This document shows positions 1 to 52,681 of a stretch of 52,681 bases of DNA, piece after piece. The first letter of the stretch is position 1. Each line of letters opens with the position of its first letter. Source of the DNA: Limnohabitans sp. (lineage in GTDB: Bacteria > Pseudomonadota > Gammaproteobacteria > Burkholderiales > Burkholderiaceae_C); assembly GCA_021300495.1 (NCBI GenBank), contig JAJTDK010000018.1, positions 1 through 52,681 of the forward strand, in the 5' to 3' direction. A program made the translations under genes and the position numbers. The notes under the pieces were generated by a model. That model searched no databases. It was not told where the DNA came from and saw nothing but the letters and a program-made list of their open reading frames with translations.

Positions 1-333
1 TGACAAACGCTCGGCAATTTTCAAACGGTCAACGCTGTGAACCCATGCAAAATTCTCGGCCACCAACTTGGATTTATTGCTTTGAATGGGGCCGATGCAA
101 TGCCACTCCAAAGGTAAATCTGCCAATGAGGCGATTTTATCGACACCCTCTTGAATGTAGTTTTCGCCAAACGCCCATTGACCTGCCGCATGCGCTTCGC
201 GAACAGCTTGCGCCGGCATGGTCTTAGACACTGCCAAAAGTTTGACGGCATCCGATGTGCGGCCAGCGGCCGCAGATGCAAGCTCAATTCGCTTGCGGAC
301 TTTCTGAAGATTGTTTGAAACTGTGTCATTCAT
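1..333 (-). CDS. yggS: YggS/PLPBP-family pyridoxal-phosphate homeostasis protein, C-terminal part off the window
   Basis: PLP-binding protein of the YggS/PROSC family, which buffers free pyridoxal phosphate and has no established catalytic activity. The ATG is at 333 and the 111 codons to the window edge are open, so only the N-terminal half of the usual ~230 residues is visible. Family hallmarks are clear: LLAVSKTMPAQAVREA, where the lysine of AVSK binds PLP, then AFGENYIQEG, and WHCIGPIQSNKSK followed by HSVDRLKIAERL. It is divergent from the PilT-type gene starting at 375. That is the classical yggS/pilT arrangement of many Gram-negative genomes, so the 41 bases between them should hold start signals for both directions. 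I see no oddity in the visible part. Confidence 0.93.
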   Translation of the reverse strand, partial: MNDTVSNNLQKVRKRIELASAAAGRTSDAVKLLAVSKTMPAQAVREAHAAGQWAFGENYIQEGVDKIASLADLPLEWHCIGPIQSNKSKLVAENFAWVHSVDRLKIAERLS

Positions 334-374
334 GCAAACAAGCTTAACAAATCTCTCAGCACAAAGGAAATTCA

Positions 375-1341
375 ATGGATTGGCAACGCATCTTGCGGGA
401 AGCACGGCGCCTTGGTGCCTCTGATGTTCACCTTTCTACAGGCGAAGTGCCTTGGCTCAGGATTGACGGCAAGATGCGACGCTGGGTCAACCCGCACAGC
501 CCTGCCCATTTGCAAACGCTTCAAGCAAAGTCCTTGGTGGAACTTCTCGACACGCTTAGCTCGGGCAGGGTGGGGGCGCAACACCCCCACAAAGATTTAA
601 ATACAGAGGCTGGTGCAGAAACAAATACCGAGTTTGCCTTCAACGCATGGCTTGGTTCTCATGACGGGGCCCACAGGCAGCGGCAAATCAACCCTGCTTG
701 CAGCCTTGTTGCACAACATCAACCAGCATTGTGAAGGCCACCTGCTGACCCTTGAAGATCCCATCGAGTACGAGCATGCACCGCTTCAGTGTTTGATCCA
801 TCAGCGTGAAGTAGGGCGAGACACCCCCGACTTTGAGTCGGGTTTGCGGGCTGCACTGCGCGAAGACCCTGATGTGATTTTGGTGGGCGAGATGCGCGAC
901 GCCGCCACCATTCGCTTGGCACTCACAGCGGCCGAAACGGGTCACTTGGTGTTGTCCACCTTGCACACGGCCAGCGCACCGCAGGCCGTTGACCGCTTGG
1001 TGGACGCGTTTTCTTCTCACGAAAAAGAAGCGGTGCGCGCCTTGTTTGCTGAAAATCTGATTGCCGTTTTGGCGCAAACGCTGTGCCCTCATTTGGGGGG
1101 TGTAGGCCGTGTGGCGGCGCATGAAATCATGGTGGGTACGCCGGCTGTTAAAAATCTCATTCGCGAGGGCAAGGTGAGCCAACTTTATTCAGCTCTGCAA
1201 ACGGGGCAAGCCGCTGGCATGCAAACGCTGGACCAAAGCCTCTTGCGCCACTTTCAGTCAGGTCAAATTTCAGCCGATACTTTGCGACTTTTAAGCAAGT
1301 TCCACCCAAAACCACAATCTGATGGACAATTGCTAGCTTGA
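375..1341 (+). pseudogene. PilT-type type IV pilus retraction ATPase, disrupted by internal deletion and frameshift
   Basis: Two reading frames together make most of a PilT-family hexameric ATPase, which retracts type IV pili at the inner membrane. Frame one, from ATG 375, gives the N-terminal start with ASDVHLSTGEVPWLRIDGKMRRW. Frame two is open from 601 (preceded by an in-frame TAA at 598-600) and gives the whole motor core: Walker A GPTGSGKST near 670, Asp box LREDPDVILVGEMRD, His box LVLSTLHT, and the PilT-type tail KNLIREGKVSQLYSALQTG. Family members have about 345 residues. The stretch normally carrying the RFRVNAF segment of the N-terminal domain, about 45-55 residues, is absent between roughly 555 and 605, and the frame changes there. 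A 7-bp hairpin (GTGGGGG...CCCCCAC) lies at the junction. The position next to yggS fits the pilT slot, but the protein is diverged and no pilU follows. It is a real pseudogene or a sequence error; as written it cannot give a complete ATPase. Confidence 0.75.
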
Positions 1342-1372
1342 ACCATTTTTCAACTTCACACCACAGACAATC

Positions 1373-2287
1373 ATGAGCAGCCTGAACGCAAAAACCTACG
1401 AATCCGCTCCTTCTCAACATGTGGCCTTTATTGGCCTAGGCGTCATGGGTTACCCCATGGCGGGTCACTTGGCCCGTGCTGGCCACGCAGTGACGGTTTA
1501 CAACCGCAGCGCGGCCAAAGCAGCTGCATGGTGCCAAGAGTTTGCCGACAGTCGTCAGCCTGCGCATGCCCCTACGCCCCGCGAAGCTGTAGCCCATGCC
1601 GACATCGTCTTTTGTTGCGTGGGCAATGACGAAGATTTGCGCGCGGTGGTACTGGGCGCAGACGGTGCTTTTGCTGGCATGAAAAAAGGCGCCATTTTGG
1701 TCGACCACACCACGGCCTCGGCCAATGTGGCTCGCGAACTTTACGCAGCGGCCAAAGCACAAGGCCTGCATTTCATTGACGCCCCCGTTTCGGGGGGGCA
1801 GGGTGGCGCGCAAAATGGCTTGCTGACTGTCATGTGCGGCGGTGATGCTGCCATTTTTGAAGCGACCAAACCAGCTGCCATGGCGTTCTCGCGCGCTTAC
1901 ACCTTGATGGGTGAGTCGGGTGCAGGTCAACTGACCAAAATGGTCAATCAAGTGTGCATTGCTGGCTTGGTGCAAGGTTTGTCAGAAGCCATTGCCTTTG
2001 GACAAAAAGCAGGCCTCGATATGAATTTGGTGTTGGATGTGATTGGCAAGGGCGCCGCACAAAGCTGGCAAATGGACAACCGCGGTAAAACCATGGTGGC
2101 CGATAAATTCGATTTCGGTTTTGCAGTCGATTGGATGCGCAAAGACTTGGGTCTGGTCATGGACGAAGCCAAGCGCAATGGTGCGCGTTTGCCCGTCACG
2201 GCCTTGGTCGATCAGTTTTATGCCGATGTCCAGCAAATGGGCGGCAAGCGTTGGGACACCTCCAGCCTGATCAAACGTCTGGGTTAA
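1373..2287 (+). CDS. NAD(P)-dependent beta-hydroxyacid dehydrogenase (3-hydroxyisobutyrate dehydrogenase family)
   Basis: 304-residue cytosolic oxidoreductase of the 3-hydroxyisobutyrate / tartronate semialdehyde reductase family. The N-terminal Rossmann fold shows the dinucleotide motif GLGVMG in VAFIGLGVMGYPMAGHLA (about residues 18-35). The family substrate-binding signature DAPVSGGQGGAQNG lies near residue 136, and the catalytic-lysine region AGQLTKMVNQ near residue 183. The C-terminal helical domain ends in RWDTSSLIKRLG. Length is normal. The ATG at 1373 leaves a slightly long N-terminus before the Rossmann start, and no better start is apparent. It lies 31 bases behind the PilT-type gene on the same strand, and a stem-loop terminator follows at 2314. 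The exact hydroxyacid cannot be told from sequence. Confidence 0.9.
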   Translation: MSSLNAKTYESAPSQHVAFIGLGVMGYPMAGHLARAGHAVTVYNRSAAKAAAWCQEFADSRQPAHAPTPREAVAHADIVFCCVGNDEDLRAVVLGADGAFAGMKKGAILVDHTTASANVARELYAAAKAQGLHFIDAPVSGGQGGAQNGLLTVMCGGDAAIFEATKPAAMAFSRAYTLMGESGAGQLTKMVNQVCIAGLVQGLSEAIAFGQKAGLDMNLVLDVIGKGAAQSWQMDNRGKTMVADKFDFGFAVDWMRKDLGLVMDEAKRNGARLPVTALVDQFYADVQQMGGKRWDTSSLIKRLG

Positions 2288-2313
2288 GCACTTTTCACAA
2301 GACTCCAAAAAAA

Positions 2314-2340
2314 AGGGGCTCTGAATTAATCAGAGCCCCT
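2314..2340 (-). terminator. Rho-independent terminator, probably bidirectional
   Basis: An 11-bp perfect stem (AGGGGCTCTGA / TCAGAGCCCCT) encloses the 5-base loop ATTAA. On the minus strand the stem is followed by an 8-T run (plus-strand A run 2307-2314). This ends the dolP-like transcript coming from the right. The convergent plus-strand gene ends at 2287 and can use the same stem, although its T tract (GTTTC) is poor. Confidence 0.9.
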
Positions 2341-2361
2341 GTTTCAATGGCGTGAAATGCT

Positions 2362-3012
2362 TTATAGCTTGGGTTGTGCTTGTGATGAAAAAGGTTGTGC
2401 GCTGATGCGCTTTAGTTCTTCGTCAGTGATGATGTCAAAGACCCTGACCACCTTCACCACGCCACTCACACTGCCACTGCGTGCAATTTCGGAAGCGCGT
2501 TGCGCCTCACGCGAAGTGACACGGCCCATCAAATAAACAATGCCGCGCTCAACGATTACCTTAAAAGCGTTGGCCTGCAAATCTTTCGCGTCCACCATCA
2601 AGGCTTTAATTTGACCCGTGGTGATGATGTCTTTGGAACGCTGGGTGAGAGAGCTTGCAGGTTCAATGGCCAGGTCGTTGACCACGGAAGTCACATTCTC
2701 TTGGCTTTTGGCCAGCCTTTCAGCACGTTCTCTCTCAGCGGCCGAGCTGACCTCGCCAGTGAGCAACACCATGCGGTTGTAACTGGTCACATTGACGTGT
2801 GAGGCTTCACTCAAGTTCTGACGCAAGCCCTGGGCAGTTCGAAGCTCAATGCTCTCGTCTTCTAGCTGAATGCCTGCGGTACGGCGATCTATGGCGACCA
2901 AGCCACCCATGACAGCACTGCCAACCACCAAAGGCGCACAGGCGGACAAACTGGCCATCAAGGCACTGGCCGTCAAAACAGAAAGCATCCAACGATTGAG
3001 ATTGAGGTTCAC
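2362..3012 (-). CDS. dolP: Outer-membrane lipoprotein with two BON domains (DolP/YraP-like)
   Basis: 216-residue lipoprotein. A signal peptide ends in the lipobox LSAC, so Cys25 should be lipidated, and no Asp follows it (CAPL), which favours outer-membrane sorting. Two BON domains follow. The first is around residues 70-120 (NVTSYNRMVLLTGEV...NVTSVVNDLAI) and the second around 130-200 (DLQANAFKVIVERGIVYLMGRVTSREA...GVVKVVRVFDII). DolP proteins bind anionic phospholipid and support outer-membrane integrity near the BAM machinery. It is the distal gene of the minus-strand group yraN - diaA-like - dolP, an order also known from enterobacteria, and it ends in the terminator at 2314-2340. Confidence 0.88.
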   Translation of the reverse strand: MNLNLNRWMLSVLTASALMASLSACAPLVVGSAVMGGLVAIDRRTAGIQLEDESIELRTAQGLRQNLSEASHVNVTSYNRMVLLTGEVSSAAERERAERLAKSQENVTSVVNDLAIEPASSLTQRSKDIITTGQIKALMVDAKDLQANAFKVIVERGIVYLMGRVTSREAQRASEIARSGSVSGVVKVVRVFDIITDEELKRISAQPFSSQAQPKL

Positions 3013-3083
3013 TTGAAAAGTCCTTAGAAAGTCTTGAAATATTTTAAGCGGGTTAATTTAGAAAGGGAATGCCCTTCTTAGGC

Positions 3084-3662
3084 TCACGCCACAGCGTCTT
3101 GGTCGCCCATCAATTGGGCGTCTACGCCATCGCACAAACAGTGAAGGGCCAATTGCTGAACCTCTCGAATGCGCGCCGCACGATCATGCGGAATACCCAC
3201 ATGCACATCTGTTTCGCGCAGGGCTTTGGCAACAGAGCCGCCACCCTTGCCGGTCAGGGCAATGACGGTCATGTCGCGTTCGTGCGCTGCATGCAAGGCA
3301 CGCATCAAGCCCTCTTCTTCACCTGTAGATGTGAGCAACAACAGCACATCGCCGGCCTGACCTAAAGCGCGCACCTGCCTGGCCAAACTGGCATAGGCAG
3401 GATCGCCTAGACCCTCGTGACGCAAGGCGATGGCAGCCAGCTCGGGTCGCTCGCGCTCAAAGCCACCCACAAACAAACTGGCGAAATACTGTGCCAATGC
3501 AGCCGCACTGCCTTCACCGCAAACCAACACTTTGCCACCGCTGGTGACACAAGCCATGAGCGCCTGCACGCCAGCATCCAAGGGCTTGGCCAAGGTTTCG
3601 GCCGCTTGGTATTGCAAATCGGCGCTGTCGATGAAGTGTTGTTGAATGCGCAGGTCTAACAT
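3084..3662 (-). CDS. diaA: SIS-domain protein, DiaA/phosphoheptose-isomerase-like
   Basis: 192-residue SIS-domain protein of the DiaA/GmhA group. DiaA binds DnaA at initiation; GmhA isomerises sedoheptulose-7-phosphate. I took the ATG at 3662 (MLDLRIQQHFIDSADLQYQAAE), where family members begin. An upstream ATG at 3725 would add 21 residues overlapping yraN. The context (yraN before, dolP after) points to DiaA. Odd: the strongly conserved phosphosugar loop GNGGSAADAQHFAAE of the family reads GEGSAAALAQYFASL here, and the LTTDSS...GNDYGY region is replaced by a shorter RHEGLGDPAYAS. The C-terminal half (ALTGKGGG, PHDRAARIREVQQLALHCLCDGVDAQL) is typical. It may be structural or regulatory rather than an isomerase. 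Confidence 0.82.
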   Translation of the reverse strand: MLDLRIQQHFIDSADLQYQAAETLAKPLDAGVQALMACVTSGGKVLVCGEGSAAALAQYFASLFVGGFERERPELAAIALRHEGLGDPAYASLARQVRALGQAGDVLLLLTSTGEEEGLMRALHAAHERDMTVIALTGKGGGSVAKALRETDVHVGIPHDRAARIREVQQLALHCLCDGVDAQLMGDQDAVA

Positions 3663-3708
3663 GAACAGGATGATACTCGCAGCCGATTCAAAGCGGCCAC
3701 GGCGACCC

Positions 3709-4083
3709 TCAAGAAGCCGCATCAAAAGCCGCTTTGACCCAAATCATGCCATGGGGCTCCCAGGCGATGACGTCAAAACGCGCTGGCGGGAGGTGTCGCC
3801 AGCGCATTAAGAAATAACGCGCGGCAAACACAAGGCGCCGCTGTTTGACGGCCCCCACACTGCCCAAAGCACCGCCAAATTGACCCAAGGCACGCTTTCG
3901 AACCTCGACAAACACCACTGTGCTGTCGGATTCTTGCAAAATGAGGTCAATTTCACCACCACCCCGTCCGGGCGTTCGATAATTGCGCTGCAACAAACGC
4001 AAACCTTGTTGTTGCAAAAAGATCAGCGCGGCATCTTCCGCAGCATCGCCACTTTGCTTACTTGTCCGATTGAGGAACACCAT
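3709..4083 (-). CDS. yraN: YraN/UPF0102 nuclease-fold protein
   Basis: 124-residue member of the UPF0102 family, which has a restriction-endonuclease-like fold and no firmly assigned role. The start is the ATG at 4083 (MVFLNRTSKQSGDAAEDAA), because the family begins shortly before this G-x2-AE motif. The longer upstream reading frame is unrelated in character. Visible motifs: GDAAEDAAL near the start, LLQRNYR, the GGGEIDLIL core with the acidic pair near residues 46-51, and VVFVEVRKR. This is the PD-(D/E)xK-like pattern, with the family VEVK lysine read as R. The start codon lies 30 bases from the rsmI start on the other strand, so both promoters must lie in or beside the neighbouring coding sequence. 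Confidence 0.88.
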   Translation of the reverse strand: MVFLNRTSKQSGDAAEDAALIFLQQQGLRLLQRNYRTPGRGGGEIDLILQESDSTVVFVEVRKRALGQFGGALGSVGAVKQRRLVFAARYFLMRWRHLPPARFDVIAWEPHGMIWVKAAFDAAS

Positions 4084-4112
4084 TGAATTTGCCTTCTGAA
4101 AAATCTGAAGCC

Positions 4113-5078
4113 ATGCCAAGCATTGCAAATGAAACTGCTGCGGTTGCTGGTGGCTTGGCCTCGACTTACAACAAGGCATTTCAAGCGGCTCGTGAAGCTG
4201 TAGGCCCGCAAAACCACCCAGCCAGCACACTGTATGTGGTGGCCACGCCTATTGGCAATCTGGCCGACATCACTTTGCGTGCTTTGTATGTGATTGAAAG
4301 GGCCAACACCCTGGCCTGTGAAGACACGCGTCATACCCAACAACTTTTGCGCGCCTATGGCTTGGACAGAAACAATTCGCAATTGTTGGCGGTCCATCAA
4401 CACAACGAAGCCGAGGCCGCCGCTCAAGTGATTGCACGCTTGGCACAAGGCGAACGCGTGGCCTATGTGAGTGATGCTGGCACGCCGGCCATCAGCGACC
4501 CCGGGGCAAGGCTGGTTGCTGCGGTGGCCGCAGCAGGTTATCGCGTCATGCCCTTGCCAGGTGCTAGCAGTGTCACCACGCTGCTTAGCGCTGCAGGCGT
4601 CGTGGGCGATGGCGGCTTTGTTTTTTCAGGTTTTCTTTCTTCCAAAGCCTCGGAAAGACAACGCGCCATTGAAACGCTGAGCGGTGAGCCACGTGCTGTG
4701 GTGTTGCTTGAAGCGCCGCATCGCATTGAGGCCTTGGCGCAGGCTCTTTCTATATTGGGCAGCCGATTGATCACGGTGGGGCGTGAGCTAACCAAACAAT
4801 TTGAAACCGTGCACACCGTTGAAGCGCAAAAATTACCAGCGTGGTTTGCAGAAAAAGCCGATCACTTACGGGGTGAATTTGCGTTGGTCATTCATGCCAT
4901 GGATAAACCCAAGGCAGAAAATGATGCGGCCTTAGATGCCAACACTTTGCGAACTTTGAGATTGCTACTGGCCGAGCTGCCTTTGAAAACCGCCGTCAAA
5001 ATGACCAGCGACATCACGGGCGTCTCCAAGAATCTGGTTTATGACACCGCGTTGAGTTTGAAAAAAGGTCTGGACTAG
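4113..5078 (+). CDS. rsmI: 16S rRNA 2'-O-ribose C1402 methyltransferase RsmI
   Basis: SAM-dependent methyltransferase of the tetrapyrrole-methylase fold that methylates the ribose of C1402 in 16S rRNA. Clear markers: TLYVVATPIGNLADITLRAL, the family opening; LACEDTRHTQQLL; VAYVSDAGTPAISDPGARLV, the SAM-binding GTPAISDPG; and PLPGASSVTTLLSAAG. The C-terminal RsmI extension (LLAELPLKTAVKMTSDITG) is present. I prefer the ATG at 4113 (321 residues). A TTG at 4083 in the same frame would overlap the yraN start codon. The end converges with the EamA gene, the two overlapping by four bases (5075-5078). Confidence 0.93.
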   Translation: MPSIANETAAVAGGLASTYNKAFQAAREAVGPQNHPASTLYVVATPIGNLADITLRALYVIERANTLACEDTRHTQQLLRAYGLDRNNSQLLAVHQHNEAEAAAQVIARLAQGERVAYVSDAGTPAISDPGARLVAAVAAAGYRVMPLPGASSVTTLLSAAGVVGDGGFVFSGFLSSKASERQRAIETLSGEPRAVVLLEAPHRIEALAQALSILGSRLITVGRELTKQFETVHTVEAQKLPAWFAEKADHLRGEFALVIHAMDKPKAENDAALDANTLRTLRLLLAELPLKTAVKMTSDITGVSKNLVYDTALSLKKGLD

Positions 5079-5843
5079 CGCTTGCGCAGACCCAGCCACA
5101 TCACGGTGCCCACCACCAAGAAGGCCCCGACCAATTGAATGGGCGCAATGGCTTGATCGAGCAAAGCCCAGGCCAGCACCAAGGCAAACACGGGCTCGAC
5201 GTTCATGATGGCCGAGTTGCCCACCACGCCCAACTTGGGCAAGACCGTGAACAAAATGGTGAAGGCCGTGCCATACAAAAACGACAGCATGCCAAGCCCC
5301 CACCAACCCGCAGGTGCTTGCGGCAAATGAAACTAACGCAAACGCCACCCCAGCACCAATTTGTGACCAATGCTCTGCCGCGCCAAGGCCAGAAGCTGCG
5401 CCCAACACATCGAGCGCCAAGGCCAAGCCGGCCAACAAAATGGGCATGCTCCAAAGCACGGCTTTTTCGGCCTGGTGTTTGTACAACACCCGCGCCCAAA
5501 AAGCGGTCGACAAAGGATAGGTGTTAAAGGCCAACAAGGCCAAGGCCACAGGCAGTCTGGCGACCGATGAATACAAGCACACACTTTGAACAGCAATGAG
5601 TCCGCCAATGATCAACATGTATTTTTTGTGGCTTGACTCAATTTGAATTTGAACTTTCTGCTGCCACAAAATCAAACCCACCACCAACGCGGTCAGCACA
5701 CTGCGAAAGCTGACTGCTGTGACCACATCCACGCCGTTGTTAAAAGCGAGCCGAGCGGCCACATGGTTGGCGCCCATCATGAACGCAATCAGCAACAAGG
5801 TGGCGAAGGCCGTGGTCGTGAGCGATTTAGATGTTTCAGTCAT
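5075..5843 (-). pseudogene. EamA/DMT-family inner-membrane transporter, disrupted by internal deletion and frameshift
   Basis: Drug/metabolite exporter of the EamA family, normally ~300 residues with ten membrane helices in two repeats. From ATG 5843 the first frame reads MTETSKSLTTTAFATLLLIAFMMGANHVAARLAF and continues through about six helices to GVAFALVSFAAS. The second frame resumes with PQAPAGWWGLGMLSFLYGTAF and runs to the stop at 5075. The two frames meet at 5316-5327, where the bases TTTGCCGCAAGC make sense in both frames (FAAS versus LPQA). About 40-45 residues, including helix seven, are missing. The intact paralogue at 50233 shows the expected full length. The gene starts four bases after the PanE-like stop and looks like the last gene of the hpa transcription unit. 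Substrate unknown. It cannot make an intact transporter as written. Confidence 0.8.
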
Positions 5844-5847
5844 GCGC

Positions 5848-6861
5848 TCATTCTGCAGGATAAAGTCCGTGCACCTGAGCATGCAGGCGACTGAGGCCCA
5901 GCAGCGCATCGGTGTAAGGTGTGCTGACTTTGGTCAGGTGACCCAACTCGCGCACCACACTCACCAAGGCATCTAGCTCTACCGCTTTGCCCGCCTCGAC
6001 GTCTTGCAACATGGAGGTTTTAAAAGCACCCAGTTTTCGGGTAACGGCGTGTCGGTCTTCTGGCATTTGTGCAATCGGTATGCCAATTTTTTCACCAATG
6101 GCTTTGGCCTCAAGCATGATCTTGGACACAAAATCTCGCACCAAGTCGTCCTGCAAAATCAAATCTGTGGTGGCACCCGTGAAGGCGCTGATGGGGTTGA
6201 CGGTCATGTTGCCCCAAAGCTTGTACCAAACATCTTTTTGAATTTGCGTCGAGGCACTGGCATTGAAACCTGCGGCTTGCAAAGCGCTCACGAGTTGTTG
6301 CACACGTTCACTGGCTGGCCCATTTTGCGTGGCCGGCTCACCCACGATCAAGCCATGCCCAAAGTGATGGCGCACCACGCCTGGCGCATCCAAGGAACAA
6401 CTTGAGTGCACCACGCAACCCACCACATGGTGCGCAGGAATGGCCTGGCCAATGAGGCCTTCAGGATCGATGGTGTTCAGGCGCGTGCCTTGAAGCGACT
6501 CACCGAAACCTTCAAAGAACCACCAGGGCACACCATTCATGGCTGTCAATACCATGGTGTGCGGGGCCAGCAAAGGTGCGATGCCTTTGGCCACATCGGC
6601 CATGGCGGGCGCTTTGACCGACACAATGACCAGGTCTTGCGGGCCTAAATCAGCTGGGTTGGCAGATACTTTGACATTCGCCTTCAAGTGCGTTTCATTC
6701 GTTTCAAATTGCGCTTGCGTTTGAATGCACTGCAGACCATTTTTTTGCAAAGCCGCCAGCGTGGCACCGCGCGCGACCACGCTCACCTCATGCCCCGTTC
6801 GCGCCAAGTGCACGCCGATCCAACCGCCAATGGCGCCTGCGCCGTAAATACAAACTTTCAT
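5848..6861 (-). CDS. Ketopantoate-reductase-family oxidoreductase (PanE/ApbA fold)
   Basis: 337-residue NADPH-dependent reductase of the PanE/ApbA fold. The N-terminal Rossmann motif GAGAIGGWIG follows MKVCIY directly. The central segment LVIVSVKAPAMADVAKGI and MNGVPWWFFEGF, and the C-terminal domain with KLWGNMTVNPISAFTGATT (the KLWGN lysine corresponds to the family's catalytic Lys/Asn region) and the conserved helix around KIMLEAKAIGEKIGI, are all present. The start ATG at 6861 overlaps the upstream aldolase stop as ATGA, so the two are translationally coupled. The MNGVPWWFF subgroup often sits in catabolic clusters and need not make pantoate. Here it follows the hpa genes, so reduction of a 2-oxo acid linked to that pathway or its companion aldolase is a reasonable inference. 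Confidence 0.85.
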   Translation of the reverse strand: MKVCIYGAGAIGGWIGVHLARTGHEVSVVARGATLAALQKNGLQCIQTQAQFETNETHLKANVKVSANPADLGPQDLVIVSVKAPAMADVAKGIAPLLAPHTMVLTAMNGVPWWFFEGFGESLQGTRLNTIDPEGLIGQAIPAHHVVGCVVHSSCSLDAPGVVRHHFGHGLIVGEPATQNGPASERVQQLVSALQAAGFNASASTQIQKDVWYKLWGNMTVNPISAFTGATTDLILQDDLVRDFVSKIMLEAKAIGEKIGIPIAQMPEDRHAVTRKLGAFKTSMLQDVEAGKAVELDALVSVVRELGHLTKVSTPYTDALLGLSRLHAQVHGLYPAE

Positions 6862-7543
6862 AAGCGGTAACTTTCCTCGGGTTTGTGCAATTGGCGATCG
6901 ACTTGTCGAATCAGGGCATCTAATACATCGTTGCCTGCGCCATGGTTCGGGTTGAATTGCAGCGCATCGCGTGTGCACTTGGCTGCAACGTCTGGTTGCG
7001 CAAGATGACGGCTTGTTTGTTGCCAATGCTGCTTAGAAGTCGCGGTGCTTCGTCAGAATGAATCGTGATGCCTTCAAAGTCATGGTATGCAATCATGTTG
7101 TGAAGCTGTGCGGTGTAGAAATTGGTTTGCTGCAAACCTTCTTTCATGCAGGCCACCGACACACCCGCGGTGGTGTGCGTGTGCATCACACAATGTGCCT
7201 CAGACAGGTTGTCGTGCAACGCAGCGTGCACCGTGAAACCAGCTGGATTCACAGGATAGGGTGAACCATCAAGCGCCTTGCCCTTCAAATCAATTTTCAC
7301 CAAGTTACTGGCGGTAACTTCGCTGTAGTGCAAGCCAAAAGGGTTGATCAAAAATTGTTTTTCTGAACCACAGGCCTCTTGCGGCAAGCGCAAAGTGATG
7401 TGGTTGTAAATCATTTCGGTCCAGCCCAAAAAAGCAAAAACTCGGTAACAGGCCGCCAACTGCACACGAGCCTCCCACTCTTTGGGATGCACTTCATTTT
7501 GCAGCGAACGCGCAACAGGCAGTTGATGTGTCAGCATGATCAA
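6858..7543 (-). pseudogene. Class II aldolase/adducin-family protein, disrupted by internal deletion and frameshift
   Basis: Zinc-dependent class II aldolase/adducin fold (fuculose-phosphate-aldolase type), usually ~250-260 residues. From ATG 7543 the first frame reads GWTEMIYNHITLRLP, LINPFGLHYSEVTASNLVKI and VMHTHTTAGVSVACM (the HTH histidines that bind the metal) up to NKQAVILRN. The family continues with HGL..., but the frame here runs into unrelated residues. A second frame picks up at about 6989-7003 as DVAAKCTRDALQFNPNHGAG, continues NDVLDALIRQVDRQ and stops at 6858. About 40 residues, including the third metal histidine region, are lost. It overlaps hpaI (ATGA at 7540-7543) and the PanE-like gene (ATGA at 6858-6861), so it belonged to the operon. 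It is non-functional as written. Confidence 0.8.
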
Positions 7544-8358
7544 TACACCTGACCTGAAGTTGGCAACGCAATGCCAGCATCTGGCTTGAATTGACGCACC
7601 AATGCCGAAGTTTGACGCACCAAAATTTGAGTGTCCAGCCCCACCGCCACAAACAATGCGCCGAGCGACAAGTAGTGTTTGGCTTGGGTCACATCTGACG
7701 TCAAAATGCCTGGCGCTTTGCCTGCTTTCAAAATGCGTGCAATCGCATCTTCAATAGCGGCTTGTACTTCAGGGTGGTTGGGGTCGCCCACATGACCCAA
7801 TGAAGCCGACAAATCTGCAGGGCCAATGAACACACCATCCACACCAGACGTGTTGGCAATAGCGTCTAAGTTTTTCAAGGCTTCACGCGTTTCGGCTTGC
7901 ACCAACAAGCAAACTTGTTCATTGGCTTCTTTGGTGTAATTGGGAAACATGCCCCAGCGCGAAGCGCGCGCACCGCCCATACCGCGCACACCGCCCTTGC
8001 CATCGTTTTGGGGGTAGCGCATGGCTTGTACACATTGCTCAGCTTGCTCGGGTGTGTCAATCATCGGAATGAGCAAGGTCTCGGCGCCCAAATCCAAATA
8101 CTGCTTGATGAGTGCCGTGTCGCCCACGGGTACGCGCGCAATTGCGTTGTTGACCGGGTAGGCCGCAATGGTTTGAAGTTGTTGCTGAATACTTTGCAAG
8201 TTGTTGGGCGCATGCTCGCCATCAATTAACAACCAGTCGAAGCCAGCCATGGCGCACATCTCTGCGCTGTAACTGCTGGCGAGGCCCATCCACAAACCAA
8301 TTTGGGCGTGTTTTTCAGTGATGGCTTTCTTGAAGCGATTCACGGGTGTTTTCATCAT
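7540..8358 (-). CDS. hpaI: 4-hydroxy-2-oxoheptane-1,7-dioate aldolase
   Basis: Last enzyme of homoprotocatechuate meta-cleavage: retro-aldol splitting of 4-hydroxy-2-oxoheptane-1,7-dioate into pyruvate and succinic semialdehyde. It is a 272-residue class II pyruvate aldolase of the HpcH/HpaI family with a TIM-barrel fold. Visible family features are [89 protein letters not shown], and GLDTQILV. The Glu of QAET and the Asp of GPADLS are the expected divalent-metal ligands. Two adjacent ATGs (8358 and 8355) are possible starts. It sits directly behind hpaH, and its stop overlaps the next gene by four bases. Confidence 0.93.
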
Positions 8359-8367
8359 GTCTCTTTC

Positions 8368-9183
8368 TTAAATGAATTGAAATTGCAAACGGCCAAGTGG
8401 GCCGTAGTCGGCATCGAACACATCGCCCACTTTGGCTGGAACTGGTTTGGTAAAGGAGCCGGCCAACACAATTTGTCCGGCTTTCAAATGCTCGCCCCAT
8501 GGGGCCAACTTGTTGGCAAGCCATGCAATGCCCACCGCAGGATGGCCTTGAACACCTGCTGCCAAACCCGTCTCTTCGACCACGCCATTCAATTTCAAAA
8601 TAGCGCCGCACCATGGCAAATTGCTTGTGAGTGGATTGACTTTTTCTGCACCCATCACAATGCCTGCGTTGGCTGCGTTGTCACTGATGGTGTCAAACAC
8701 TTTGCGCATCACTTTGGTATGGCGGTCAAATTGCTCAATGCGCGAATCGATGATTTCAATCGCAGGCGTAACATAGTCTGTAGCTGCCAACACTTGATCG
8801 ACCGTGACGTCTGGCCCTTGCAGGTCTTTCTTTAATACGAAGGCCAACTCAACCTCTACGCGAGGCACCACAAAGTCTGTGTGGGCAATGCTCAACACGT
8901 GCCCCGGAGTGCAGGTGTACAACATGTTATCTAGCAAGGTGCCGTAATCGGGTTCGTCAATTTGACTGGCCTGCTGCATGGCTCGTGACGTGAGGCCAAT
9001 TTTGTGACCGATCACTTTGCGGCCCTCGGCCAATTGCAGCGCCACCCATGCGCGGCTGACCCGATAGCCATCTTCAATGCTCATACCCGGAAAGCGCTTG
9101 GAAAAGTGCTCTACTTGCTGACGTGTTTTTTGCGACTGCTGCAACTCGGCTGCCAGTTGCGCAATTTGTGCTGAATCAAACAT
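8368..9183 (-). CDS. hpaH: 2-oxo-hept-4-ene-1,7-dioate hydratase
   Basis: 271-residue hydratase of the MhpD/HpaH branch of the fumarylacetoacetate-hydrolase-like fold. It adds water to 2-oxohept-4-ene-1,7-dioate to give the HpaI substrate. Motifs include [44 protein letters not shown] (the ExE metal site), [26 protein letters not shown], and [15 protein letters not shown]. Length is typical (about 265-270). It starts 39 bases after hpaF and ends nine bases before hpaI. MhpD-type enzymes of other meta pathways are similar, but the complete set of hpa neighbours fixes the substrate. Confidence 0.93.
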
Positions 9184-9222
9184 AAAGGCTGTCTTTCAAA
9201 ACGGGACGTGTTGTGCGCTTTG

Positions 9223-9678
9223 TTAAAGCGCAGCAAACAAAGGGTGGACATTGCTGTGCTTGTGATCAAACACTTCTGGTCCCACATCGATTTGCAAAGT
9301 AATGCCGATGTGCCTTGTGGCAAACAAATCTGCGAAATGTTTTTTTGTGACTTCCACCAACATTTCACCAGCGCGTTGGTGAGTGGCCTCACTGCGCCCC
9401 TTGCCCATTCGAACATTCAAATAGACGAAGGCGTAGTCTTCTGAACCGCCCTGTGGATTGTGGTCAAACTGCGCGGCCTTGCGCCCAGCTGCGCCGCCAT
9501 CGGCCACCGCGTAGTGGGGCGCAGGATAGGCCATAACGCGTGTGCCACCAGTAGGAAACACTTGCTTGCCGGATTCATCAAGCACGGTGAGCATGGCATC
9601 GGCCAAGTTGCGGCACAAAACTTTCATGTTGGTTTCTGCGTCCAACTGACCGGTATAGAGAATGACCAAATGAGGCAT
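9223..9678 (-). CDS. hpaF: 5-carboxymethyl-2-hydroxymuconate delta-isomerase
   Basis: Tautomerase-superfamily enzyme that isomerises 5-carboxymethyl-2-hydroxymuconate for the HpaG decarboxylation step. The ATG at 9678 was chosen because it gives MPHLVILYTGQLD: the N-terminal proline exposed after Met removal is the catalytic base of the superfamily. The longer reading frame would bury it. With 151 residues it is longer than the ~126 of the enterobacterial enzyme. The extra length includes the stretch PTGGTRVMAYPAPHYAVADGGA. The C-terminal part, FVYLNVRMGKGRSEATHQRAG and ADLFATRHIGITLQI, is typical. It lies between hpaD and hpaH in the operon. Confidence 0.9.
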   Translation of the reverse strand: MPHLVILYTGQLDAETNMKVLCRNLADAMLTVLDESGKQVFPTGGTRVMAYPAPHYAVADGGAAGRKAAQFDHNPQGGSEDYAFVYLNVRMGKGRSEATHQRAGEMLVEVTKKHFADLFATRHIGITLQIDVGPEVFDHKHSNVHPLFAAL

Positions 9679-9694
9679 TGGAAACCTTTCTAAA

Positions 9695-10642
9695 TTACAA
9701 ACGACGTGCACCAGCGGCATACACCGCAGCGGGATCTTTCAAGCTGTTGAGGTTGAGCGCGTATGCCTCGTCGCCTTCTTCTGCGCTCACAGGATGGACC
9801 GGAAACACCACATTGATTTGTCCGGTGCCCGAGCTTGGAAAATAAGGTGTGATCACTTCGGCTTTGCCTTGGTAGTGGTCCCATCCCAGCACACCCAACA
9901 ACATGGCCGTGTCATGCATGAAGCCTTCACCATGGCCTTTGGCGGCGTACTCGGGCAGCATGGCGCAAAAAGTTTTCCAATCGCCTTGCTGCCACAACTC
10001 AATCACGTTGTGGTCGAGCTGTTCTAAAAACGGACTCCACATTTTGTTGGCGTATTCAGGGGCAAGACCATTTTGTGCAAATCGGTGCGACAAAGAGCCA
10101 CTGGCAAAGAATGCAACCTTGCCATCGTAATGTTGCTCTACTGCGCGCCTCATGGCCCAACCCAATTGAGCGCTTTCGCCCAATGAGTGCACCATGCACA
10201 ACGCAGACACTGAGATCACTTTGTAGTGCCTGTCTGCGTTCATGTAACGCATGGGCACCAGGGTGCCATATTCCAAGGCCAAGCTGGTGTGCTCGTGCGC
10301 CAAAGTGGTCACGCCTGCTTCATTGCAGGCCTTGGCCAAGATGTGCCCCAGCTGAGGATTGCCATCGTATTCGTAGGGCATGTTGCTGATGAAGTGGGGC
10401 AACTCATTGCTGGTGTAGTTACCTTTGAAATGCACCGCATTGTTCAAATGATAAGCCGAGTTCACCAACCAGTGCGTGTCAAACACCACGATGGTGTCAA
10501 CGCCTAAAGCACGACAGCGTCTGTCAATTTCGTGATGGCCATCTATGGCGGCTTGCCGGGTGCCTTTTTGCGGCCCATCCAACTCGCTCAAATACATGGA
10601 CGGCACGTGCGTGATTTTGGCCGCAAGTGAAACTTGTCCCAT
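9695..10642 (-). CDS. hpaD: 3,4-dihydroxyphenylacetate 2,3-dioxygenase (LigB-type extradiol dioxygenase)
   Basis: Ring-cleavage enzyme. Non-haem Fe(II) extradiol dioxygenase of the class III (LigB) superfamily that opens homoprotocatechuate to 5-carboxymethyl-2-hydroxymuconate semialdehyde. ATG 10642 starts MGQVSLAAKITHVPSMYLSE, matching the enterobacterial HpaD start closely. The extension upstream in the same frame is unrelated. Candidate iron ligands are in ITHVPSMY and VFDTHWLVNSAYH, with further conserved blocks YTSNELPHFI, LEYGTLVPMRYMN, ASGSLSHRF, LPEYAAKGHGEG and FPSSGTGQ. 315 residues, against ~283 in E. coli, because of a C-terminal extension after NVVFPVHP. It begins two bases after the hpaE stop. 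Confidence 0.95.
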   Translation of the reverse strand: MGQVSLAAKITHVPSMYLSELDGPQKGTRQAAIDGHHEIDRRCRALGVDTIVVFDTHWLVNSAYHLNNAVHFKGNYTSNELPHFISNMPYEYDGNPQLGHILAKACNEAGVTTLAHEHTSLALEYGTLVPMRYMNADRHYKVISVSALCMVHSLGESAQLGWAMRRAVEQHYDGKVAFFASGSLSHRFAQNGLAPEYANKMWSPFLEQLDHNVIELWQQGDWKTFCAMLPEYAAKGHGEGFMHDTAMLLGVLGWDHYQGKAEVITPYFPSSGTGQINVVFPVHPVSAEEGDEAYALNLNSLKDPAAVYAAGARRL

Positions 10643-10644
10643 AC

Positions 10645-12114
10645 TCAAACTCCCCAATGTGGAATGTGGTGCGAACCCATGGACACTGCCACGTTTTTGG
10701 GTTCGCAAAATACTTCGTAACTCCAGGTGCCGCCTTCGCGGCCGGTGCCACTGGCCTTGGTACCACCAAAAGGTTGGCGCAAATCGCGAACATTTTGGCT
10801 GTTCACAAAACACATGCCGGCTTCAACAGCAGCTGCCACACGGTGAGCGCGACCTATGTTTTCAGTCCACACATAACTGGACAAACCATATTGAATGTCG
10901 TTGGCCAATTCAATGGCGTGCGCTTCATCGCGGAAAGGAATTAAGCACGCCACAGGACCAAAGATTTCGTCTTGTGCAATCTTCATGCGGTTATCGACAT
11001 CGGCAAACACCGTGGGCCACACAAAGTTGCCTTTCTTCACACGCTCAGAAAGTTCAGGCGCGTAAGAAGGTTTGTCCAAGCCACCACACAAAAGGGTGGC
11101 GCCCTCTTTAGGCCCAAGCTCAATGTAGCTTTTAACTTTGGCCAAATGCGCTTGACTGATCATGGGGCCCACGATGGTGTTTTCGTCCAGCGGGTCACCC
11201 ACTGAAATGCGTTTTGCACGCTCTGTGAACTTCTGCACAAAGTCGGCATAAATACTTTGCTGTACCAAGATGCGACTGCCTGCTGTACACCGCTCACCGT
11301 TGTTGCTGAAAATCATGAACACTGCGGCGTCGAGTGCGCGTGGCAAATCTGCATCTTCAAAAATCACGAAAGGTGATTTGCCGCCCAGCTCCATGCTGAA
11401 CTTTTTGAGGCCAGCACTTTGCACAATTCGGTTGCCAGTGGCGGTAGAGCCGGTGAAAGAAATGGCGCGCACATCGGGGTGCGATACCAATGGCTCGCCA
11501 GCCTCTTTGCCATAGCCGTGCACCAAATTTAAAACGCCAGGCGGCACACCGGCTTCTAACGCCAGCTCACCCAAACGCGATGCCGACATGGGCGACAACT
11601 CACTCATTTTTAAAACGGCTGTGTTGCCAAAGGCCAAGCAAGGTGCCACTTTCCAAGTGGCCGTCATGAAGGGCACATTCCAAGGGCTGATCAAGGCACA
11701 CACGCCCACTGGATGGAACAGTGTGTAGTTCAAATGGGTCGGTGTTGGGTAGGTATGGCCATCCACACGCGTGCACATTTCTGCAAAGTAAGAAAAATTA
11801 TCGGCTGCGCGCGGCACCAATTGCTTGCCTGTTTGAGAAATGGTTTGACCGCAATCGCGTGTTTCGGTCTCGGCAATGGCAGGGACGTTTTTGGTAATGA
11901 GCTCCCCCAACTTGCGCATGATCTTGGCGCGATCTGTGGCGGGTGTGGCGGCCCATTTGGGAAAGGCGGCTTTGGCGGAGGCCACCGCCTGATTGACTTC
12001 ATTCAAGCCGCCAGATGACACCTCTGCCAAAATCTCTTGTGTGGCGGGATCGCGGGTTTCAAAAGTCTCAGCGCTCGCAACCGAGCGTCCGTCGATTAAA
12101 TGATCTATGCGCAT
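10645..12114 (-). CDS. hpaE: 5-carboxymethyl-2-hydroxymuconate-semialdehyde dehydrogenase
   Basis: 489-residue NAD-dependent aldehyde dehydrogenase that oxidises the ring-cleavage semialdehyde to 5-carboxymethyl-2-hydroxymuconate. Seen in the protein: ISPWNVPFM, the coenzyme loop FTGSTATGNRIV, the general-base Glu242 in MELGGKSPF, the nucleophile Cys276 in NNGERCTAGSR, and the C-terminal EIFGPVACL and RQPFGGTKASGTGREGG blocks. All catalytic residues are present and the length is normal. It lies between hpaG2 (50-base gap) and hpaD. The family assignment to aldehyde dehydrogenases is certain; the specific substrate rests on the operon. Confidence 0.95.
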   Translation of the reverse strand: MRIDHLIDGRSVASAETFETRDPATQEILAEVSSGGLNEVNQAVASAKAAFPKWAATPATDRAKIMRKLGELITKNVPAIAETETRDCGQTISQTGKQLVPRAADNFSYFAEMCTRVDGHTYPTPTHLNYTLFHPVGVCALISPWNVPFMTATWKVAPCLAFGNTAVLKMSELSPMSASRLGELALEAGVPPGVLNLVHGYGKEAGEPLVSHPDVRAISFTGSTATGNRIVQSAGLKKFSMELGGKSPFVIFEDADLPRALDAAVFMIFSNNGERCTAGSRILVQQSIYADFVQKFTERAKRISVGDPLDENTIVGPMISQAHLAKVKSYIELGPKEGATLLCGGLDKPSYAPELSERVKKGNFVWPTVFADVDNRMKIAQDEIFGPVACLIPFRDEAHAIELANDIQYGLSSYVWTENIGRAHRVAAAVEAGMCFVNSQNVRDLRQPFGGTKASGTGREGGTWSYEVFCEPKNVAVSMGSHHIPHWGV

Positions 12115-12164
12115 TTTTTATTCCTAATTTCTGTTCTATTGCTTGCGGTTTTTTGACGCAGAGA

Positions 12165-12938
12165 CTATTCACTTAAGGTGTTAGTCAAATCGCCAACGCC
12201 TTCAATGCTGGTGACAACCACATCGCCGACCTCACAATTCACCACGCCATCGGGCGTTCCTGTCAAAATCAAATCACCAGGCTGCAATGTCATGAACGCG
12301 CTGAAGTACTCAATCAAAGTAGGCACATCAAAAATCATGTCGCGCGTGTGGCCGCTTTGGGTTACTTTGCCATTCACCGTGGTTTGCAAACTCAAATTCA
12401 TGGGGTTGCCATAAGCGTCGTGAATGTCTTTGGCATCGACCAACCAAGGTCCAATGGGCGTGCAGGTGTCACGGTTCTTGACACGGAAGTTGGGTCGGTA
12501 CCAGTTTTCTAAATAGTCGCGAATGGCGTAATCGTTGGCCACGGTGTAGCCACCCACGTAGTCGTACGCGTTTTCTTTTTTCACATGCTTGGCCGTGCGG
12601 CCAATGACCACGGCCAGTTCACATTCGTAGTGCATGTGAGTGGCGTCTTTGGGTCTGCGTGTGAGCGCTTTGTGACCGATGAGCGCGCCTTCACCTTTGA
12701 CAAACACCAGCGGCTCTTCGGGTGCTTTGAAAGCCAATTCTTTGGCATGGTCAGCGTAGTTCAAGCCCAATGCCAAAATGGTTCTGGCCTGTGGCACCGG
12801 CGCCAACGGCGGCAACCAAACCACCTTGTCAAATTTCAAGCGTTTGCCAGCCCAAGGGCTGCGCGTGAGCAACAACTCGCCATTGGACTCAACTGCCTCG
12901 TGCACGGCGCCAGCCCAAGCAATGCGTGCGTGTTTCAT
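12165..12938 (-). CDS. hpaG2: HpaG C-terminal-type subunit: 5-oxopent-3-ene-1,2,5-tricarboxylate decarboxylase / isomerase
   Basis: 257-residue member of the fumarylacetoacetate-hydrolase superfamily, corresponding to the catalytic C-terminal half of the fused enterobacterial HpaG. HpaG decarboxylates 5-oxopent-3-ene-1,2,5-tricarboxylate and isomerises the product. ATG 12938 (MKHARIAWAGAVH) overlaps the hpaG1 stop as ATGA. Key blocks: ILALGLNYADHAKEL, PLVFVKGEGALIG, the metal-binding EcE in MHYECELAVVIG, GYTVANDYAIRDYLENWYRP, TCTPIGPW, and the closing LQPGDLILTGTPDGV. E and D ligands are intact. The reading frame extends further upstream but only inside hpaG1. Confidence 0.92.
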   Translation of the reverse strand: MKHARIAWAGAVHEAVESNGELLLTRSPWAGKRLKFDKVVWLPPLAPVPQARTILALGLNYADHAKELAFKAPEEPLVFVKGEGALIGHKALTRRPKDATHMHYECELAVVIGRTAKHVKKENAYDYVGGYTVANDYAIRDYLENWYRPNFRVKNRDTCTPIGPWLVDAKDIHDAYGNPMNLSLQTTVNGKVTQSGHTRDMIFDVPTLIEYFSAFMTLQPGDLILTGTPDGVVNCEVGDVVVTSIEGVGDLTNTLSE

Positions 12939-13582
12939 GCTGCAGCTCCTACAAATTGATTCACCAAGCTTTCGAAGCCTGGCGCTGAAATTTCCACCAC
13001 ATCGCCCACTTTGGCGCGCGGCCGCTTGCCATCCGGCAGGCAATCACTGCCCAGCAAAAGCACATCGCCTTCTTGAAAGGTCATGAATTCTGAAATGTCA
13101 GCAAGCAGTTTTTGCGATGCACGCACAGTGTCTGCATAGTTCACGCTTTGCACTGTTTGACCATTCACTTTGACAGTGAGCACCACGGCATCGGTTTGAA
13201 CTTCTGCAACTGATTTGGCCTGCGCGCCCACGCCCAAAAAACCATCGACACATTTGAATTTGACGGGCGGCCGGTAATAGCTCTCATGCGGAATAGACAC
13301 ATCGTTGACCAACACACAAGCCACCACATTGGCATTTGCGCCAAAGACCCACGCTAGATTAGCGCCCACATCGACATCAGCGACGTTCGAAGGTATGACG
13401 ATGGTGTTGCCCGAAGCGGTGAAGGTGTTGGCCGTTTTGATGAACAACACGGGCGCTTTGGGTGCGCCTTTGTAAGGCGCCTCGGGCATCTGTGGGGCTC
13501 TGAGGTTCCACTCTCTTTTGAAATTGAGCAGCGCGCCGTAGACGGTGCCAATTGGCCAATAAGGCTTCAAATTGTTTTGCAT
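12935..13582 (-). CDS. hpaG1: HpaG N-terminal-type subunit
   Basis: 215-residue fumarylacetoacetate-hydrolase-fold protein corresponding to the N-terminal half of fused HpaG. Typical wording: GTVYGALLNFKREWN, PYKGAPKAPVLFIKTANTFT, NDVSIPHESYYRPPVKFKCVDGFLGVG, FMTFQEGDVLLLGSD and KVGDVVEISAPGF. In this organism the two HpaG halves are separate, translationally coupled genes (ATGA overlap with hpaG2). The start at 13582 overlaps the hpaR end by 16 bases, so regulator and first enzyme share one transcript. The metal-binding ExE motif of the catalytic half is not obvious here, as expected for the N-terminal half. Confidence 0.9.
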   Translation of the reverse strand: MQNNLKPYWPIGTVYGALLNFKREWNLRAPQMPEAPYKGAPKAPVLFIKTANTFTASGNTIVIPSNVADVDVGANLAWVFGANANVVACVLVNDVSIPHESYYRPPVKFKCVDGFLGVGAQAKSVAEVQTDAVVLTVKVNGQTVQSVNYADTVRASQKLLADISEFMTFQEGDVLLLGSDCLPDGKRPRAKVGDVVEISAPGFESLVNQFVGAAA

Positions 13583-14061
13583 GGTGATGCCATCTCTTCT
13601 GAATTCAATTCGGTACTCAAAGTTTCCAGTTGAATCACGGCGTCTAGCAATTGATACAACTGGGCTAATTTCTGTTTGCCCAACTCACTTTCCATGAAGG
13701 CGTAATGCGCCTCGATGGCCTCTGACAGTTGGGCCACCTTGCGGAGGCCCAAGGCGGTGGCGCGAACCACGGTTCTGCGCGCATCTTGCGGGCAACGACG
13801 CCGCTCAATCAGACCATCTCTGGCCATCCGAGTCAGTACGCCCGTCAAACTCGGGCCTAACAAAAAAGCCTCGCGTGCCACGCGGCCTGTTTCCACACCT
13901 TCGGCGCAGTGGGCGTTTTCACCCAACACGCGCAACACACGCCATTGCTGATCTGACAGGCCATGCTCTCTGAGGCTGGGCCGCGTGTGCGTCATAACCG
14001 CCTCGCGGGCTTGAAGCAGCAAGCGAGGTAAGTTGCGGTGGACGAAGGCTTTTGTTTTCAT
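13567..14061 (-). CDS. hpaR: MarR-family regulator of the homoprotocatechuate operon
   Basis: 164-residue MarR-type winged-helix regulator, first gene of the hpa transcription unit and matching HpaR in place and family. HpaR represses the meta-cleavage operon until an aromatic acid ligand binds. The DNA-binding region is visible: LSDQQWRVLRVLGE, ETGRVAREAFLLGPSLTGVLTRMARDGLIERRRCPQDARRTVV, with the wing in RRCPQDARRT. The C-terminal helix closes the dimerisation domain. A perfect palindrome lies 14-29 bases upstream of its ATG, consistent with autorepression and control of the whole operon. The gene after it overlaps by 16 bases. Confidence 0.92.
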   Translation of the reverse strand: MKTKAFVHRNLPRLLLQAREAVMTHTRPSLREHGLSDQQWRVLRVLGENAHCAEGVETGRVAREAFLLGPSLTGVLTRMARDGLIERRRCPQDARRTVVRATALGLRKVAQLSEAIEAHYAFMESELGKQKLAQLYQLLDAVIQLETLSTELNSEEMASPCKTI

Positions 14062-14074
14062 GGCAATGGTATTT

Positions 14075-14090
14075 ATTTAACATGTTAAAT
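14075..14090. promoter_or_regulatory. Candidate HpaR operator, 16-bp perfect palindrome
   Basis: ATTTAACATGTTAAAT is a perfect palindrome 14-29 bases before the hpaR ATG and about 100 bases before the divergent NMO-like gene. Its size and AT-rich two-fold symmetry fit a MarR-family dimer site. The position would block the leftward hpa promoter and possibly the rightward one. I cannot place -35/-10 boxes with confidence; the site probably overlaps the hpaR core promoter. Confidence 0.6.
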
Positions 14091-14190
14091 GAATTTCAGA
14101 CTTCTGGGAAATCGGGTAAACCCGCTTTTTTCAAACACCTTCGTCTCGGCGCCTCATGTGGTGAGCTTCAAGCCAGTGAATAATTGCGAC

Positions 14191-15115
14191 ATGAACGCAT
14201 CTTTTTTTGACAAGCACAGCATCCGATTGATTCAAGCGCCCATGGCCGGATCGCAAAACCACCGGCTGGCTGCAGCCGTTTTCCTGGCAGGCGGCTTGGG
14301 CAGTATGCCTGCGGCCATGCTCACAGCTAAGCAACTGCAAGACGAACTCAGCGCCTTTAAAGACGCCATCGCAGCGGAAAAGGCGAAGGCAAATGCAAAG
14401 GCCATTCAGTGGGGCGTGTTCTTGCCCGTGAACGTCAACTTTTTCTGCCACACCCCACCCGCCGAACAACTTGAAAAAGAAGCGGCGTGGCGCCAGCAAC
14501 TCACGCCGCTTTATCAAGCCCACGGCATAGATCCTCAGTCTGTTGGCTCTGGTCTTGGCCGCGCACCGTTCAGCGAAGAAAGTTTGAAACTGATGGGCCA
14601 ATTCAAACCCGCCGTGGTCAGCTTTCACTTTGGTCTTCCCAGAGCAGAATGGGTGCAGCAGCTCAAGTCATGGGGCATTCAGATTTGGTCTTCTGCCACC
14701 ACTGATTGCGGCGGGCGGTATTTCCACTGCAGCTGCCGTCAGCGCCGCCAAGGCTTTGGGCGCCAACGCAGTTCAAGTGGGCACCGCTTTTTTAACCAGC
14801 GACGAAGCCACCACCAGCGCATTGCATCGCCAAGCCCTCATGTCAGACGCGGCAAAGCACACCGCTTTAACCAACCTGTTCAGTGGCAGGCCAGCACGCG
14901 GCATTGTGAACAAATTCATGCGCGACTTTGGCCCCCTCAACCCAAAGGCCCCCGCCTTTCCACTGGCCACCGCAGCCGTCGCGCCTTTGCGCGCTGCGGC
15001 AGAAGCCAAAGGGCAGAGCGACTATTCGCCCTTGTGGTCTGGCCAAAACGCATCCGATTGCCAAGCCTTGCCTGCCGCCGACATCGCTCACAAACTCTTG
15101 CAAGGCTGGACTTAA
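14191..15115 (+). pseudogene. Nitronate-monooxygenase-like (2-nitropropane dioxygenase family) gene, disrupted by internal deletion and frameshift
   Basis: FMN-dependent TIM-barrel oxidase of the NMO/NPD family, which oxidises alkyl nitronates. Family length is ~350 residues. From ATG 14191 the first frame reads IRLIQAPMAGSQNHRLAAAV, then PAAMLTAKQLQ, then KPAVVSFHFGLPRAEWVQQLKSWG and WSSATT. The second frame starts at about 14689-14706 with LLPPLIAAGGISTAAAV, then ALGANAVQVGTAFL, and ends LLQGWT at 15115. The missing ~50 residues should contain the EAGGHRG motif with the catalytic His and FMN-phosphate contacts, so the product would be dead even if the frame were restored. An upstream in-frame ATG at 14089 overlaps the operator palindrome and is unlikely. 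It is divergent from hpaR. Confidence 0.78.
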
Positions 15116-15162
15116 GGTGGCTTGTTTTTCATTTGGCAACAGCTCAGTGTTAGGCTTGCGAC

Positions 15163-16548
15163 ATGGCCAAAGATAAAAGCATTTTCACTTGCACCGATTG
15201 CGGCGGTACCACCCCGCGCTGGTTAGGCAAGTGCCCCGCCTGCGGTGCATGGAACACGCTCATTGAAAGCACCGTCGATTCAAGCGGCAGCTCAAAAAAT
15301 AGATACACCAGCCAATTTCAAGCCTTGGCCAAAACCTCCGAGCTCACCAAACTGGGCGACATCGAAGCCACCGACATCGATCGCACCGCCACTGGTTTGG
15401 AAGAACTCGACCGTGCCTTAGGCGGCGGCGTGGTGGAAGGCGGTGTGGTTTTAATTGGCGGCGACCCCGGCATCGGCAAATCCACCCTGCTGCTCCAAGC
15501 CCTTGATGCTTTGCAACGCAAAGGCATGAACACGCTGTACGTCACCGGTGAAGAAAGCGGCGCGCAAGTGGCGCTGCGTTCCAGACGCCTTGGCCTAGAC
15601 AACAGCCAAGTTCAGGTTTTGGCTGAAATTCAATTGGAAAAAATACTGGCCACCCTGCAAACCGAGCGACCCAACATTGCAGTCATTGACTCCATTCAAA
15701 CGGTGTACTCCGACCAACTCACCTCGGCCCCAGGCTCGGTGGCGCAAGTTCGCGAGTGTGCTGCCCACCTCACGCGCGCAGCCAAAGCCACCGGCACCGC
15801 CATTGTCTTGGTGGGCCACGTCACCAAAGAAGGTGCCTTGGCGGGCCCGCGTGTTTTGGAGCACATGGTTGACACCGTCCTGTACTTTGAAGGCGATACG
15901 CACAGCAGCTTTAGGTTGATCAGGGCCATCAAGAACCGCTTTGGTGCTGTCAACGAGATTGGCGTATTTGCCATGACCGAAAAAGGCCTGAAGGGCGTTT
16001 CCAACCCCAGCGCCATCTTTTTGTCACAACACGAAGAGCCTGTGGCGGGCAGTTGCGTCATGGTCACCTTGGAGGGCACACGGCCCCTTTTGGTCGAAAT
16101 TCAAGCGCTGGTCGACAGCGGCGGGCCCAGCCCGCGCAGGTTGTCTGTGGGCCTAGAAAGAGACCGTTTGGCCATGTTGTTGGCGGTCTTGCACAGGCAC
16201 GCAGGTGTGGCTTGCATGGACCAAGACGTATTCGTCAATGCGGTGGGTGGCGTTCGAATCAGTGAGCCTGCAGCGGATCTGGCAGTAATGTTAGCAATCA
16301 CTTCGTCACTTCGTGGCAAGCCTTTGCCCAAGGGTTTCATTGCCTTTGGCGAGGTCGGCTTGGCAGGCGAAGTGCGGCCCGCACCCCGCGGTCAAGAGCG
16401 CCTCAAAGAAGCTGCCAAGTTGGGCTTTACCGTGGCTGTGGTGCCCAAAGCCAACGCGCCCAAAAAGAACGACAAAAACTTTGAAGGCCTCACCATTTAT
16501 CCGGTTGACCGCATTGAAGACGCCATGAACTGTGTGCGGGGACTTTAA
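15163..16548 (+). CDS. radA: DNA repair protein RadA
   Basis: 461-residue RecA-related branch-migration ATPase used in recombinational repair. N-terminal C4 zinc finger with Cys10, Cys13, Cys24 and Cys27 (CTDCGG...KCPACGAWNT). RecA-like domain with Walker A GGDPGIGKST near residue 100 and VTGEESGAQVALR. The RadA-specific KNRFG motif is in AIKNRFGAVNEIG. The C-terminal Lon-like domain includes GGVRISEPAADLAVMLA and FGEVGLAGEVRPAP. Length is normal and all motifs are intact. ATG 15163 is the only sensible start. It is followed after nine bases by a small membrane protein gene. Confidence 0.97.
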   Translation: MAKDKSIFTCTDCGGTTPRWLGKCPACGAWNTLIESTVDSSGSSKNRYTSQFQALAKTSELTKLGDIEATDIDRTATGLEELDRALGGGVVEGGVVLIGGDPGIGKSTLLLQALDALQRKGMNTLYVTGEESGAQVALRSRRLGLDNSQVQVLAEIQLEKILATLQTERPNIAVIDSIQTVYSDQLTSAPGSVAQVRECAAHLTRAAKATGTAIVLVGHVTKEGALAGPRVLEHMVDTVLYFEGDTHSSFRLIRAIKNRFGAVNEIGVFAMTEKGLKGVSNPSAIFLSQHEEPVAGSCVMVTLEGTRPLLVEIQALVDSGGPSPRRLSVGLERDRLAMLLAVLHRHAGVACMDQDVFVNAVGGVRISEPAADLAVMLAITSSLRGKPLPKGFIAFGEVGLAGEVRPAPRGQERLKEAAKLGFTVAVVPKANAPKKNDKNFEGLTIYPVDRIEDAMNCVRGL

Positions 16549-16557
16549 GATCCCGCC

Positions 16558-16980
16558 ATGAACTTTTCAAGAATACTGATCCCGATCGGGGTGATTGCCT
16601 TTGTCGCGGGTGCCTGGCACCAGTACAAATGGCCAGGCGTGGCAGTGTCGACTGGCGCCGTTGTCATGTGGATTTTGTTGCATTTCACGCGCATGGTGAC
16701 CGTCTTAAGCCGGGCCTCCAACAGGCCCGTAGGGCATGTCAGTAGCGCTGTCATGCTCAATGCCAAACTCAAAAAAGGCGTCAACCTGATGCACGTCATT
16801 GCCATGACCAAGTCTTTGGGTGTGCGCTTGTCTGAAGAAAACGCCCAGCCCGAAATCTTCAAATGGACCGATTCAGGTGACTCATTTGTCATTTGCACAT
16901 TCAAAGCGGGCAAGCTTCAGTCTTGGGACATGACTCGGCCCCAAGTGGCAGAAACCGAAGAATCCACTGCTTCTCCCTAA
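16558..16980 (+). CDS. Small conserved membrane protein of unknown function
   Basis: 140 residues with two closely spaced hydrophobic segments at about residues 5-20 and 28-43 (ILIPIGVIAFVAGAWH, VAVSTGAVVMWILLHF). A soluble C-terminal part of about 95 residues follows, including KLKKGVNLMHVIAMTKSLGVRLSEE and FKWTDSGDSFVICTF. I do not recognise a named family. The wording looks like a protein conserved among Burkholderiales that follows radA. It starts nine bases after the radA stop and is probably cotranscribed with it. No catalytic motif is visible. Confidence 0.75.
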   Translation: MNFSRILIPIGVIAFVAGAWHQYKWPGVAVSTGAVVMWILLHFTRMVTVLSRASNRPVGHVSSAVMLNAKLKKGVNLMHVIAMTKSLGVRLSEENAQPEIFKWTDSGDSFVICTFKAGKLQSWDMTRPQVAETEESTASP

Positions 16981-17071
16981 GACCCCCTTAAAGTCAAGGA
17001 AGTCAGGGAAATAAGGCCGATAAGGCTCGTAAAATAAACTCCTTGCGAAACTGGCAACAAAGGACACAACA

Positions 17072-18010
17072 ATGAGCACCGCAACACCCTCAATGGAAGA
17101 CCGTGACGGCAAAATTTGGATGGACGGCAAGATGGTCGAATGGCGCGACGCCAAGATCCACGTCTTAACCCACACCCTGCACTACGGCTGCGGCGCCTTT
17201 GAAGGCGTTCGTGCCTACAAAACCATCAATGGCACGGCCATTTTCCGTTTGCACGAGCACACCGACCGCCTTTTTAACAGCGCCAAAATTTTGCGCATGA
17301 AGCTTCCCTTCACCAAAGAGGAAGTCAGCGAAGCGCAAAAAGCAGTTGTGAAAGCAAACAATTTGGAAAGCGGTTACATCCGCCCTCTCACTTGGATTGG
17401 TTCAGAGAAATTGGGTGTCAGCCCCAAAGGCAACACCATCCACCTGATGGTGGCCGCATGGACTTGGGGCGCTTACTTGGGCGAAGAAGGCTTGAAGCGC
17501 GGCATTCGCGTCAAAACGTCCAGCTTCACGCGCCATCATGTGAACATCACCATGACACAGGCCAAGGCGGTGAGCAACTACACCAACTCTATTCTGGCCA
17601 ACATGGAAGCTGTCGATGAAGGCTACGACGAAGCGCTGTTGCTCGACCCCTCCGGCTTCGTGTCCGAAGGTGCTGGCGAAAACATTTTTGTGATCAAAGA
17701 CGGTGTGATCTACACCCCTGATTTGTCGGCTGGCGCCTTGAACGGCATCACACGCAACACGGTGTTCCACATTGCCAAAGACTTAGGCTTAGAGATTGTT
17801 CAAAAGCGCATCACACGCGATGAAATTTACATCTGCGACGAAGCCTTCTTCACAGGCACTGCCGCTGAAGTCACGCCCATTCGCGAACTTGACCGCATTG
17901 AAATTGGCGCCGGCAGCCGCGGCCCTATCACTGAAAAAATTCAGACAGGTTTCTTTGACATCGTGAACGGCAAGAACCCCAAATACGCTCACTGGTTGAC
18001 GCACGTTTAA
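17072..18010 (+). CDS. ilvE: Branched-chain amino acid aminotransferase
   Basis: 312-residue class IV PLP aminotransferase that makes the last step of valine, leucine and isoleucine synthesis (and the first of their breakdown) with glutamate/2-oxoglutarate. Markers: IWMDGKMVEWRDAKIHVLTHTLHYGCGAFEGVRAY, the PLP-binding Lys165 in MTQAKAVSNYTNS, EALLLDPSGFVSEGAGENIF, and FFTGTAAEVTPIRELD. Length is normal. A purine-rich AAAGGA precedes the ATG. It is followed by a small zinc-ribbon gene and a glycosyltransferase on the same strand. Confidence 0.95.
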   Translation: MSTATPSMEDRDGKIWMDGKMVEWRDAKIHVLTHTLHYGCGAFEGVRAYKTINGTAIFRLHEHTDRLFNSAKILRMKLPFTKEEVSEAQKAVVKANNLESGYIRPLTWIGSEKLGVSPKGNTIHLMVAAWTWGAYLGEEGLKRGIRVKTSSFTRHHVNITMTQAKAVSNYTNSILANMEAVDEGYDEALLLDPSGFVSEGAGENIFVIKDGVIYTPDLSAGALNGITRNTVFHIAKDLGLEIVQKRITRDEIYICDEAFFTGTAAEVTPIRELDRIEIGAGSRGPITEKIQTGFFDIVNGKNPKYAHWLTHV

Positions 18011-18030
18011 TTCAAAGAGGGATCTTGCTC

Positions 18031-18234
18031 ATGAGCCAAGCTGTTGAACTTCTGGCCAAAGATTTAAACCCACAAGGTGGTGTTTTTTGCCCCAGCCCCA
18101 AGGCTGACATGAAGATCTGGAACTCGCACCCCAAGGTTTATTTGGACGTGGCCCGTGAAGGCCATGCCAAGTGCCCTTACTGTGGCACGGTGTACCAACT
18201 GAAAGCGGGCGAAACAGTCGGTCACGGCCACTGA
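18031..18234 (+). CDS. Small CHCC-type zinc-finger protein
   Basis: 67-residue protein of the zf-CHCC group. The candidate zinc ligands are the cysteine in GVFCPSP, the histidine in NSHPKVY, and the cysteine pair in KCPYCGTVYQL. The start ATG at 18031 (MSQAVELLAKDL) has an AGAGGGA ribosome-binding site just upstream; a TTG six bases earlier is less likely. This family often sits beside ilvE in betaproteobacteria and resembles the small accessory subunit NDUFS6 of mitochondrial complex I. Its bacterial role is unclear. Confidence 0.88.
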   Translation: MSQAVELLAKDLNPQGGVFCPSPKADMKIWNSHPKVYLDVAREGHAKCPYCGTVYQLKAGETVGHGH

Positions 18235-18250
18235 TTCAACCCACTCCTTC

Positions 18251-19045
18251 ATGGCGGTGCCCACGCTGACCATTGCGGTCTTGACCAAAAACGAGGCCCA
18301 CCGCATCGAGGCATGTTTGGCCAGCGCAGCGTTTGCCGATCAGGTCTTGGTAGTCGACAGCGGCAGCACTGACAGCACCGTGGCTTTGTGCCATCAATCG
18401 GGTGCGGATGTTTTTGAATACCCCGATTGGCAAGGCTTTGCGGTGCAACGCAATCGACTCATTGCCCATGCCCGCGGCGATTACATCTTTTTCTTAGATG
18501 CAGACGAGCTCATCACGCCTGCGTTTCAAAAAGAACTTCAAGCCATTGTTCAGTCCAACGCCAAAGCCGTTTGGCAAATTCGGTGGCGCATGGTGGCGTA
18601 TGGGCACGAGCTCAAATACTACATCTCTCGCTCCAAAGTAGAGCGACTTTTTAGGCGCGACATGCTGAAAGAATATGTGGGCGCCGTACACGAGCAAGCC
18701 ATTTTGCACAACGAACAGACAGGCATGCCCACCCCGCGCAAAGTGATGGCTGCCAAGCTGCTTCACCACTCGCGCGAAACGGTACGGGGCAGTTTAGAAA
18801 AGCTCACGCAGTACGTCATGTTGGGCGCGAGCAAGCGCGCGCAAGCAGGCAAAAGTGGCGGTGTTCTGCGCGGCTTGGCCTCTGGCCTCGCCATGTTTTT
18901 GCGACTCTATATTTTTCGCTTGGGATTTTTGTGTGGGGGTGCAGGCTTTTTGTATTGCCTGTTTGTGGCGCTGGAGGCTTTCTTTCGATACGCCGCCTTG
19001 CATTACGACAAAGACCACCTGAGCAATGACGTGGGCCGCGCTTAA
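18251..19045 (+). CDS. Family 2 glycosyltransferase, WaaE/KdtX-like (LPS core)
   Basis: 264-residue GT-A glycosyltransferase with the inverting GT2 opening LTIAVLTKNEAHRIEACLAS and VVDSGSTDST near residue 35. The metal-binding motif is LDADE at about residues 81-85. The acceptor domain includes EYVGAVHEQAI and HHSRETVRGSLEKLTQYV, wording typical of the WaaE/KdtX glucosyltransferases that decorate the inner LPS core. A C-terminal hydrophobic segment (FLRLYIFRLGFLCGGAGFLYCLFVAL) suggests membrane association. It follows the zinc-finger gene by 16 bases and converges on ampG with five bases between stops. Confidence 0.88.
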   Translation: MAVPTLTIAVLTKNEAHRIEACLASAAFADQVLVVDSGSTDSTVALCHQSGADVFEYPDWQGFAVQRNRLIAHARGDYIFFLDADELITPAFQKELQAIVQSNAKAVWQIRWRMVAYGHELKYYISRSKVERLFRRDMLKEYVGAVHEQAILHNEQTGMPTPRKVMAAKLLHHSRETVRGSLEKLTQYVMLGASKRAQAGKSGGVLRGLASGLAMFLRLYIFRLGFLCGGAGFLYCLFVALEAFFRYAALHYDKDHLSNDVGRA

Positions 19046-19050
19046 AGCAT

Positions 19051-20406
19051 TCAGTGCTTGTTAAATTCCACGCCTGGGTCTTCGGGGGGTGGCTGAAAAT
19101 GCCAGGCCAAGGCTACCAAAATTAGAACAGGCATACCTAACATAGCGGTGGCATTGAAAAAGTCTGCATAACCATGCGCATTGACAAAATCGCCCGAAAA
19201 GCCGGCAATGAATTTAGGCAAAAGCAGCATCATGGAGCTGAGCAAGGCATATTGTGTGGCCGAATATTGGATATTGGTCAAAGAGGACAAGTAGGCAATA
19301 AAGGCCGCTGAAGCAATGCCACTGGCCAAGTTGTCAGCCGAGATAACCGCAATCAATGCATGCACATCGTGGCCATGTCCCGCCAACCATGCAAATAACA
19401 GGTTGCTCAAGGCACTGAGCAAGGCGCCTAGCATCAAAATGCGCATCACCCCCCAGCGCATGGCCATGACACCGCCTACAAACGCGCCCAACAGTGTCAT
19501 GATCACACCATACACTTTGGTGACGCTGGCCACCTCGGCTTTGGTGTAACCCATGTCGACATAAAACGGATTGGCCATGATGCCCATGACCACATCGCTG
19601 ATGCGGTAGACCGCAATCAAACTCAGTATCAACGCAGCCTGCCATTTGTAGCGTTTGAGAAAATCTGCAAAGGGCTCAATCAGAGCGCCTTGCAACCATT
19701 CACTCACATTTTTAGCGGGCGGCAATTCGGCTGGCTTGGGCTCACGCGAACGCAGCACCGTGATCACACCGACGCACATGCTAGCGGCCATGACCAAATA
19801 GGCGGTTTGCCAAGCTGCATGCATGTAGCCGCTGGCATTCTCGCCCTGCACCCAAGCGGCCACCCATAACACGCCCGCACCAGCCCAAATCATGGCCAAT
19901 CGGTACCCGGTTTGGTAGCTGGCTGCCAAGGCAGCTTGTTGTGTAGGTTCGGCTGACTCAATGCGAAAGGCATCGAGTGCAATGTCTTGTGTGGCCGAGC
20001 CCACGGCAACCAACAGAGCGCACCAAACCACAGGCCCTAAAGTTTGAGAAGGGTCGCTGAGCGCCATGCCCACCAAGCCAAGCATGACCATGGCCTGCGC
20101 CAACAACAACCAACTGCGCCTGCGACCTAAACGATGCGTTAAAAATGGAATGGGCATTCGATCTACCAGCGGCGCCCAAACCCACTTAAAGCCGTAGGCC
20201 AAACCCACCCAACTGAGGTAGCCAATGGTGCTGCGGTCGATGCCCGCCTCACGCAACCTGAAACTCAAGGTGCCCAAGACCAACAACAGTGGCAAGCCTG
20301 CGGCAAAGCCCAAGAACAGCATGCGCAAACTGGCTGGCTGCACATAGACACGCCATGAAGCGAGCCATGAAAAAGTAGTTTGATCGGTCACTGTCTTTTC
20401 TGTCAT
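19051..20406 (-). CDS. ampG: AmpG-type muropeptide permease (MFS)
   Basis: Major-facilitator inner-membrane protein of about 451 residues with 12 or more hydrophobic segments. AmpG imports GlcNAc-anhydroMurNAc peptides for cell-wall recycling and indirectly controls ampC. Family signatures: GFAAGLPLLLVLGTLSFRLREAGI near the N-terminus, YGFKWVWAPLVDRMPIPFLTHRLGRRRSW, and GSATQDIALDAFRIE. I chose ATG 20406 (MTEKTVTD) over a TTG 15 bases upstream. The gene is divergent from the M48 peptidase gene, with about 80 bases between the starts. Confidence 0.9.
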   Translation of the reverse strand: MTEKTVTDQTTFSWLASWRVYVQPASLRMLFLGFAAGLPLLLVLGTLSFRLREAGIDRSTIGYLSWVGLAYGFKWVWAPLVDRMPIPFLTHRLGRRRSWLLLAQAMVMLGLVGMALSDPSQTLGPVVWCALLVAVGSATQDIALDAFRIESAEPTQQAALAASYQTGYRLAMIWAGAGVLWVAAWVQGENASGYMHAAWQTAYLVMAASMCVGVITVLRSREPKPAELPPAKNVSEWLQGALIEPFADFLKRYKWQAALILSLIAVYRISDVVMGIMANPFYVDMGYTKAEVASVTKVYGVIMTLLGAFVGGVMAMRWGVMRILMLGALLSALSNLLFAWLAGHGHDVHALIAVISADNLASGIASAAFIAYLSSLTNIQYSATQYALLSSMMLLLPKFIAGFSGDFVNAHGYADFFNATAMLGMPVLILVALAWHFQPPPEDPGVEFNKH

Positions 20407-20485
20407 GTCGCCATTATCCAAGCTCTGATGAGGTTTTGCGAAAGTTCTGATTTGAAATCTCGGCGTGCCGCACTATCATTCAAAC

Positions 20486-21400
20486 ATGTGCTGGCGATGT
20501 TTTACAAATTTCAATGCTGACGATCCCTTGGCGGCTTCAATCACTGAAGCAGAGGGACCTTCTCGGCGCGCTTTTTTGAATCAACTGGGCGGGGCTGGCT
20601 TGGGAGTCACAGCCTTGCTGGCCGGCACTGCGCAAGCGCAAGTCGATGTGGGTAAAGCCTCTGGTATCCGTAAGCTCATTCCAGCCGAAACACTGGAAGC
20701 TTCAGCCGTACAACAATACAAGCAGACCTTGGGTGAAGCCGATAGCAAAGGTGCTTTGGCGCCAGACGATTACCCGCAACTCAAACGCTTGCGCGCTATC
20801 GCCGCTAGATTGATTCCTTTCACAGCACAGTGGAACCCTGATTCGCGCAAATGGAAGTGGGAAGTGAATTTGATTGGCAGCAAACAAATCAACGCATGGT
20901 GCATGCCCGGTGGAAAGATTGCGTTTTACACCGGCATCTTGGATCAACTGCAACTGAACGATGACGAAGTAGCCATGATCATGGGCCATGAAATGGCGCA
21001 TGCTTTGCGCGAGCACTCACGCGAGCGCTTGGCCAAATCAAAAGCCACCGGCATGGGCTTGTCGGTGGCCTCACAGTTGTTGGGCTTAGGCCAAATGGGT
21101 GATGTCGCAGCCAACTTAGGCACCCAATTGCTAACCTTGAAATACGGCCGAGACGATGAAACAGAAGCCGATTTGGTGGGTCTTGAAATTGCTGCGCGTG
21201 GCGGTTTTAAACCTGAAGCCAGTGTGCAGCTTTGGAAGAAGATGTTGGGAGCCACCGGCGGCGGCAAAGGTCAGCCGAGTTTTCTGTCCACACACCCCAG
21301 TGGCAACAATCGCATTCAAGAACTTGAAGCCAACTTGCCCAAAGTTGCGCAGCTTTACGAGCAAGCGCTAAAAGGCCGGCCTGCAATAGTTTTGAATTGA
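20486..21400 (+). CDS. Exported M48-family zinc metalloprotease
   Basis: 304-residue peptidase of the M48 family. The zinc site is the HEMAH motif (MIMGHEMAHALREH), with the third ligand in ETEADLVGL. The N-terminus carries a twin-arginine-like signal, SRRAFLNQLGGAGLGVTALLAGTAQAQ at about residues 27-52, so periplasmic export by Tat is likely; the Ala-Gln-Ala end fits signal peptidase. ATG 20486 follows a GTG at 20465 in the same frame. Such LoiP/BepA-like proteases take part in outer-membrane protein quality control. Substrates are unknown. Confidence 0.88.
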   Translation: MCWRCFTNFNADDPLAASITEAEGPSRRAFLNQLGGAGLGVTALLAGTAQAQVDVGKASGIRKLIPAETLEASAVQQYKQTLGEADSKGALAPDDYPQLKRLRAIAARLIPFTAQWNPDSRKWKWEVNLIGSKQINAWCMPGGKIAFYTGILDQLQLNDDEVAMIMGHEMAHALREHSRERLAKSKATGMGLSVASQLLGLGQMGDVAANLGTQLLTLKYGRDDETEADLVGLEIAARGGFKPEASVQLWKKMLGATGGGKGQPSFLSTHPSGNNRIQELEANLPKVAQLYEQALKGRPAIVLN

Positions 21401-21420
21401 CGTCTCAGGGTCTTGCGTCT

Positions 21421-22059
21421 TCAAGTCCCACCCACGTAGGGATTGCTAATGCGCTCACGACCAAATGTACTTTCAGGGCCATGTCCTGGAATGAACACCG
21501 TGTCATCGCCCATGGGCCACAAACGTTGCGTGATGCTGGCAATCAAGGTGTCGTGATCGCCCTGTGGAAAATCAGTTCGGCCAATGCTGCCCGCAAACAA
21601 AACATCGCCGACAAAGGCACGTTTGATTTCAGGCGAGTGAAAAACCACATGACCTGGCGTGTGGCCAGGGCAATGTCGAACGTTCAGTGTGTGTGACCCA
21701 AGCGTCACGGTATCGCCATCGGCCAACCACCGCGTGGGTGTGAAAACCTCGGCATCAGGAAACTGAAACATGCGGCCTTGATCTGACAAACGATCAATCC
21801 AAAACTGATCGCCAGGGTGCGGTCCCACGATGGGCAAATTCAAATTGCGCGCCAAGACGGCCGTGCCACCCGCGTGATCGATGTGCGCGTGGGTCAGCCA
21901 AATTTGCTCGAGTTTCAAGCCCCTTTGCTGGACCTCCGACAAGATCAAGTCGAGATCACCACCCGGATCGATCACGGCTGCTTGTTGGGTTTGATCGTCC
22001 CAAATCAAAGAGCAGTTTTGTTGAAACGGCGTGACTGGAATGGTTTGGTACTGAAGCAT
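21421..22059 (-). CDS. MBL-fold hydrolase, YcbL/glyoxalase-II-like
   Basis: 212-residue metallo-beta-lactamase-fold enzyme. Metal ligands are in THAHIDHAGG (near residue 56), the RHCPGHTPGH histidine (near residue 131), the GDVLFAGSIGRTDFP aspartate, and IPGHGPEST. This pattern is that of the short glyoxalase-II relatives (YcbL) that may cleave S-lactoylglutathione or other thioesters. The HxHxDH set is complete and the length is normal. It is convergent with the M48 gene and divergent from the peptide-secretion locus that starts at 22151, leaving about 90 bases for that locus's promoter. Confidence 0.88.
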   Translation of the reverse strand: MLQYQTIPVTPFQQNCSLIWDDQTQQAAVIDPGGDLDLILSEVQQRGLKLEQIWLTHAHIDHAGGTAVLARNLNLPIVGPHPGDQFWIDRLSDQGRMFQFPDAEVFTPTRWLADGDTVTLGSHTLNVRHCPGHTPGHVVFHSPEIKRAFVGDVLFAGSIGRTDFPQGDHDTLIASITQRLWPMGDDTVFIPGHGPESTFGRERISNPYVGGT

Positions 22060-22150
22060 GCTGGTATTTCAATGGGTTTCGCTTGCAAGGCAATGTAACA
22101 AAGTTTGATGCAGAAACTCGTATTGTGATGTCTTGTTCACTGACTCACAC

Positions 22151-23455
22151 ATGACCACACCACTTTTTCGCTCAGAAGTGACCTTGTCCAAGCAGGCCTC
22201 TTGGATGGGTCCCATTCACCTTGCACACAATCCGCGCTTCACCATCGTAGCCAGCATCGCTTTGGTGCTTTCAGGTGCCTTGTTGGCATTTGGCGCTTGG
22301 GGCAAAGTGGCGCGCAAAGTTCGAGTGCCTGGCGTCCTCATGCCGCAATGGGGCACGGTGGAATTAAGTCCCGCCATTTCTGGTGTGCTGCTTGAGCAAA
22401 GGGTGAAAGAAGGCGACTGGGTTCAACAAGGCCAAGTTTTGTTTGTGCTCAACACCGACAAAACTTCGGCTGAAGGCAGCACAGCCAGCTTGCTGGCTTC
22501 TCATTTGGCGCAACGTCGCAGCACCCTTTTAGCTGAACGCGCCTCGCGCGTTGCTCAAAACCGCCAGCGCGAAGCGCATCTGGCAGATCGCATTCGATCC
22601 TTGTCACTTGAAACAGCGCAAGCCACCCAAGAACAAGCACTGTCAAAGCGCAGGGTTGAGTTGGCGCAAAAAACTTCTGTACGGTTTGAGCAAATGGCTG
22701 CCGAAGGTTTTGTGTCTGACATTCAGGCGCAAGGCAAGCAAGAAGAACTCATTGACCTTCAAGCGCGCTTAGAAAATACACTGCGCAATGGCGTTTCCTT
22801 GGCCCGCGATCACAAGGCCGCCCAAGCCGACTTGGCCCATCTTCAAAAACAGTTGGCCATCGATCTGCTTCAACTCGACCGCAACCTGGCCAGCCTTGAT
22901 CAGGAAACAACCGAAATCAAAGCGCGCAAAACCAGCAGTGTGTTGGCACCCCAAGCAGGCCAGGTCAGCACGGTTCATCTCAGCTTAGGCGCTATGGCAC
23001 AGGCGGGTCAAACCATTGCCAGCTTGGTACCGCAAGCCAACGCACATGCGCCTGATCACTCATCACACACTTTGGTTGCGGCCCTTTTTGCGCCCACCCG
23101 CACCACCGGCTTCATCCAACCTGGTCAAGAGGTGTGGCTTCGCTTGGCGGCCTACCCCTATCAAAAATTTGGTCTGGCCAAGGGTCGCGTGCTCAAGGTC
23201 AGTGGCACGCCCATTGCCCCGCAAGATTTACCGCACGGTCAGGGCACGGCCCTCATGGCCTCCACGCAAAGCAACGAGCCGCTCTACAGAATTCAAGTCG
23301 AGCTGGCATCACAGCATGTCATGGCGTTTGGCCAGACTCATTCTTTGCGCCCCGGCATGACACTCGAAGCCGATGTCATCCACGATGTACGCGGCATTTG
23401 GGAATGGGTCTTCGAGCCCCTCTTGGCCATACACGCTCGCCAACAAACATCATGA
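22151..23455 (+). CDS. HlyD/CvaA-type periplasmic adaptor of the peptide secretion system
   Basis: 434-residue membrane-fusion protein of a type I secretion system. A cytoplasmic N-terminus is followed by one membrane helix at about residues 30-50 (FTIVASIALVLSGALLAFGAWG). Then come the first half of a lipoyl/barrel-sandwich domain (GTVELSPAISGVLLEQRVKEGDWVQQGQVLFVL), a long coiled-coil hairpin rich in Ala, Gln, Leu and Arg (about 100-255), the second lipoyl half (SSVLAPQAGQVSTVHLSLGAMAQAGQTIASLVP), and a beta-barrel ending in LRPGMTLEADVI. CvaA and similar proteins link a bacteriocin ABC transporter to TolC. I chose ATG 22151; a TTG 18 bases upstream is weaker. The stop overlaps the next start as ATGA. 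No TolC gene is in the window. Confidence 0.92.
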   Translation: MTTPLFRSEVTLSKQASWMGPIHLAHNPRFTIVASIALVLSGALLAFGAWGKVARKVRVPGVLMPQWGTVELSPAISGVLLEQRVKEGDWVQQGQVLFVLNTDKTSAEGSTASLLASHLAQRRSTLLAERASRVAQNRQREAHLADRIRSLSLETAQATQEQALSKRRVELAQKTSVRFEQMAAEGFVSDIQAQGKQEELIDLQARLENTLRNGVSLARDHKAAQADLAHLQKQLAIDLLQLDRNLASLDQETTEIKARKTSSVLAPQAGQVSTVHLSLGAMAQAGQTIASLVPQANAHAPDHSSHTLVAALFAPTRTTGFIQPGQEVWLRLAAYPYQKFGLAKGRVLKVSGTPIAPQDLPHGQGTALMASTQSNEPLYRIQVELASQHVMAFGQTHSLRPGMTLEADVIHDVRGIWEWVFEPLLAIHARQQTS

Positions 23456-23991
23456 GTTTCATTCAGAGCATCAGGGCTTCGCACCTCAACCGCCATGGCT
23501 TCATCGATGTTTTGGTAGGCATCACTGTGTTTCAAGCCATCAACATCACCTTGATCGTGTTGTTTGGCAATTTAAACGTCGGGCCAGACGAAGACCCCTC
23601 CATCACCTTGTTGGAAATTGCTTTCTTGATGCTGTTGGTAGCACCCCTCCTAGAGAATTTGTTATTGATTGCGGCGGCAACCCTCCACGAAAAATTGTTC
23701 AACCGAAGCTTGTTGTTTGTTGCGGCACCTTTGTTGTTGACGGCGCTTCACTTCACAACGCCACAAGACCTGCCATTCCCCACGTTCATCCGAGTCATTG
23801 AACTCTTTGGCTTCTTCTCTATTTTTTTAAAACAATACGATTTGCACAAGTTGGAAATAGGCAAATGCAAGGCATTGCTTTTAACCAGCGTTCTTCACTT
23901 TGCAGTCAATGCAACCGTGATTTCCGTCTTGTGTTTATTTGATTTTTATATCGCCGCTGAAACGATTTTTTCAGCACAACCAGGAGATTGA
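23452..23991 (+). CDS. CPBP-like intramembrane protein, candidate microcin immunity or processing protein
   Basis: 179-residue polytopic membrane protein with about five to six hydrophobic segments. It resembles the CPBP (CAAX protease / bacteriocin-processing) family. The second and third motifs are kept: His100 in LTALHF and His149-x3-Asn153 in VLHFAVNA. The first motif, normally EExxxR, is degenerate: Glu68-Asn69 in APLLENLLLIA. CPBP proteins next to bacteriocin genes are known as self-immunity proteins (PlnI, SkkI) in Gram-positives. Placement between the adaptor (ATGA overlap) and the precursor (one base between stop and start) suggests immunity or maturation. Family membership is a motif-based judgement; the role is inference. 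Confidence 0.65.
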   Translation: MSFIQSIRASHLNRHGFIDVLVGITVFQAINITLIVLFGNLNVGPDEDPSITLLEIAFLMLLVAPLLENLLLIAAATLHEKLFNRSLLFVAAPLLLTALHFTTPQDLPFPTFIRVIELFGFFSIFLKQYDLHKLEIGKCKALLLTSVLHFAVNATVISVLCLFDFYIAAETIFSAQPGD

Positions 23992-23992
23992 C

Positions 23993-24193
23993 ATGAGAAG
24001 TTTAAACATTGAAGAATTGAACGAGGTCCAAGGGGGTGGCATATCTGTTAAGTGGGCTTACAAGCTGGGTGATGCCCTATCCAACATGTACATGCTGTAT
24101 GAGGCGTCCCAAAAAATTGAGCTCGAGCCCTCAAGCTATGGCGCTGTCGACGCCAGTGGATACAACGCCATGGGCGACTATTCTGGCAGTTGA
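23993..24193 (+). CDS. Double-glycine leader peptide precursor, class II microcin-like
   Basis: 66-residue precursor preceded by a strong ribosome-binding site (AGGAG at 23982-23986, six bases before ATG). Residues 1-15, MRSLNIEELNEVQGG, match the double-glycine leader consensus at every position (Leu-12, Glu-8, Leu-7, Val-4, Gly-2, Gly-1). They have the same length and outline as the colicin V leader as I remember it (MRTLTLNELDSVSGG). The C39 peptidase encoded next should cut after Gly15, leaving a 51-residue core that starts GISVKWAYKLGD. The core has an aromatic, amphipathic middle, no cysteine, and a net charge near -3 (three Lys, six Asp/Glu). It ends in a Gly/Ser/Tyr-rich tail, SGYNAMGDYSGS. 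It is probably an antibacterial peptide; a signalling peptide is the main alternative. I recognise no named homologue of the core. Confidence 0.85.
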   Translation: MRSLNIEELNEVQGGGISVKWAYKLGDALSNMYMLYEASQKIELEPSSYGAVDASGYNAMGDYSGS

Positions 24194-24239
24194 ACCCACT
24201 AAGCGCTAAACAGTCGCCATTTAAACCGGCAACAGGAAG

Positions 24240-24266
24240 GCCTGCGCAGTGTCTCATTGCGCAGGC
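24240..24266 (+). terminator. Hairpin between precursor and transporter genes, possible attenuator
   Basis: A 9-bp perfect stem (GCCTGCGCA / TGCGCAGGC) with a 9-base loop, extendable by a G-T and an A-T pair, is followed by the T-rich TTGTTTGTCTTT. It lies 46 bases after the precursor stop and 32 bases before the transporter start. The imperfect T run suggests partial termination. That would let the small precursor be made in excess of the transporter, as is common in bacteriocin operons. Confidence 0.6.
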
Positions 24267-24298
24267 TTGTTTGTCTTTACCTCGGAGATAAGACCGCC

Positions 24299-26395
24299 TT
24301 GAACCCCGTCTTGCAACTTCAAACTTCCGAATGTGGCTTGGCTTGCTTGTGCATGATTGCCAATGCGCACGGTCAACATTGGCACCTCATGGATTTGCGG
24401 CATAAGTTTCCACAATCACTCAAGGGCGCCAACCTCAAGCAACTCATCGATCACAGCCTTGTTTTGGGTTTCAATGCCAGGCCTGTTCGCTTGGAATTGG
24501 AAGAGTTGCAGCAACTGCGCATGCCGTGCATCTTGCATTGGGACCTGAATCACTTTGTGGTGCTCCAAAAAATCAATGGCAATAAAATTACTTTGCTTGA
24601 TCCTGCGCTGGGTATCAGGGTTGTATCTCACTCAGAAGTTTCGCAACACTTCACTGGCATCGCCTTGGAACTCACGCCCCAAGCTGACTTTAAAACCAAG
24701 CCCGCACCTAAGGCCTTTCCACTTTCAATGCTCACCGGCAAGCTTCAAGGCTTTGGCAAATCTGCTCTTCAAATATTGGCCTTGGCATTTGTACTCGAAC
24801 TGTTTGCCATCTTCATGCCCATGTTCAACCAAGTCGTGGTAGACGATGTCTTAACCTCGGGTGACCACGAACTGCTTTCGGTTTTGGTTGCTGGCTTTGC
24901 CATCATTCTGCTCATTCAATCTGCACTTTCCTACGCACGCAGTTGGTGGGTCATGGTGCTCAGCCAGAGCGTTTCTATTCAGTGGCTAGGCAATGTGTTT
25001 GCGCACTTGGTCAAACTGCCAGCAGATTGGTTTTCTCAACGCCATTTGGGCGACATCTCTTCCCGCTTTGGCGCTGTTCATGACATTCAAAGAACGCTCA
25101 CACAAACCACCATTGAATCTCTGCTCGATGGCTTGATGGCCATTGCTGCACTTGTCATGATGTTCATTTACTCACCCACCCTCACTTGGGTGGTTTTATC
25201 GGCTTCAGCTTTGTATGCGCTTGTGCGCCTGATCAGTTACTCGCCCTTTAGGCATGCTGCTTCTGAGCGTTTGGTTTTGGCTGGCCAAGAACAGAGTCAC
25301 TTCATTGAAACACTTCGCGCCATGACGCCACTCAAATTGTTTGCACGCGAAAATGAGCGGCGTGCACGATGGCAAAGCCTCATGGTGGAAGTCATGAACC
25401 GCGATTTTCAAACTGCCAAGTTGAACATGGGCTTCAATGTTGCTCGCACACTTATTTTTGGCCTTGAGAATTTGTGCGTCTTTTGGCTAGGCGCCAAAAT
25501 CATTTTGCCATCGCCAACACAAGGCCACAGCGCAAGCGTTTTTACAGTGGGCATGCTGCTGGCTTTCATCAGCTACAAGGTTCAATTTACAAGCCGTATC
25601 AGTGCACTTATCAACCAAGGCATTGAACTCAAGATGCTCAATTTGCACCGTGACAGGCTGGCCGATATTGTGCTCACGCCGCCCGAGCAAGATACGCCCC
25701 ACGGCAACTTGCCTGCTCACGATTTGTCTCATTTGCCTGCCAGTCTCGAGCTTCGCAAGGTTTCATTTCGCTACAGCGAAGCAGAGCCTTGGCTGCTCTA
25801 CAACATGGATCTTTTCATTCAAGCCGGCGAGCATGTGGCCATTACGGGCGCCAGTGGTTGCGGCAAAACCACCTTGCTGAAAATTTTATTGGGTCTGCTA
25901 ACGCCAACACACGGTACCGTCTTGTATGGTGGCGTACCCGTCAGTCAACTGGGCATGACCAATGTTCGACGAAAAATTGGTGTAGTCATGCAAGAAGACG
26001 CTCTGCTGACCGGCAGCATTGCAGACAACATCGCCTTCTTTGACTTGGCACCTCAACTTCAAAGGATAGAAGCCTGCGCGCAATTGGCAGAAATTCACAA
26101 TGACATTGCACGCATGCCTATGGGTTATCACACCCTCATTGGCGAGCTTGGATCTGGTCTCAGTGGCGGTCAAAAGCAGCGTCTGTTATTGGCGCGAGCG
26201 CTCTACGCACAGCCTTCCATTTTGGCTTTAGACGAAGCCACCAGCCATTTGGACATGCAAAACGAAAGCGCTGTTTCAAACACCTTGTCACAACTCAAGC
26301 TCACGCGCATTGTCATTGCGCATCGCCCTGAAACCATTGCCCGCGCAGACAGACACATCAACTTCAGCTTGCCAGGGCTTGCCTCTTCCGCGTAA
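24299..26395 (+). CDS. Peptidase-containing ABC transporter (C39 peptidase, CvaB-type)
   Basis: 698-residue PCAT that cuts double-glycine leaders and exports the core peptide. Start TTG 24299 (MNPVLQLQTSECGLACLCMI) follows a GGAG at 24284; an in-frame TTG at 24257 would start inside the hairpin. C39 domain, residues ~1-140: Gln8 and catalytic Cys12 in LQLQTSECGLAC, His in LHWDLNHFVVL, Asp in LLDPALGIRVV, so the peptidase triad is complete. Membrane domain: ~150-430, opening with LQILALAFVLELFAIFMPMFNQVVVDDVL. ATPase: Walker A GASGCGKTTLL, signature LSGGQKQRLLLARAL, Walker B ILALDEATSHLD. The intact peptidase strongly supports cleavage of the precursor encoded 106 bases upstream. It must partner the HlyD-like adaptor and a TolC encoded elsewhere. 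Confidence 0.95.
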   Translation: MNPVLQLQTSECGLACLCMIANAHGQHWHLMDLRHKFPQSLKGANLKQLIDHSLVLGFNARPVRLELEELQQLRMPCILHWDLNHFVVLQKINGNKITLLDPALGIRVVSHSEVSQHFTGIALELTPQADFKTKPAPKAFPLSMLTGKLQGFGKSALQILALAFVLELFAIFMPMFNQVVVDDVLTSGDHELLSVLVAGFAIILLIQSALSYARSWWVMVLSQSVSIQWLGNVFAHLVKLPADWFSQRHLGDISSRFGAVHDIQRTLTQTTIESLLDGLMAIAALVMMFIYSPTLTWVVLSASALYALVRLISYSPFRHAASERLVLAGQEQSHFIETLRAMTPLKLFARENERRARWQSLMVEVMNRDFQTAKLNMGFNVARTLIFGLENLCVFWLGAKIILPSPTQGHSASVFTVGMLLAFISYKVQFTSRISALINQGIELKMLNLHRDRLADIVLTPPEQDTPHGNLPAHDLSHLPASLELRKVSFRYSEAEPWLLYNMDLFIQAGEHVAITGASGCGKTTLLKILLGLLTPTHGTVLYGGVPVSQLGMTNVRRKIGVVMQEDALLTGSIADNIAFFDLAPQLQRIEACAQLAEIHNDIARMPMGYHTLIGELGSGLSGGQKQRLLLARALYAQPSILALDEATSHLDMQNESAVSNTLSQLKLTRIVIAHRPETIARADRHINFSLPGLASSA

Positions 26396-26396
26396 G

Positions 26397-26492
26397 ATGA
26401 ACACATACAGACACAACCCGTGCCTGCCTGATTGTCTATCTGACACACCCTTTTTCAACGACGGCACCTGCCCCAGATGCCATGCCGCCTAA
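26397..26492 (+). CDS. Possible 31-residue cysteine-rich small protein
   Basis: A 31-codon ORF whose ATG comes one base after the transporter stop (TAAGATG) and whose end overlaps the methyltransferase start by 11 bases. The peptide opens MNTYRHNPCLPDCLSD and closes FNDGTCPRCHAA. Its four cysteines are spaced C-x3-C-x11-C-x2-C, a spacing that could hold a zinc ion. There is no separate ribosome-binding site, so expression would depend on coupling to the transporter gene. I recognise no family. The tight placement on both sides argues that it is real, but so short an ORF may be chance. Confidence 0.4.
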   Translation: MNTYRHNPCLPDCLSDTPFFNDGTCPRCHAA

Positions 26493-27177
26493 CTGCCCCC
26501 ATGGCTATCTAACCAAGCACGAGTCCATCGCCATTCAAGGCGCTCCCAATTTGTTCATTCGATCGTTGCTAGACAAGCAACAGTTTTACGACCCTGAAGA
26601 CGCCGCATTGGCACTGGGTATTTCTTCCGCATTCTGGTCGCTGTTTGGATTGCTGTGGCCCTCAGGTTCGAAATTGGCAGAGCGCATGGCGCAAAGGCCA
26701 GTCAACGCCAATGAACGCATTCTTGAAATTGGCTGTGGCTTGGCCCTGTCTAGCTTGGTGGGGCATCGACGAGGCGCCAACATCACGGCGTCAGACTGTC
26801 ACCCGCTGGCTGGCGAATTTCTGAAAGAGAATCTGCGCCTCAACCATCTAGGCCCCATGAACTACCGACATGGACATTGGGGTGAACACGCCACACAACA
26901 CCAAGACCTCGCTGTGAGCAGCAAGTTTGACTTGATCATTGGCAGCGACATTCTTTACGAGCGCGATGAACGTGGCGATTTGGCGCAGTACATCAATGAA
27001 CACGTTGAAGATCATTCAGAGGTTTGGGTGGTCGATCCCAATCGTGGCAATCGCTCACACTTTCACCGTAACATGGCCGCGCAAGGTTTTGCACTCAGCG
27101 AAGAGGCGCTCGACATTTCTGCCACAGAAAACGTGGCCGCCTACAAAGGCAGAATGCTCACATACTCCCGCGATTGA
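26482..27177 (+). CDS. Class I SAM-dependent methyltransferase (METTL/Methyltransf_16-like)
   Basis: 231-residue methyltransferase with a Rossmann-like SAM fold. Motif I is ILEIGCGLALSSLVGHRRGA near residue 76, followed by the acidic ASDCHPLA, and FDLIIGSDILYE near residue 153. The overall layout (an N-terminal LWPSGSKLAERM before motif I, SDILYE after) is that of the METTL21/Methyltransf_16 lysine methyltransferases. The target is unknown. It overlaps the 31-codon ORF behind the peptide transporter, so it could be part of that operon. It could equally be an unrelated housekeeping gene. No terminator is evident between the transporter and this gene. Confidence 0.82.
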   Translation: MPPNCPHGYLTKHESIAIQGAPNLFIRSLLDKQQFYDPEDAALALGISSAFWSLFGLLWPSGSKLAERMAQRPVNANERILEIGCGLALSSLVGHRRGANITASDCHPLAGEFLKENLRLNHLGPMNYRHGHWGEHATQHQDLAVSSKFDLIIGSDILYERDERGDLAQYINEHVEDHSEVWVVDPNRGNRSHFHRNMAAQGFALSEEALDISATENVAAYKGRMLTYSRD

Positions 27178-27213
27178 GCGTGCGTACTGTTGCGCAATGA
27201 GGCAGAGCCCCTC

Positions 27214-28017
27214 TCAAAGAGTCCAGTCGTAATCAATGGTCAATGGGGCGTGGTCACTGAAACGCGTCTCTTTGTAAATCTCTGCTTTTTGAGCTCCTGC
27301 TGCCAACGCTGCAGTCGCCAACTGATAATCCAATCGCCAACCCACATTCTTGGCATACGCTTGTCCGCGATTGCTCCACCAGGTGTAGCACGCGTCTGTG
27401 GTCTCAGGATGCAATTGCCGGTACACATCGACCAAGGGGCCTTCGGTGGTCATGTGCGTCATCCAAGCGCGCTCTTCTGGCAAGAAGCCACTGTTCTTTT
27501 GATTGCTTTTCCAGTTTTTCAAATCGGCTTGCTGATGCGCAATGTTCACATCGCTGCACACAATGAACTCGCGTCTAGCGCCCAAAGACTTCAAATGCGG
27601 CCCCATGTAATCCAAGAATCGAAACTTGGCCTCTTGCCTTTCAGGACCTGATGAGCCACTTGGAAAGTAAGTGCTGATGACAGAAAGCTTGCGCTTGGGG
27701 GTGTCAAACTGCAGTTCGACGAACCGGCCCTCGGCGTCAAACTCTTCAGAGCCCATGCCCACAATCACTTTCGTAGGTTCGTGTTTGCTGTAAACCGCCA
27801 CGCCTGAGTAGCCTTTTTTCTCGGCAAAATGGAAATGCCCCTTCAAGCCGGCCAAAGATTCAAATTTTCCCGCCACATCGGGCGCTTGCGCTTTAACCTC
27901 TTGCACGCAAATACAATCAGGATTGTTTTGAGCAATCCAGGCCTCCACCCCTTTGGTGGCCGCAGAACGGATGCCGTTCAAGTTCAAGCTGGTTAATTTA
28001 AACAAGGATTTCCCCAT
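27214..28017 (-). CDS. xth: Exodeoxyribonuclease III (AP endonuclease)
   Basis: Mg-dependent exonuclease III / AP endonuclease of base-excision repair, about 267 residues. Landmarks: LTSLNLNGIRSAATKGVEAW, IQNNP-type region then CVQEVKAQ with the catalytic Glu, YSGVAVYSK, STYFPSGSSGPERQEAK, CSDVNIAHQQADLKN (Asp/Asn pair), YTWWSNRGQAYAKNVGWRLDY and FSDHAPLTIDYDW with the catalytic Asp-His. ATG 28017 lies in a CATG shared with the pyrE start. A TTG at 28005 (reading MFKLTSLNLNG) has a better G-rich site (GGGGAAA) before it and is a serious alternative. Converges with the methyltransferase gene. Confidence 0.93.
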   Translation of the reverse strand: MGKSLFKLTSLNLNGIRSAATKGVEAWIAQNNPDCICVQEVKAQAPDVAGKFESLAGLKGHFHFAEKKGYSGVAVYSKHEPTKVIVGMGSEEFDAEGRFVELQFDTPKRKLSVISTYFPSGSSGPERQEAKFRFLDYMGPHLKSLGARREFIVCSDVNIAHQQADLKNWKSNQKNSGFLPEERAWMTHMTTEGPLVDVYRQLHPETTDACYTWWSNRGQAYAKNVGWRLDYQLATAALAAGAQKAEIYKETRFSDHAPLTIDYDWTL

Positions 28018-28720
28018 GGTGACTGGACACACACCGCAAACCGACACAGCGGCATTGGCGCAAGAGTTTGTTCAATTTTCTGTCGATGCGGGCGTGCTCA
28101 AGTTTGGTGAATTCAAAACCAAAGCCGGCCGCATGAGCCCTTACTTCTTCAATGCAGGCTTGTTTGACGATGGCGCCAAACTCGGAAAACTCGCTCAATT
28201 CTATGCAAAAGCTCTGATGGCAAGCGGGATCGAATTTGACATGATTTTTGGACCCGCTTACAAGGGCATTCCTTTGGGCGCAGCGGTGTCCATTGAACTG
28301 GCTCGCTTGGGCAAAATCGTGCCCTTTGCTTACAACCGCAAAGAAGCCAAGGACCATGGCGAAGGCGGCAGCTTGGTGGGTGCACCGCTTGAAGGCCGTG
28401 TGCTAATTGTGGATGACGTGATGAGCGCTGGCACGGCCGCGCGCGAATCAATTGAGCTCATCAAAAAAGCAGGCGCCACAGCACACGCCATCGCCATTGC
28501 TTTAGACCGCCAAGAAATGGCCACCGAAGTTCAAGCCGATGGCTCGGTCAAAGATGTGCAGCACAGCGCTGTGCAATATGTGCGCAACACATTGGGCATG
28601 AGCGTGTGCTGCATTGCAGAGCTGTCTGATTTGTTGGCTTACCTGTCTACGCAAACTGGCAATCAGATGGGCCAACACCTGCCCAAAGTGCAGGCCTATC
28701 GCGATCGTTACGGCGTCTAA
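28016..28720 (+). CDS. pyrE: Orotate phosphoribosyltransferase
   Basis: 234-residue type I phosphoribosyltransferase of pyrimidine synthesis, joining orotate and PRPP to give OMP. It shows the expected FKTKAGRMSPYFFNAGLFDDG, AYKGIPLGAAVSIELARLG and YNRKEAKDHGEGG loops, and the PRPP-binding motif VLIVDDVMSAGTAARESI. The ATG at 28016 has AAGGA (28003-28007) upstream. The longer frame back to 27953 lies inside xth. The two divergent start codons share the palindrome CATG, so each gene's leader and promoter must lie within the coding region of the other. The next gene, fic, starts 72 bases later behind a repeat-rich operator. Confidence 0.96.
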   Translation: MVTGHTPQTDTAALAQEFVQFSVDAGVLKFGEFKTKAGRMSPYFFNAGLFDDGAKLGKLAQFYAKALMASGIEFDMIFGPAYKGIPLGAAVSIELARLGKIVPFAYNRKEAKDHGEGGSLVGAPLEGRVLIVDDVMSAGTAARESIELIKKAGATAHAIAIALDRQEMATEVQADGSVKDVQHSAVQYVRNTLGMSVCCIAELSDLLAYLSTQTGNQMGQHLPKVQAYRDRYGV

Positions 28721-28730
28721 TGACAGCCAA

Positions 28731-28793
28731 GTGAAGCGTAAATTTTCATTTTACGCTTCACATTTGAAGCGTAAAAGTCTAAGATACGCTTCA
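28731..28793. promoter_or_regulatory. Two inverted repeats (four TGAAGCGTA half-sites) covering the fic start
   Basis: Repeat 1 (28731-28761) is a perfect 12-bp inverted repeat, GTGAAGCGTAAA / TTTACGCTTCAC, with a 7-base spacer. Repeat 2 (28765-28793) is a 9-bp inverted repeat, TGAAGCGTA / TACGCTTCA, with an 11-base spacer, and its last base is the A of the fic ATG. The four half-sites recur every 33 bases (about three helical turns) in each orientation. This looks like a pair of operators for a dimeric or tetrameric repressor, possibly the HTH part of Fic itself. Repeat 1 might also serve as a weak pyrE terminator. Confidence 0.7.
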
Positions 28794-29935
28794 TGTACCT
28801 CTGGCAATCTTCCAAATGGCCTCACTTTAAGGTCGACCTGGCTGCGCTTCAACCGGCCATCGCGGCCACACGCTTTTCACAGGGAAGGGCCATGGGGCTC
28901 GCGACGCACCTGCAATTGCCTGACCTCTTAGCGCTTCAACTTCAGGGCTGGTCAGATGAAGCTTTGGCAACAGCTCAAATTGAAGGCGAAATACTGCAAC
29001 TCAACTCGGTCAGAGCGTCTGCCGCACGTCGCTTGGGTTTGGCTGACGGCAAAAAACACAAGCGCGACGCGCGCGCCGAGGCCACACTCAATCTGCTGCA
29101 AGGCGCCTTGCAAAATAGTCATCGCGCGCTAAGTCAACAAACCTTGTGTGACTGGCAAGCCTCTTTGTTTCCAACGGGACGAAGTGGTACGCAAAAGATT
29201 CTGACCGGCGCTTATCGGACACATTCGGAGCCCATGCAAATCGTCACGCCGCGAATGGGCAAGCCCGACCTTGTGCATTATCAAGCGCCAGCTTCAGAAG
29301 ATGTCAAGCGCCACATGGACTTCTTTATCCAGTGGTTTAACAGCAGTCTGGGCAGGCAAGATGGTTTGGTGCGTGCCGCATTGGCACACCTGTGGTTTGA
29401 AACCATTCATCCCTTTGAAGATGGCAATGGTCGCATTGGCCGCGCTTTGGTGGAGATGGCCTTGGCGCAAGACCTTAAAACAGAACAACGTCTGTGGAGC
29501 TTGTCACAACAAATTTGGCATGAAAGAAGCGCTTATTACGAACAACTTCAATCGGCAACCAGCAGCGCCAACATGGACGTCACGCCTTGGGTTCAATGGT
29601 TCGTCGCTTGCATTCACAAGGCAGCTGACAGCAGCTGGGGACAGATGCAATCGGCCATGCGCAAAACACGGTTTTGGGCAGACCTGCACGAACTTCATCT
29701 AAGCCTCACGCCATCACAAAGCAAAGCCATCAACAAACTCTACGATGCAGGCCCCGATGGATTCAGTGGCGGTCTGAGTACCGAGAAATACGTCAACTTG
29801 TGCGGCGTGTCACGCGCCACTGCATATCGCGAATTGACCGCATTGTGCGAAGCTGGTTTGTTGTCGCAAACAGGCTCCGGGCGAGGCACCCGTTACCAGC
29901 TTCATCCGTCTCAAAGGGTTGGATTAGCCCTGTAA
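28793..29935 (+). CDS. Fic-family protein adenylyltransferase with N-terminal inhibitory motif and C-terminal HTH
   Basis: 380-residue Fic protein. N-terminal domain of the DUF4172 type contains the inhibitory helix motif S/T-x3-E-G as Thr60-AQI-Glu64-Gly65, so the enzyme is class II and self-inhibited. The catalytic loop [14 protein letters not shown] begins at His206 and is complete (HPFxDGNGRxxR), predicting AMP transfer from ATP to a hydroxyl of a target protein. The C-terminus from about residue 330 is a winged-helix-like part: [29 protein letters not shown], then the wing [11 protein letters not shown]. With four operator half-sites over its own start codon, autoregulation is likely. 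The target is unknown; no separate antitoxin gene is next to it. The end overlaps the gatB end by 12 bases, convergently. Confidence 0.92.
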
Positions 29936-31381
29936 CTTCTTCAGCAACAACTCATTCACCTGCGCCGGATTGGCCTTGCCTTTGCTGGCTTTCATGATGG
30001 GGCCCACCAAACCGTTCAAGGCTTTGCTGTTGCCCGCTCTGAACTCTTCCACGTTCTTCGGGTTGGCCGCCAGCACTTCGTCAATGATGGCTTCCAAGGC
30101 GCCGGTGTCGTTCATCTGCTTCAGGCCTTTGGCCTCAATGATGGCGTCCACTTCGCCGCCCTCAGTCCACAGCGCATCAAAAACTTGCTTGGCAGCGCTG
30201 TTGCTGATGGTGTTGTCGGCAATGCGGCCAATCATGGCGGCCAGTTGCGCAGCGCTGACGGAAGCGTTCTCAATGCCCACTTCGCCCGCATTCAAGCGAC
30301 GTGACATTTCACCCATCACCCAGTTGCTGACCAGCTTGGCTTGACCGCAAGCCTTGGCCGCCGCCTCAAAGTAAGCCGCCATGGCTTTGCTTTGCGTCAA
30401 CGTGGTGGCGTCGTATTCGGGAAGACCGTAGTCGGTCACAAAACGCGCCGCCATCACGCGGGGCAATTCGGTCATCTCTGATTGCACTCGGGCCACCCAA
30501 TCTCGACCAATCACCAGAGGCGGCAAATCAGGATCGGGGAAGTAACGGTAATCGGCCGCATCTTCCTTGGTGCGCATGGCGCGTGTTTCGCCCGTATCGG
30601 GATCGAACAGCACCGTGGCTTGTTGAATGGCGTGACCCTCTTCAATTTGTTCAATTTGCCAGCGCACTTCGAAGTCGATGGCCTGCTGCATGAACTTGAA
30701 GCTGTTCAAGTTTTTAATTTCGCGGCGTGTACCCAAATCATCGCCGGGTTTGCGCACCGACACGTTGGCATCGCATCTGAAGCTGCCCTCTTGCATGTTG
30801 CCATCGCAAATGCCAATCCAAGTCACAATTTTGTGCAACTCTTTGGCATAGGCCACCGCCTCGTCGCTAGAACGAATATCAGGCTCGGTCACAATTTCTA
30901 AAAGGGGCGTGCCAGCACGGTTTAAGTCAATGCCGCTTTGGCCAATGAAGTCTTCGTGCAAAGATTTGCCCGCGTCTTCTTCCAGATGCGCACGCACCAA
31001 GCGAACGGTTTTCTTTTCATCGCCCACAAAGAACGACACCTCGCCACCTTGCACCACCGGAATTTCAAACTGGCTGATTTGATAACCCTTGGGCAGATCG
31101 GGGTAGAAATAATTTTTGCGCGCAAAAATACTTTGCTCTGCAATGTGCGCGCCCACCGCCAGGCCCAATTCAATGGCGCGCTCTACCGCACCTTTGTTCA
31201 TCACGGGCAGCGTGCCCGGCAAGGCCAAATCGACCGCACAAGCTTGCGTGTTGGGCTCTGCACCAAACGCTGTGGGAGCGCGGCTGAAAATTTTGCTCTG
31301 CGTCGAAAGTTGGGCATGTGTTTCAAAGCCAATGACCACTTCGTAGCCTTGAACCAACAGAGATTTTTGTTTCGTGCTCAT
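29924..31381 (-). CDS. gatB: Asp-tRNA(Asn)/Glu-tRNA(Gln) amidotransferase subunit B
   Basis: 485-residue subunit of the GatCAB amidotransferase, which corrects misacylated Glu-tRNA(Gln) or Asp-tRNA(Asn). GatB binds the tRNA and phosphorylates the side chain. Visible signatures: [96 protein letters not shown], and [12 protein letters not shown]. The C-terminal YqeY-like tail ([35 protein letters not shown]) is intact. The start overlaps the gatA stop as ATGA. Length is normal. Confidence 0.97.
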
Positions 31382-32853
31382 TTGGCGCCTCCTGGTTGAC
31401 GGAGGTGAAAGTCGGTGGCTTGCTGCAAGCGATGTGCGGCATTGAGCAACTGCGCTTCTTTGAAATAATTGCCGATGAGCTGCAAGCCAACAGGCATGCC
31501 CTCTTCGCCAAAGCCTGCGGGTAGGCTCATGCCTGGCAAACCCGCCAAGGATGCAGGAAGTGTGAAAATATCGGCCAAATAATTGGCGACAGGGTCATCT
31601 GTTTTTTCACCTAACTTCCAAGCCACGGTGGGGGCAACGGGCCCTGCAATGACGTCGCAAACTTTGAAGGCTTGCTGGAAGTCATCCGAAATCATGCGGC
31701 GAATTTTTTGCGCTTGCAGGTAGTAAGCATCGTAATAACCGTGCGACAACACATACGCACCCGTCATGATGCGGCGCTTGACTTCTTCGCCAAAACCTTC
31801 AGCACGCGAGCGCTTGTACATGGACACCAAGTCTGTGTAATCTTTGGTGCGATGGCCAAACTTCACGCCATCAAACCGGCTTAAATTGCTAGACGCTTCT
31901 GCCGGTGCAATGATGTAGTAAACAGGAATAGAAAGCTCTGTGCGCGGCAAGCTAATGGGCACCAACTTGGCACCCAGTTTTTCATATTCTTTCAGCGCAG
32001 CATCGACCGCAGTTCGCACACCCGGTGCAAGGCCTTCACCAAAAAATTCATTGGGAATACCAATGCGCAAACCATCCAGTGATGCGTTCAAGTCGCGCGC
32101 AAAGTTTTCTGCAGGCACATCAAGCGAAGTAGAGTCGCGGTCTAAATCGGGGCCGCACATGGCCGACAACATGAGCGCACAGTCTTCGGCTGTGCGGGCC
32201 ATGGGGCCAGCTTGGTCCAAACTGGACGCATAGGCAATCATGCCGTAGCGTGAGGCGCGCCCATAGGTAGGCTTGATACCCGTAATGCTGCAAAAGCTGG
32301 CTGGCTGGCGAATGGAGCCGCCCGTGTCAGTGCCCGTTGCAGCAGGTACCAATCGCGCCGCAACCGCTGCAGAGCTACCGCCCGAAGAACCGCCAGGCAC
32401 CCGGGAGGTGTCCCAAGGGTTTGTGACGGGTTTGTAGGCCGAGTTTTCATTGGAAGAGCCCATGGCGAATTCATCGCAGTTGAGCTTGCCCACATTGACC
32501 ATGCCCGCGCCGCCAGCCTGCACGCCCAATTTGCGCACCACGGTGGCGTCAAAGGGAGAGCGATAACCCTCGAGCATTTTGGAGCCCGCGGTGGTGGGGA
32601 AGTCGGTGGTGACAAAAATGTCTTTGTGCGCCATGGGCACACCGGCCAAGGGGCCTGCTGTGCCTGCGGCCAACTGTGCGTCGGCTTCTTTGGCTTGCGC
32701 CAGAGTAGCTTCTGGGTTGAAGCTTAAAAAAGCGCCAGATGTATCGGCTTGGCTGCGCGCCAAAAAGTGCTGGGCGACCTCTGTGGCGCTGATTTTTTTT
32801 GCGCGAAGCTGGTTCGCTAAAGCGGCGACGGTCATGTCATGTAAAGCTGTCAT
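31378..32853 (-). CDS. gatA: Asp-tRNA(Asn)/Glu-tRNA(Gln) amidotransferase subunit A
   Basis: 491-residue amidase-signature glutaminase that supplies ammonia to GatB. The catalytic Ser-cisSer-Lys triad regions are seen in [13 protein letters not shown] (Lys), [32 protein letters not shown] (both serines), and [18 protein letters not shown]. The C-terminal [27 protein letters not shown] block is typical. The gene is coupled to gatB by a four-base overlap and starts eight bases after gatC. Nothing is unusual in it. Confidence 0.97.
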
Positions 32854-32861
32854 GTGGCCCC

Positions 32862-33161
32862 TTACTCGATCACTTTGGGAACCAAAAACAGGCCGCGCTC
32901 GACAGCAGGTGCACTTCGTTGATTGGCTTCCCGTTGGTTGGCCTCACTGGCGATGTCGTCGCGCAAACGCAGCGCCACTTCCTGAATGGTGGCAATGGGG
33001 TGCGGCAAGGGCTCTACACCCGTGGTGTCCACAGCGCGCATGGCTTCCACAATGCTGAAAAAGCCGTTGATTTGGTCCAACATGCGTTGGCCCTCCTCGG
33101 GCGGAAGCTCTAACCGAGCCAAATTGGCAATCCGGTCAATTTCTTGGGCGGTCAATGACAT
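32862..33161 (-). CDS. gatC: Asp-tRNA(Asn)/Glu-tRNA(Gln) amidotransferase subunit C
   Basis: 99-residue GatC, the small belt-like subunit that holds GatA and GatB together. Family wording: [50 protein letters not shown], and a C-terminal [13 protein letters not shown]. It is the first gene of gatCAB. The intergenic region to mreB (33162-33370, 209 bases) must carry the divergent promoters; I cannot assign boxes with confidence. A small ORF with a good ribosome-binding site occupies most of its mreB side. Confidence 0.95.
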
Positions 33162-33220
33162 AAAATTTAATTCTTTACAGGCACTTTACTGGCTTTGACG
33201 GCTCCAAATTTGGAGGCGCG

Positions 33221-33358
33221 ATGAACGTTTTTTTACAAGCCATAGGTTATTATCGTGTGTTCGACGAAAGCTCCTCAAAAAAGCTTACTCAAGCCCCCAA
33301 TTTACACTCTTCAATGCTCCCCCTAACTGTAGGCTTGCAAGATAAAACCCACAGTTGA
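33221..33358 (+). CDS. Possible 45-residue leader ORF upstream of mreB
   Basis: ATG 33221 is preceded by GGAGG at 33212-33216, four bases away, and opens a 45-codon frame ending in TGA at 33356-33358, 12 bases before the mreB ATG. The product begins MNVFLQAIGYYRVFDESSS and shows no recognisable family or membrane segment. Codons are AT-rich (TTA, ATA, CTA), unlike mreB. It may be a chance ORF in a leader, or a leader peptide whose translation affects mreB. Only the ribosome-binding site and placement support it. Confidence 0.25.
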   Translation: MNVFLQAIGYYRVFDESSSKKLTQAPNLHSSMLPLTVGLQDKTHS

Positions 33359-34414
<1,056 letters not shown>

Positions 34415-34428
34415 CACCGGCGCAATTC

Positions 34429-35310
34429 ATGGCGCTGGATTCTCTTGACCGCACACCCCCACCTTTTTTCAGGGTGGGATTTGCGCCACTGACCAAGCTC
34501 ATTTTTTTCAGCGCACTCTCTTTGCTGCTTGTCTTTTCTGACAAACAACTGCAGTTCACAAAGCCTTTGCGTGCGGGGCTTTCAACCCTCATTCTGCCGG
34601 TTCAATGGTTGGTGCTACAACCCGGCGAAGCTTTGTCTGCCGTGGGCGCCTATTTTCAAAACTTGGAACAAGCTCAAAAAAACCTAAAGGCTGCAGAGCT
34701 GAAAGTGCTTCAGCAGTCTGTGCGCTCGCAACAAGTTGAGCAGTTGCAAATTGAAAATCAAAATCTTCGTCAACTCATGGGCCTTCACTCCAACTTGGCT
34801 GTTGCATCCCAAACCGCCGAAGTTTTGTTTGATGTACCCGACCCCTACAACCAACGCATTGTGATCGACCGAGGCCAACTCAAAAACGTGCAACTTGGAT
34901 CGCCCGTCATTGACGCGGGGGGGGTGGTGGGCCAAGTTACGCGAGTTTATTTATTGACCTCGGAAGTCACTCTTTTGACCGACAGAGCCCAAAGCATTCC
35001 TGTGCTTAATAGCCGAACAGGCGCGCGTAGCATCACGAGTGGCGACGTCCTGGCAGGGCTACCCATGATCGAGCTTAAATTTGTACCTGCCAGTGCCGAT
35101 GTGGAAGTGGGTGACTTGCTCACCACCAGCGGCATTGATGGTGTCTATCCCCCAGGACTTCAAGTTGCGCGCATCAGTCAAATAGAAAGGCGCGTTGATA
35201 TTTCTTTTGCCAGAATTCATGCCAGCCCCTTGGCAGAACTCAAAGGCCGCCATGTCTTGATTTTGCAGCCCTCAACGGCTTCAAACGCCAACAAAGGCAA
35301 TCCGCCATGA
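34429..35310 (+). CDS. mreC: Rod-shape-determining protein MreC
   Basis: 293-residue inner-membrane protein that scaffolds the elongasome in the periplasm. One membrane helix at about residues 22-38 (LTKLIFFSALSLLLVFS) is followed by a coiled coil at about 65-118 (LEQAQKNLKAAELKVLQQ...VEQLQIENQNLRQLMG). The paired beta-barrel domain includes VIDRGQLKNVQLGSPVIDAGGVVGQV, LLTDRAQSIPVLNSRTG and LLTTSGIDGVYPPGLQVA. It starts 14 bases after mreB and overlaps mreD by four bases. Confidence 0.96.
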   Translation: MALDSLDRTPPPFFRVGFAPLTKLIFFSALSLLLVFSDKQLQFTKPLRAGLSTLILPVQWLVLQPGEALSAVGAYFQNLEQAQKNLKAAELKVLQQSVRSQQVEQLQIENQNLRQLMGLHSNLAVASQTAEVLFDVPDPYNQRIVIDRGQLKNVQLGSPVIDAGGVVGQVTRVYLLTSEVTLLTDRAQSIPVLNSRTGARSITSGDVLAGLPMIELKFVPASADVEVGDLLTTSGIDGVYPPGLQVARISQIERRVDISFARIHASPLAELKGRHVLILQPSTASNANKGNPP

Positions 35311-35828
35311 TCATGAGTCGCCGTGAGGCCTTGTTGTTGCCTGTTAGCCCTTGGTTCATCGGTATGAGCCTTTTTATATCCCTGGTGATTAACATGTTGC
35401 TTGGATTGTCCCAAGCCCTTTGGTTGCCAGATTTTTTGGCTGTTTGTATTTTCTTTTGGGGTATCCACCAACCTCGCCGAGTTGGCATGGCCACTGCTTT
35501 CATTCTTGGCTTGTGGATAGATGTTTTGTACTCTGCCCTGTTGGGTCAACATGCTCTGTCGTATGTTGTGCTGAGTTACTTTGCATTCAGCATGCACCGG
35601 CGATTGCTTTGGTTTCCAATCAAAGAGCAGATGCTTCAAATCTTGCCATTCTTTATCTTGTCAGAGTTAATTAGCTTGCTCATTCGTTTAGGTACTGGCG
35701 ATGATTTTCCAGGATGGCCTGTGTTGCTTCGGCCTTTCATCGAAACTTTGCTCTGGCCTCTGGCTAATTTAATTTTGCTTGCACCCCAGCGAAGAGCTCA
35801 TGACCCCGATGCCAATCGTCCAATCTAA
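35307..35828 (+). CDS. mreD: Rod-shape-determining protein MreD
   Basis: 173-residue multi-pass inner-membrane protein of the elongasome, with five to six hydrophobic helices, for example WFIGMSLFISLVINMLLG and FLAVCIFFWGI, the motif RVGMATAFILGLWIDVLYSALLGQHALSYV, and a final LLWPLANLILLAPQRR. The GLWIDV...GQHA region is typical of MreD. ATG 35307 overlaps the mreC stop as ATGA. A second ATG two codons later is also possible. It is followed by mrdA after three bases. Confidence 0.93.
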   Translation: MIMSRREALLLPVSPWFIGMSLFISLVINMLLGLSQALWLPDFLAVCIFFWGIHQPRRVGMATAFILGLWIDVLYSALLGQHALSYVVLSYFAFSMHRRLLWFPIKEQMLQILPFFILSELISLLIRLGTGDDFPGWPVLLRPFIETLLWPLANLILLAPQRRAHDPDANRPI

Positions 35829-35831
35829 ATC

Positions 35832-37826
35832 ATGGCCTTTCACCTGCCCTCTTTAAGCGAGTTGCGCAACACCGAGTTTGAAATTTTTAAATTCCAAACT
35901 CGTGTGATGGTGTTACAAGGCTTGGTCTTGGTGTGCTTTGCATTATTGGCCACTCGCTTGTTTTACCTACAAGTCATTCGGCATGAAGATTTGCTAGAAC
36001 AAGCTGAAAACAACCGAACGGTTGTGCTTCCTACTGTACCCAACCGAGGTACTATCCTCGATCGCAATGGCGTGGTTTTGGCCAACAACTACTCGGCTTA
36101 CACTTTGGAAATAACGCCTTCACGCGTGAAAGACTTGGAAGCCACCATCAATAGCTTGTCGGAAGTCATTGACATTCCGCTTCGCGACAAAAGACGTTTC
36201 AAGCGCATGCGTGAAGAGTCAAAAAATTTCGACTCACTGCCTATTCGCTCGCGACTGACCGATGAAGAAGTGGCTAAATTCACAGCCCAGCAATTCAGAT
36301 TCCCAGGCGTTGAAATTAAAGCCAGATTGTTTCGCAATTACCCCTTCGGCCATTTGGCCAGCCATGTGGTGGGTTACATCGGGCGCATCAATCAAAAAGA
36401 AAAGGAGCAAATCGAGGAGAGCGGCGAGGAGGGCAATTACCGAGGTACGCAATACATCGGCAAACTCGGTGTAGAGCATCGCTACGAGCGTGAACTTCAC
36501 GGCATCACGGGTGTGCAAGAAGTCGAAACATCGGCTGGCGGTCGTGCCGTTAGACGACTTGCCAGCCGTCCTGCCACCCCCGGTCAAAACGTCGTGTTGT
36601 CGATCGACATCAAATTACAAAAGATGATTGAAGATCTGTACGGCGAAAGGAGAGGTGCTTTGGTTGCACTCGACCCACGCACTGGGGAAATCTTGGCCTT
36701 CGTCAGCAAGCCCACGTTCGACCCCAATTTATTTGTCGATGGCATCGACAGCGAAAGCTGGAAACTCTTGAGTGAGTCGATCGACAAGCCGCTGTTAAAT
36801 CGCGCAATGCGAGGCACCTACCCACCCGGCTCAACTTATAAACCTTTCATGGCCATGGCAGCACTTGAAACTGGCAAGCGCAGTGCTGGCGAAATCATCA
36901 ATGACGCCGGCTCTTGGACCTATGGTGGGCACACGTTTAGAAGCCACGGCGATATCGGTTTGGGGCCTGTCGACATGGTCAAGTCCATTGTTCTCTCTAG
37001 CAATGTTTACTATTACACATTGGCCAACACCATGGGCGTAGACACCATTCATGACTTTATGAAACCACTCGGCTTTGGCCAAATCACAGGGCTTGATTTA
37101 CCAGGTGAGCTGCGCGGCACCTTGCCCAGCACGGAATGGAAAAAGAAAACTTATAAAAAGCCAGAGCAACAACGTTGGTATGGTGGTGAAACTATTTCAC
37201 TTGGCATTGGACAAGGCTACAACGCCTTCACCATGCTACAGCTGGCAACTGCCACAAGCACATTGGCCAATGGCGGCACTTACCACAAGCCCCGTTTGGT
37301 CATGGCCACCCAAGATCCCATTCAACGCGAAGACCGTGCTGTTGCCGGTGAAGAACCCATCCATTTAGGCTTCAAACCAGAAAACGTGGCCGTGGTTCAC
37401 CAAGGCTTGATCGGTGTCGCCAAAGTCGGCACCGCTGCACGTGTGTTTGCTGGCACACCGTATCAAAGCGCTGGAAAAACAGGCACAGCGCAAGCTGTGA
37501 CCATCGGGCAAAAAGAGAAATACAACGCCAGCAAGTTGGACGAGTATCAACGCGATCATGCTTTGTACATTGCGTTTGCGCCGGCAGAGAATCCCCAAAT
37601 TGCGTTGGCCATCGTGGTCGAAAACGCAGGCTTTGGTGCCGCTCAAGCCGCACCCATTGCCAGGCGCATTTTTGATTATTGGTTGGTGGGAGACTATCCC
37701 AGCGAGCAAGACATTGAGGCGTCTCAAAAAGGTTTGGCTTCAACGCCCATTGGTGTCAAAAGACGCAAGGACGATATTCAACTTGCGCCAAGTGAAGGCG
37801 TGGTGGGCGTTATTAAAAATCGTTGA
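35832..37826 (+). CDS. mrdA: Penicillin-binding protein 2 (elongation transpeptidase)
   Basis: 664-residue class B PBP that cross-links peptidoglycan during side-wall growth. One N-terminal membrane anchor at about residues 26-46 (MVLQGLVLVCFALLATRLFYL), then the PBP dimerisation/pedestal domain with NRTVVLPTVPNRGTILDRNG. The transpeptidase domain has SxxK in PPGSTYKPFMAMAALETG, SxN in LSSNVYYYTLANTMG and KTG in GKTGTAQAVTIG. All three active-site motifs are intact. In many relatives rodA follows directly; here a tRNA gene on the other strand lies five bases after the stop, so rodA must be elsewhere. Confidence 0.96.
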   Translation: MAFHLPSLSELRNTEFEIFKFQTRVMVLQGLVLVCFALLATRLFYLQVIRHEDLLEQAENNRTVVLPTVPNRGTILDRNGVVLANNYSAYTLEITPSRVKDLEATINSLSEVIDIPLRDKRRFKRMREESKNFDSLPIRSRLTDEEVAKFTAQQFRFPGVEIKARLFRNYPFGHLASHVVGYIGRINQKEKEQIEESGEEGNYRGTQYIGKLGVEHRYERELHGITGVQEVETSAGGRAVRRLASRPATPGQNVVLSIDIKLQKMIEDLYGERRGALVALDPRTGEILAFVSKPTFDPNLFVDGIDSESWKLLSESIDKPLLNRAMRGTYPPGSTYKPFMAMAALETGKRSAGEIINDAGSWTYGGHTFRSHGDIGLGPVDMVKSIVLSSNVYYYTLANTMGVDTIHDFMKPLGFGQITGLDLPGELRGTLPSTEWKKKTYKKPEQQRWYGGETISLGIGQGYNAFTMLQLATATSTLANGGTYHKPRLVMATQDPIQREDRAVAGEEPIHLGFKPENVAVVHQGLIGVAKVGTAARVFAGTPYQSAGKTGTAQAVTIGQKEKYNASKLDEYQRDHALYIAFAPAENPQIALAIVVENAGFGAAQAAPIARRIFDYWLVGDYPSEQDIEASQKGLASTPIGVKRRKDDIQLAPSEGVVGVIKNR

Positions 37827-37831
37827 ACAAG

Positions 37832-37907
37832 TGGTGCGGCTGGCGGGGATCGAACCCACGACCCTTGGCTTCGGAGGCCAATACTCTATCCACTGAGCTA
37901 CAGCCGC
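37832..37907 (-). tRNA. tRNA-Arg (anticodon CCG)
   Basis: 76 bases on the minus strand fold as a full cloverleaf. The acceptor stem GCGGCTG pairs with CAGCCGC. The D-arm is GCTCAGTGGATAGAGT. The anticodon stem TTGGC/GCCAA has loop CTCCGAA, giving anticodon CCG. The T-arm contains GTGGGTTCGATCCC. CCA is encoded at the 3' end. Its 3' end lies five bases from the mrdA stop, on the opposite strand. Confidence 0.97.
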
Positions 37908-37996
37908 GCCTGATTCATTGCTGAGAGTGGACGCCGATTATGGCATGCGCCCCTTATTTCAGGGGTTTCAATGGCCAACCCAAAACTCTCGGAGGC

Positions 37997-38002
37997 TATA
38001 AT
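37997..38002 (+). promoter_or_regulatory. Candidate -10 element of the cytochrome c gene
   Basis: A perfect TATAAT preceded by GC (GGCTATAAT) lies 60 bases before the cytochrome start. No good -35 box is seen at 16-18 bases upstream (37974-37979 reads GCCAAC), so it may rely on the extended region or be weak. Confidence 0.5.
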
Positions 38003-38061
38003 CGAAAGTTGATTCCGATCATCCGGACACCACATTTCACTAGAGATTCATTGAGGACGCT

Positions 38062-38486
38062 ATGAGCGACAACAACCACGATCAAGCCCACGAAGACCAC
38101 ACTGGCCCGGTCAAAACCCCCAAGCAAATGTTGATGTTGAGCTTTGCCTCTTTCGTCATTCCGGTTTTCATCATCATTGGCTTGGTTTACTACGTCACTT
38201 TGGCCAACAAAACTGCTCCTGGTGGTGACACCAGGCCCAATGTGCTGCCTGCCACGACGCCGGTCTCGCAGGTGCTCCTAAGTTTGCGGATGCAGGTGCA
38301 TGGGCACCTCGGATCAAAACGGGTTACGACGCCTTGCTTAATTCTGCGCTCAAAGGCAAAAACGCTATGGGTGCACAAGGCGGCGGCGATTGCAGCGACC
38401 TTGAAATTGGCCGTGCTGTTGCCTACTTAAGCAACTCCGCTGGCGGCAAGTTCAAAGAGCCAGAAGCGCCTGCTGAGAAAAAGTAA
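38062..38486 (+). pseudogene. Membrane-anchored c5-type cytochrome c, disrupted by internal deletion and frameshift
   Basis: Small class I cytochrome c with an N-terminal membrane anchor. From ATG 38062 the first frame gives a charged head and one helix (MLSFASFVIPVFIIIGLVYYVTLA), then NKTAPGGD. The second frame, joined at about 38224-38240, starts QAQCAACHDAGLAGAPKF with the covalent haem motif CAACH. It continues ADAGAWAPRIKTGYDALLNSALKG and NAMGAQGGG, holding the probable methionine ligand, and stops at 38484-38486. About 30-40 residues of the linker are missing and the frame changes, so the haem domain is not translated from this start. The junction is palindromic (CCTGGTG GTGA CACCAGG). 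RBS GAGGA precedes the ATG, and a clear terminator follows. Confidence 0.82.
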
Positions 38487-38525
38487 TTCAAGCAGCCCAG
38501 CCCCTTGAATACGTAGCTGCTACTT

Positions 38526-38554
38526 AAACCGCTCGATGCAAATCAGAGCGGTTT
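38526..38554 (+). terminator. Rho-independent terminator of the cytochrome c gene
   Basis: The stem AAACCGCTC / GAGCGGTTT with an 11-base loop is followed by more T residues (TTTTTTATT in total). It lies 40 bases after the cytochrome stop and overlaps the end of the convergent gene at 38543. Confidence 0.88.
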
Positions 38555-39088
38555 TTTATTGGCTACTTGTGGACTGGTGATGTAACCAAACTTCTTTGGC
38601 ATTTGGCACGCTTCCAAGGTCTCAAGTGGCCACAAGCCCAACTCCAATCCTTCTGCCGCTTTGGCAACATCAAGGGTATGCAGCAAGCCAAAGCCCATGG
38701 CCGTTTGAAAATACACGCGCCCTGCTTCATCGGTGTAACAAATGTGAGCTTGAGTTTCTGCGCCCGTTTGTGCCGTCAATTTGAAGTCTGAAGACATTCG
38801 CCAAACAAAGGGCGTTGCTGCTAACTCCACATAAACACGCTGCGGCCCATTTTGAAAAAACCAGGCACCCGTTGAATCTGCCGCGTAGTTGCGGTGAATA
38901 AACTCAATCAGTTTTTCATGCTGAAGCAAGGACCCCTTGGCGCCGGGTTCACTGCTTTGAAAGCTGCCACAAGCCTGCGCGGGGTCATCTCTGAGGTACC
39001 AATGCCCGCGTTCATCCAAGCCCAGCCAACCGTAACAGTTGGGCACGTTGGGCCACTTGGCCATGGCTTGTTTGACAATATCATCCAT
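38543..39088 (-). CDS. Conserved protein of unknown function
   Basis: 181-residue soluble protein with a well-preserved, even composition: MDDIVKQAMAKWPNVPNCYGWLGL at the start, then HWYLRDD, KGSLLQHEKLIEFIHRNY, WFFQNGPQRVYVELAATPFVWRM, CYTDEAGRVYFQTAMGFGLLHTLD and a final PKKFGYITSPQ. I recognise it as a protein common in Burkholderiales that carries a DUF name (possibly DUF2944, from memory, not certain). No function is known to me. It lies 10 bases after the YheT-like hydrolase gene and is likely cotranscribed with it. Its end overlaps the cytochrome terminator. Confidence 0.8.
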   Translation of the reverse strand: MDDIVKQAMAKWPNVPNCYGWLGLDERGHWYLRDDPAQACGSFQSSEPGAKGSLLQHEKLIEFIHRNYAADSTGAWFFQNGPQRVYVELAATPFVWRMSSDFKLTAQTGAETQAHICYTDEAGRVYFQTAMGFGLLHTLDVAKAAEGLELGLWPLETLEACQMPKKFGYITSPQVANKKPL

Positions 39089-39098
39089 GCTTTGAATC

Positions 39099-40030
39099 TT
39101 AGTGGATGTGCTGCAACAACCATTGACCCACAGCCTCTGGCATGGCTTTCAAATGCCCTGGCCATGATCCACTTGCAAAGCCAACGTGGCCACCATTGTC
39201 TGGTTGCCAGAGTGTGACGTGAGCACTGACTTTTTCAGAAAGTGGCAGACTGCTGGAAGGAATGAAGGGGTCATTCTGGGCATTCAACGCCAATGCAGGC
39301 AAGGCAATGTTGCCCATGTGCGGCAAGGCCGAAGCACGCAGCCAATAGTCATCGGTGTTTTTAAAACCATGCAAAGGCGCTGTGAACACATCGTCAAACT
39401 CATAGAGGTCTTGGGTAGCCATGAGTTTGTTGGCGTCAAACAGGCCAGGAAACTGCTTGAGTTTGGCCATGGCTTTGGGCTTCATGCTGCGCAAAAACAT
39501 GCGTGTGTAAACCTGCCGGTTAAACCCCTGACCGATGGCGTGGCCGCTGGCAGTCAGGTCCAAAGGTGAACAAATTGAAGCCACTGCATTGACAACTTTT
39601 TGCGCTGACTGGCCGTGCTCTCCAGCCCAGCGCATCAATGCATTTCCTCCCAAGGACACGCCCGCTGCTAAAAGCCCAGGCCGACTTTGCGCATCGACCA
39701 CGCGCTTGAATTTGCGCAACAAATGGTCTATCTCCTCATGGTCGCCTGAGTGATACGCACGCGGCGCCAAGTTCAAAGTACCACTGCACCCTCTGAAGTG
39801 CGGTACGGCAACGTCGCACGCATTTTGCAAACCCCATTCGGCAAAGGCTTGCGAATAGTGGCTACCAGAAGAGCCTTCCAAGCCATGAAAGAGCACCAAC
39901 AACGGTCGCTTCGAATGAGGTGGTGTCGCTTCACAAAAATCCACATCCACAAAGTCATCGTCTGGCGTGGTCCACCTCTCACGTCGCCAATGCGGCGCAT
40001 TTGCTTCAAACCTGCGTGACCAAAGTGCTG
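39099..40030 (-). pseudogene. YheT-like alpha/beta hydrolase, 5' end lost by a deletion
   Basis: Alpha/beta hydrolase of the YheT/AB-hydrolase-4 family (~320 residues normally). The frame stays open upstream of the first ATG (39950), and the true protein continues there: PALWSRRFEANAPHWRRERWTTPDDDFVDVDF up to about 40025. The true N-terminus, with the family GGHLQT motif, is missing. The catalytic set is intact: nucleophile Ser in GVSLGGNALMRW, Asp in NAQNDPFIP, His in DNGGHVGF, plus the oxyanion region VLFHGLEGSSGS. The upstream neighbour loses its C-terminus at the same point, so one deletion took the end of one gene and the start of the next. Initiation at ATG 39950 could still make a truncated protein. 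Confidence 0.78.
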
Positions 40031-40396
40031 GCCTTGCGGCGTCTTGTGATAAACATTGGTGGTGAGCACATACGCCGTTTGTGGGCCGTCAGATCCCAAC
40101 ACTTCAACACGCTCCACCAAATGATGCATGGCGCTGGCCAATGAATCGACTTTGTGAACATTTGTAGGGTGCGCTTGCACGGTGCCATTGGCAAACATGG
40201 CCTCAAAGGTGGCACGTATGGCGCCAGAGCCAATTAAGCGCGGCCCACCGGGATGCACACACACAATTTCTTCTTCATCTGCCCAACACGCCATCAGGCG
40301 TTCAATGTCGCCTTGCCTGAGTGCGTCGTAAAACGCAGCCTCGATATCGTCAGGATTGCCACCCAATGTGGCAGCTTGAAGTTTGGCTTTGCGCAT
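40031..40396 (-). pseudogene. SnoaL/DUF4440-like small protein, 3' end lost by a deletion
   Basis: NTF2-fold protein of the SnoaL/DUF4440 type, normally ~145-150 residues. From ATG 40396 the sequence is good: NPDDIEAAFYDALRQGDIERLMACWADEEEIVCVHPGGPRLIGSGAIRATFEAMF, a histidine-rich VHKVDSLASAMHHLVERVEV, and AYVLTTNVYHKTPQG. After this the family continues with a WRMV-type strand, but the frame here passes into the antisense-phase remains of the hydrolase and ends at 39773. So the last 20-30 residues are lost at about 40025-40039. It is the gene before the YheT-like hydrolase on the same strand. Role unknown. Confidence 0.72.
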
Positions 40397-40414
40397 GGTG
40401 TCCTTAGATACAAA

Positions 40415-40436
40415 AAACCCGGCGTGCGCCGGGTTT
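40415..40436 (-). terminator. Rho-independent terminator of the ATP synthase operon
   Basis: The inverted repeat AAACCCGGCG / CGCCGGGTTT (10 bp; in the cell probably a 9-bp stem with a 4-base GCAC loop) ends on the minus strand in six Ts followed by G. It lies 35 bases after the atpC stop and just before the DUF4440-like gene. Confidence 0.92.
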
Positions 40437-40470
40437 CAGAAAACTTGTCAGCGTGTTGAACGCCCACATT

Positions 40471-40887
40471 TTATTTTTTAACGCGAAACTTGCGCAAGGC
40501 TGCCAGTTGCGCTGCAAACACAGCCAACTCACTTTGCGCACGCGCCATGTCGATCTCAGTCTTGGCATTGCGAAGTGCATCTTCTGCAGCTGCTTTAGCG
40601 GCATTGGCTTTTTCTTCGTCCAAGTCTTTACCGCGAATAGCAGTGTCTGACAACACGGTCACGTGGTCGGGTTGCACTTCCAAAATACCGCCAGCCACAA
40701 AGACAAATTCTTCGGTGCCGTCGGTTTTTTCGATGCGAACAGAGCCAGCCTTGATGCGTGAGATCAGAGGTGTGTGACGGGGGTAAATGCCCAACTCGCC
40801 AGCTTCACCAGGCAGGGCCACAAAGCGGGCTTCACCTGAGAAGATGGACTCTTCGGCACTGACCACATCAACGCGGATGGTGTTCAT
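40471..40887 (-). CDS. atpC: ATP synthase F1 epsilon subunit
   Basis: 138-residue epsilon subunit of F1, part of the central stalk and a brake on ATP hydrolysis. N-terminal beta-sandwich: [39 protein letters not shown]. Then [26 protein letters not shown] and the C-terminal two-helix region rich in Ala, Glu and Lys. Last gene of atpIBEFHAGDC, 34 bases after atpD, with a strong terminator behind it. Confidence 0.96.
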
Positions 40888-40921
40888 AGTTTGTTCCTTG
40901 AAAAGGGTTTACAAAAATGGC

Positions 40922-42346
<1,425 letters not shown>

Positions 42347-42369
42347 TTAGCTGAACTGTCTTGACTGTC

Positions 42370-43254
42370 TTAGCCGCTGATCGCCGCAGCGCCAGAAACG
42401 ATTTCAGACAATTCTTTGGTGATGGCTGCTTGACGGGTTTTGTTGTAAACGAGCTTGAGCTCGCCAATCACATTGCCCGCGTTGTCTGTTGCCGCTTTCA
42501 TGGCCACCATGCGAGCAGCGTGCTCGGAGGCCATGTTTTCTGCAACAGCTTGGTAAACCAAAGCTTCCGCGTAACGAACCAACAAGTCGTCAATGACGGC
42601 TTGTGCATCGGGTTCATACAAATAGTCCCAACCATGCTGCGTGCCAGACGCCTTGGTTTCAGCTTCCATCTTGTCGGCCGACAAAGGCAACAACTGATCG
42701 ATGGTTGGCTGTTGGGCCATGGTGCTGATGAATTTGTTGTAGCAGAGGTAGACCGCGCTTAACTCACCATTGGCATACGCATCGAGCATGACCTTGACGG
42801 GGCCGATGAGTTTTTCCAAATGGGGCTTGTCGCCCAAGTGAGTGACGTGCGAGATAACCTTGGCGCCAACACGGTTGAGGAAACCCAAACCTTTGCTGCC
42901 AATGGCCACTGCCTGTACAGTTTTACCAGCCGATTGCGTGGCACGCAATTGAGTAGTGACTGCACGCAACAAGTTGGTGTTCAAACCGCCGCACAAACCT
43001 TTGTCGGTGGTCACCACAATGAAGCCAACAGCTTTGCCGTCAGAGTGCTTCATGTATGCATGCACATACTCAGGATTGGCCTGGCCGAGATGGCTCGCGA
43101 TGCCGCGAATTTTCTCGGCGTAAGGACGCGCCGTGCGCATCCGCTCCTGCGCCTTGCGCATTTTAGAGACAGAAATCATCTCCATCGCTTTGGTGATCTT
43201 CTTGGTGTTTTCCACCGATTTGATCTTGGTGCGTAGTTCCTTGCCCGATGCCAT
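42370..43254 (-). CDS. atpG: ATP synthase F1 gamma subunit
   Basis: 294-residue rotary shaft of F1. N-terminal helix [39 protein letters not shown], central [22 protein letters not shown], and the C-terminal helix with [49 protein letters not shown] are typical. The length is near the family's ~288. Between atpA (27-base gap) and atpD. Confidence 0.97.
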
Positions 43255-43281
43255 CAGAGGCTCCTTTTGGTCAGGTAGAAA

Positions 43282-44835
43282 TTAAGCAAAAGATTTTTTG
43301 AAGGCGGCCACAGCAGCGTTCAACTCGGCTTCGGCTTCTTTGTCCAAAGCTTTGCTCTCTTCGATCTTGGCCAACAGAGCGGCGCTTTTATCTTTGAGGT
43401 ACGCGTGCAAACCACTTTCGAAGGACAGAATTTTCTTCACGTCCACATCGTCCATGAAGCCCTTGTTGACAGCGAACAAGGAAGCCGCCATCAAGCTGAT
43501 GGGCAGAGGGCTGTATTGAGCTTGCTTCAAGAGTTCGGTCACGCGGGCACCGCGATCGAGTTGTTTGCGTGTAGATTCGTCCAAGTCAGAAGCGAACTGC
43601 GCGAACGCAGCCAATTCACGGTACTGCGCCAAGTCGGTACGGATACCGCCAGACTGACCCTTGATGACTTTGGTTTGAGCCGAACTACCCACGCGAGACA
43701 CAGAAATACCGGCGTTAATCGCGGGACGAATACCAGCGTTAAACAAAGATGTTTCCAAGAAGATCTGGCCATCGGTAATCGAAATCACGTTGGTGGGCAC
43801 GAAGGCAGACACGTCGCCGGCTTGCGTCTCAATGATTGGCAAAGCTGTGAGTGAACCTGTTTTGCCTTTGACAGCGCCTTTGGTAAAAGCTTCGACATAG
43901 TCGGAGTTCACGCGGGCTGCGCGCTCAAGCAAGCGGCTGTGGAGATAGAACACGTCGCCAGGATAAGCTTCGCGGCCTGGTGGACGACGCAAAAGCAATG
44001 ACACTTGGCGGTAAGCCACGGCTTGCTTAGACAAATCGTCATAAACGATCAATGCGTCTTCGCCGCGGTCGCGGAAATACTCGCCCATGGTGCAACCAGA
44101 GTAGGCTGACACGTATTGCATGGCGGCAGATTCAGAAGCGGAGGCCGCCACCACAATGGTGTAAGCCATGGCGCCAGCTTGTTCCAACGCGCGCACCACG
44201 TTTTTGATGGAAGAAGCTTTTTGACCAATCGCCACATAGACGCAGGTCATGTTCTGACCTTTTTGGTTGATGATGGCGTCGATGGCCACAGCTGTTTTAC
44301 CAGTCTGACGGTCACCAATGATCAATTCACGTTGACCACGGCCCACGGGCACCATCGAGTCAATGGACTTCAAGCCAGTTTGCATAGGCTGGTCAACTGA
44401 TTTACGAGCGATCACACCAGGCGCAACCTTTTCGATCACGTCGGTCATCTTGGCGTTGATAGGGCCTTTGCCGTCAATCGGCTGGCCCAAAGCATTGACC
44501 ACACGGCCAATGAGTTCGGGGCCAACGGGCACTTCCAAAATGCGGCCGGTACATTTGACCGTGTCGCCTTCAGAGATGTGCTCGTATTCGCCCAAAATCA
44601 CGGCGCCGACAGAGTCGCGCTCTAAGTTCAAAGCCAAACCGTAGGTGGCGACACCAGCGGCTGTAGCGGGGAACTCAAGCATCTCGCCTTGCATCACGTC
44701 TGACAAACCGTGCACGCGCACGATACCGTCGGTGACAGACACCACGGTGCCTTGGTTGCGGATGTCTGCTTCAGAAGACAAACCTTGAATTCGGCTCTTG
44801 ATCAGCTCAGAAATTTCTGCTGGATTGAGTTGCAT
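43282..44835 (-). CDS. atpA: ATP synthase F1 alpha subunit
   Basis: 517-residue non-catalytic nucleotide-binding subunit of F1. Opening [19 protein letters not shown], Walker [16 protein letters not shown], the [51 protein letters not shown] block and the arginine-finger region [14 protein letters not shown] are present. Normal length. Starts 44 bases after atpH. Confidence 0.98.
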
Positions 44836-44879
44836 GACTCTTTCCTTCTTTCTTTAAATAGATCTGGGCTCTCGCTGCA

Positions 44880-45410
44880 TCAAGCAGTGAGTGCCGCTTT
44901 CATTTGTTCTAGACGGGCCTTGACGGAGGTGTCCAACACCTCGTCCCCCACGACCACGCATACGCCACCAATCAGTGACGAATCGATCTCAACACTGACG
45001 TTGAGTTTGCGGCCAAAACGCTTTTCAAGTGTTCCAGACAGATCAGCCAAAGCGGCTGCATCGATGGGGAAAGCACTGTGAACGATCGCATCGGCTGTGC
45101 CGCCTTGTGCATTTTTCAGTGCGCGAAATTGGCTGGCAATTTCAGGCAAGGCCACAAGTCGGCGGTTTTCAATGGCCAAACGCAAAAAGTTTTGGGCTGC
45201 TGCTGGCAACGTGGTTTTCACGACGCCAGAAATCAACTCGAACACTTGCGCGTCGGACACCTTGGGGTTTTCAGAGAATTGCAACAGTTGCGAGTTGCTC
45301 GCAACTGCGGCAAGCTCGTCGAGCCAAGCTGCAGTACCCGCGAGGTCGGCTGTTTGCGCTTTGAAAAGCGCATCAGCGTAAGGACGGGCGATGGTTGCAA
45401 GTTCTGCCAT
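44880..45410 (-). CDS. atpH: ATP synthase F1 delta subunit
   Basis: 176-residue delta subunit that joins F1 to the peripheral b2 stalk. N-terminal helical domain [17 protein letters not shown] and the C-terminal family motif [32 protein letters not shown]. Position between atpF and atpA confirms it. Confidence 0.95.
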
Positions 45411-45432
45411 GGTCTTCTCGGACTGTTAAGTT

Positions 45433-45903
45433 TTACAGCTCGGTCTTCAGACGGTTCAACAGATCAGCGTGAACACCGGCATTGACTTCCTTGCGGAGAA
45501 TCTGTTCGGCGCCCTTCACAGCCAATGCCGCAACTTGCTCACGCAAAGTTTCACGGGCATTCACCGTTTGTTGCTCTGCTTCAGCTTTGGCTGCAGCAAT
45601 GATCTTGTTGCCCTCTTCAGTGGCGCGGGCTTTGGCTTCTTCGATGATCGTCAAAGCACGGCGCTCGGCGTCAGCCAAGCGAATAGCCGTTTCGTTGCGT
45701 GAGGTGGCCAATTCGGCATCGACGCGCTGGTTGGCAGCGGCGAGTTCTGATTTGGCTTTGTCAGCAGCGGCAAGGCCGTCGGCGATTTTTTGAGCTCGTT
45801 CATCCAATGCGGCTGCAAGGGGTGGCCACACGAATTTCATCGTGAACCAAACCAAGATTGCAAAAACAATGGCTTGAACAAACAGCGTTGCATTGATGCT
45901 CAC
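45433..45903 (-). CDS. atpF: ATP synthase F0 b subunit
   Basis: 156-residue b subunit of the peripheral stalk. One N-terminal membrane helix ([26 protein letters not shown], about residues 4-29) is followed by a long Ala/Glu/Lys-rich helix to the C-terminus ([23 protein letters not shown]...). Length is normal; it follows atpE by 31 bases. Confidence 0.96.
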
Positions 45904-45934
45904 GGCAACACCTTTCTTATGGTTGTTGCAGGAA

Positions 45935-46183
<249 letters not shown>

Positions 46184-46239
46184 TTAATTGCTCCTATGGA
46201 TGATGAAAAAAAGTGAAGAAAAAAACCTGAAATTGACGC

Positions 46240-47085
46240 TCAATGAGCATCGTGCGCTTGACCGATGTAGACCAGGGTCAACATCATGAAAATGAAGGCT
46301 TGCAAAGCCACGATCAAGATATGGAAGATGGCCCAAATAGAGCCAGCGATCACATGACCGATAGGCATCAAGATACCTGTCAATGACAAGGCGGCCGTGC
46401 CACCCATCAAAGCGATCAACATGAAAATCAGTTCGCCGGCATACATGTTGCCGAACAGTCGCATGCCGTGTGACACGGTTTTGGCGACGAATTCAATCAT
46501 TTGGAACACAAAATTGAAGGGCCACAAAATGGGGTGCGCACCGAAGGGCGCTGTGGTCAACTCATGAAACCAACCGCCTAAGCCCTTGATTTTGATGTTG
46601 TAGTAAATACAAATTAGCAAAACAGATACAGAAAGGCCCAATGTGCTGGACAAGTCGGCTGTTGGCACAACGCGGAAATAATGGATGCTACTGTCAAGAC
46701 CCGTCAAGACAAACAAAGAATGGAACAAATCAACTGGCAAAAAGTCCATGGAATTCAACAAGAATATCCAGACAAACACGGTCAGTGCCAAGGGAGACAC
46801 CAACTTGCGGCTTTCGGCATTGTGGATGATGCCTTTGGCCTGAGTGTCCACCATTTCAAACAAAATTTCGACGGCAGCCTGAAAGCGGCCAGGCACACCC
46901 GAAGTGGCTTTGCTGGCGGCCTTCCACAACAAAAAGCTGCCCACAACGCCCAGCAAAATGCCCCAGAAGATGGAGTCTATGTTGAAGACGGAAAAGTCAA
47001 TCACACCTGACATCTCTTTATTTTGGAGATGCTTCAGATGGTGGCCAATGTATTCACCGGCGCTGGGAGCGTTTGCAGCTGACAT
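46240..47085 (-). CDS. atpB: ATP synthase F0 a subunit
   Basis: 281-residue stator subunit that forms the two ion half-channels. Several membrane helices; the essential arginine lies in FVAKTVSHGMRLFGNMYAGELIFMLIALMGG. The C-terminal helix is IFHILIVALQAFIFMMLTLVYIGQAHDAH. Between atpI and atpE in the operon, with normal length. Confidence 0.97.
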   Translation of the reverse strand: MSAANAPSAGEYIGHHLKHLQNKEMSGVIDFSVFNIDSIFWGILLGVVGSFLLWKAASKATSGVPGRFQAAVEILFEMVDTQAKGIIHNAESRKLVSPLALTVFVWIFLLNSMDFLPVDLFHSLFVLTGLDSSIHYFRVVPTADLSSTLGLSVSVLLICIYYNIKIKGLGGWFHELTTAPFGAHPILWPFNFVFQMIEFVAKTVSHGMRLFGNMYAGELIFMLIALMGGTAALSLTGILMPIGHVIAGSIWAIFHILIVALQAFIFMMLTLVYIGQAHDAH

Positions 47086-47125
47086 TCTCTAGGCTCTTTA
47101 TGAAATAACTTTTAACTTTTCCAAC

Positions 47126-47608
47126 TCAGTTGACTGGGTGAAACACTTTGCGCCATGCAAACACCACCCAATAAACCTTCATCGTGATCACAAGGCCCAC
47201 CAACATGGCAGGCCAGCTTAAATCTTTGACCAGCCAGATTGCCGCATAAAGCATAGCAACCGTGAGACCAATCTTCACCATCTCCCACAGCAAAAACGCA
47301 AAAACCGCAGTTCCTGAGTTCATGGTGCTGGTTTTGCTGGTTAAGCCCCGCGCAAACAAGGCTGCAGGAACCACCACCGCCAAAGCACCATACGCTGCCG
47401 ACCAAGCTGCCGAAACCCGCCCCGTGAAGAGCCAAGTGAAAGCCGCAACGGCCAATCCAACTACAACTTGCGCCAAGACCACACGCCAAATGGAAAGCAG
47501 AGGTTGCTGAAGTCTGAGCTTTTGTGCTTCTTCAGCTGTCAACGGCCTGAAATCGTCTAGGCCTTTGGCATCACCGTCTTCATCATCTTGTGGCTGTATT
47601 CTGGCCAT
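47126..47608 (-). CDS. atpI: ATP synthase accessory subunit I
   Basis: 160-residue membrane protein of the AtpI family, thought to help assemble the c-ring or handle magnesium. A charged N-terminus (DDFRPLTAEEAQKLR) is followed by four hydrophobic helices: VVLAQVVVGLAVAAFTWLF, AAYGALAVVVPAALFARGL, a third around FAFLLWEMVKIGLTVAMLY, and a last one. First gene of the operon; a promoter candidate lies 50 bases upstream of its ATG. Assignment rests partly on position. Confidence 0.9.
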   Translation of the reverse strand: MARIQPQDDEDGDAKGLDDFRPLTAEEAQKLRLQQPLLSIWRVVLAQVVVGLAVAAFTWLFTGRVSAAWSAAYGALAVVVPAALFARGLTSKTSTMNSGTAVFAFLLWEMVKIGLTVAMLYAAIWLVKDLSWPAMLVGLVITMKVYWVVFAWRKVFHPVN

Positions 47609-47657
47609 GTTTGTTTACAACAAGGTTACAGATACCCTTGGTTCCGCAAAGTTCACG

Positions 47658-47687
47658 AGTATAAGTGAAAACCCATGCACCTGAAAA
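47658..47687 (-). promoter_or_regulatory. Candidate sigma-70 promoter of the ATP synthase operon
   Basis: On the minus strand TTTTCA (47682-47687) and TATACT (47658-47663) are 18 bases apart. The -10 matches five of six consensus bases and the -35 four of six. It lies 50 bases before the atpI ATG, and no other gene start intervenes. Confidence 0.5.
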
Positions 47688-47743
47688 GGCTCACAATACA
47701 TCCGGTCATTCAGCCTCCCTTGCCATCGAACCGGTCATTCACT

Positions 47744-48190
47744 ATGTACGAAATCATTAAATTTGTTCACCTCGCAGCCGCCATTGTGTGGATGGGGGGC
47801 ATGGCACTCATGATTCGGGCTGTGAGGCCCGTGGCCATTGAACAGTTGGAACCCATTCAACGCTTGCCTTTGTTGGCGGGGATCTTGTCGCGTTTTTTCC
47901 AAATGGTGGGGCTTTGCGTGCTGCTGCTGCTTGTGACTGGCGGCCTGATGCTGAAGGGCGTAGACATGCGGCTTGCACCCAAGGGATGGCACACCATGCT
48001 GGGCATTGGCTTGCTGATGTGCCTTATTTTTGGACACTTGTACTTTGGCCCCTTTCGCAAATTGAAATTGGCTCTGGCAAACGAAGACCTGCCAGGTGCT
48101 GGCGCTCAATTGGCCAAAATTCACAGGCTGGTTCTTATCAACTTCGGCCTTAGCTGGTTGGCTGTAGGTGCCGTGGTCATTTGGCGTTAA
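47744..48190 (+). CDS. CopD-like integral membrane protein
   Basis: 148-residue membrane protein with four hydrophobic helices and the histidines typical of the CopD / copper-resistance-D-like group: MYEIIKFVHLAAAIVWMGGMALMIRAV at the N-terminus, MVGLCVLLLLVTGGLML, GWHTMLGIGLLMCLIFGHLYFGPF, and LVLINFGLSWLAVGAVVIWR. ATG 47744 gives this clean start; the frame runs on upstream to 47675 through the divergent promoter region and is not used. Role is probably in redox or metal handling in the membrane, but not established. Divergent from atpI. Confidence 0.8.
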   Translation: MYEIIKFVHLAAAIVWMGGMALMIRAVRPVAIEQLEPIQRLPLLAGILSRFFQMVGLCVLLLLVTGGLMLKGVDMRLAPKGWHTMLGIGLLMCLIFGHLYFGPFRKLKLALANEDLPGAGAQLAKIHRLVLINFGLSWLAVGAVVIWR

Positions 48191-48233
48191 TTAAACTAGA
48201 GGCTTCCTCCCTGGCTTTCCAACATCCAATTTT

Positions 48234-48533
48234 ATGAGCGCCTCTTCACAGCCCCCCATTGCCACCGACGCTCAAAGAGAGTCGCTGATTGAATACCCCT
48301 GTGACTTTCCAGTCAAAGTCATGGGCGCAAGGGTGGACGGTTTTGCAGAAGCCATGTGCCAGGTTGCCCAACAATTCGACCCCAGCTTCAATCCGGCCAC
48401 CCTTGAAATGCGGGCCAGCAAAGCAGGCAATTACCTGAGTGTGACGCTCACCATCAGGGCCACAAGCCGAGAGCAACTGGACAATCTTTACCTTGCCCTC
48501 ACAGGGCATCCCATGGTCAAAGTAGCGCTCTAA
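48234..48533 (+). CDS. ybeD: YbeD/DUF493-family protein
   Basis: 99-residue ACT-like small protein of the DUF493 family. It shows [15 protein letters not shown] at residues ~18-32, then [49 protein letters not shown]. This gene precedes lipB in most proteobacteria and is suspected to act in lipoate metabolism, without proof. It ends 14 bases before lipB; the three genes ybeD-lipB-lipA look like one operon. Confidence 0.93.
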
Positions 48534-48547
48534 TTCAAGTCCCATTT

Positions 48548-49216
48548 ATGCTGGTCAAACATCTCGGACTGGTCCCCTACCCGGACGCCTACCAAGCCAT
48601 GCAAGACTTCACTTTGCAACGCACAACAGCGACGGTCGATGAGTTGTGGCTGTGCCAGCACCCTCCGGTGTTCACCCAAGGCTTAGCCGGCTTGGCCAGC
48701 CACGTTCTCAGTCCCGGCACCATTCCGATCATCGCCACCAACCGAGGCGGTCAGGTGACCTACCATGGGCCAGGACAAATCATGGCCTATCCCTTGCTGA
48801 ATTTGCAACGTGCGGGTTACTTTGTCAAAGAGTACGTTTATCGACTTGAAGAGTCGGTCATCCGCACCTTGGCTCATTTTGGTGTCACGGGCCACCGTGT
48901 TGCCAATGCCCCAGGTATTTATGTGCGTCTGGCCGACCCCTTCGCGCACACCGCATTGACAGGGCCCGTGCTACCCAACGACCCCTTCAAAGGCTTGGGG
49001 AAAATCAGTGCTTTGGGCATCAAAGTTTCGCGCCATTGCAGCTATCACGGGCTGGCGCTCAACGTGAAAATGGACCTGGAACCCTTTGACCGCATCAATC
49101 CTTGCGGCTATGCTGGTTTGCAATCGGTCGACCTTTTTACAATCGGGGTGAACACCTCTTGGGAAGAAGCGGCAGACGTATTGGCGCACAAGCTCGCCGC
49201 CCTGCTGGCAACCTGA
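48548..49216 (+). CDS. lipB: Octanoyl-[acyl-carrier-protein]:protein N-octanoyltransferase
   Basis: 222-residue enzyme that moves octanoate from ACP onto lipoyl domains. Conserved parts: [33 protein letters not shown] near residue 72, the acyl-accepting Cys in [12 protein letters not shown], and the catalytic Lys region [24 protein letters not shown] short insertion ([19 protein letters not shown]) lies before the lysine block. Catalytic Cys and Lys are present. Confidence 0.96.
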
Positions 49217-49231
49217 CACTGAAAGAATGCA

Positions 49232-50233
49232 ATGACCAAAGAATTGAGCGCTACAGGCCCTGTTGTGCGCGTGGCGCAATCGCAAGAAAACTACGACCCC
49301 ATGGCCAAGCAAAAAGCTGCCGCCAAGTTGTCGCGTATTCCCATCAAAGTGATGCCCGGCGAAGTTCTGAAAAAGCCAGACTGGATTCGCGTGAAAGCAG
49401 GTTCACCCACCACACGCTTTTATGAAATCAAGGACATCCTTCGCAAAAATAAATTGGTCACTGTTTGCGAAGAAGCCAGCTGCCCCAACATTGGCGAATG
49501 TTTTGGCAAAGGCACGGCCACCTTCATGATCATGGGTGACAAGTGCACTCGGCGTTGCCCATTTTGTGACGTCGGTCATGGCCGACCCGACCCATTGGAT
49601 GTCAATGAGCCGAGCAGTTTGGCGCGCACCATTGCCGACTTGAAGTTGAGTTACGTGGTGATCACCAGTGTCGATCGCGATGATTTGCGCGATGGCGGTG
49701 CGGGCCATTTCGTTGACTGCATTCGCGAAACGCGTGCGCTTTCACCGAAAACTCAAATTGAAGTTTTGGTCCCCGACTTTCGCGGACGCGACGATCGCGC
49801 GTTGGAAATTTTGAAGGCGGCACCGCCCGATGTGATGAACCACAATTTAGAAACCGTGCCACGCTTGTACAAAGAAGTACGGCCCGGTTCCGACTACCAA
49901 TTTTCTTTGCAGTTGTTGAAAAAATTCAAAGCGCTGTTTCCGCATGTTCCAACCAAAAGCGGCTTGATGGTGGGCCTGGGTGAAACGGACGAAGAAATTT
50001 TGCAAGTGATGCAGGAAATGCGCGATCACAACATCGAAATGCTCACCTTAGGGCAGTACCTCGCGCCGTCCACCAGCCACCTGACCGTGAAGCGCTATGT
50101 TCATCCTGACACCTTCAAAATGTTTGAAGAAAAAGCCTACGCGATGGGCTTCAAACATGCAGCAGTAGGTGCCATGGTGCGTTCAAGTTATCACGCCGAC
50201 CAACAAGCGCACGATGCAAGTTTGGCACGCTGA
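49232..50233 (+). CDS. lipA: Lipoyl synthase
   Basis: 333-residue radical-SAM enzyme that inserts two sulfurs into the octanoyl group. It has both cluster motifs: the auxiliary cluster [12 protein letters not shown] and the radical-SAM [13 protein letters not shown]. Further family blocks are [47 protein letters not shown] and [23 protein letters not shown] 49232 gives a slightly long, basic N-terminus. The stop overlaps the following gene by one base (TGATG). Confidence 0.97.
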
Positions 50234-51129
50234 TGAAGCCTAGCCTTCGAGCCACTTGGTTGGCCTTGGGCGCTATTGCGTTGTGGGCCACGTTGGCGCC
50301 GGTGGGCGTGCGTTTGTCCCACTTGCCACCTTTTTTAACAGCAGGCTGCGCGCTTTTAATTGGCAGCTTGGTGGCATTGCCTTGGTCAGGTTTTCGATGG
50401 CGCTTGGCCATCGTGCCCGCTCAAACTTTGGCACTTGGCATTTACGGTTTGTTTGGCTATCACTTTCTTTTGTTCTTGGCATTTCGCACAGCGCCCGCCG
50501 TTCAAGCCAATTTGGTGAACTATTTGTGGCCTTTGTTGATGGTGGTCTTGGCGCCTTTGTTTCACAAAAATAGCCGTCTCCATCTTCGGCAAGTGTTAGC
50601 GGCAATGGCCGGTTTAACGGGCGCCGTTTTGGTCATGACCAACGGCCAAGCCATTGCAACCGATTTCAATTTGGGCTACTTAGCGGCCTTGGCGTCTGCC
50701 TTCATTTGGGCCACCTACTCGCTCATGACGCAGCGCGTTGCCGCCTTTCACACGGCAGCCATTGGCTACTTTGGTTTTGTCTCGGGCATCTTGGCTTTGT
50801 TATGCCACTTTTTGCTTGAAACCCCTGTGGCGCTTAGCTTGAGCGATGCGGGCTTGCTGACATGGATGGGCCTTGGCCCTTTGGGCCTGGCTTTTTATTT
50901 ATGGGACGCCGCCTTGAAAAATGGCAATGCTCAACAGATCGGCTTGCTGAGTTTTTTAACGCCACTTTGTTCAACCTTGTTGCTGTTGATTGACAGGCAA
51001 GAAGCGCTCACCAGTTTGGTGGCGTGGGCCGGCGTTTTAATTGTGGGAGGCGCTTGGTTGGGGCGACCTCAGAATACAAATGAAGCCGCCAACGACCCTC
51101 AATTTGAAATCAAGTCAACCCACACTTAG
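50233..51129 (+). CDS. EamA/DMT-family transporter
   Basis: 298-residue inner-membrane exporter with ten predicted helices in two EamA repeats: LRATWLALGAIALWATLAPVGVRLS at the start, LLFLAFRTAPAVQANLVNYLWPLLMVVLAPL closing the first repeat, and LGYLAALASAFIWATYSLMTQRV beginning the second. Substrate unknown; metabolites or amino acids are usual in this family. It overlaps lipA by one base but is not known to work with it. It shows the full length that the broken relative at 5075 lacks. Confidence 0.9.
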   Translation: MKPSLRATWLALGAIALWATLAPVGVRLSHLPPFLTAGCALLIGSLVALPWSGFRWRLAIVPAQTLALGIYGLFGYHFLLFLAFRTAPAVQANLVNYLWPLLMVVLAPLFHKNSRLHLRQVLAAMAGLTGAVLVMTNGQAIATDFNLGYLAALASAFIWATYSLMTQRVAAFHTAAIGYFGFVSGILALLCHFLLETPVALSLSDAGLLTWMGLGPLGLAFYLWDAALKNGNAQQIGLLSFLTPLCSTLLLLIDRQEALTSLVAWAGVLIVGGAWLGRPQNTNEAANDPQFEIKSTHT

Positions 51130-51141
51130 TGGGTCATCGAA

Positions 51142-52681
51142 CTAGCTGTTCATTAAACTTGCTGGGTCATCAGACTCAAGCACTTGTTGCGCAAAGGCTT
51201 TGAGCTTTTCAGCGTCTGAGCGCAAAATTTGCTGTTTAACCTGCAACACCTGCGATGGGTGCATGGAAAAACTTTTGAGGCCCATGCCTAACAACAAACG
51301 GGTCATGCTGACATCACCCGCCATCTCGCCACACACCGAAACACTCTTGCCTTGCGCTGCACCTTCGGCAATGGTGTCTGCCACCAGACGAAGCACCGCA
51401 GGGTGCAAGGGGTCGTACAAATGAGCAACGCTTTCATCAGCACGGTCAATGGCCAACGTGTACTGAATGAGGTCGTTGGTGCCAATCGACAAATAGTCAA
51501 AGTGCTTTAAGAACAATTTAAGCGACAAGGCTGCAGCCGGAATTTCAATCATGGCGCCCAGTTGAACAGGGCCATAGGCCACGCCGCGCGCATCCAAATC
51601 GAGTTGCGCCTGCTTGACCAAGGCCACGGTCTGATGAATTTCTCTGGCGTGCGCCAGCATGGGCACCAGCAAATTCACTTTGCCCAAAGCAGCAGCTCTC
51701 AAAATAGCCCGCAGCTGGGTTAAGAACATTTCCGGATCGGTCAAGCTCCAGCGGATGGCCCGCAAGCCAAGGGCAGGATTTAAATGGGCCGCATCGTGCC
51801 GTGCTTCATCTAAAGGTTTGTCTGCTCCCACATCAACTGTGCGGATGGTGACGGGCAAGCCCTTCATGCCTTCAACGGCACGTCGGTATTGCTCGAACTG
51901 TTCTTCTTCATCTGGCAAATGGCCTTGCCGACCCATGAACAAAAACTCACTGCGGAAAAGTCCAACCCCGACAGCACCCACCAACAAAGCGGCACTGGCG
52001 TCTTCAGGCATTTCGATGTTCGCGAGCAATTCAATTTTTTGGCCATCCAAGGTGACTGACGGTGTGTGGCGAAGTCGCGTTAGGCGCTCGCGCTCTAAAT
52101 CACCTTGTCGCTGCTTGAAACCATACTCCGCCAGAATGATGGAAGAGGGGTCGACGATGACCACGCCCGCATCGCCATCGATGATGATCCAGTCGTCTTG
52201 TCGGATCAGTTGGCTGGCGCTGCGCGCGCCTACCACCGCAGGAATATCTAAGCTTCTGGCCACAATGGCGGTATGCGAAGTTTTACCGCCAACGTCTGTG
52301 ACAAAGCCAGTGAAGACACTTTGCTTGAATTGCAGCATGTCGGCGGGCGACAAATCATGCGCTACCAACACCAATGGGACGTCCAAGGTGTCGCCCAATT
52401 GCAGCTCTTGTTGGGGCCTTGCATGCGACCTGGTACGCACAGCCTGCGCGTTGCCGCCTTTTAAAAAATGCAGCACACGTTCTGTGACTTGCTCGAGGTC
52501 TGCCTTGCGCTCGCGCAAATAGGCATCTTCCATGTCGTCAAACTGGCGACCAATCACTTCCATTTGACTGCTGAGCGCCCACTCGGCGTTGTAAAGCCGC
52601 GTTTCGATCCAATGCTTCACACTCAATGACAAAGTTTCGTCTTCTAGCAGCATCAAGTGAACATCTAGCAAGGCGCCCAAC
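51142..52681 (-). CDS. ptsI: PTS enzyme I, phosphoenolpyruvate-protein phosphotransferase (N-terminus off the window)
   Basis: Enzyme I of the sugar phosphotransferase system, cut by the right edge with about 70 residues missing; 512 residues and a stop are visible. The phospho-accepting histidine lies in DVGGKTSHTAIVARSLDIPAVVG. The PEP-binding barrel shows LLANIEMPEDA, VGLFRSEFLFMGR, TVDVGADKPLDE, LRAIRWSLTDPEMF, MIEIPAAALS, FDYLSIGTNDLIQYTLAIDRAD and SVCGEMAGD with the catalytic cysteine. In comamonads the PTS is often only regulatory or fructose-specific; which holds here cannot be seen. It converges with the EamA gene. Confidence 0.96.
   Translation of the reverse strand, partial: LGALLDVHLMLLEDETLSLSVKHWIETRLYNAEWALSSQMEVIGRQFDDMEDAYLRERKADLEQVTERVLHFLKGGNAQAVRTRSHARPQQELQLGDTLDVPLVLVAHDLSPADMLQFKQSVFTGFVTDVGGKTSHTAIVARSLDIPAVVGARSASQLIRQDDWIIIDGDAGVVIVDPSSIILAEYGFKQRQGDLERERLTRLRHTPSVTLDGQKIELLANIEMPEDASAALLVGAVGVGLFRSEFLFMGRQGHLPDEEEQFEQYRRAVEGMKGLPVTIRTVDVGADKPLDEARHDAAHLNPALGLRAIRWSLTDPEMFLTQLRAILRAAALGKVNLLVPMLAHAREIHQTVALVKQAQLDLDARGVAYGPVQLGAMIEIPAAALSLKLFLKHFDYLSIGTNDLIQYTLAIDRADESVAHLYDPLHPAVLRLVADTIAEGAAQGKSVSVCGEMAGDVSMTRLLLGMGLKSFSMHPSQVLQVKQQILRSDAEKLKAFAQQVLESDDPASLMNS

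What the first reader, a model, noticed from the sequence alone, without database searches (positions are those of the whole stretch)
22151..26395. Undescribed class II microcin-like secretion locus in a betaproteobacterium
Seen: CvaA/HlyD-type adaptor, CPBP-like membrane protein, 66-residue precursor with leader MRSLNIEELNEVQGG, hairpin, and a C39-peptidase ABC transporter, all on one strand with overlaps or one-base gaps. The leader has the same length and pattern (MRxLxxxELxxVxGG) as the colicin V leader I remember. The peptidase residues Gln8, Cys12, His and Asp are intact. Known: this trio is how class II microcins are made and exported through TolC. Such peptides are best known from enterobacteria; I recall no described example in Comamonadaceae.
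Basis: partly seen in the sequence, partly recalled or inferred. Interest (0 to 1): 0.9.

Follow-up and report, generated by a model that had tools for sequence, protein, structure and literature searches.

The report
Swappable microcin-like cassette in Limnohabitans
A lake bacterium carries genes that look set to make, export and resist a small antibacterial peptide, and close relatives keep the export machinery but differ in the peptide and its neighbouring membrane protein together, which is what one expects of a weapon and its matching shield.

Summary
Window 22151-26395 holds an HlyD/CvaA-type adaptor, a 179-aa membrane protein, a 66-aa double-glycine precursor, a hairpin and a C39-peptidase ABC transporter with intact Gln/Cys/His/Asp. 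The genus is Limnohabitans. Precursor and membrane protein occur in the same 19 of 90 genus genomes. Among 399 family genomes, membrane-protein hits fall only in Limnohabitans; the precursor has just two weak hits elsewhere (53, 54). The locus sits at one site in one clade; six genomes outside it show a simple empty site (67, 85, 87).

New here: exporter genes are conserved while membrane protein and peptide core diverge together. In G079/G010, adaptor, transporter and flanks average 94-97% identity, but windows fall to 53-82% over membrane gene and precursor leader/core, then return to 98% in the precursor tail (68). That is block exchange of a two-gene cassette, the pattern of a bacteriocin with cognate immunity.

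Best reading: a class IIa-microcin-like bacteriocin with a membrane immunity protein. Toxicity, processing and immunity are untested; the CPBP label is weak. Sibling loci carry microcin-like and phospholipase A2-like cargo; one resembles a class IIb locus. The kind is known; I found no description of this family or its cassette exchange.

The parts
22151..23455 (+). HlyD/CvaA-type membrane fusion (adaptor) protein, 434 aa
   Evidence: Pfam HlyD_3 4.1e-11, Biotin_lipoyl_2 1.1e-9; NCBIfam type_I_hlyD 3.3e-34 and NHLM_micro_HlyD 2.1e-25, both below their curated cut-offs
23452..23991 (+). 179-aa polytopic membrane protein, candidate cognate immunity protein; CPBP/Rce1-like residues Glu68, His100, His149, Asn153 invariant
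   Evidence: AlphaFold2 model all-helical, pLDDT 85.5; found in the same 19 of 90 genomes as the precursor; exchanged en bloc with it
23993..24193 (+). double-glycine precursor, 66 aa: leader 1-15, core 16-66 (51 aa, about 5.5 kDa, pI 4.3)
23993..24037 (+). leader MRSLNIEELNEVQGG, predicted C39 cleavage after Gly15
   Evidence: pattern unique in window; pN/pS 0.25
24164..24190 (+). conserved C-terminal motif N-x-M-G-D and end of the precursor; this copy lacks the terminal Cys-x-Arg that 14 of 20 precursors (this one counted) have, being three residues shorter than its closest relative
24238..24268 (+). 14-pair hairpin between precursor and transporter genes, probable partial terminator/attenuator or mRNA 3' stabiliser
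24299..26395 (+). C39-peptidase ABC transporter (PCAT), TTG start, 698 aa; Gln8 Cys12 His85 Asp101 intact
   Evidence: matches the solved 'ABC-type bacteriocin transporter' 4ry2 (1.3e-84) and ComA 8hf7 (6.8e-75) over peptidase and transporter
21421..22059 (-). upstream flank, MBL-fold hydrolase; left edge of the insertion site
26482..27177 (+). downstream flank, methyltransferase; right edge of the insertion site

Best explanation
The locus makes a small unmodified bacteriocin of the class II microcin type (class IIa-like: no tailoring enzymes in the locus). Shown: the gene set, intact C39 residues, conserved leader, clade-wide maintenance, and joint exchange of the peptide core and the upstream membrane protein. 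Inferred from PCAT biology: the C39 domain cuts after Gly15, and the 51-residue acidic, probably helical core leaves through transporter, adaptor and a TolC-type outer-membrane protein encoded elsewhere (a two-repeat OEP protein exists on contig C70). Inferred: the core acts at the inner membrane of related Limnohabitans cells, and the 179-aa membrane protein gives the producer cognate immunity. Inferred: because peptide and shield must match, they are replaced together as a cassette between the conserved adaptor and transporter genes, giving each lineage its own type. The hairpin probably lets more precursor than transporter be made.
For: Precursor and membrane protein are found in the same 19 of 90 genus genomes, always adjacent. 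Block drop in identity over membrane gene and precursor leader/core, with intact flanks, in G079 vs G010 (68.5% and 76.5% against 94-97% on average) and in G000 vs G044. Mean amino-acid distances: transporter 0.155, adaptor 0.219, membrane protein 0.423, core 0.631; partial Mantel core~membrane given transporter and adaptor r=0.435, p=0.002, while core~adaptor given the others is -0.17 and core~transporter 0.23, p=0.09 (16 of 19 genomes). pN/pS: transporter 0.17, adaptor 0.24, leader 0.25, membrane 0.43, core 0.60. Cassette and exporter trees reject each other (AU p 1.6e-6 and 3e-4). The most variable part of the membrane protein is the loop at 39-52, predicted periplasmic (entropy 2.13 against 0.44 in 126-141, predicted cytosolic; topology is my reading of charges). 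Immunity proteins of class II microcins are 51-216 aa, adjacent and transmembrane (PMC10233263, passages read). Sibling exporters at other loci sit beside microcin-like or phospholipase A2-like genes.
Against: No activity data. The core resembles no described bacteriocin above any cut-off, is acidic (pI 4.1-4.9 in 19 of 19) and is modelled only at pLDDT 67. No gene or segment shows pN above pS on average, and synonymous sites are near saturation in many pairs. Precursor-only data also reject the membrane-protein tree (AU p=0.002), and membrane-protein data reject the precursor tree (3.6e-5), so the two genes are not strictly linked, or the short precursor is noisy. No orphan immunity gene was found in the 90 genomes.
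Confidence: 0.7

Rival explanations
1. Polymorphic signalling pair (pherotype): the secreted peptide is a pheromone and the membrane protein is its receptor or its maturation protease; they co-vary because signal and receiver must match.
For: Co-divergence and joint exchange would look the same. A CPBP-type (CAAX) membrane protein next to a bacteriocin locus is linked to processing of a signal peptide in Streptococcus anginosus (SilX, PMC9298176, passages read).
Against: No kinase, regulator or other signalling domain among the four genes or the two flanking genes scanned; sibling exporters sit beside toxin-like genes.
Confidence: 0.13
2. The membrane protein is a CPBP-type intramembrane protease that trims the peptide, and immunity lies elsewhere or is not needed.
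For: Glu68, His100, His149 and Asn153, the positions that are catalytic in Rce1-type proteases (recalled), are invariant in 19 of 19; 6 of 19 members match Pfam Rce1-like weakly, best E 0.012.
Against: No listed match reaches significance, and the window copy has no Rce1 match at all; profile comparison with 11 genuine CPBP proteins gives probability 0.4%; no CPBP structure among the 50 listed of 105 Foldseek matches, best E 0.18, nor among 10 PDB profile hits, best E 0.17. Processing enzymes are not expected to diverge faster than the exporter.
Confidence: 0.12
3. Non-antibacterial secreted peptide, for example an autolysis or surface/biofilm peptide like the gonococcal Naps.
For: Gonococcal bacteriocin-like double-glycine peptides had no detectable antimicrobial activity and promote autolysis (PMC11798529, abstract and one results section read). 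The 2022 review notes double-glycine peptides with non-toxin roles (PMC10233263, passage).
Against: Naps are cationic while these cores are acidic; cassette exchange with a partner membrane protein is not expected for a self-acting surface peptide.
Confidence: 0.07

Closest known systems
Class IIa microcins (MccV: CvaC, Cvi, CvaA, CvaB, TolC)
   Different: Core not related to any library model above cut-off; chromosomal locus of a betaproteobacterial clade; membrane protein 179 aa and upstream of the precursor; activity untested.
Cdz-like contact-dependent double-glycine bacteriocins (Caulobacter CdzABCDI)
   Same: Type I exporter plus small secreted peptide plus small inner-membrane immunity protein in an aquatic oligotroph (PMC5380434, passages read).
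   Different: No glycine-zipper repeats in the core; one peptide (two only in G089); contact dependence unknown.
Pneumococcal blp bacteriocin/immunity locus
   Same: Bacteriocin and immunity genes with great allelic diversity in one operon (PMC4860687, abstract read).
   Different: Gram-positive, multi-gene, pheromone-regulated (the last recalled); no regulator seen here.
Class IIb siderophore microcins (MccE492, MccH47)
   Same: Sibling loci in other Limnohabitans have an HlyC-like gene (L070, L071) and, in L071, a SelO-like one, as MceI/MceJ and MchD/MchC are (PMC3281104, passages read).
   Different: The window locus has neither tailoring gene.

Membership tests
Class II microcin | precursor with N-terminal double-glycine leader, product under about 10 kDa | tested here: met
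Class II microcin | C39 peptidase ABC transporter with catalytic Cys, His, Asp | tested here: met
Class II microcin | membrane fusion protein in the locus | tested here: met
   (Pfam HlyD_3 above cut-off; NCBIfam models below theirs)
Class II microcin | TolC-type outer membrane protein in the genome | tested here: met
   OEP protein with both repeats on C70; use by this exporter not shown
Class II microcin | adjacent cognate immunity protein, 51-216 aa, transmembrane | tested here: inconclusive
   right size, place, helices and co-variation; protection not tested
Class II microcin | demonstrated antibacterial activity of a Gram-negative product | not testable with these tools
   needs cultures
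Class IIb microcin | C-terminal Ser/Gly siderophore motif and tailoring enzymes in the locus | tested here: not met
   no such gene at 22151-26395; the C-terminus is NxMGD..., 14 of 20 precursors ending Cys-x-Arg
CPBP/Rce1-like intramembrane protease (membrane protein) | Pfam PF02517 match above cut-off | tested here: not met
   6 of 19 weak matches, best E 0.012; none in the window copy
CPBP/Rce1-like intramembrane protease (membrane protein) | conserved Glu / His / His-x3-Asn residues in membrane helices | tested here: inconclusive
   E68, H100, H149, N153 invariant in 19 of 19; motif 1 reads EN, not EE (motif recalled); fold and profile comparisons negative
Cdz-like system | glycine-zipper toxin held at the cell surface | tested here: not met
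   no run of GxxxG repeats; the window core has a single GxxxG, in its tail (by eye); surface location not testable

The most novel reading that the evidence does not exclude
The locus is a self/non-self type determinant of one Limnohabitans clade. A fixed exporter displays one of many interchangeable peptide-immunity types (12 membrane-protein clusters at 80% identity among 16 genomes), exchanged en bloc by recombination between the conserved 5' end of the membrane gene and the conserved tail of the precursor. This would make it a bacteriocin-based strain-recognition system in a freshwater genus, with an immunity protein built on a decayed or repurposed CPBP-like scaffold.
Probability: 0.4. 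Interest if true: 0.7.

Novelty: new member of a known kind. Interest (0 to 1): 0.5.

Why it matters
The 2022 review counted 15 microcins, all from Enterobacteriaceae (PMC10233263: start of abstract in the listing, passages); later work extends candidates to other gammaproteobacteria (PMC13174018, passages). A testable candidate in culturable freshwater betaproteobacteria, with natural cassette types in near-identical backgrounds (G079 and G010; isolates MMS-10A-178 and Rim11 carry the locus), would extend the class and offer a clean system for asking how peptide and immunity specificities evolve together and whether they shape strain coexistence in plankton.

Tried and rejected
Chance ORF: rejected (leader pattern unique in the window, mean 0.07 in 100 simulations; conserved in 19 genomes). 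Precursor lost in relatives that keep the transporter: not seen. Of 22 genomes with a transporter or remnant at this site, 19 have the precursor, two (G026, G064) are cut by contig ends, and G027 has lost the middle of the operon, from about adaptor residue 29 to transporter residue 602, in what looks like one deletion. Mobile element: not supported; both flanking genes are on the stretch in 16 of 18 fetched relatives with the precursor, the other two being cut by contig ends. CPBP family membership: not supported by Pfam cut-off, hhalign, Foldseek or PDB profile search. My first leader pattern was wrongly spaced and found nothing useful; it was corrected. Promoter scan: 3 sites, 3.1 expected, uninformative. 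Structure of the precursor: low confidence. Literature: ten searches listed no paper that I could recognise as describing a Limnohabitans or Comamonadaceae class II microcin. Of the 12 microcin+Comamonadaceae papers, ten were listed; I looked into two: Delftia HK171 concerns a thiazole/oxazole-modified microcin (PMC5334598, passages), and in the Rahnella/Variovorax paper the microcin E492 cluster is in the Rahnella genome (PMC10946135, passages). Only open-licence papers are held.
Full report
WHAT IS THERE. The operon at 22151-26395 (+) reads adaptor (434 aa), membrane protein (179 aa), precursor (66 aa), hairpin, C39-ABC transporter. The first two genes overlap by 4 bases and the precursor starts one base after the membrane gene. 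The membrane gene's last codons contain the precursor's probable ribosome-binding site (sequence), which may explain their conservation (entropy 0.56). The transporter's likely start is the TTG at 24299, because residues before it are not conserved. The genome (2.43 Mb, 132 contigs, 86% complete) has one C39 gene and a TolC-type OEP protein elsewhere.

DISTRIBUTION. In 90 genus genomes the precursor is found in 19. Its profile finds the same 19 strongly, plus four genomes with E 0.013-0.084; one of these, G012, is the leader of a different microcin-like peptide described below, and the other three I treat as chance. The membrane protein is found in exactly the same 19. In 399 family genomes of 141 genera, some of them Limnohabitans, the membrane-protein profile hits 2 (both Limnohabitans) and the precursor profile hits 4, two of them weak and in other genera. 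The downstream methyltransferase was found in 75 of 90 genomes. It is at least 82% identical in 21; 18 of these have the pair, G026 and G064 have the transporter on a cut contig, and G027 has the remnant. It is at most 70% identical in the other 54, none of which has the pair. G052 has the pair but its contig ends before the methyltransferase. So the locus belongs to one clade. Of 11 fetched sites from genomes without it, six have the MBL-fold gene and the methyltransferase about 100-140 bases apart, one has about 1 kb between them, one is rearranged, and three show no MBL gene on the short stretch. The operon is therefore best read as an old insertion at this junction, kept since. G027 has lost nearly all of it by an internal deletion.

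WHAT VARIES. Among 16 of 19 genomes (three dropped as broken or cut), mean protein distance is 0.155 for transporter, 0.219 for adaptor, 0.423 for membrane protein, 0.316 for leader, 0.631 for core and 0.342 for precursor tail. In all 120 pairs of these 16 both membrane protein and precursor are less alike than the transporter. The clearest case is G079 against G010 (a single-contig genome): upstream 95.9%, adaptor 96.6%, membrane gene 68.5%, precursor 76.5%, transporter 95.5%, downstream 94.2%. Windows of 120 bases fall from 93% at the start of the membrane gene to 53-82% and return to 98% inside the precursor tail; elsewhere they stay between 88 and 100%. Synonymous differences jump too (transporter 0.165, adaptor 0.101, membrane 0.598, core 0.433), so this is replacement by recombination, not fast amino-acid substitution alone. 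G079 is a fragmented assembly, so a misjoin in it cannot be excluded, though the block would still be a second natural type. G000 against G044 shows the same shape (66.5% and 52.7% against 81-88%), while G000/G063 shows no drop and G039/G032 only a mild one in the precursor (84.0% against 91-93%). Exporter and cassette trees reject each other's topology. Against strict linkage: precursor data alone also reject the membrane-protein tree (AU p=0.002) and membrane-protein data reject the precursor tree (3.6e-5), so there may be exchange within the cassette, or too little signal in 66 codons. No gene or segment shows mean pN above pS, so I claim diversification by exchange, not proven positive selection.

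READING. Peptide and neighbouring membrane protein that occur together in every genome where either was found, change together and are swapped together between fixed exporter genes are most simply a toxin and its cognate immunity. Published criteria for class II microcin immunity genes (51-216 aa, adjacent, transmembrane; PMC10233263, passages) are met. Steps shown: gene content, catalytic residues, conservation, co-occurrence, exchange. Steps inferred: cleavage after Gly15, export, killing, immunity. The core is 46-56 residues, acidic in 19 of 19, with a predicted helix at low confidence and a conserved N-x-M-G-D motif (20 of 20). 14 of 20 precursors end in Cys-x-Arg; the window's copy lacks that end and is three residues shorter than its closest relative, G063. 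The tail lies outside the exchanged block in the G079/G010 case, so its conservation may reflect recombination edges as well as function. G089 has two precursors on either side of the membrane gene, which could be a two-peptide form.

THE MEMBRANE PROTEIN. It has a confident all-helical model (pLDDT 85.5). Glu68, His100, His149 and Asn153 are invariant in 19 of 19, which recalls CPBP/Rce1 proteases, but Pfam, hhalign, Foldseek and a PDB profile search do not support membership. CPBP-like proteins beside bacteriocins are reported to serve immunity, leader processing or signal maturation (PMC9298176, passages), so the label would not decide the function.

SIBLING LOCI. More distant exporters of the same kind elsewhere in other Limnohabitans sit beside other genes in the same slot. 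L069 (G071): a double-glycine protein with a prokaryotic phospholipase A2 domain (9.8e-14) followed by an unknown protein. L080 (G054): a phospholipase A2-like protein (0.001, below cut-off) without a clear leader. L075 (G011): a 139-aa double-glycine protein with a TraB/GumN-type neighbour (1.4e-23). L071 (G012): a 61-aa microcin-like precursor, a 166-aa hydrophobic protein, an HlyC-like protein (1.3e-6, above cut-off) and a SelO-like protein (2e-4, just below cut-off). MceI and MchD are acyltransferases of the HlyC family PF02794, and their partners MceJ and MchC are SelO relatives; the pair serves siderophore attachment in class IIb microcins (PMC3281104, passages). L071 is therefore a candidate class IIb-like locus in a betaproteobacterium. 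Outside the genus, 33 of 37 named loci were scanned for leader ORFs and by eye 13 of the 33 (exporters 33-51% identical) hold a double-glycine leader ORF nearby, among them Janthinobacterium, Massilia, Undibacterium and Roseateles.

NOVELTY. The kind is known. Class II microcin-like and Cdz-like loci outside enterobacteria have been predicted before, Burkholderia cepacia included (PMC5380434, passages), and class II candidates from Pantoea, Erwinia and Xanthomonas have been screened (PMC13174018, passages). What I did not find in ten searches of an open-licence library, read mostly as listings, is any description of this family, of class II microcins in Limnohabitans or Comamonadaceae, or of cassette exchange at such a locus in betaproteobacteria.

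Noticed in passing
L071:8709-11885 (-) and L070:4792-7280: Candidate class IIb (siderophore-microcin) type locus in Limnohabitans G012: microcin-like double-glycine precursor, 166-aa hydrophobic protein, HlyC-like and SelO-like genes, C39 exporter; G009 has the HlyC-like gene but, by eye, a transposase-like ORF, and I recognised no precursor in the slot.
   Followed up: partly
L069:467-850 (+): Double-glycine leader fused to a prokaryotic phospholipase A2 domain, next to a C39 exporter 71-72% identical to the window's; a further unknown ORF follows.
   Followed up: partly
L068:3924-4895 (-): G089 has two different precursors, one on each side of the membrane protein gene.
   Followed up: partly
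L260:8956-9363 (+): G027 carries a deletion remnant: about the first 28 adaptor codons followed by the last 110 transporter codons; membrane gene and precursor are gone.
   Followed up: yes
window 24164-24193: The window's precursor lacks the terminal Cys-x-Arg found in 14 of 20 precursors and is three residues shorter than that of its closest relative.
   Followed up: partly
L055, L054, L070: Transporter genes of G076, G086 and G009 carry in-frame stops, and G086 also in the membrane protein: decay or assembly errors.
   Followed up: no
L130:1059-3376 (-): Undibacterium rugosum record with five different short double-glycine leader ORFs in 2.3 kb near a related exporter.
   Followed up: no
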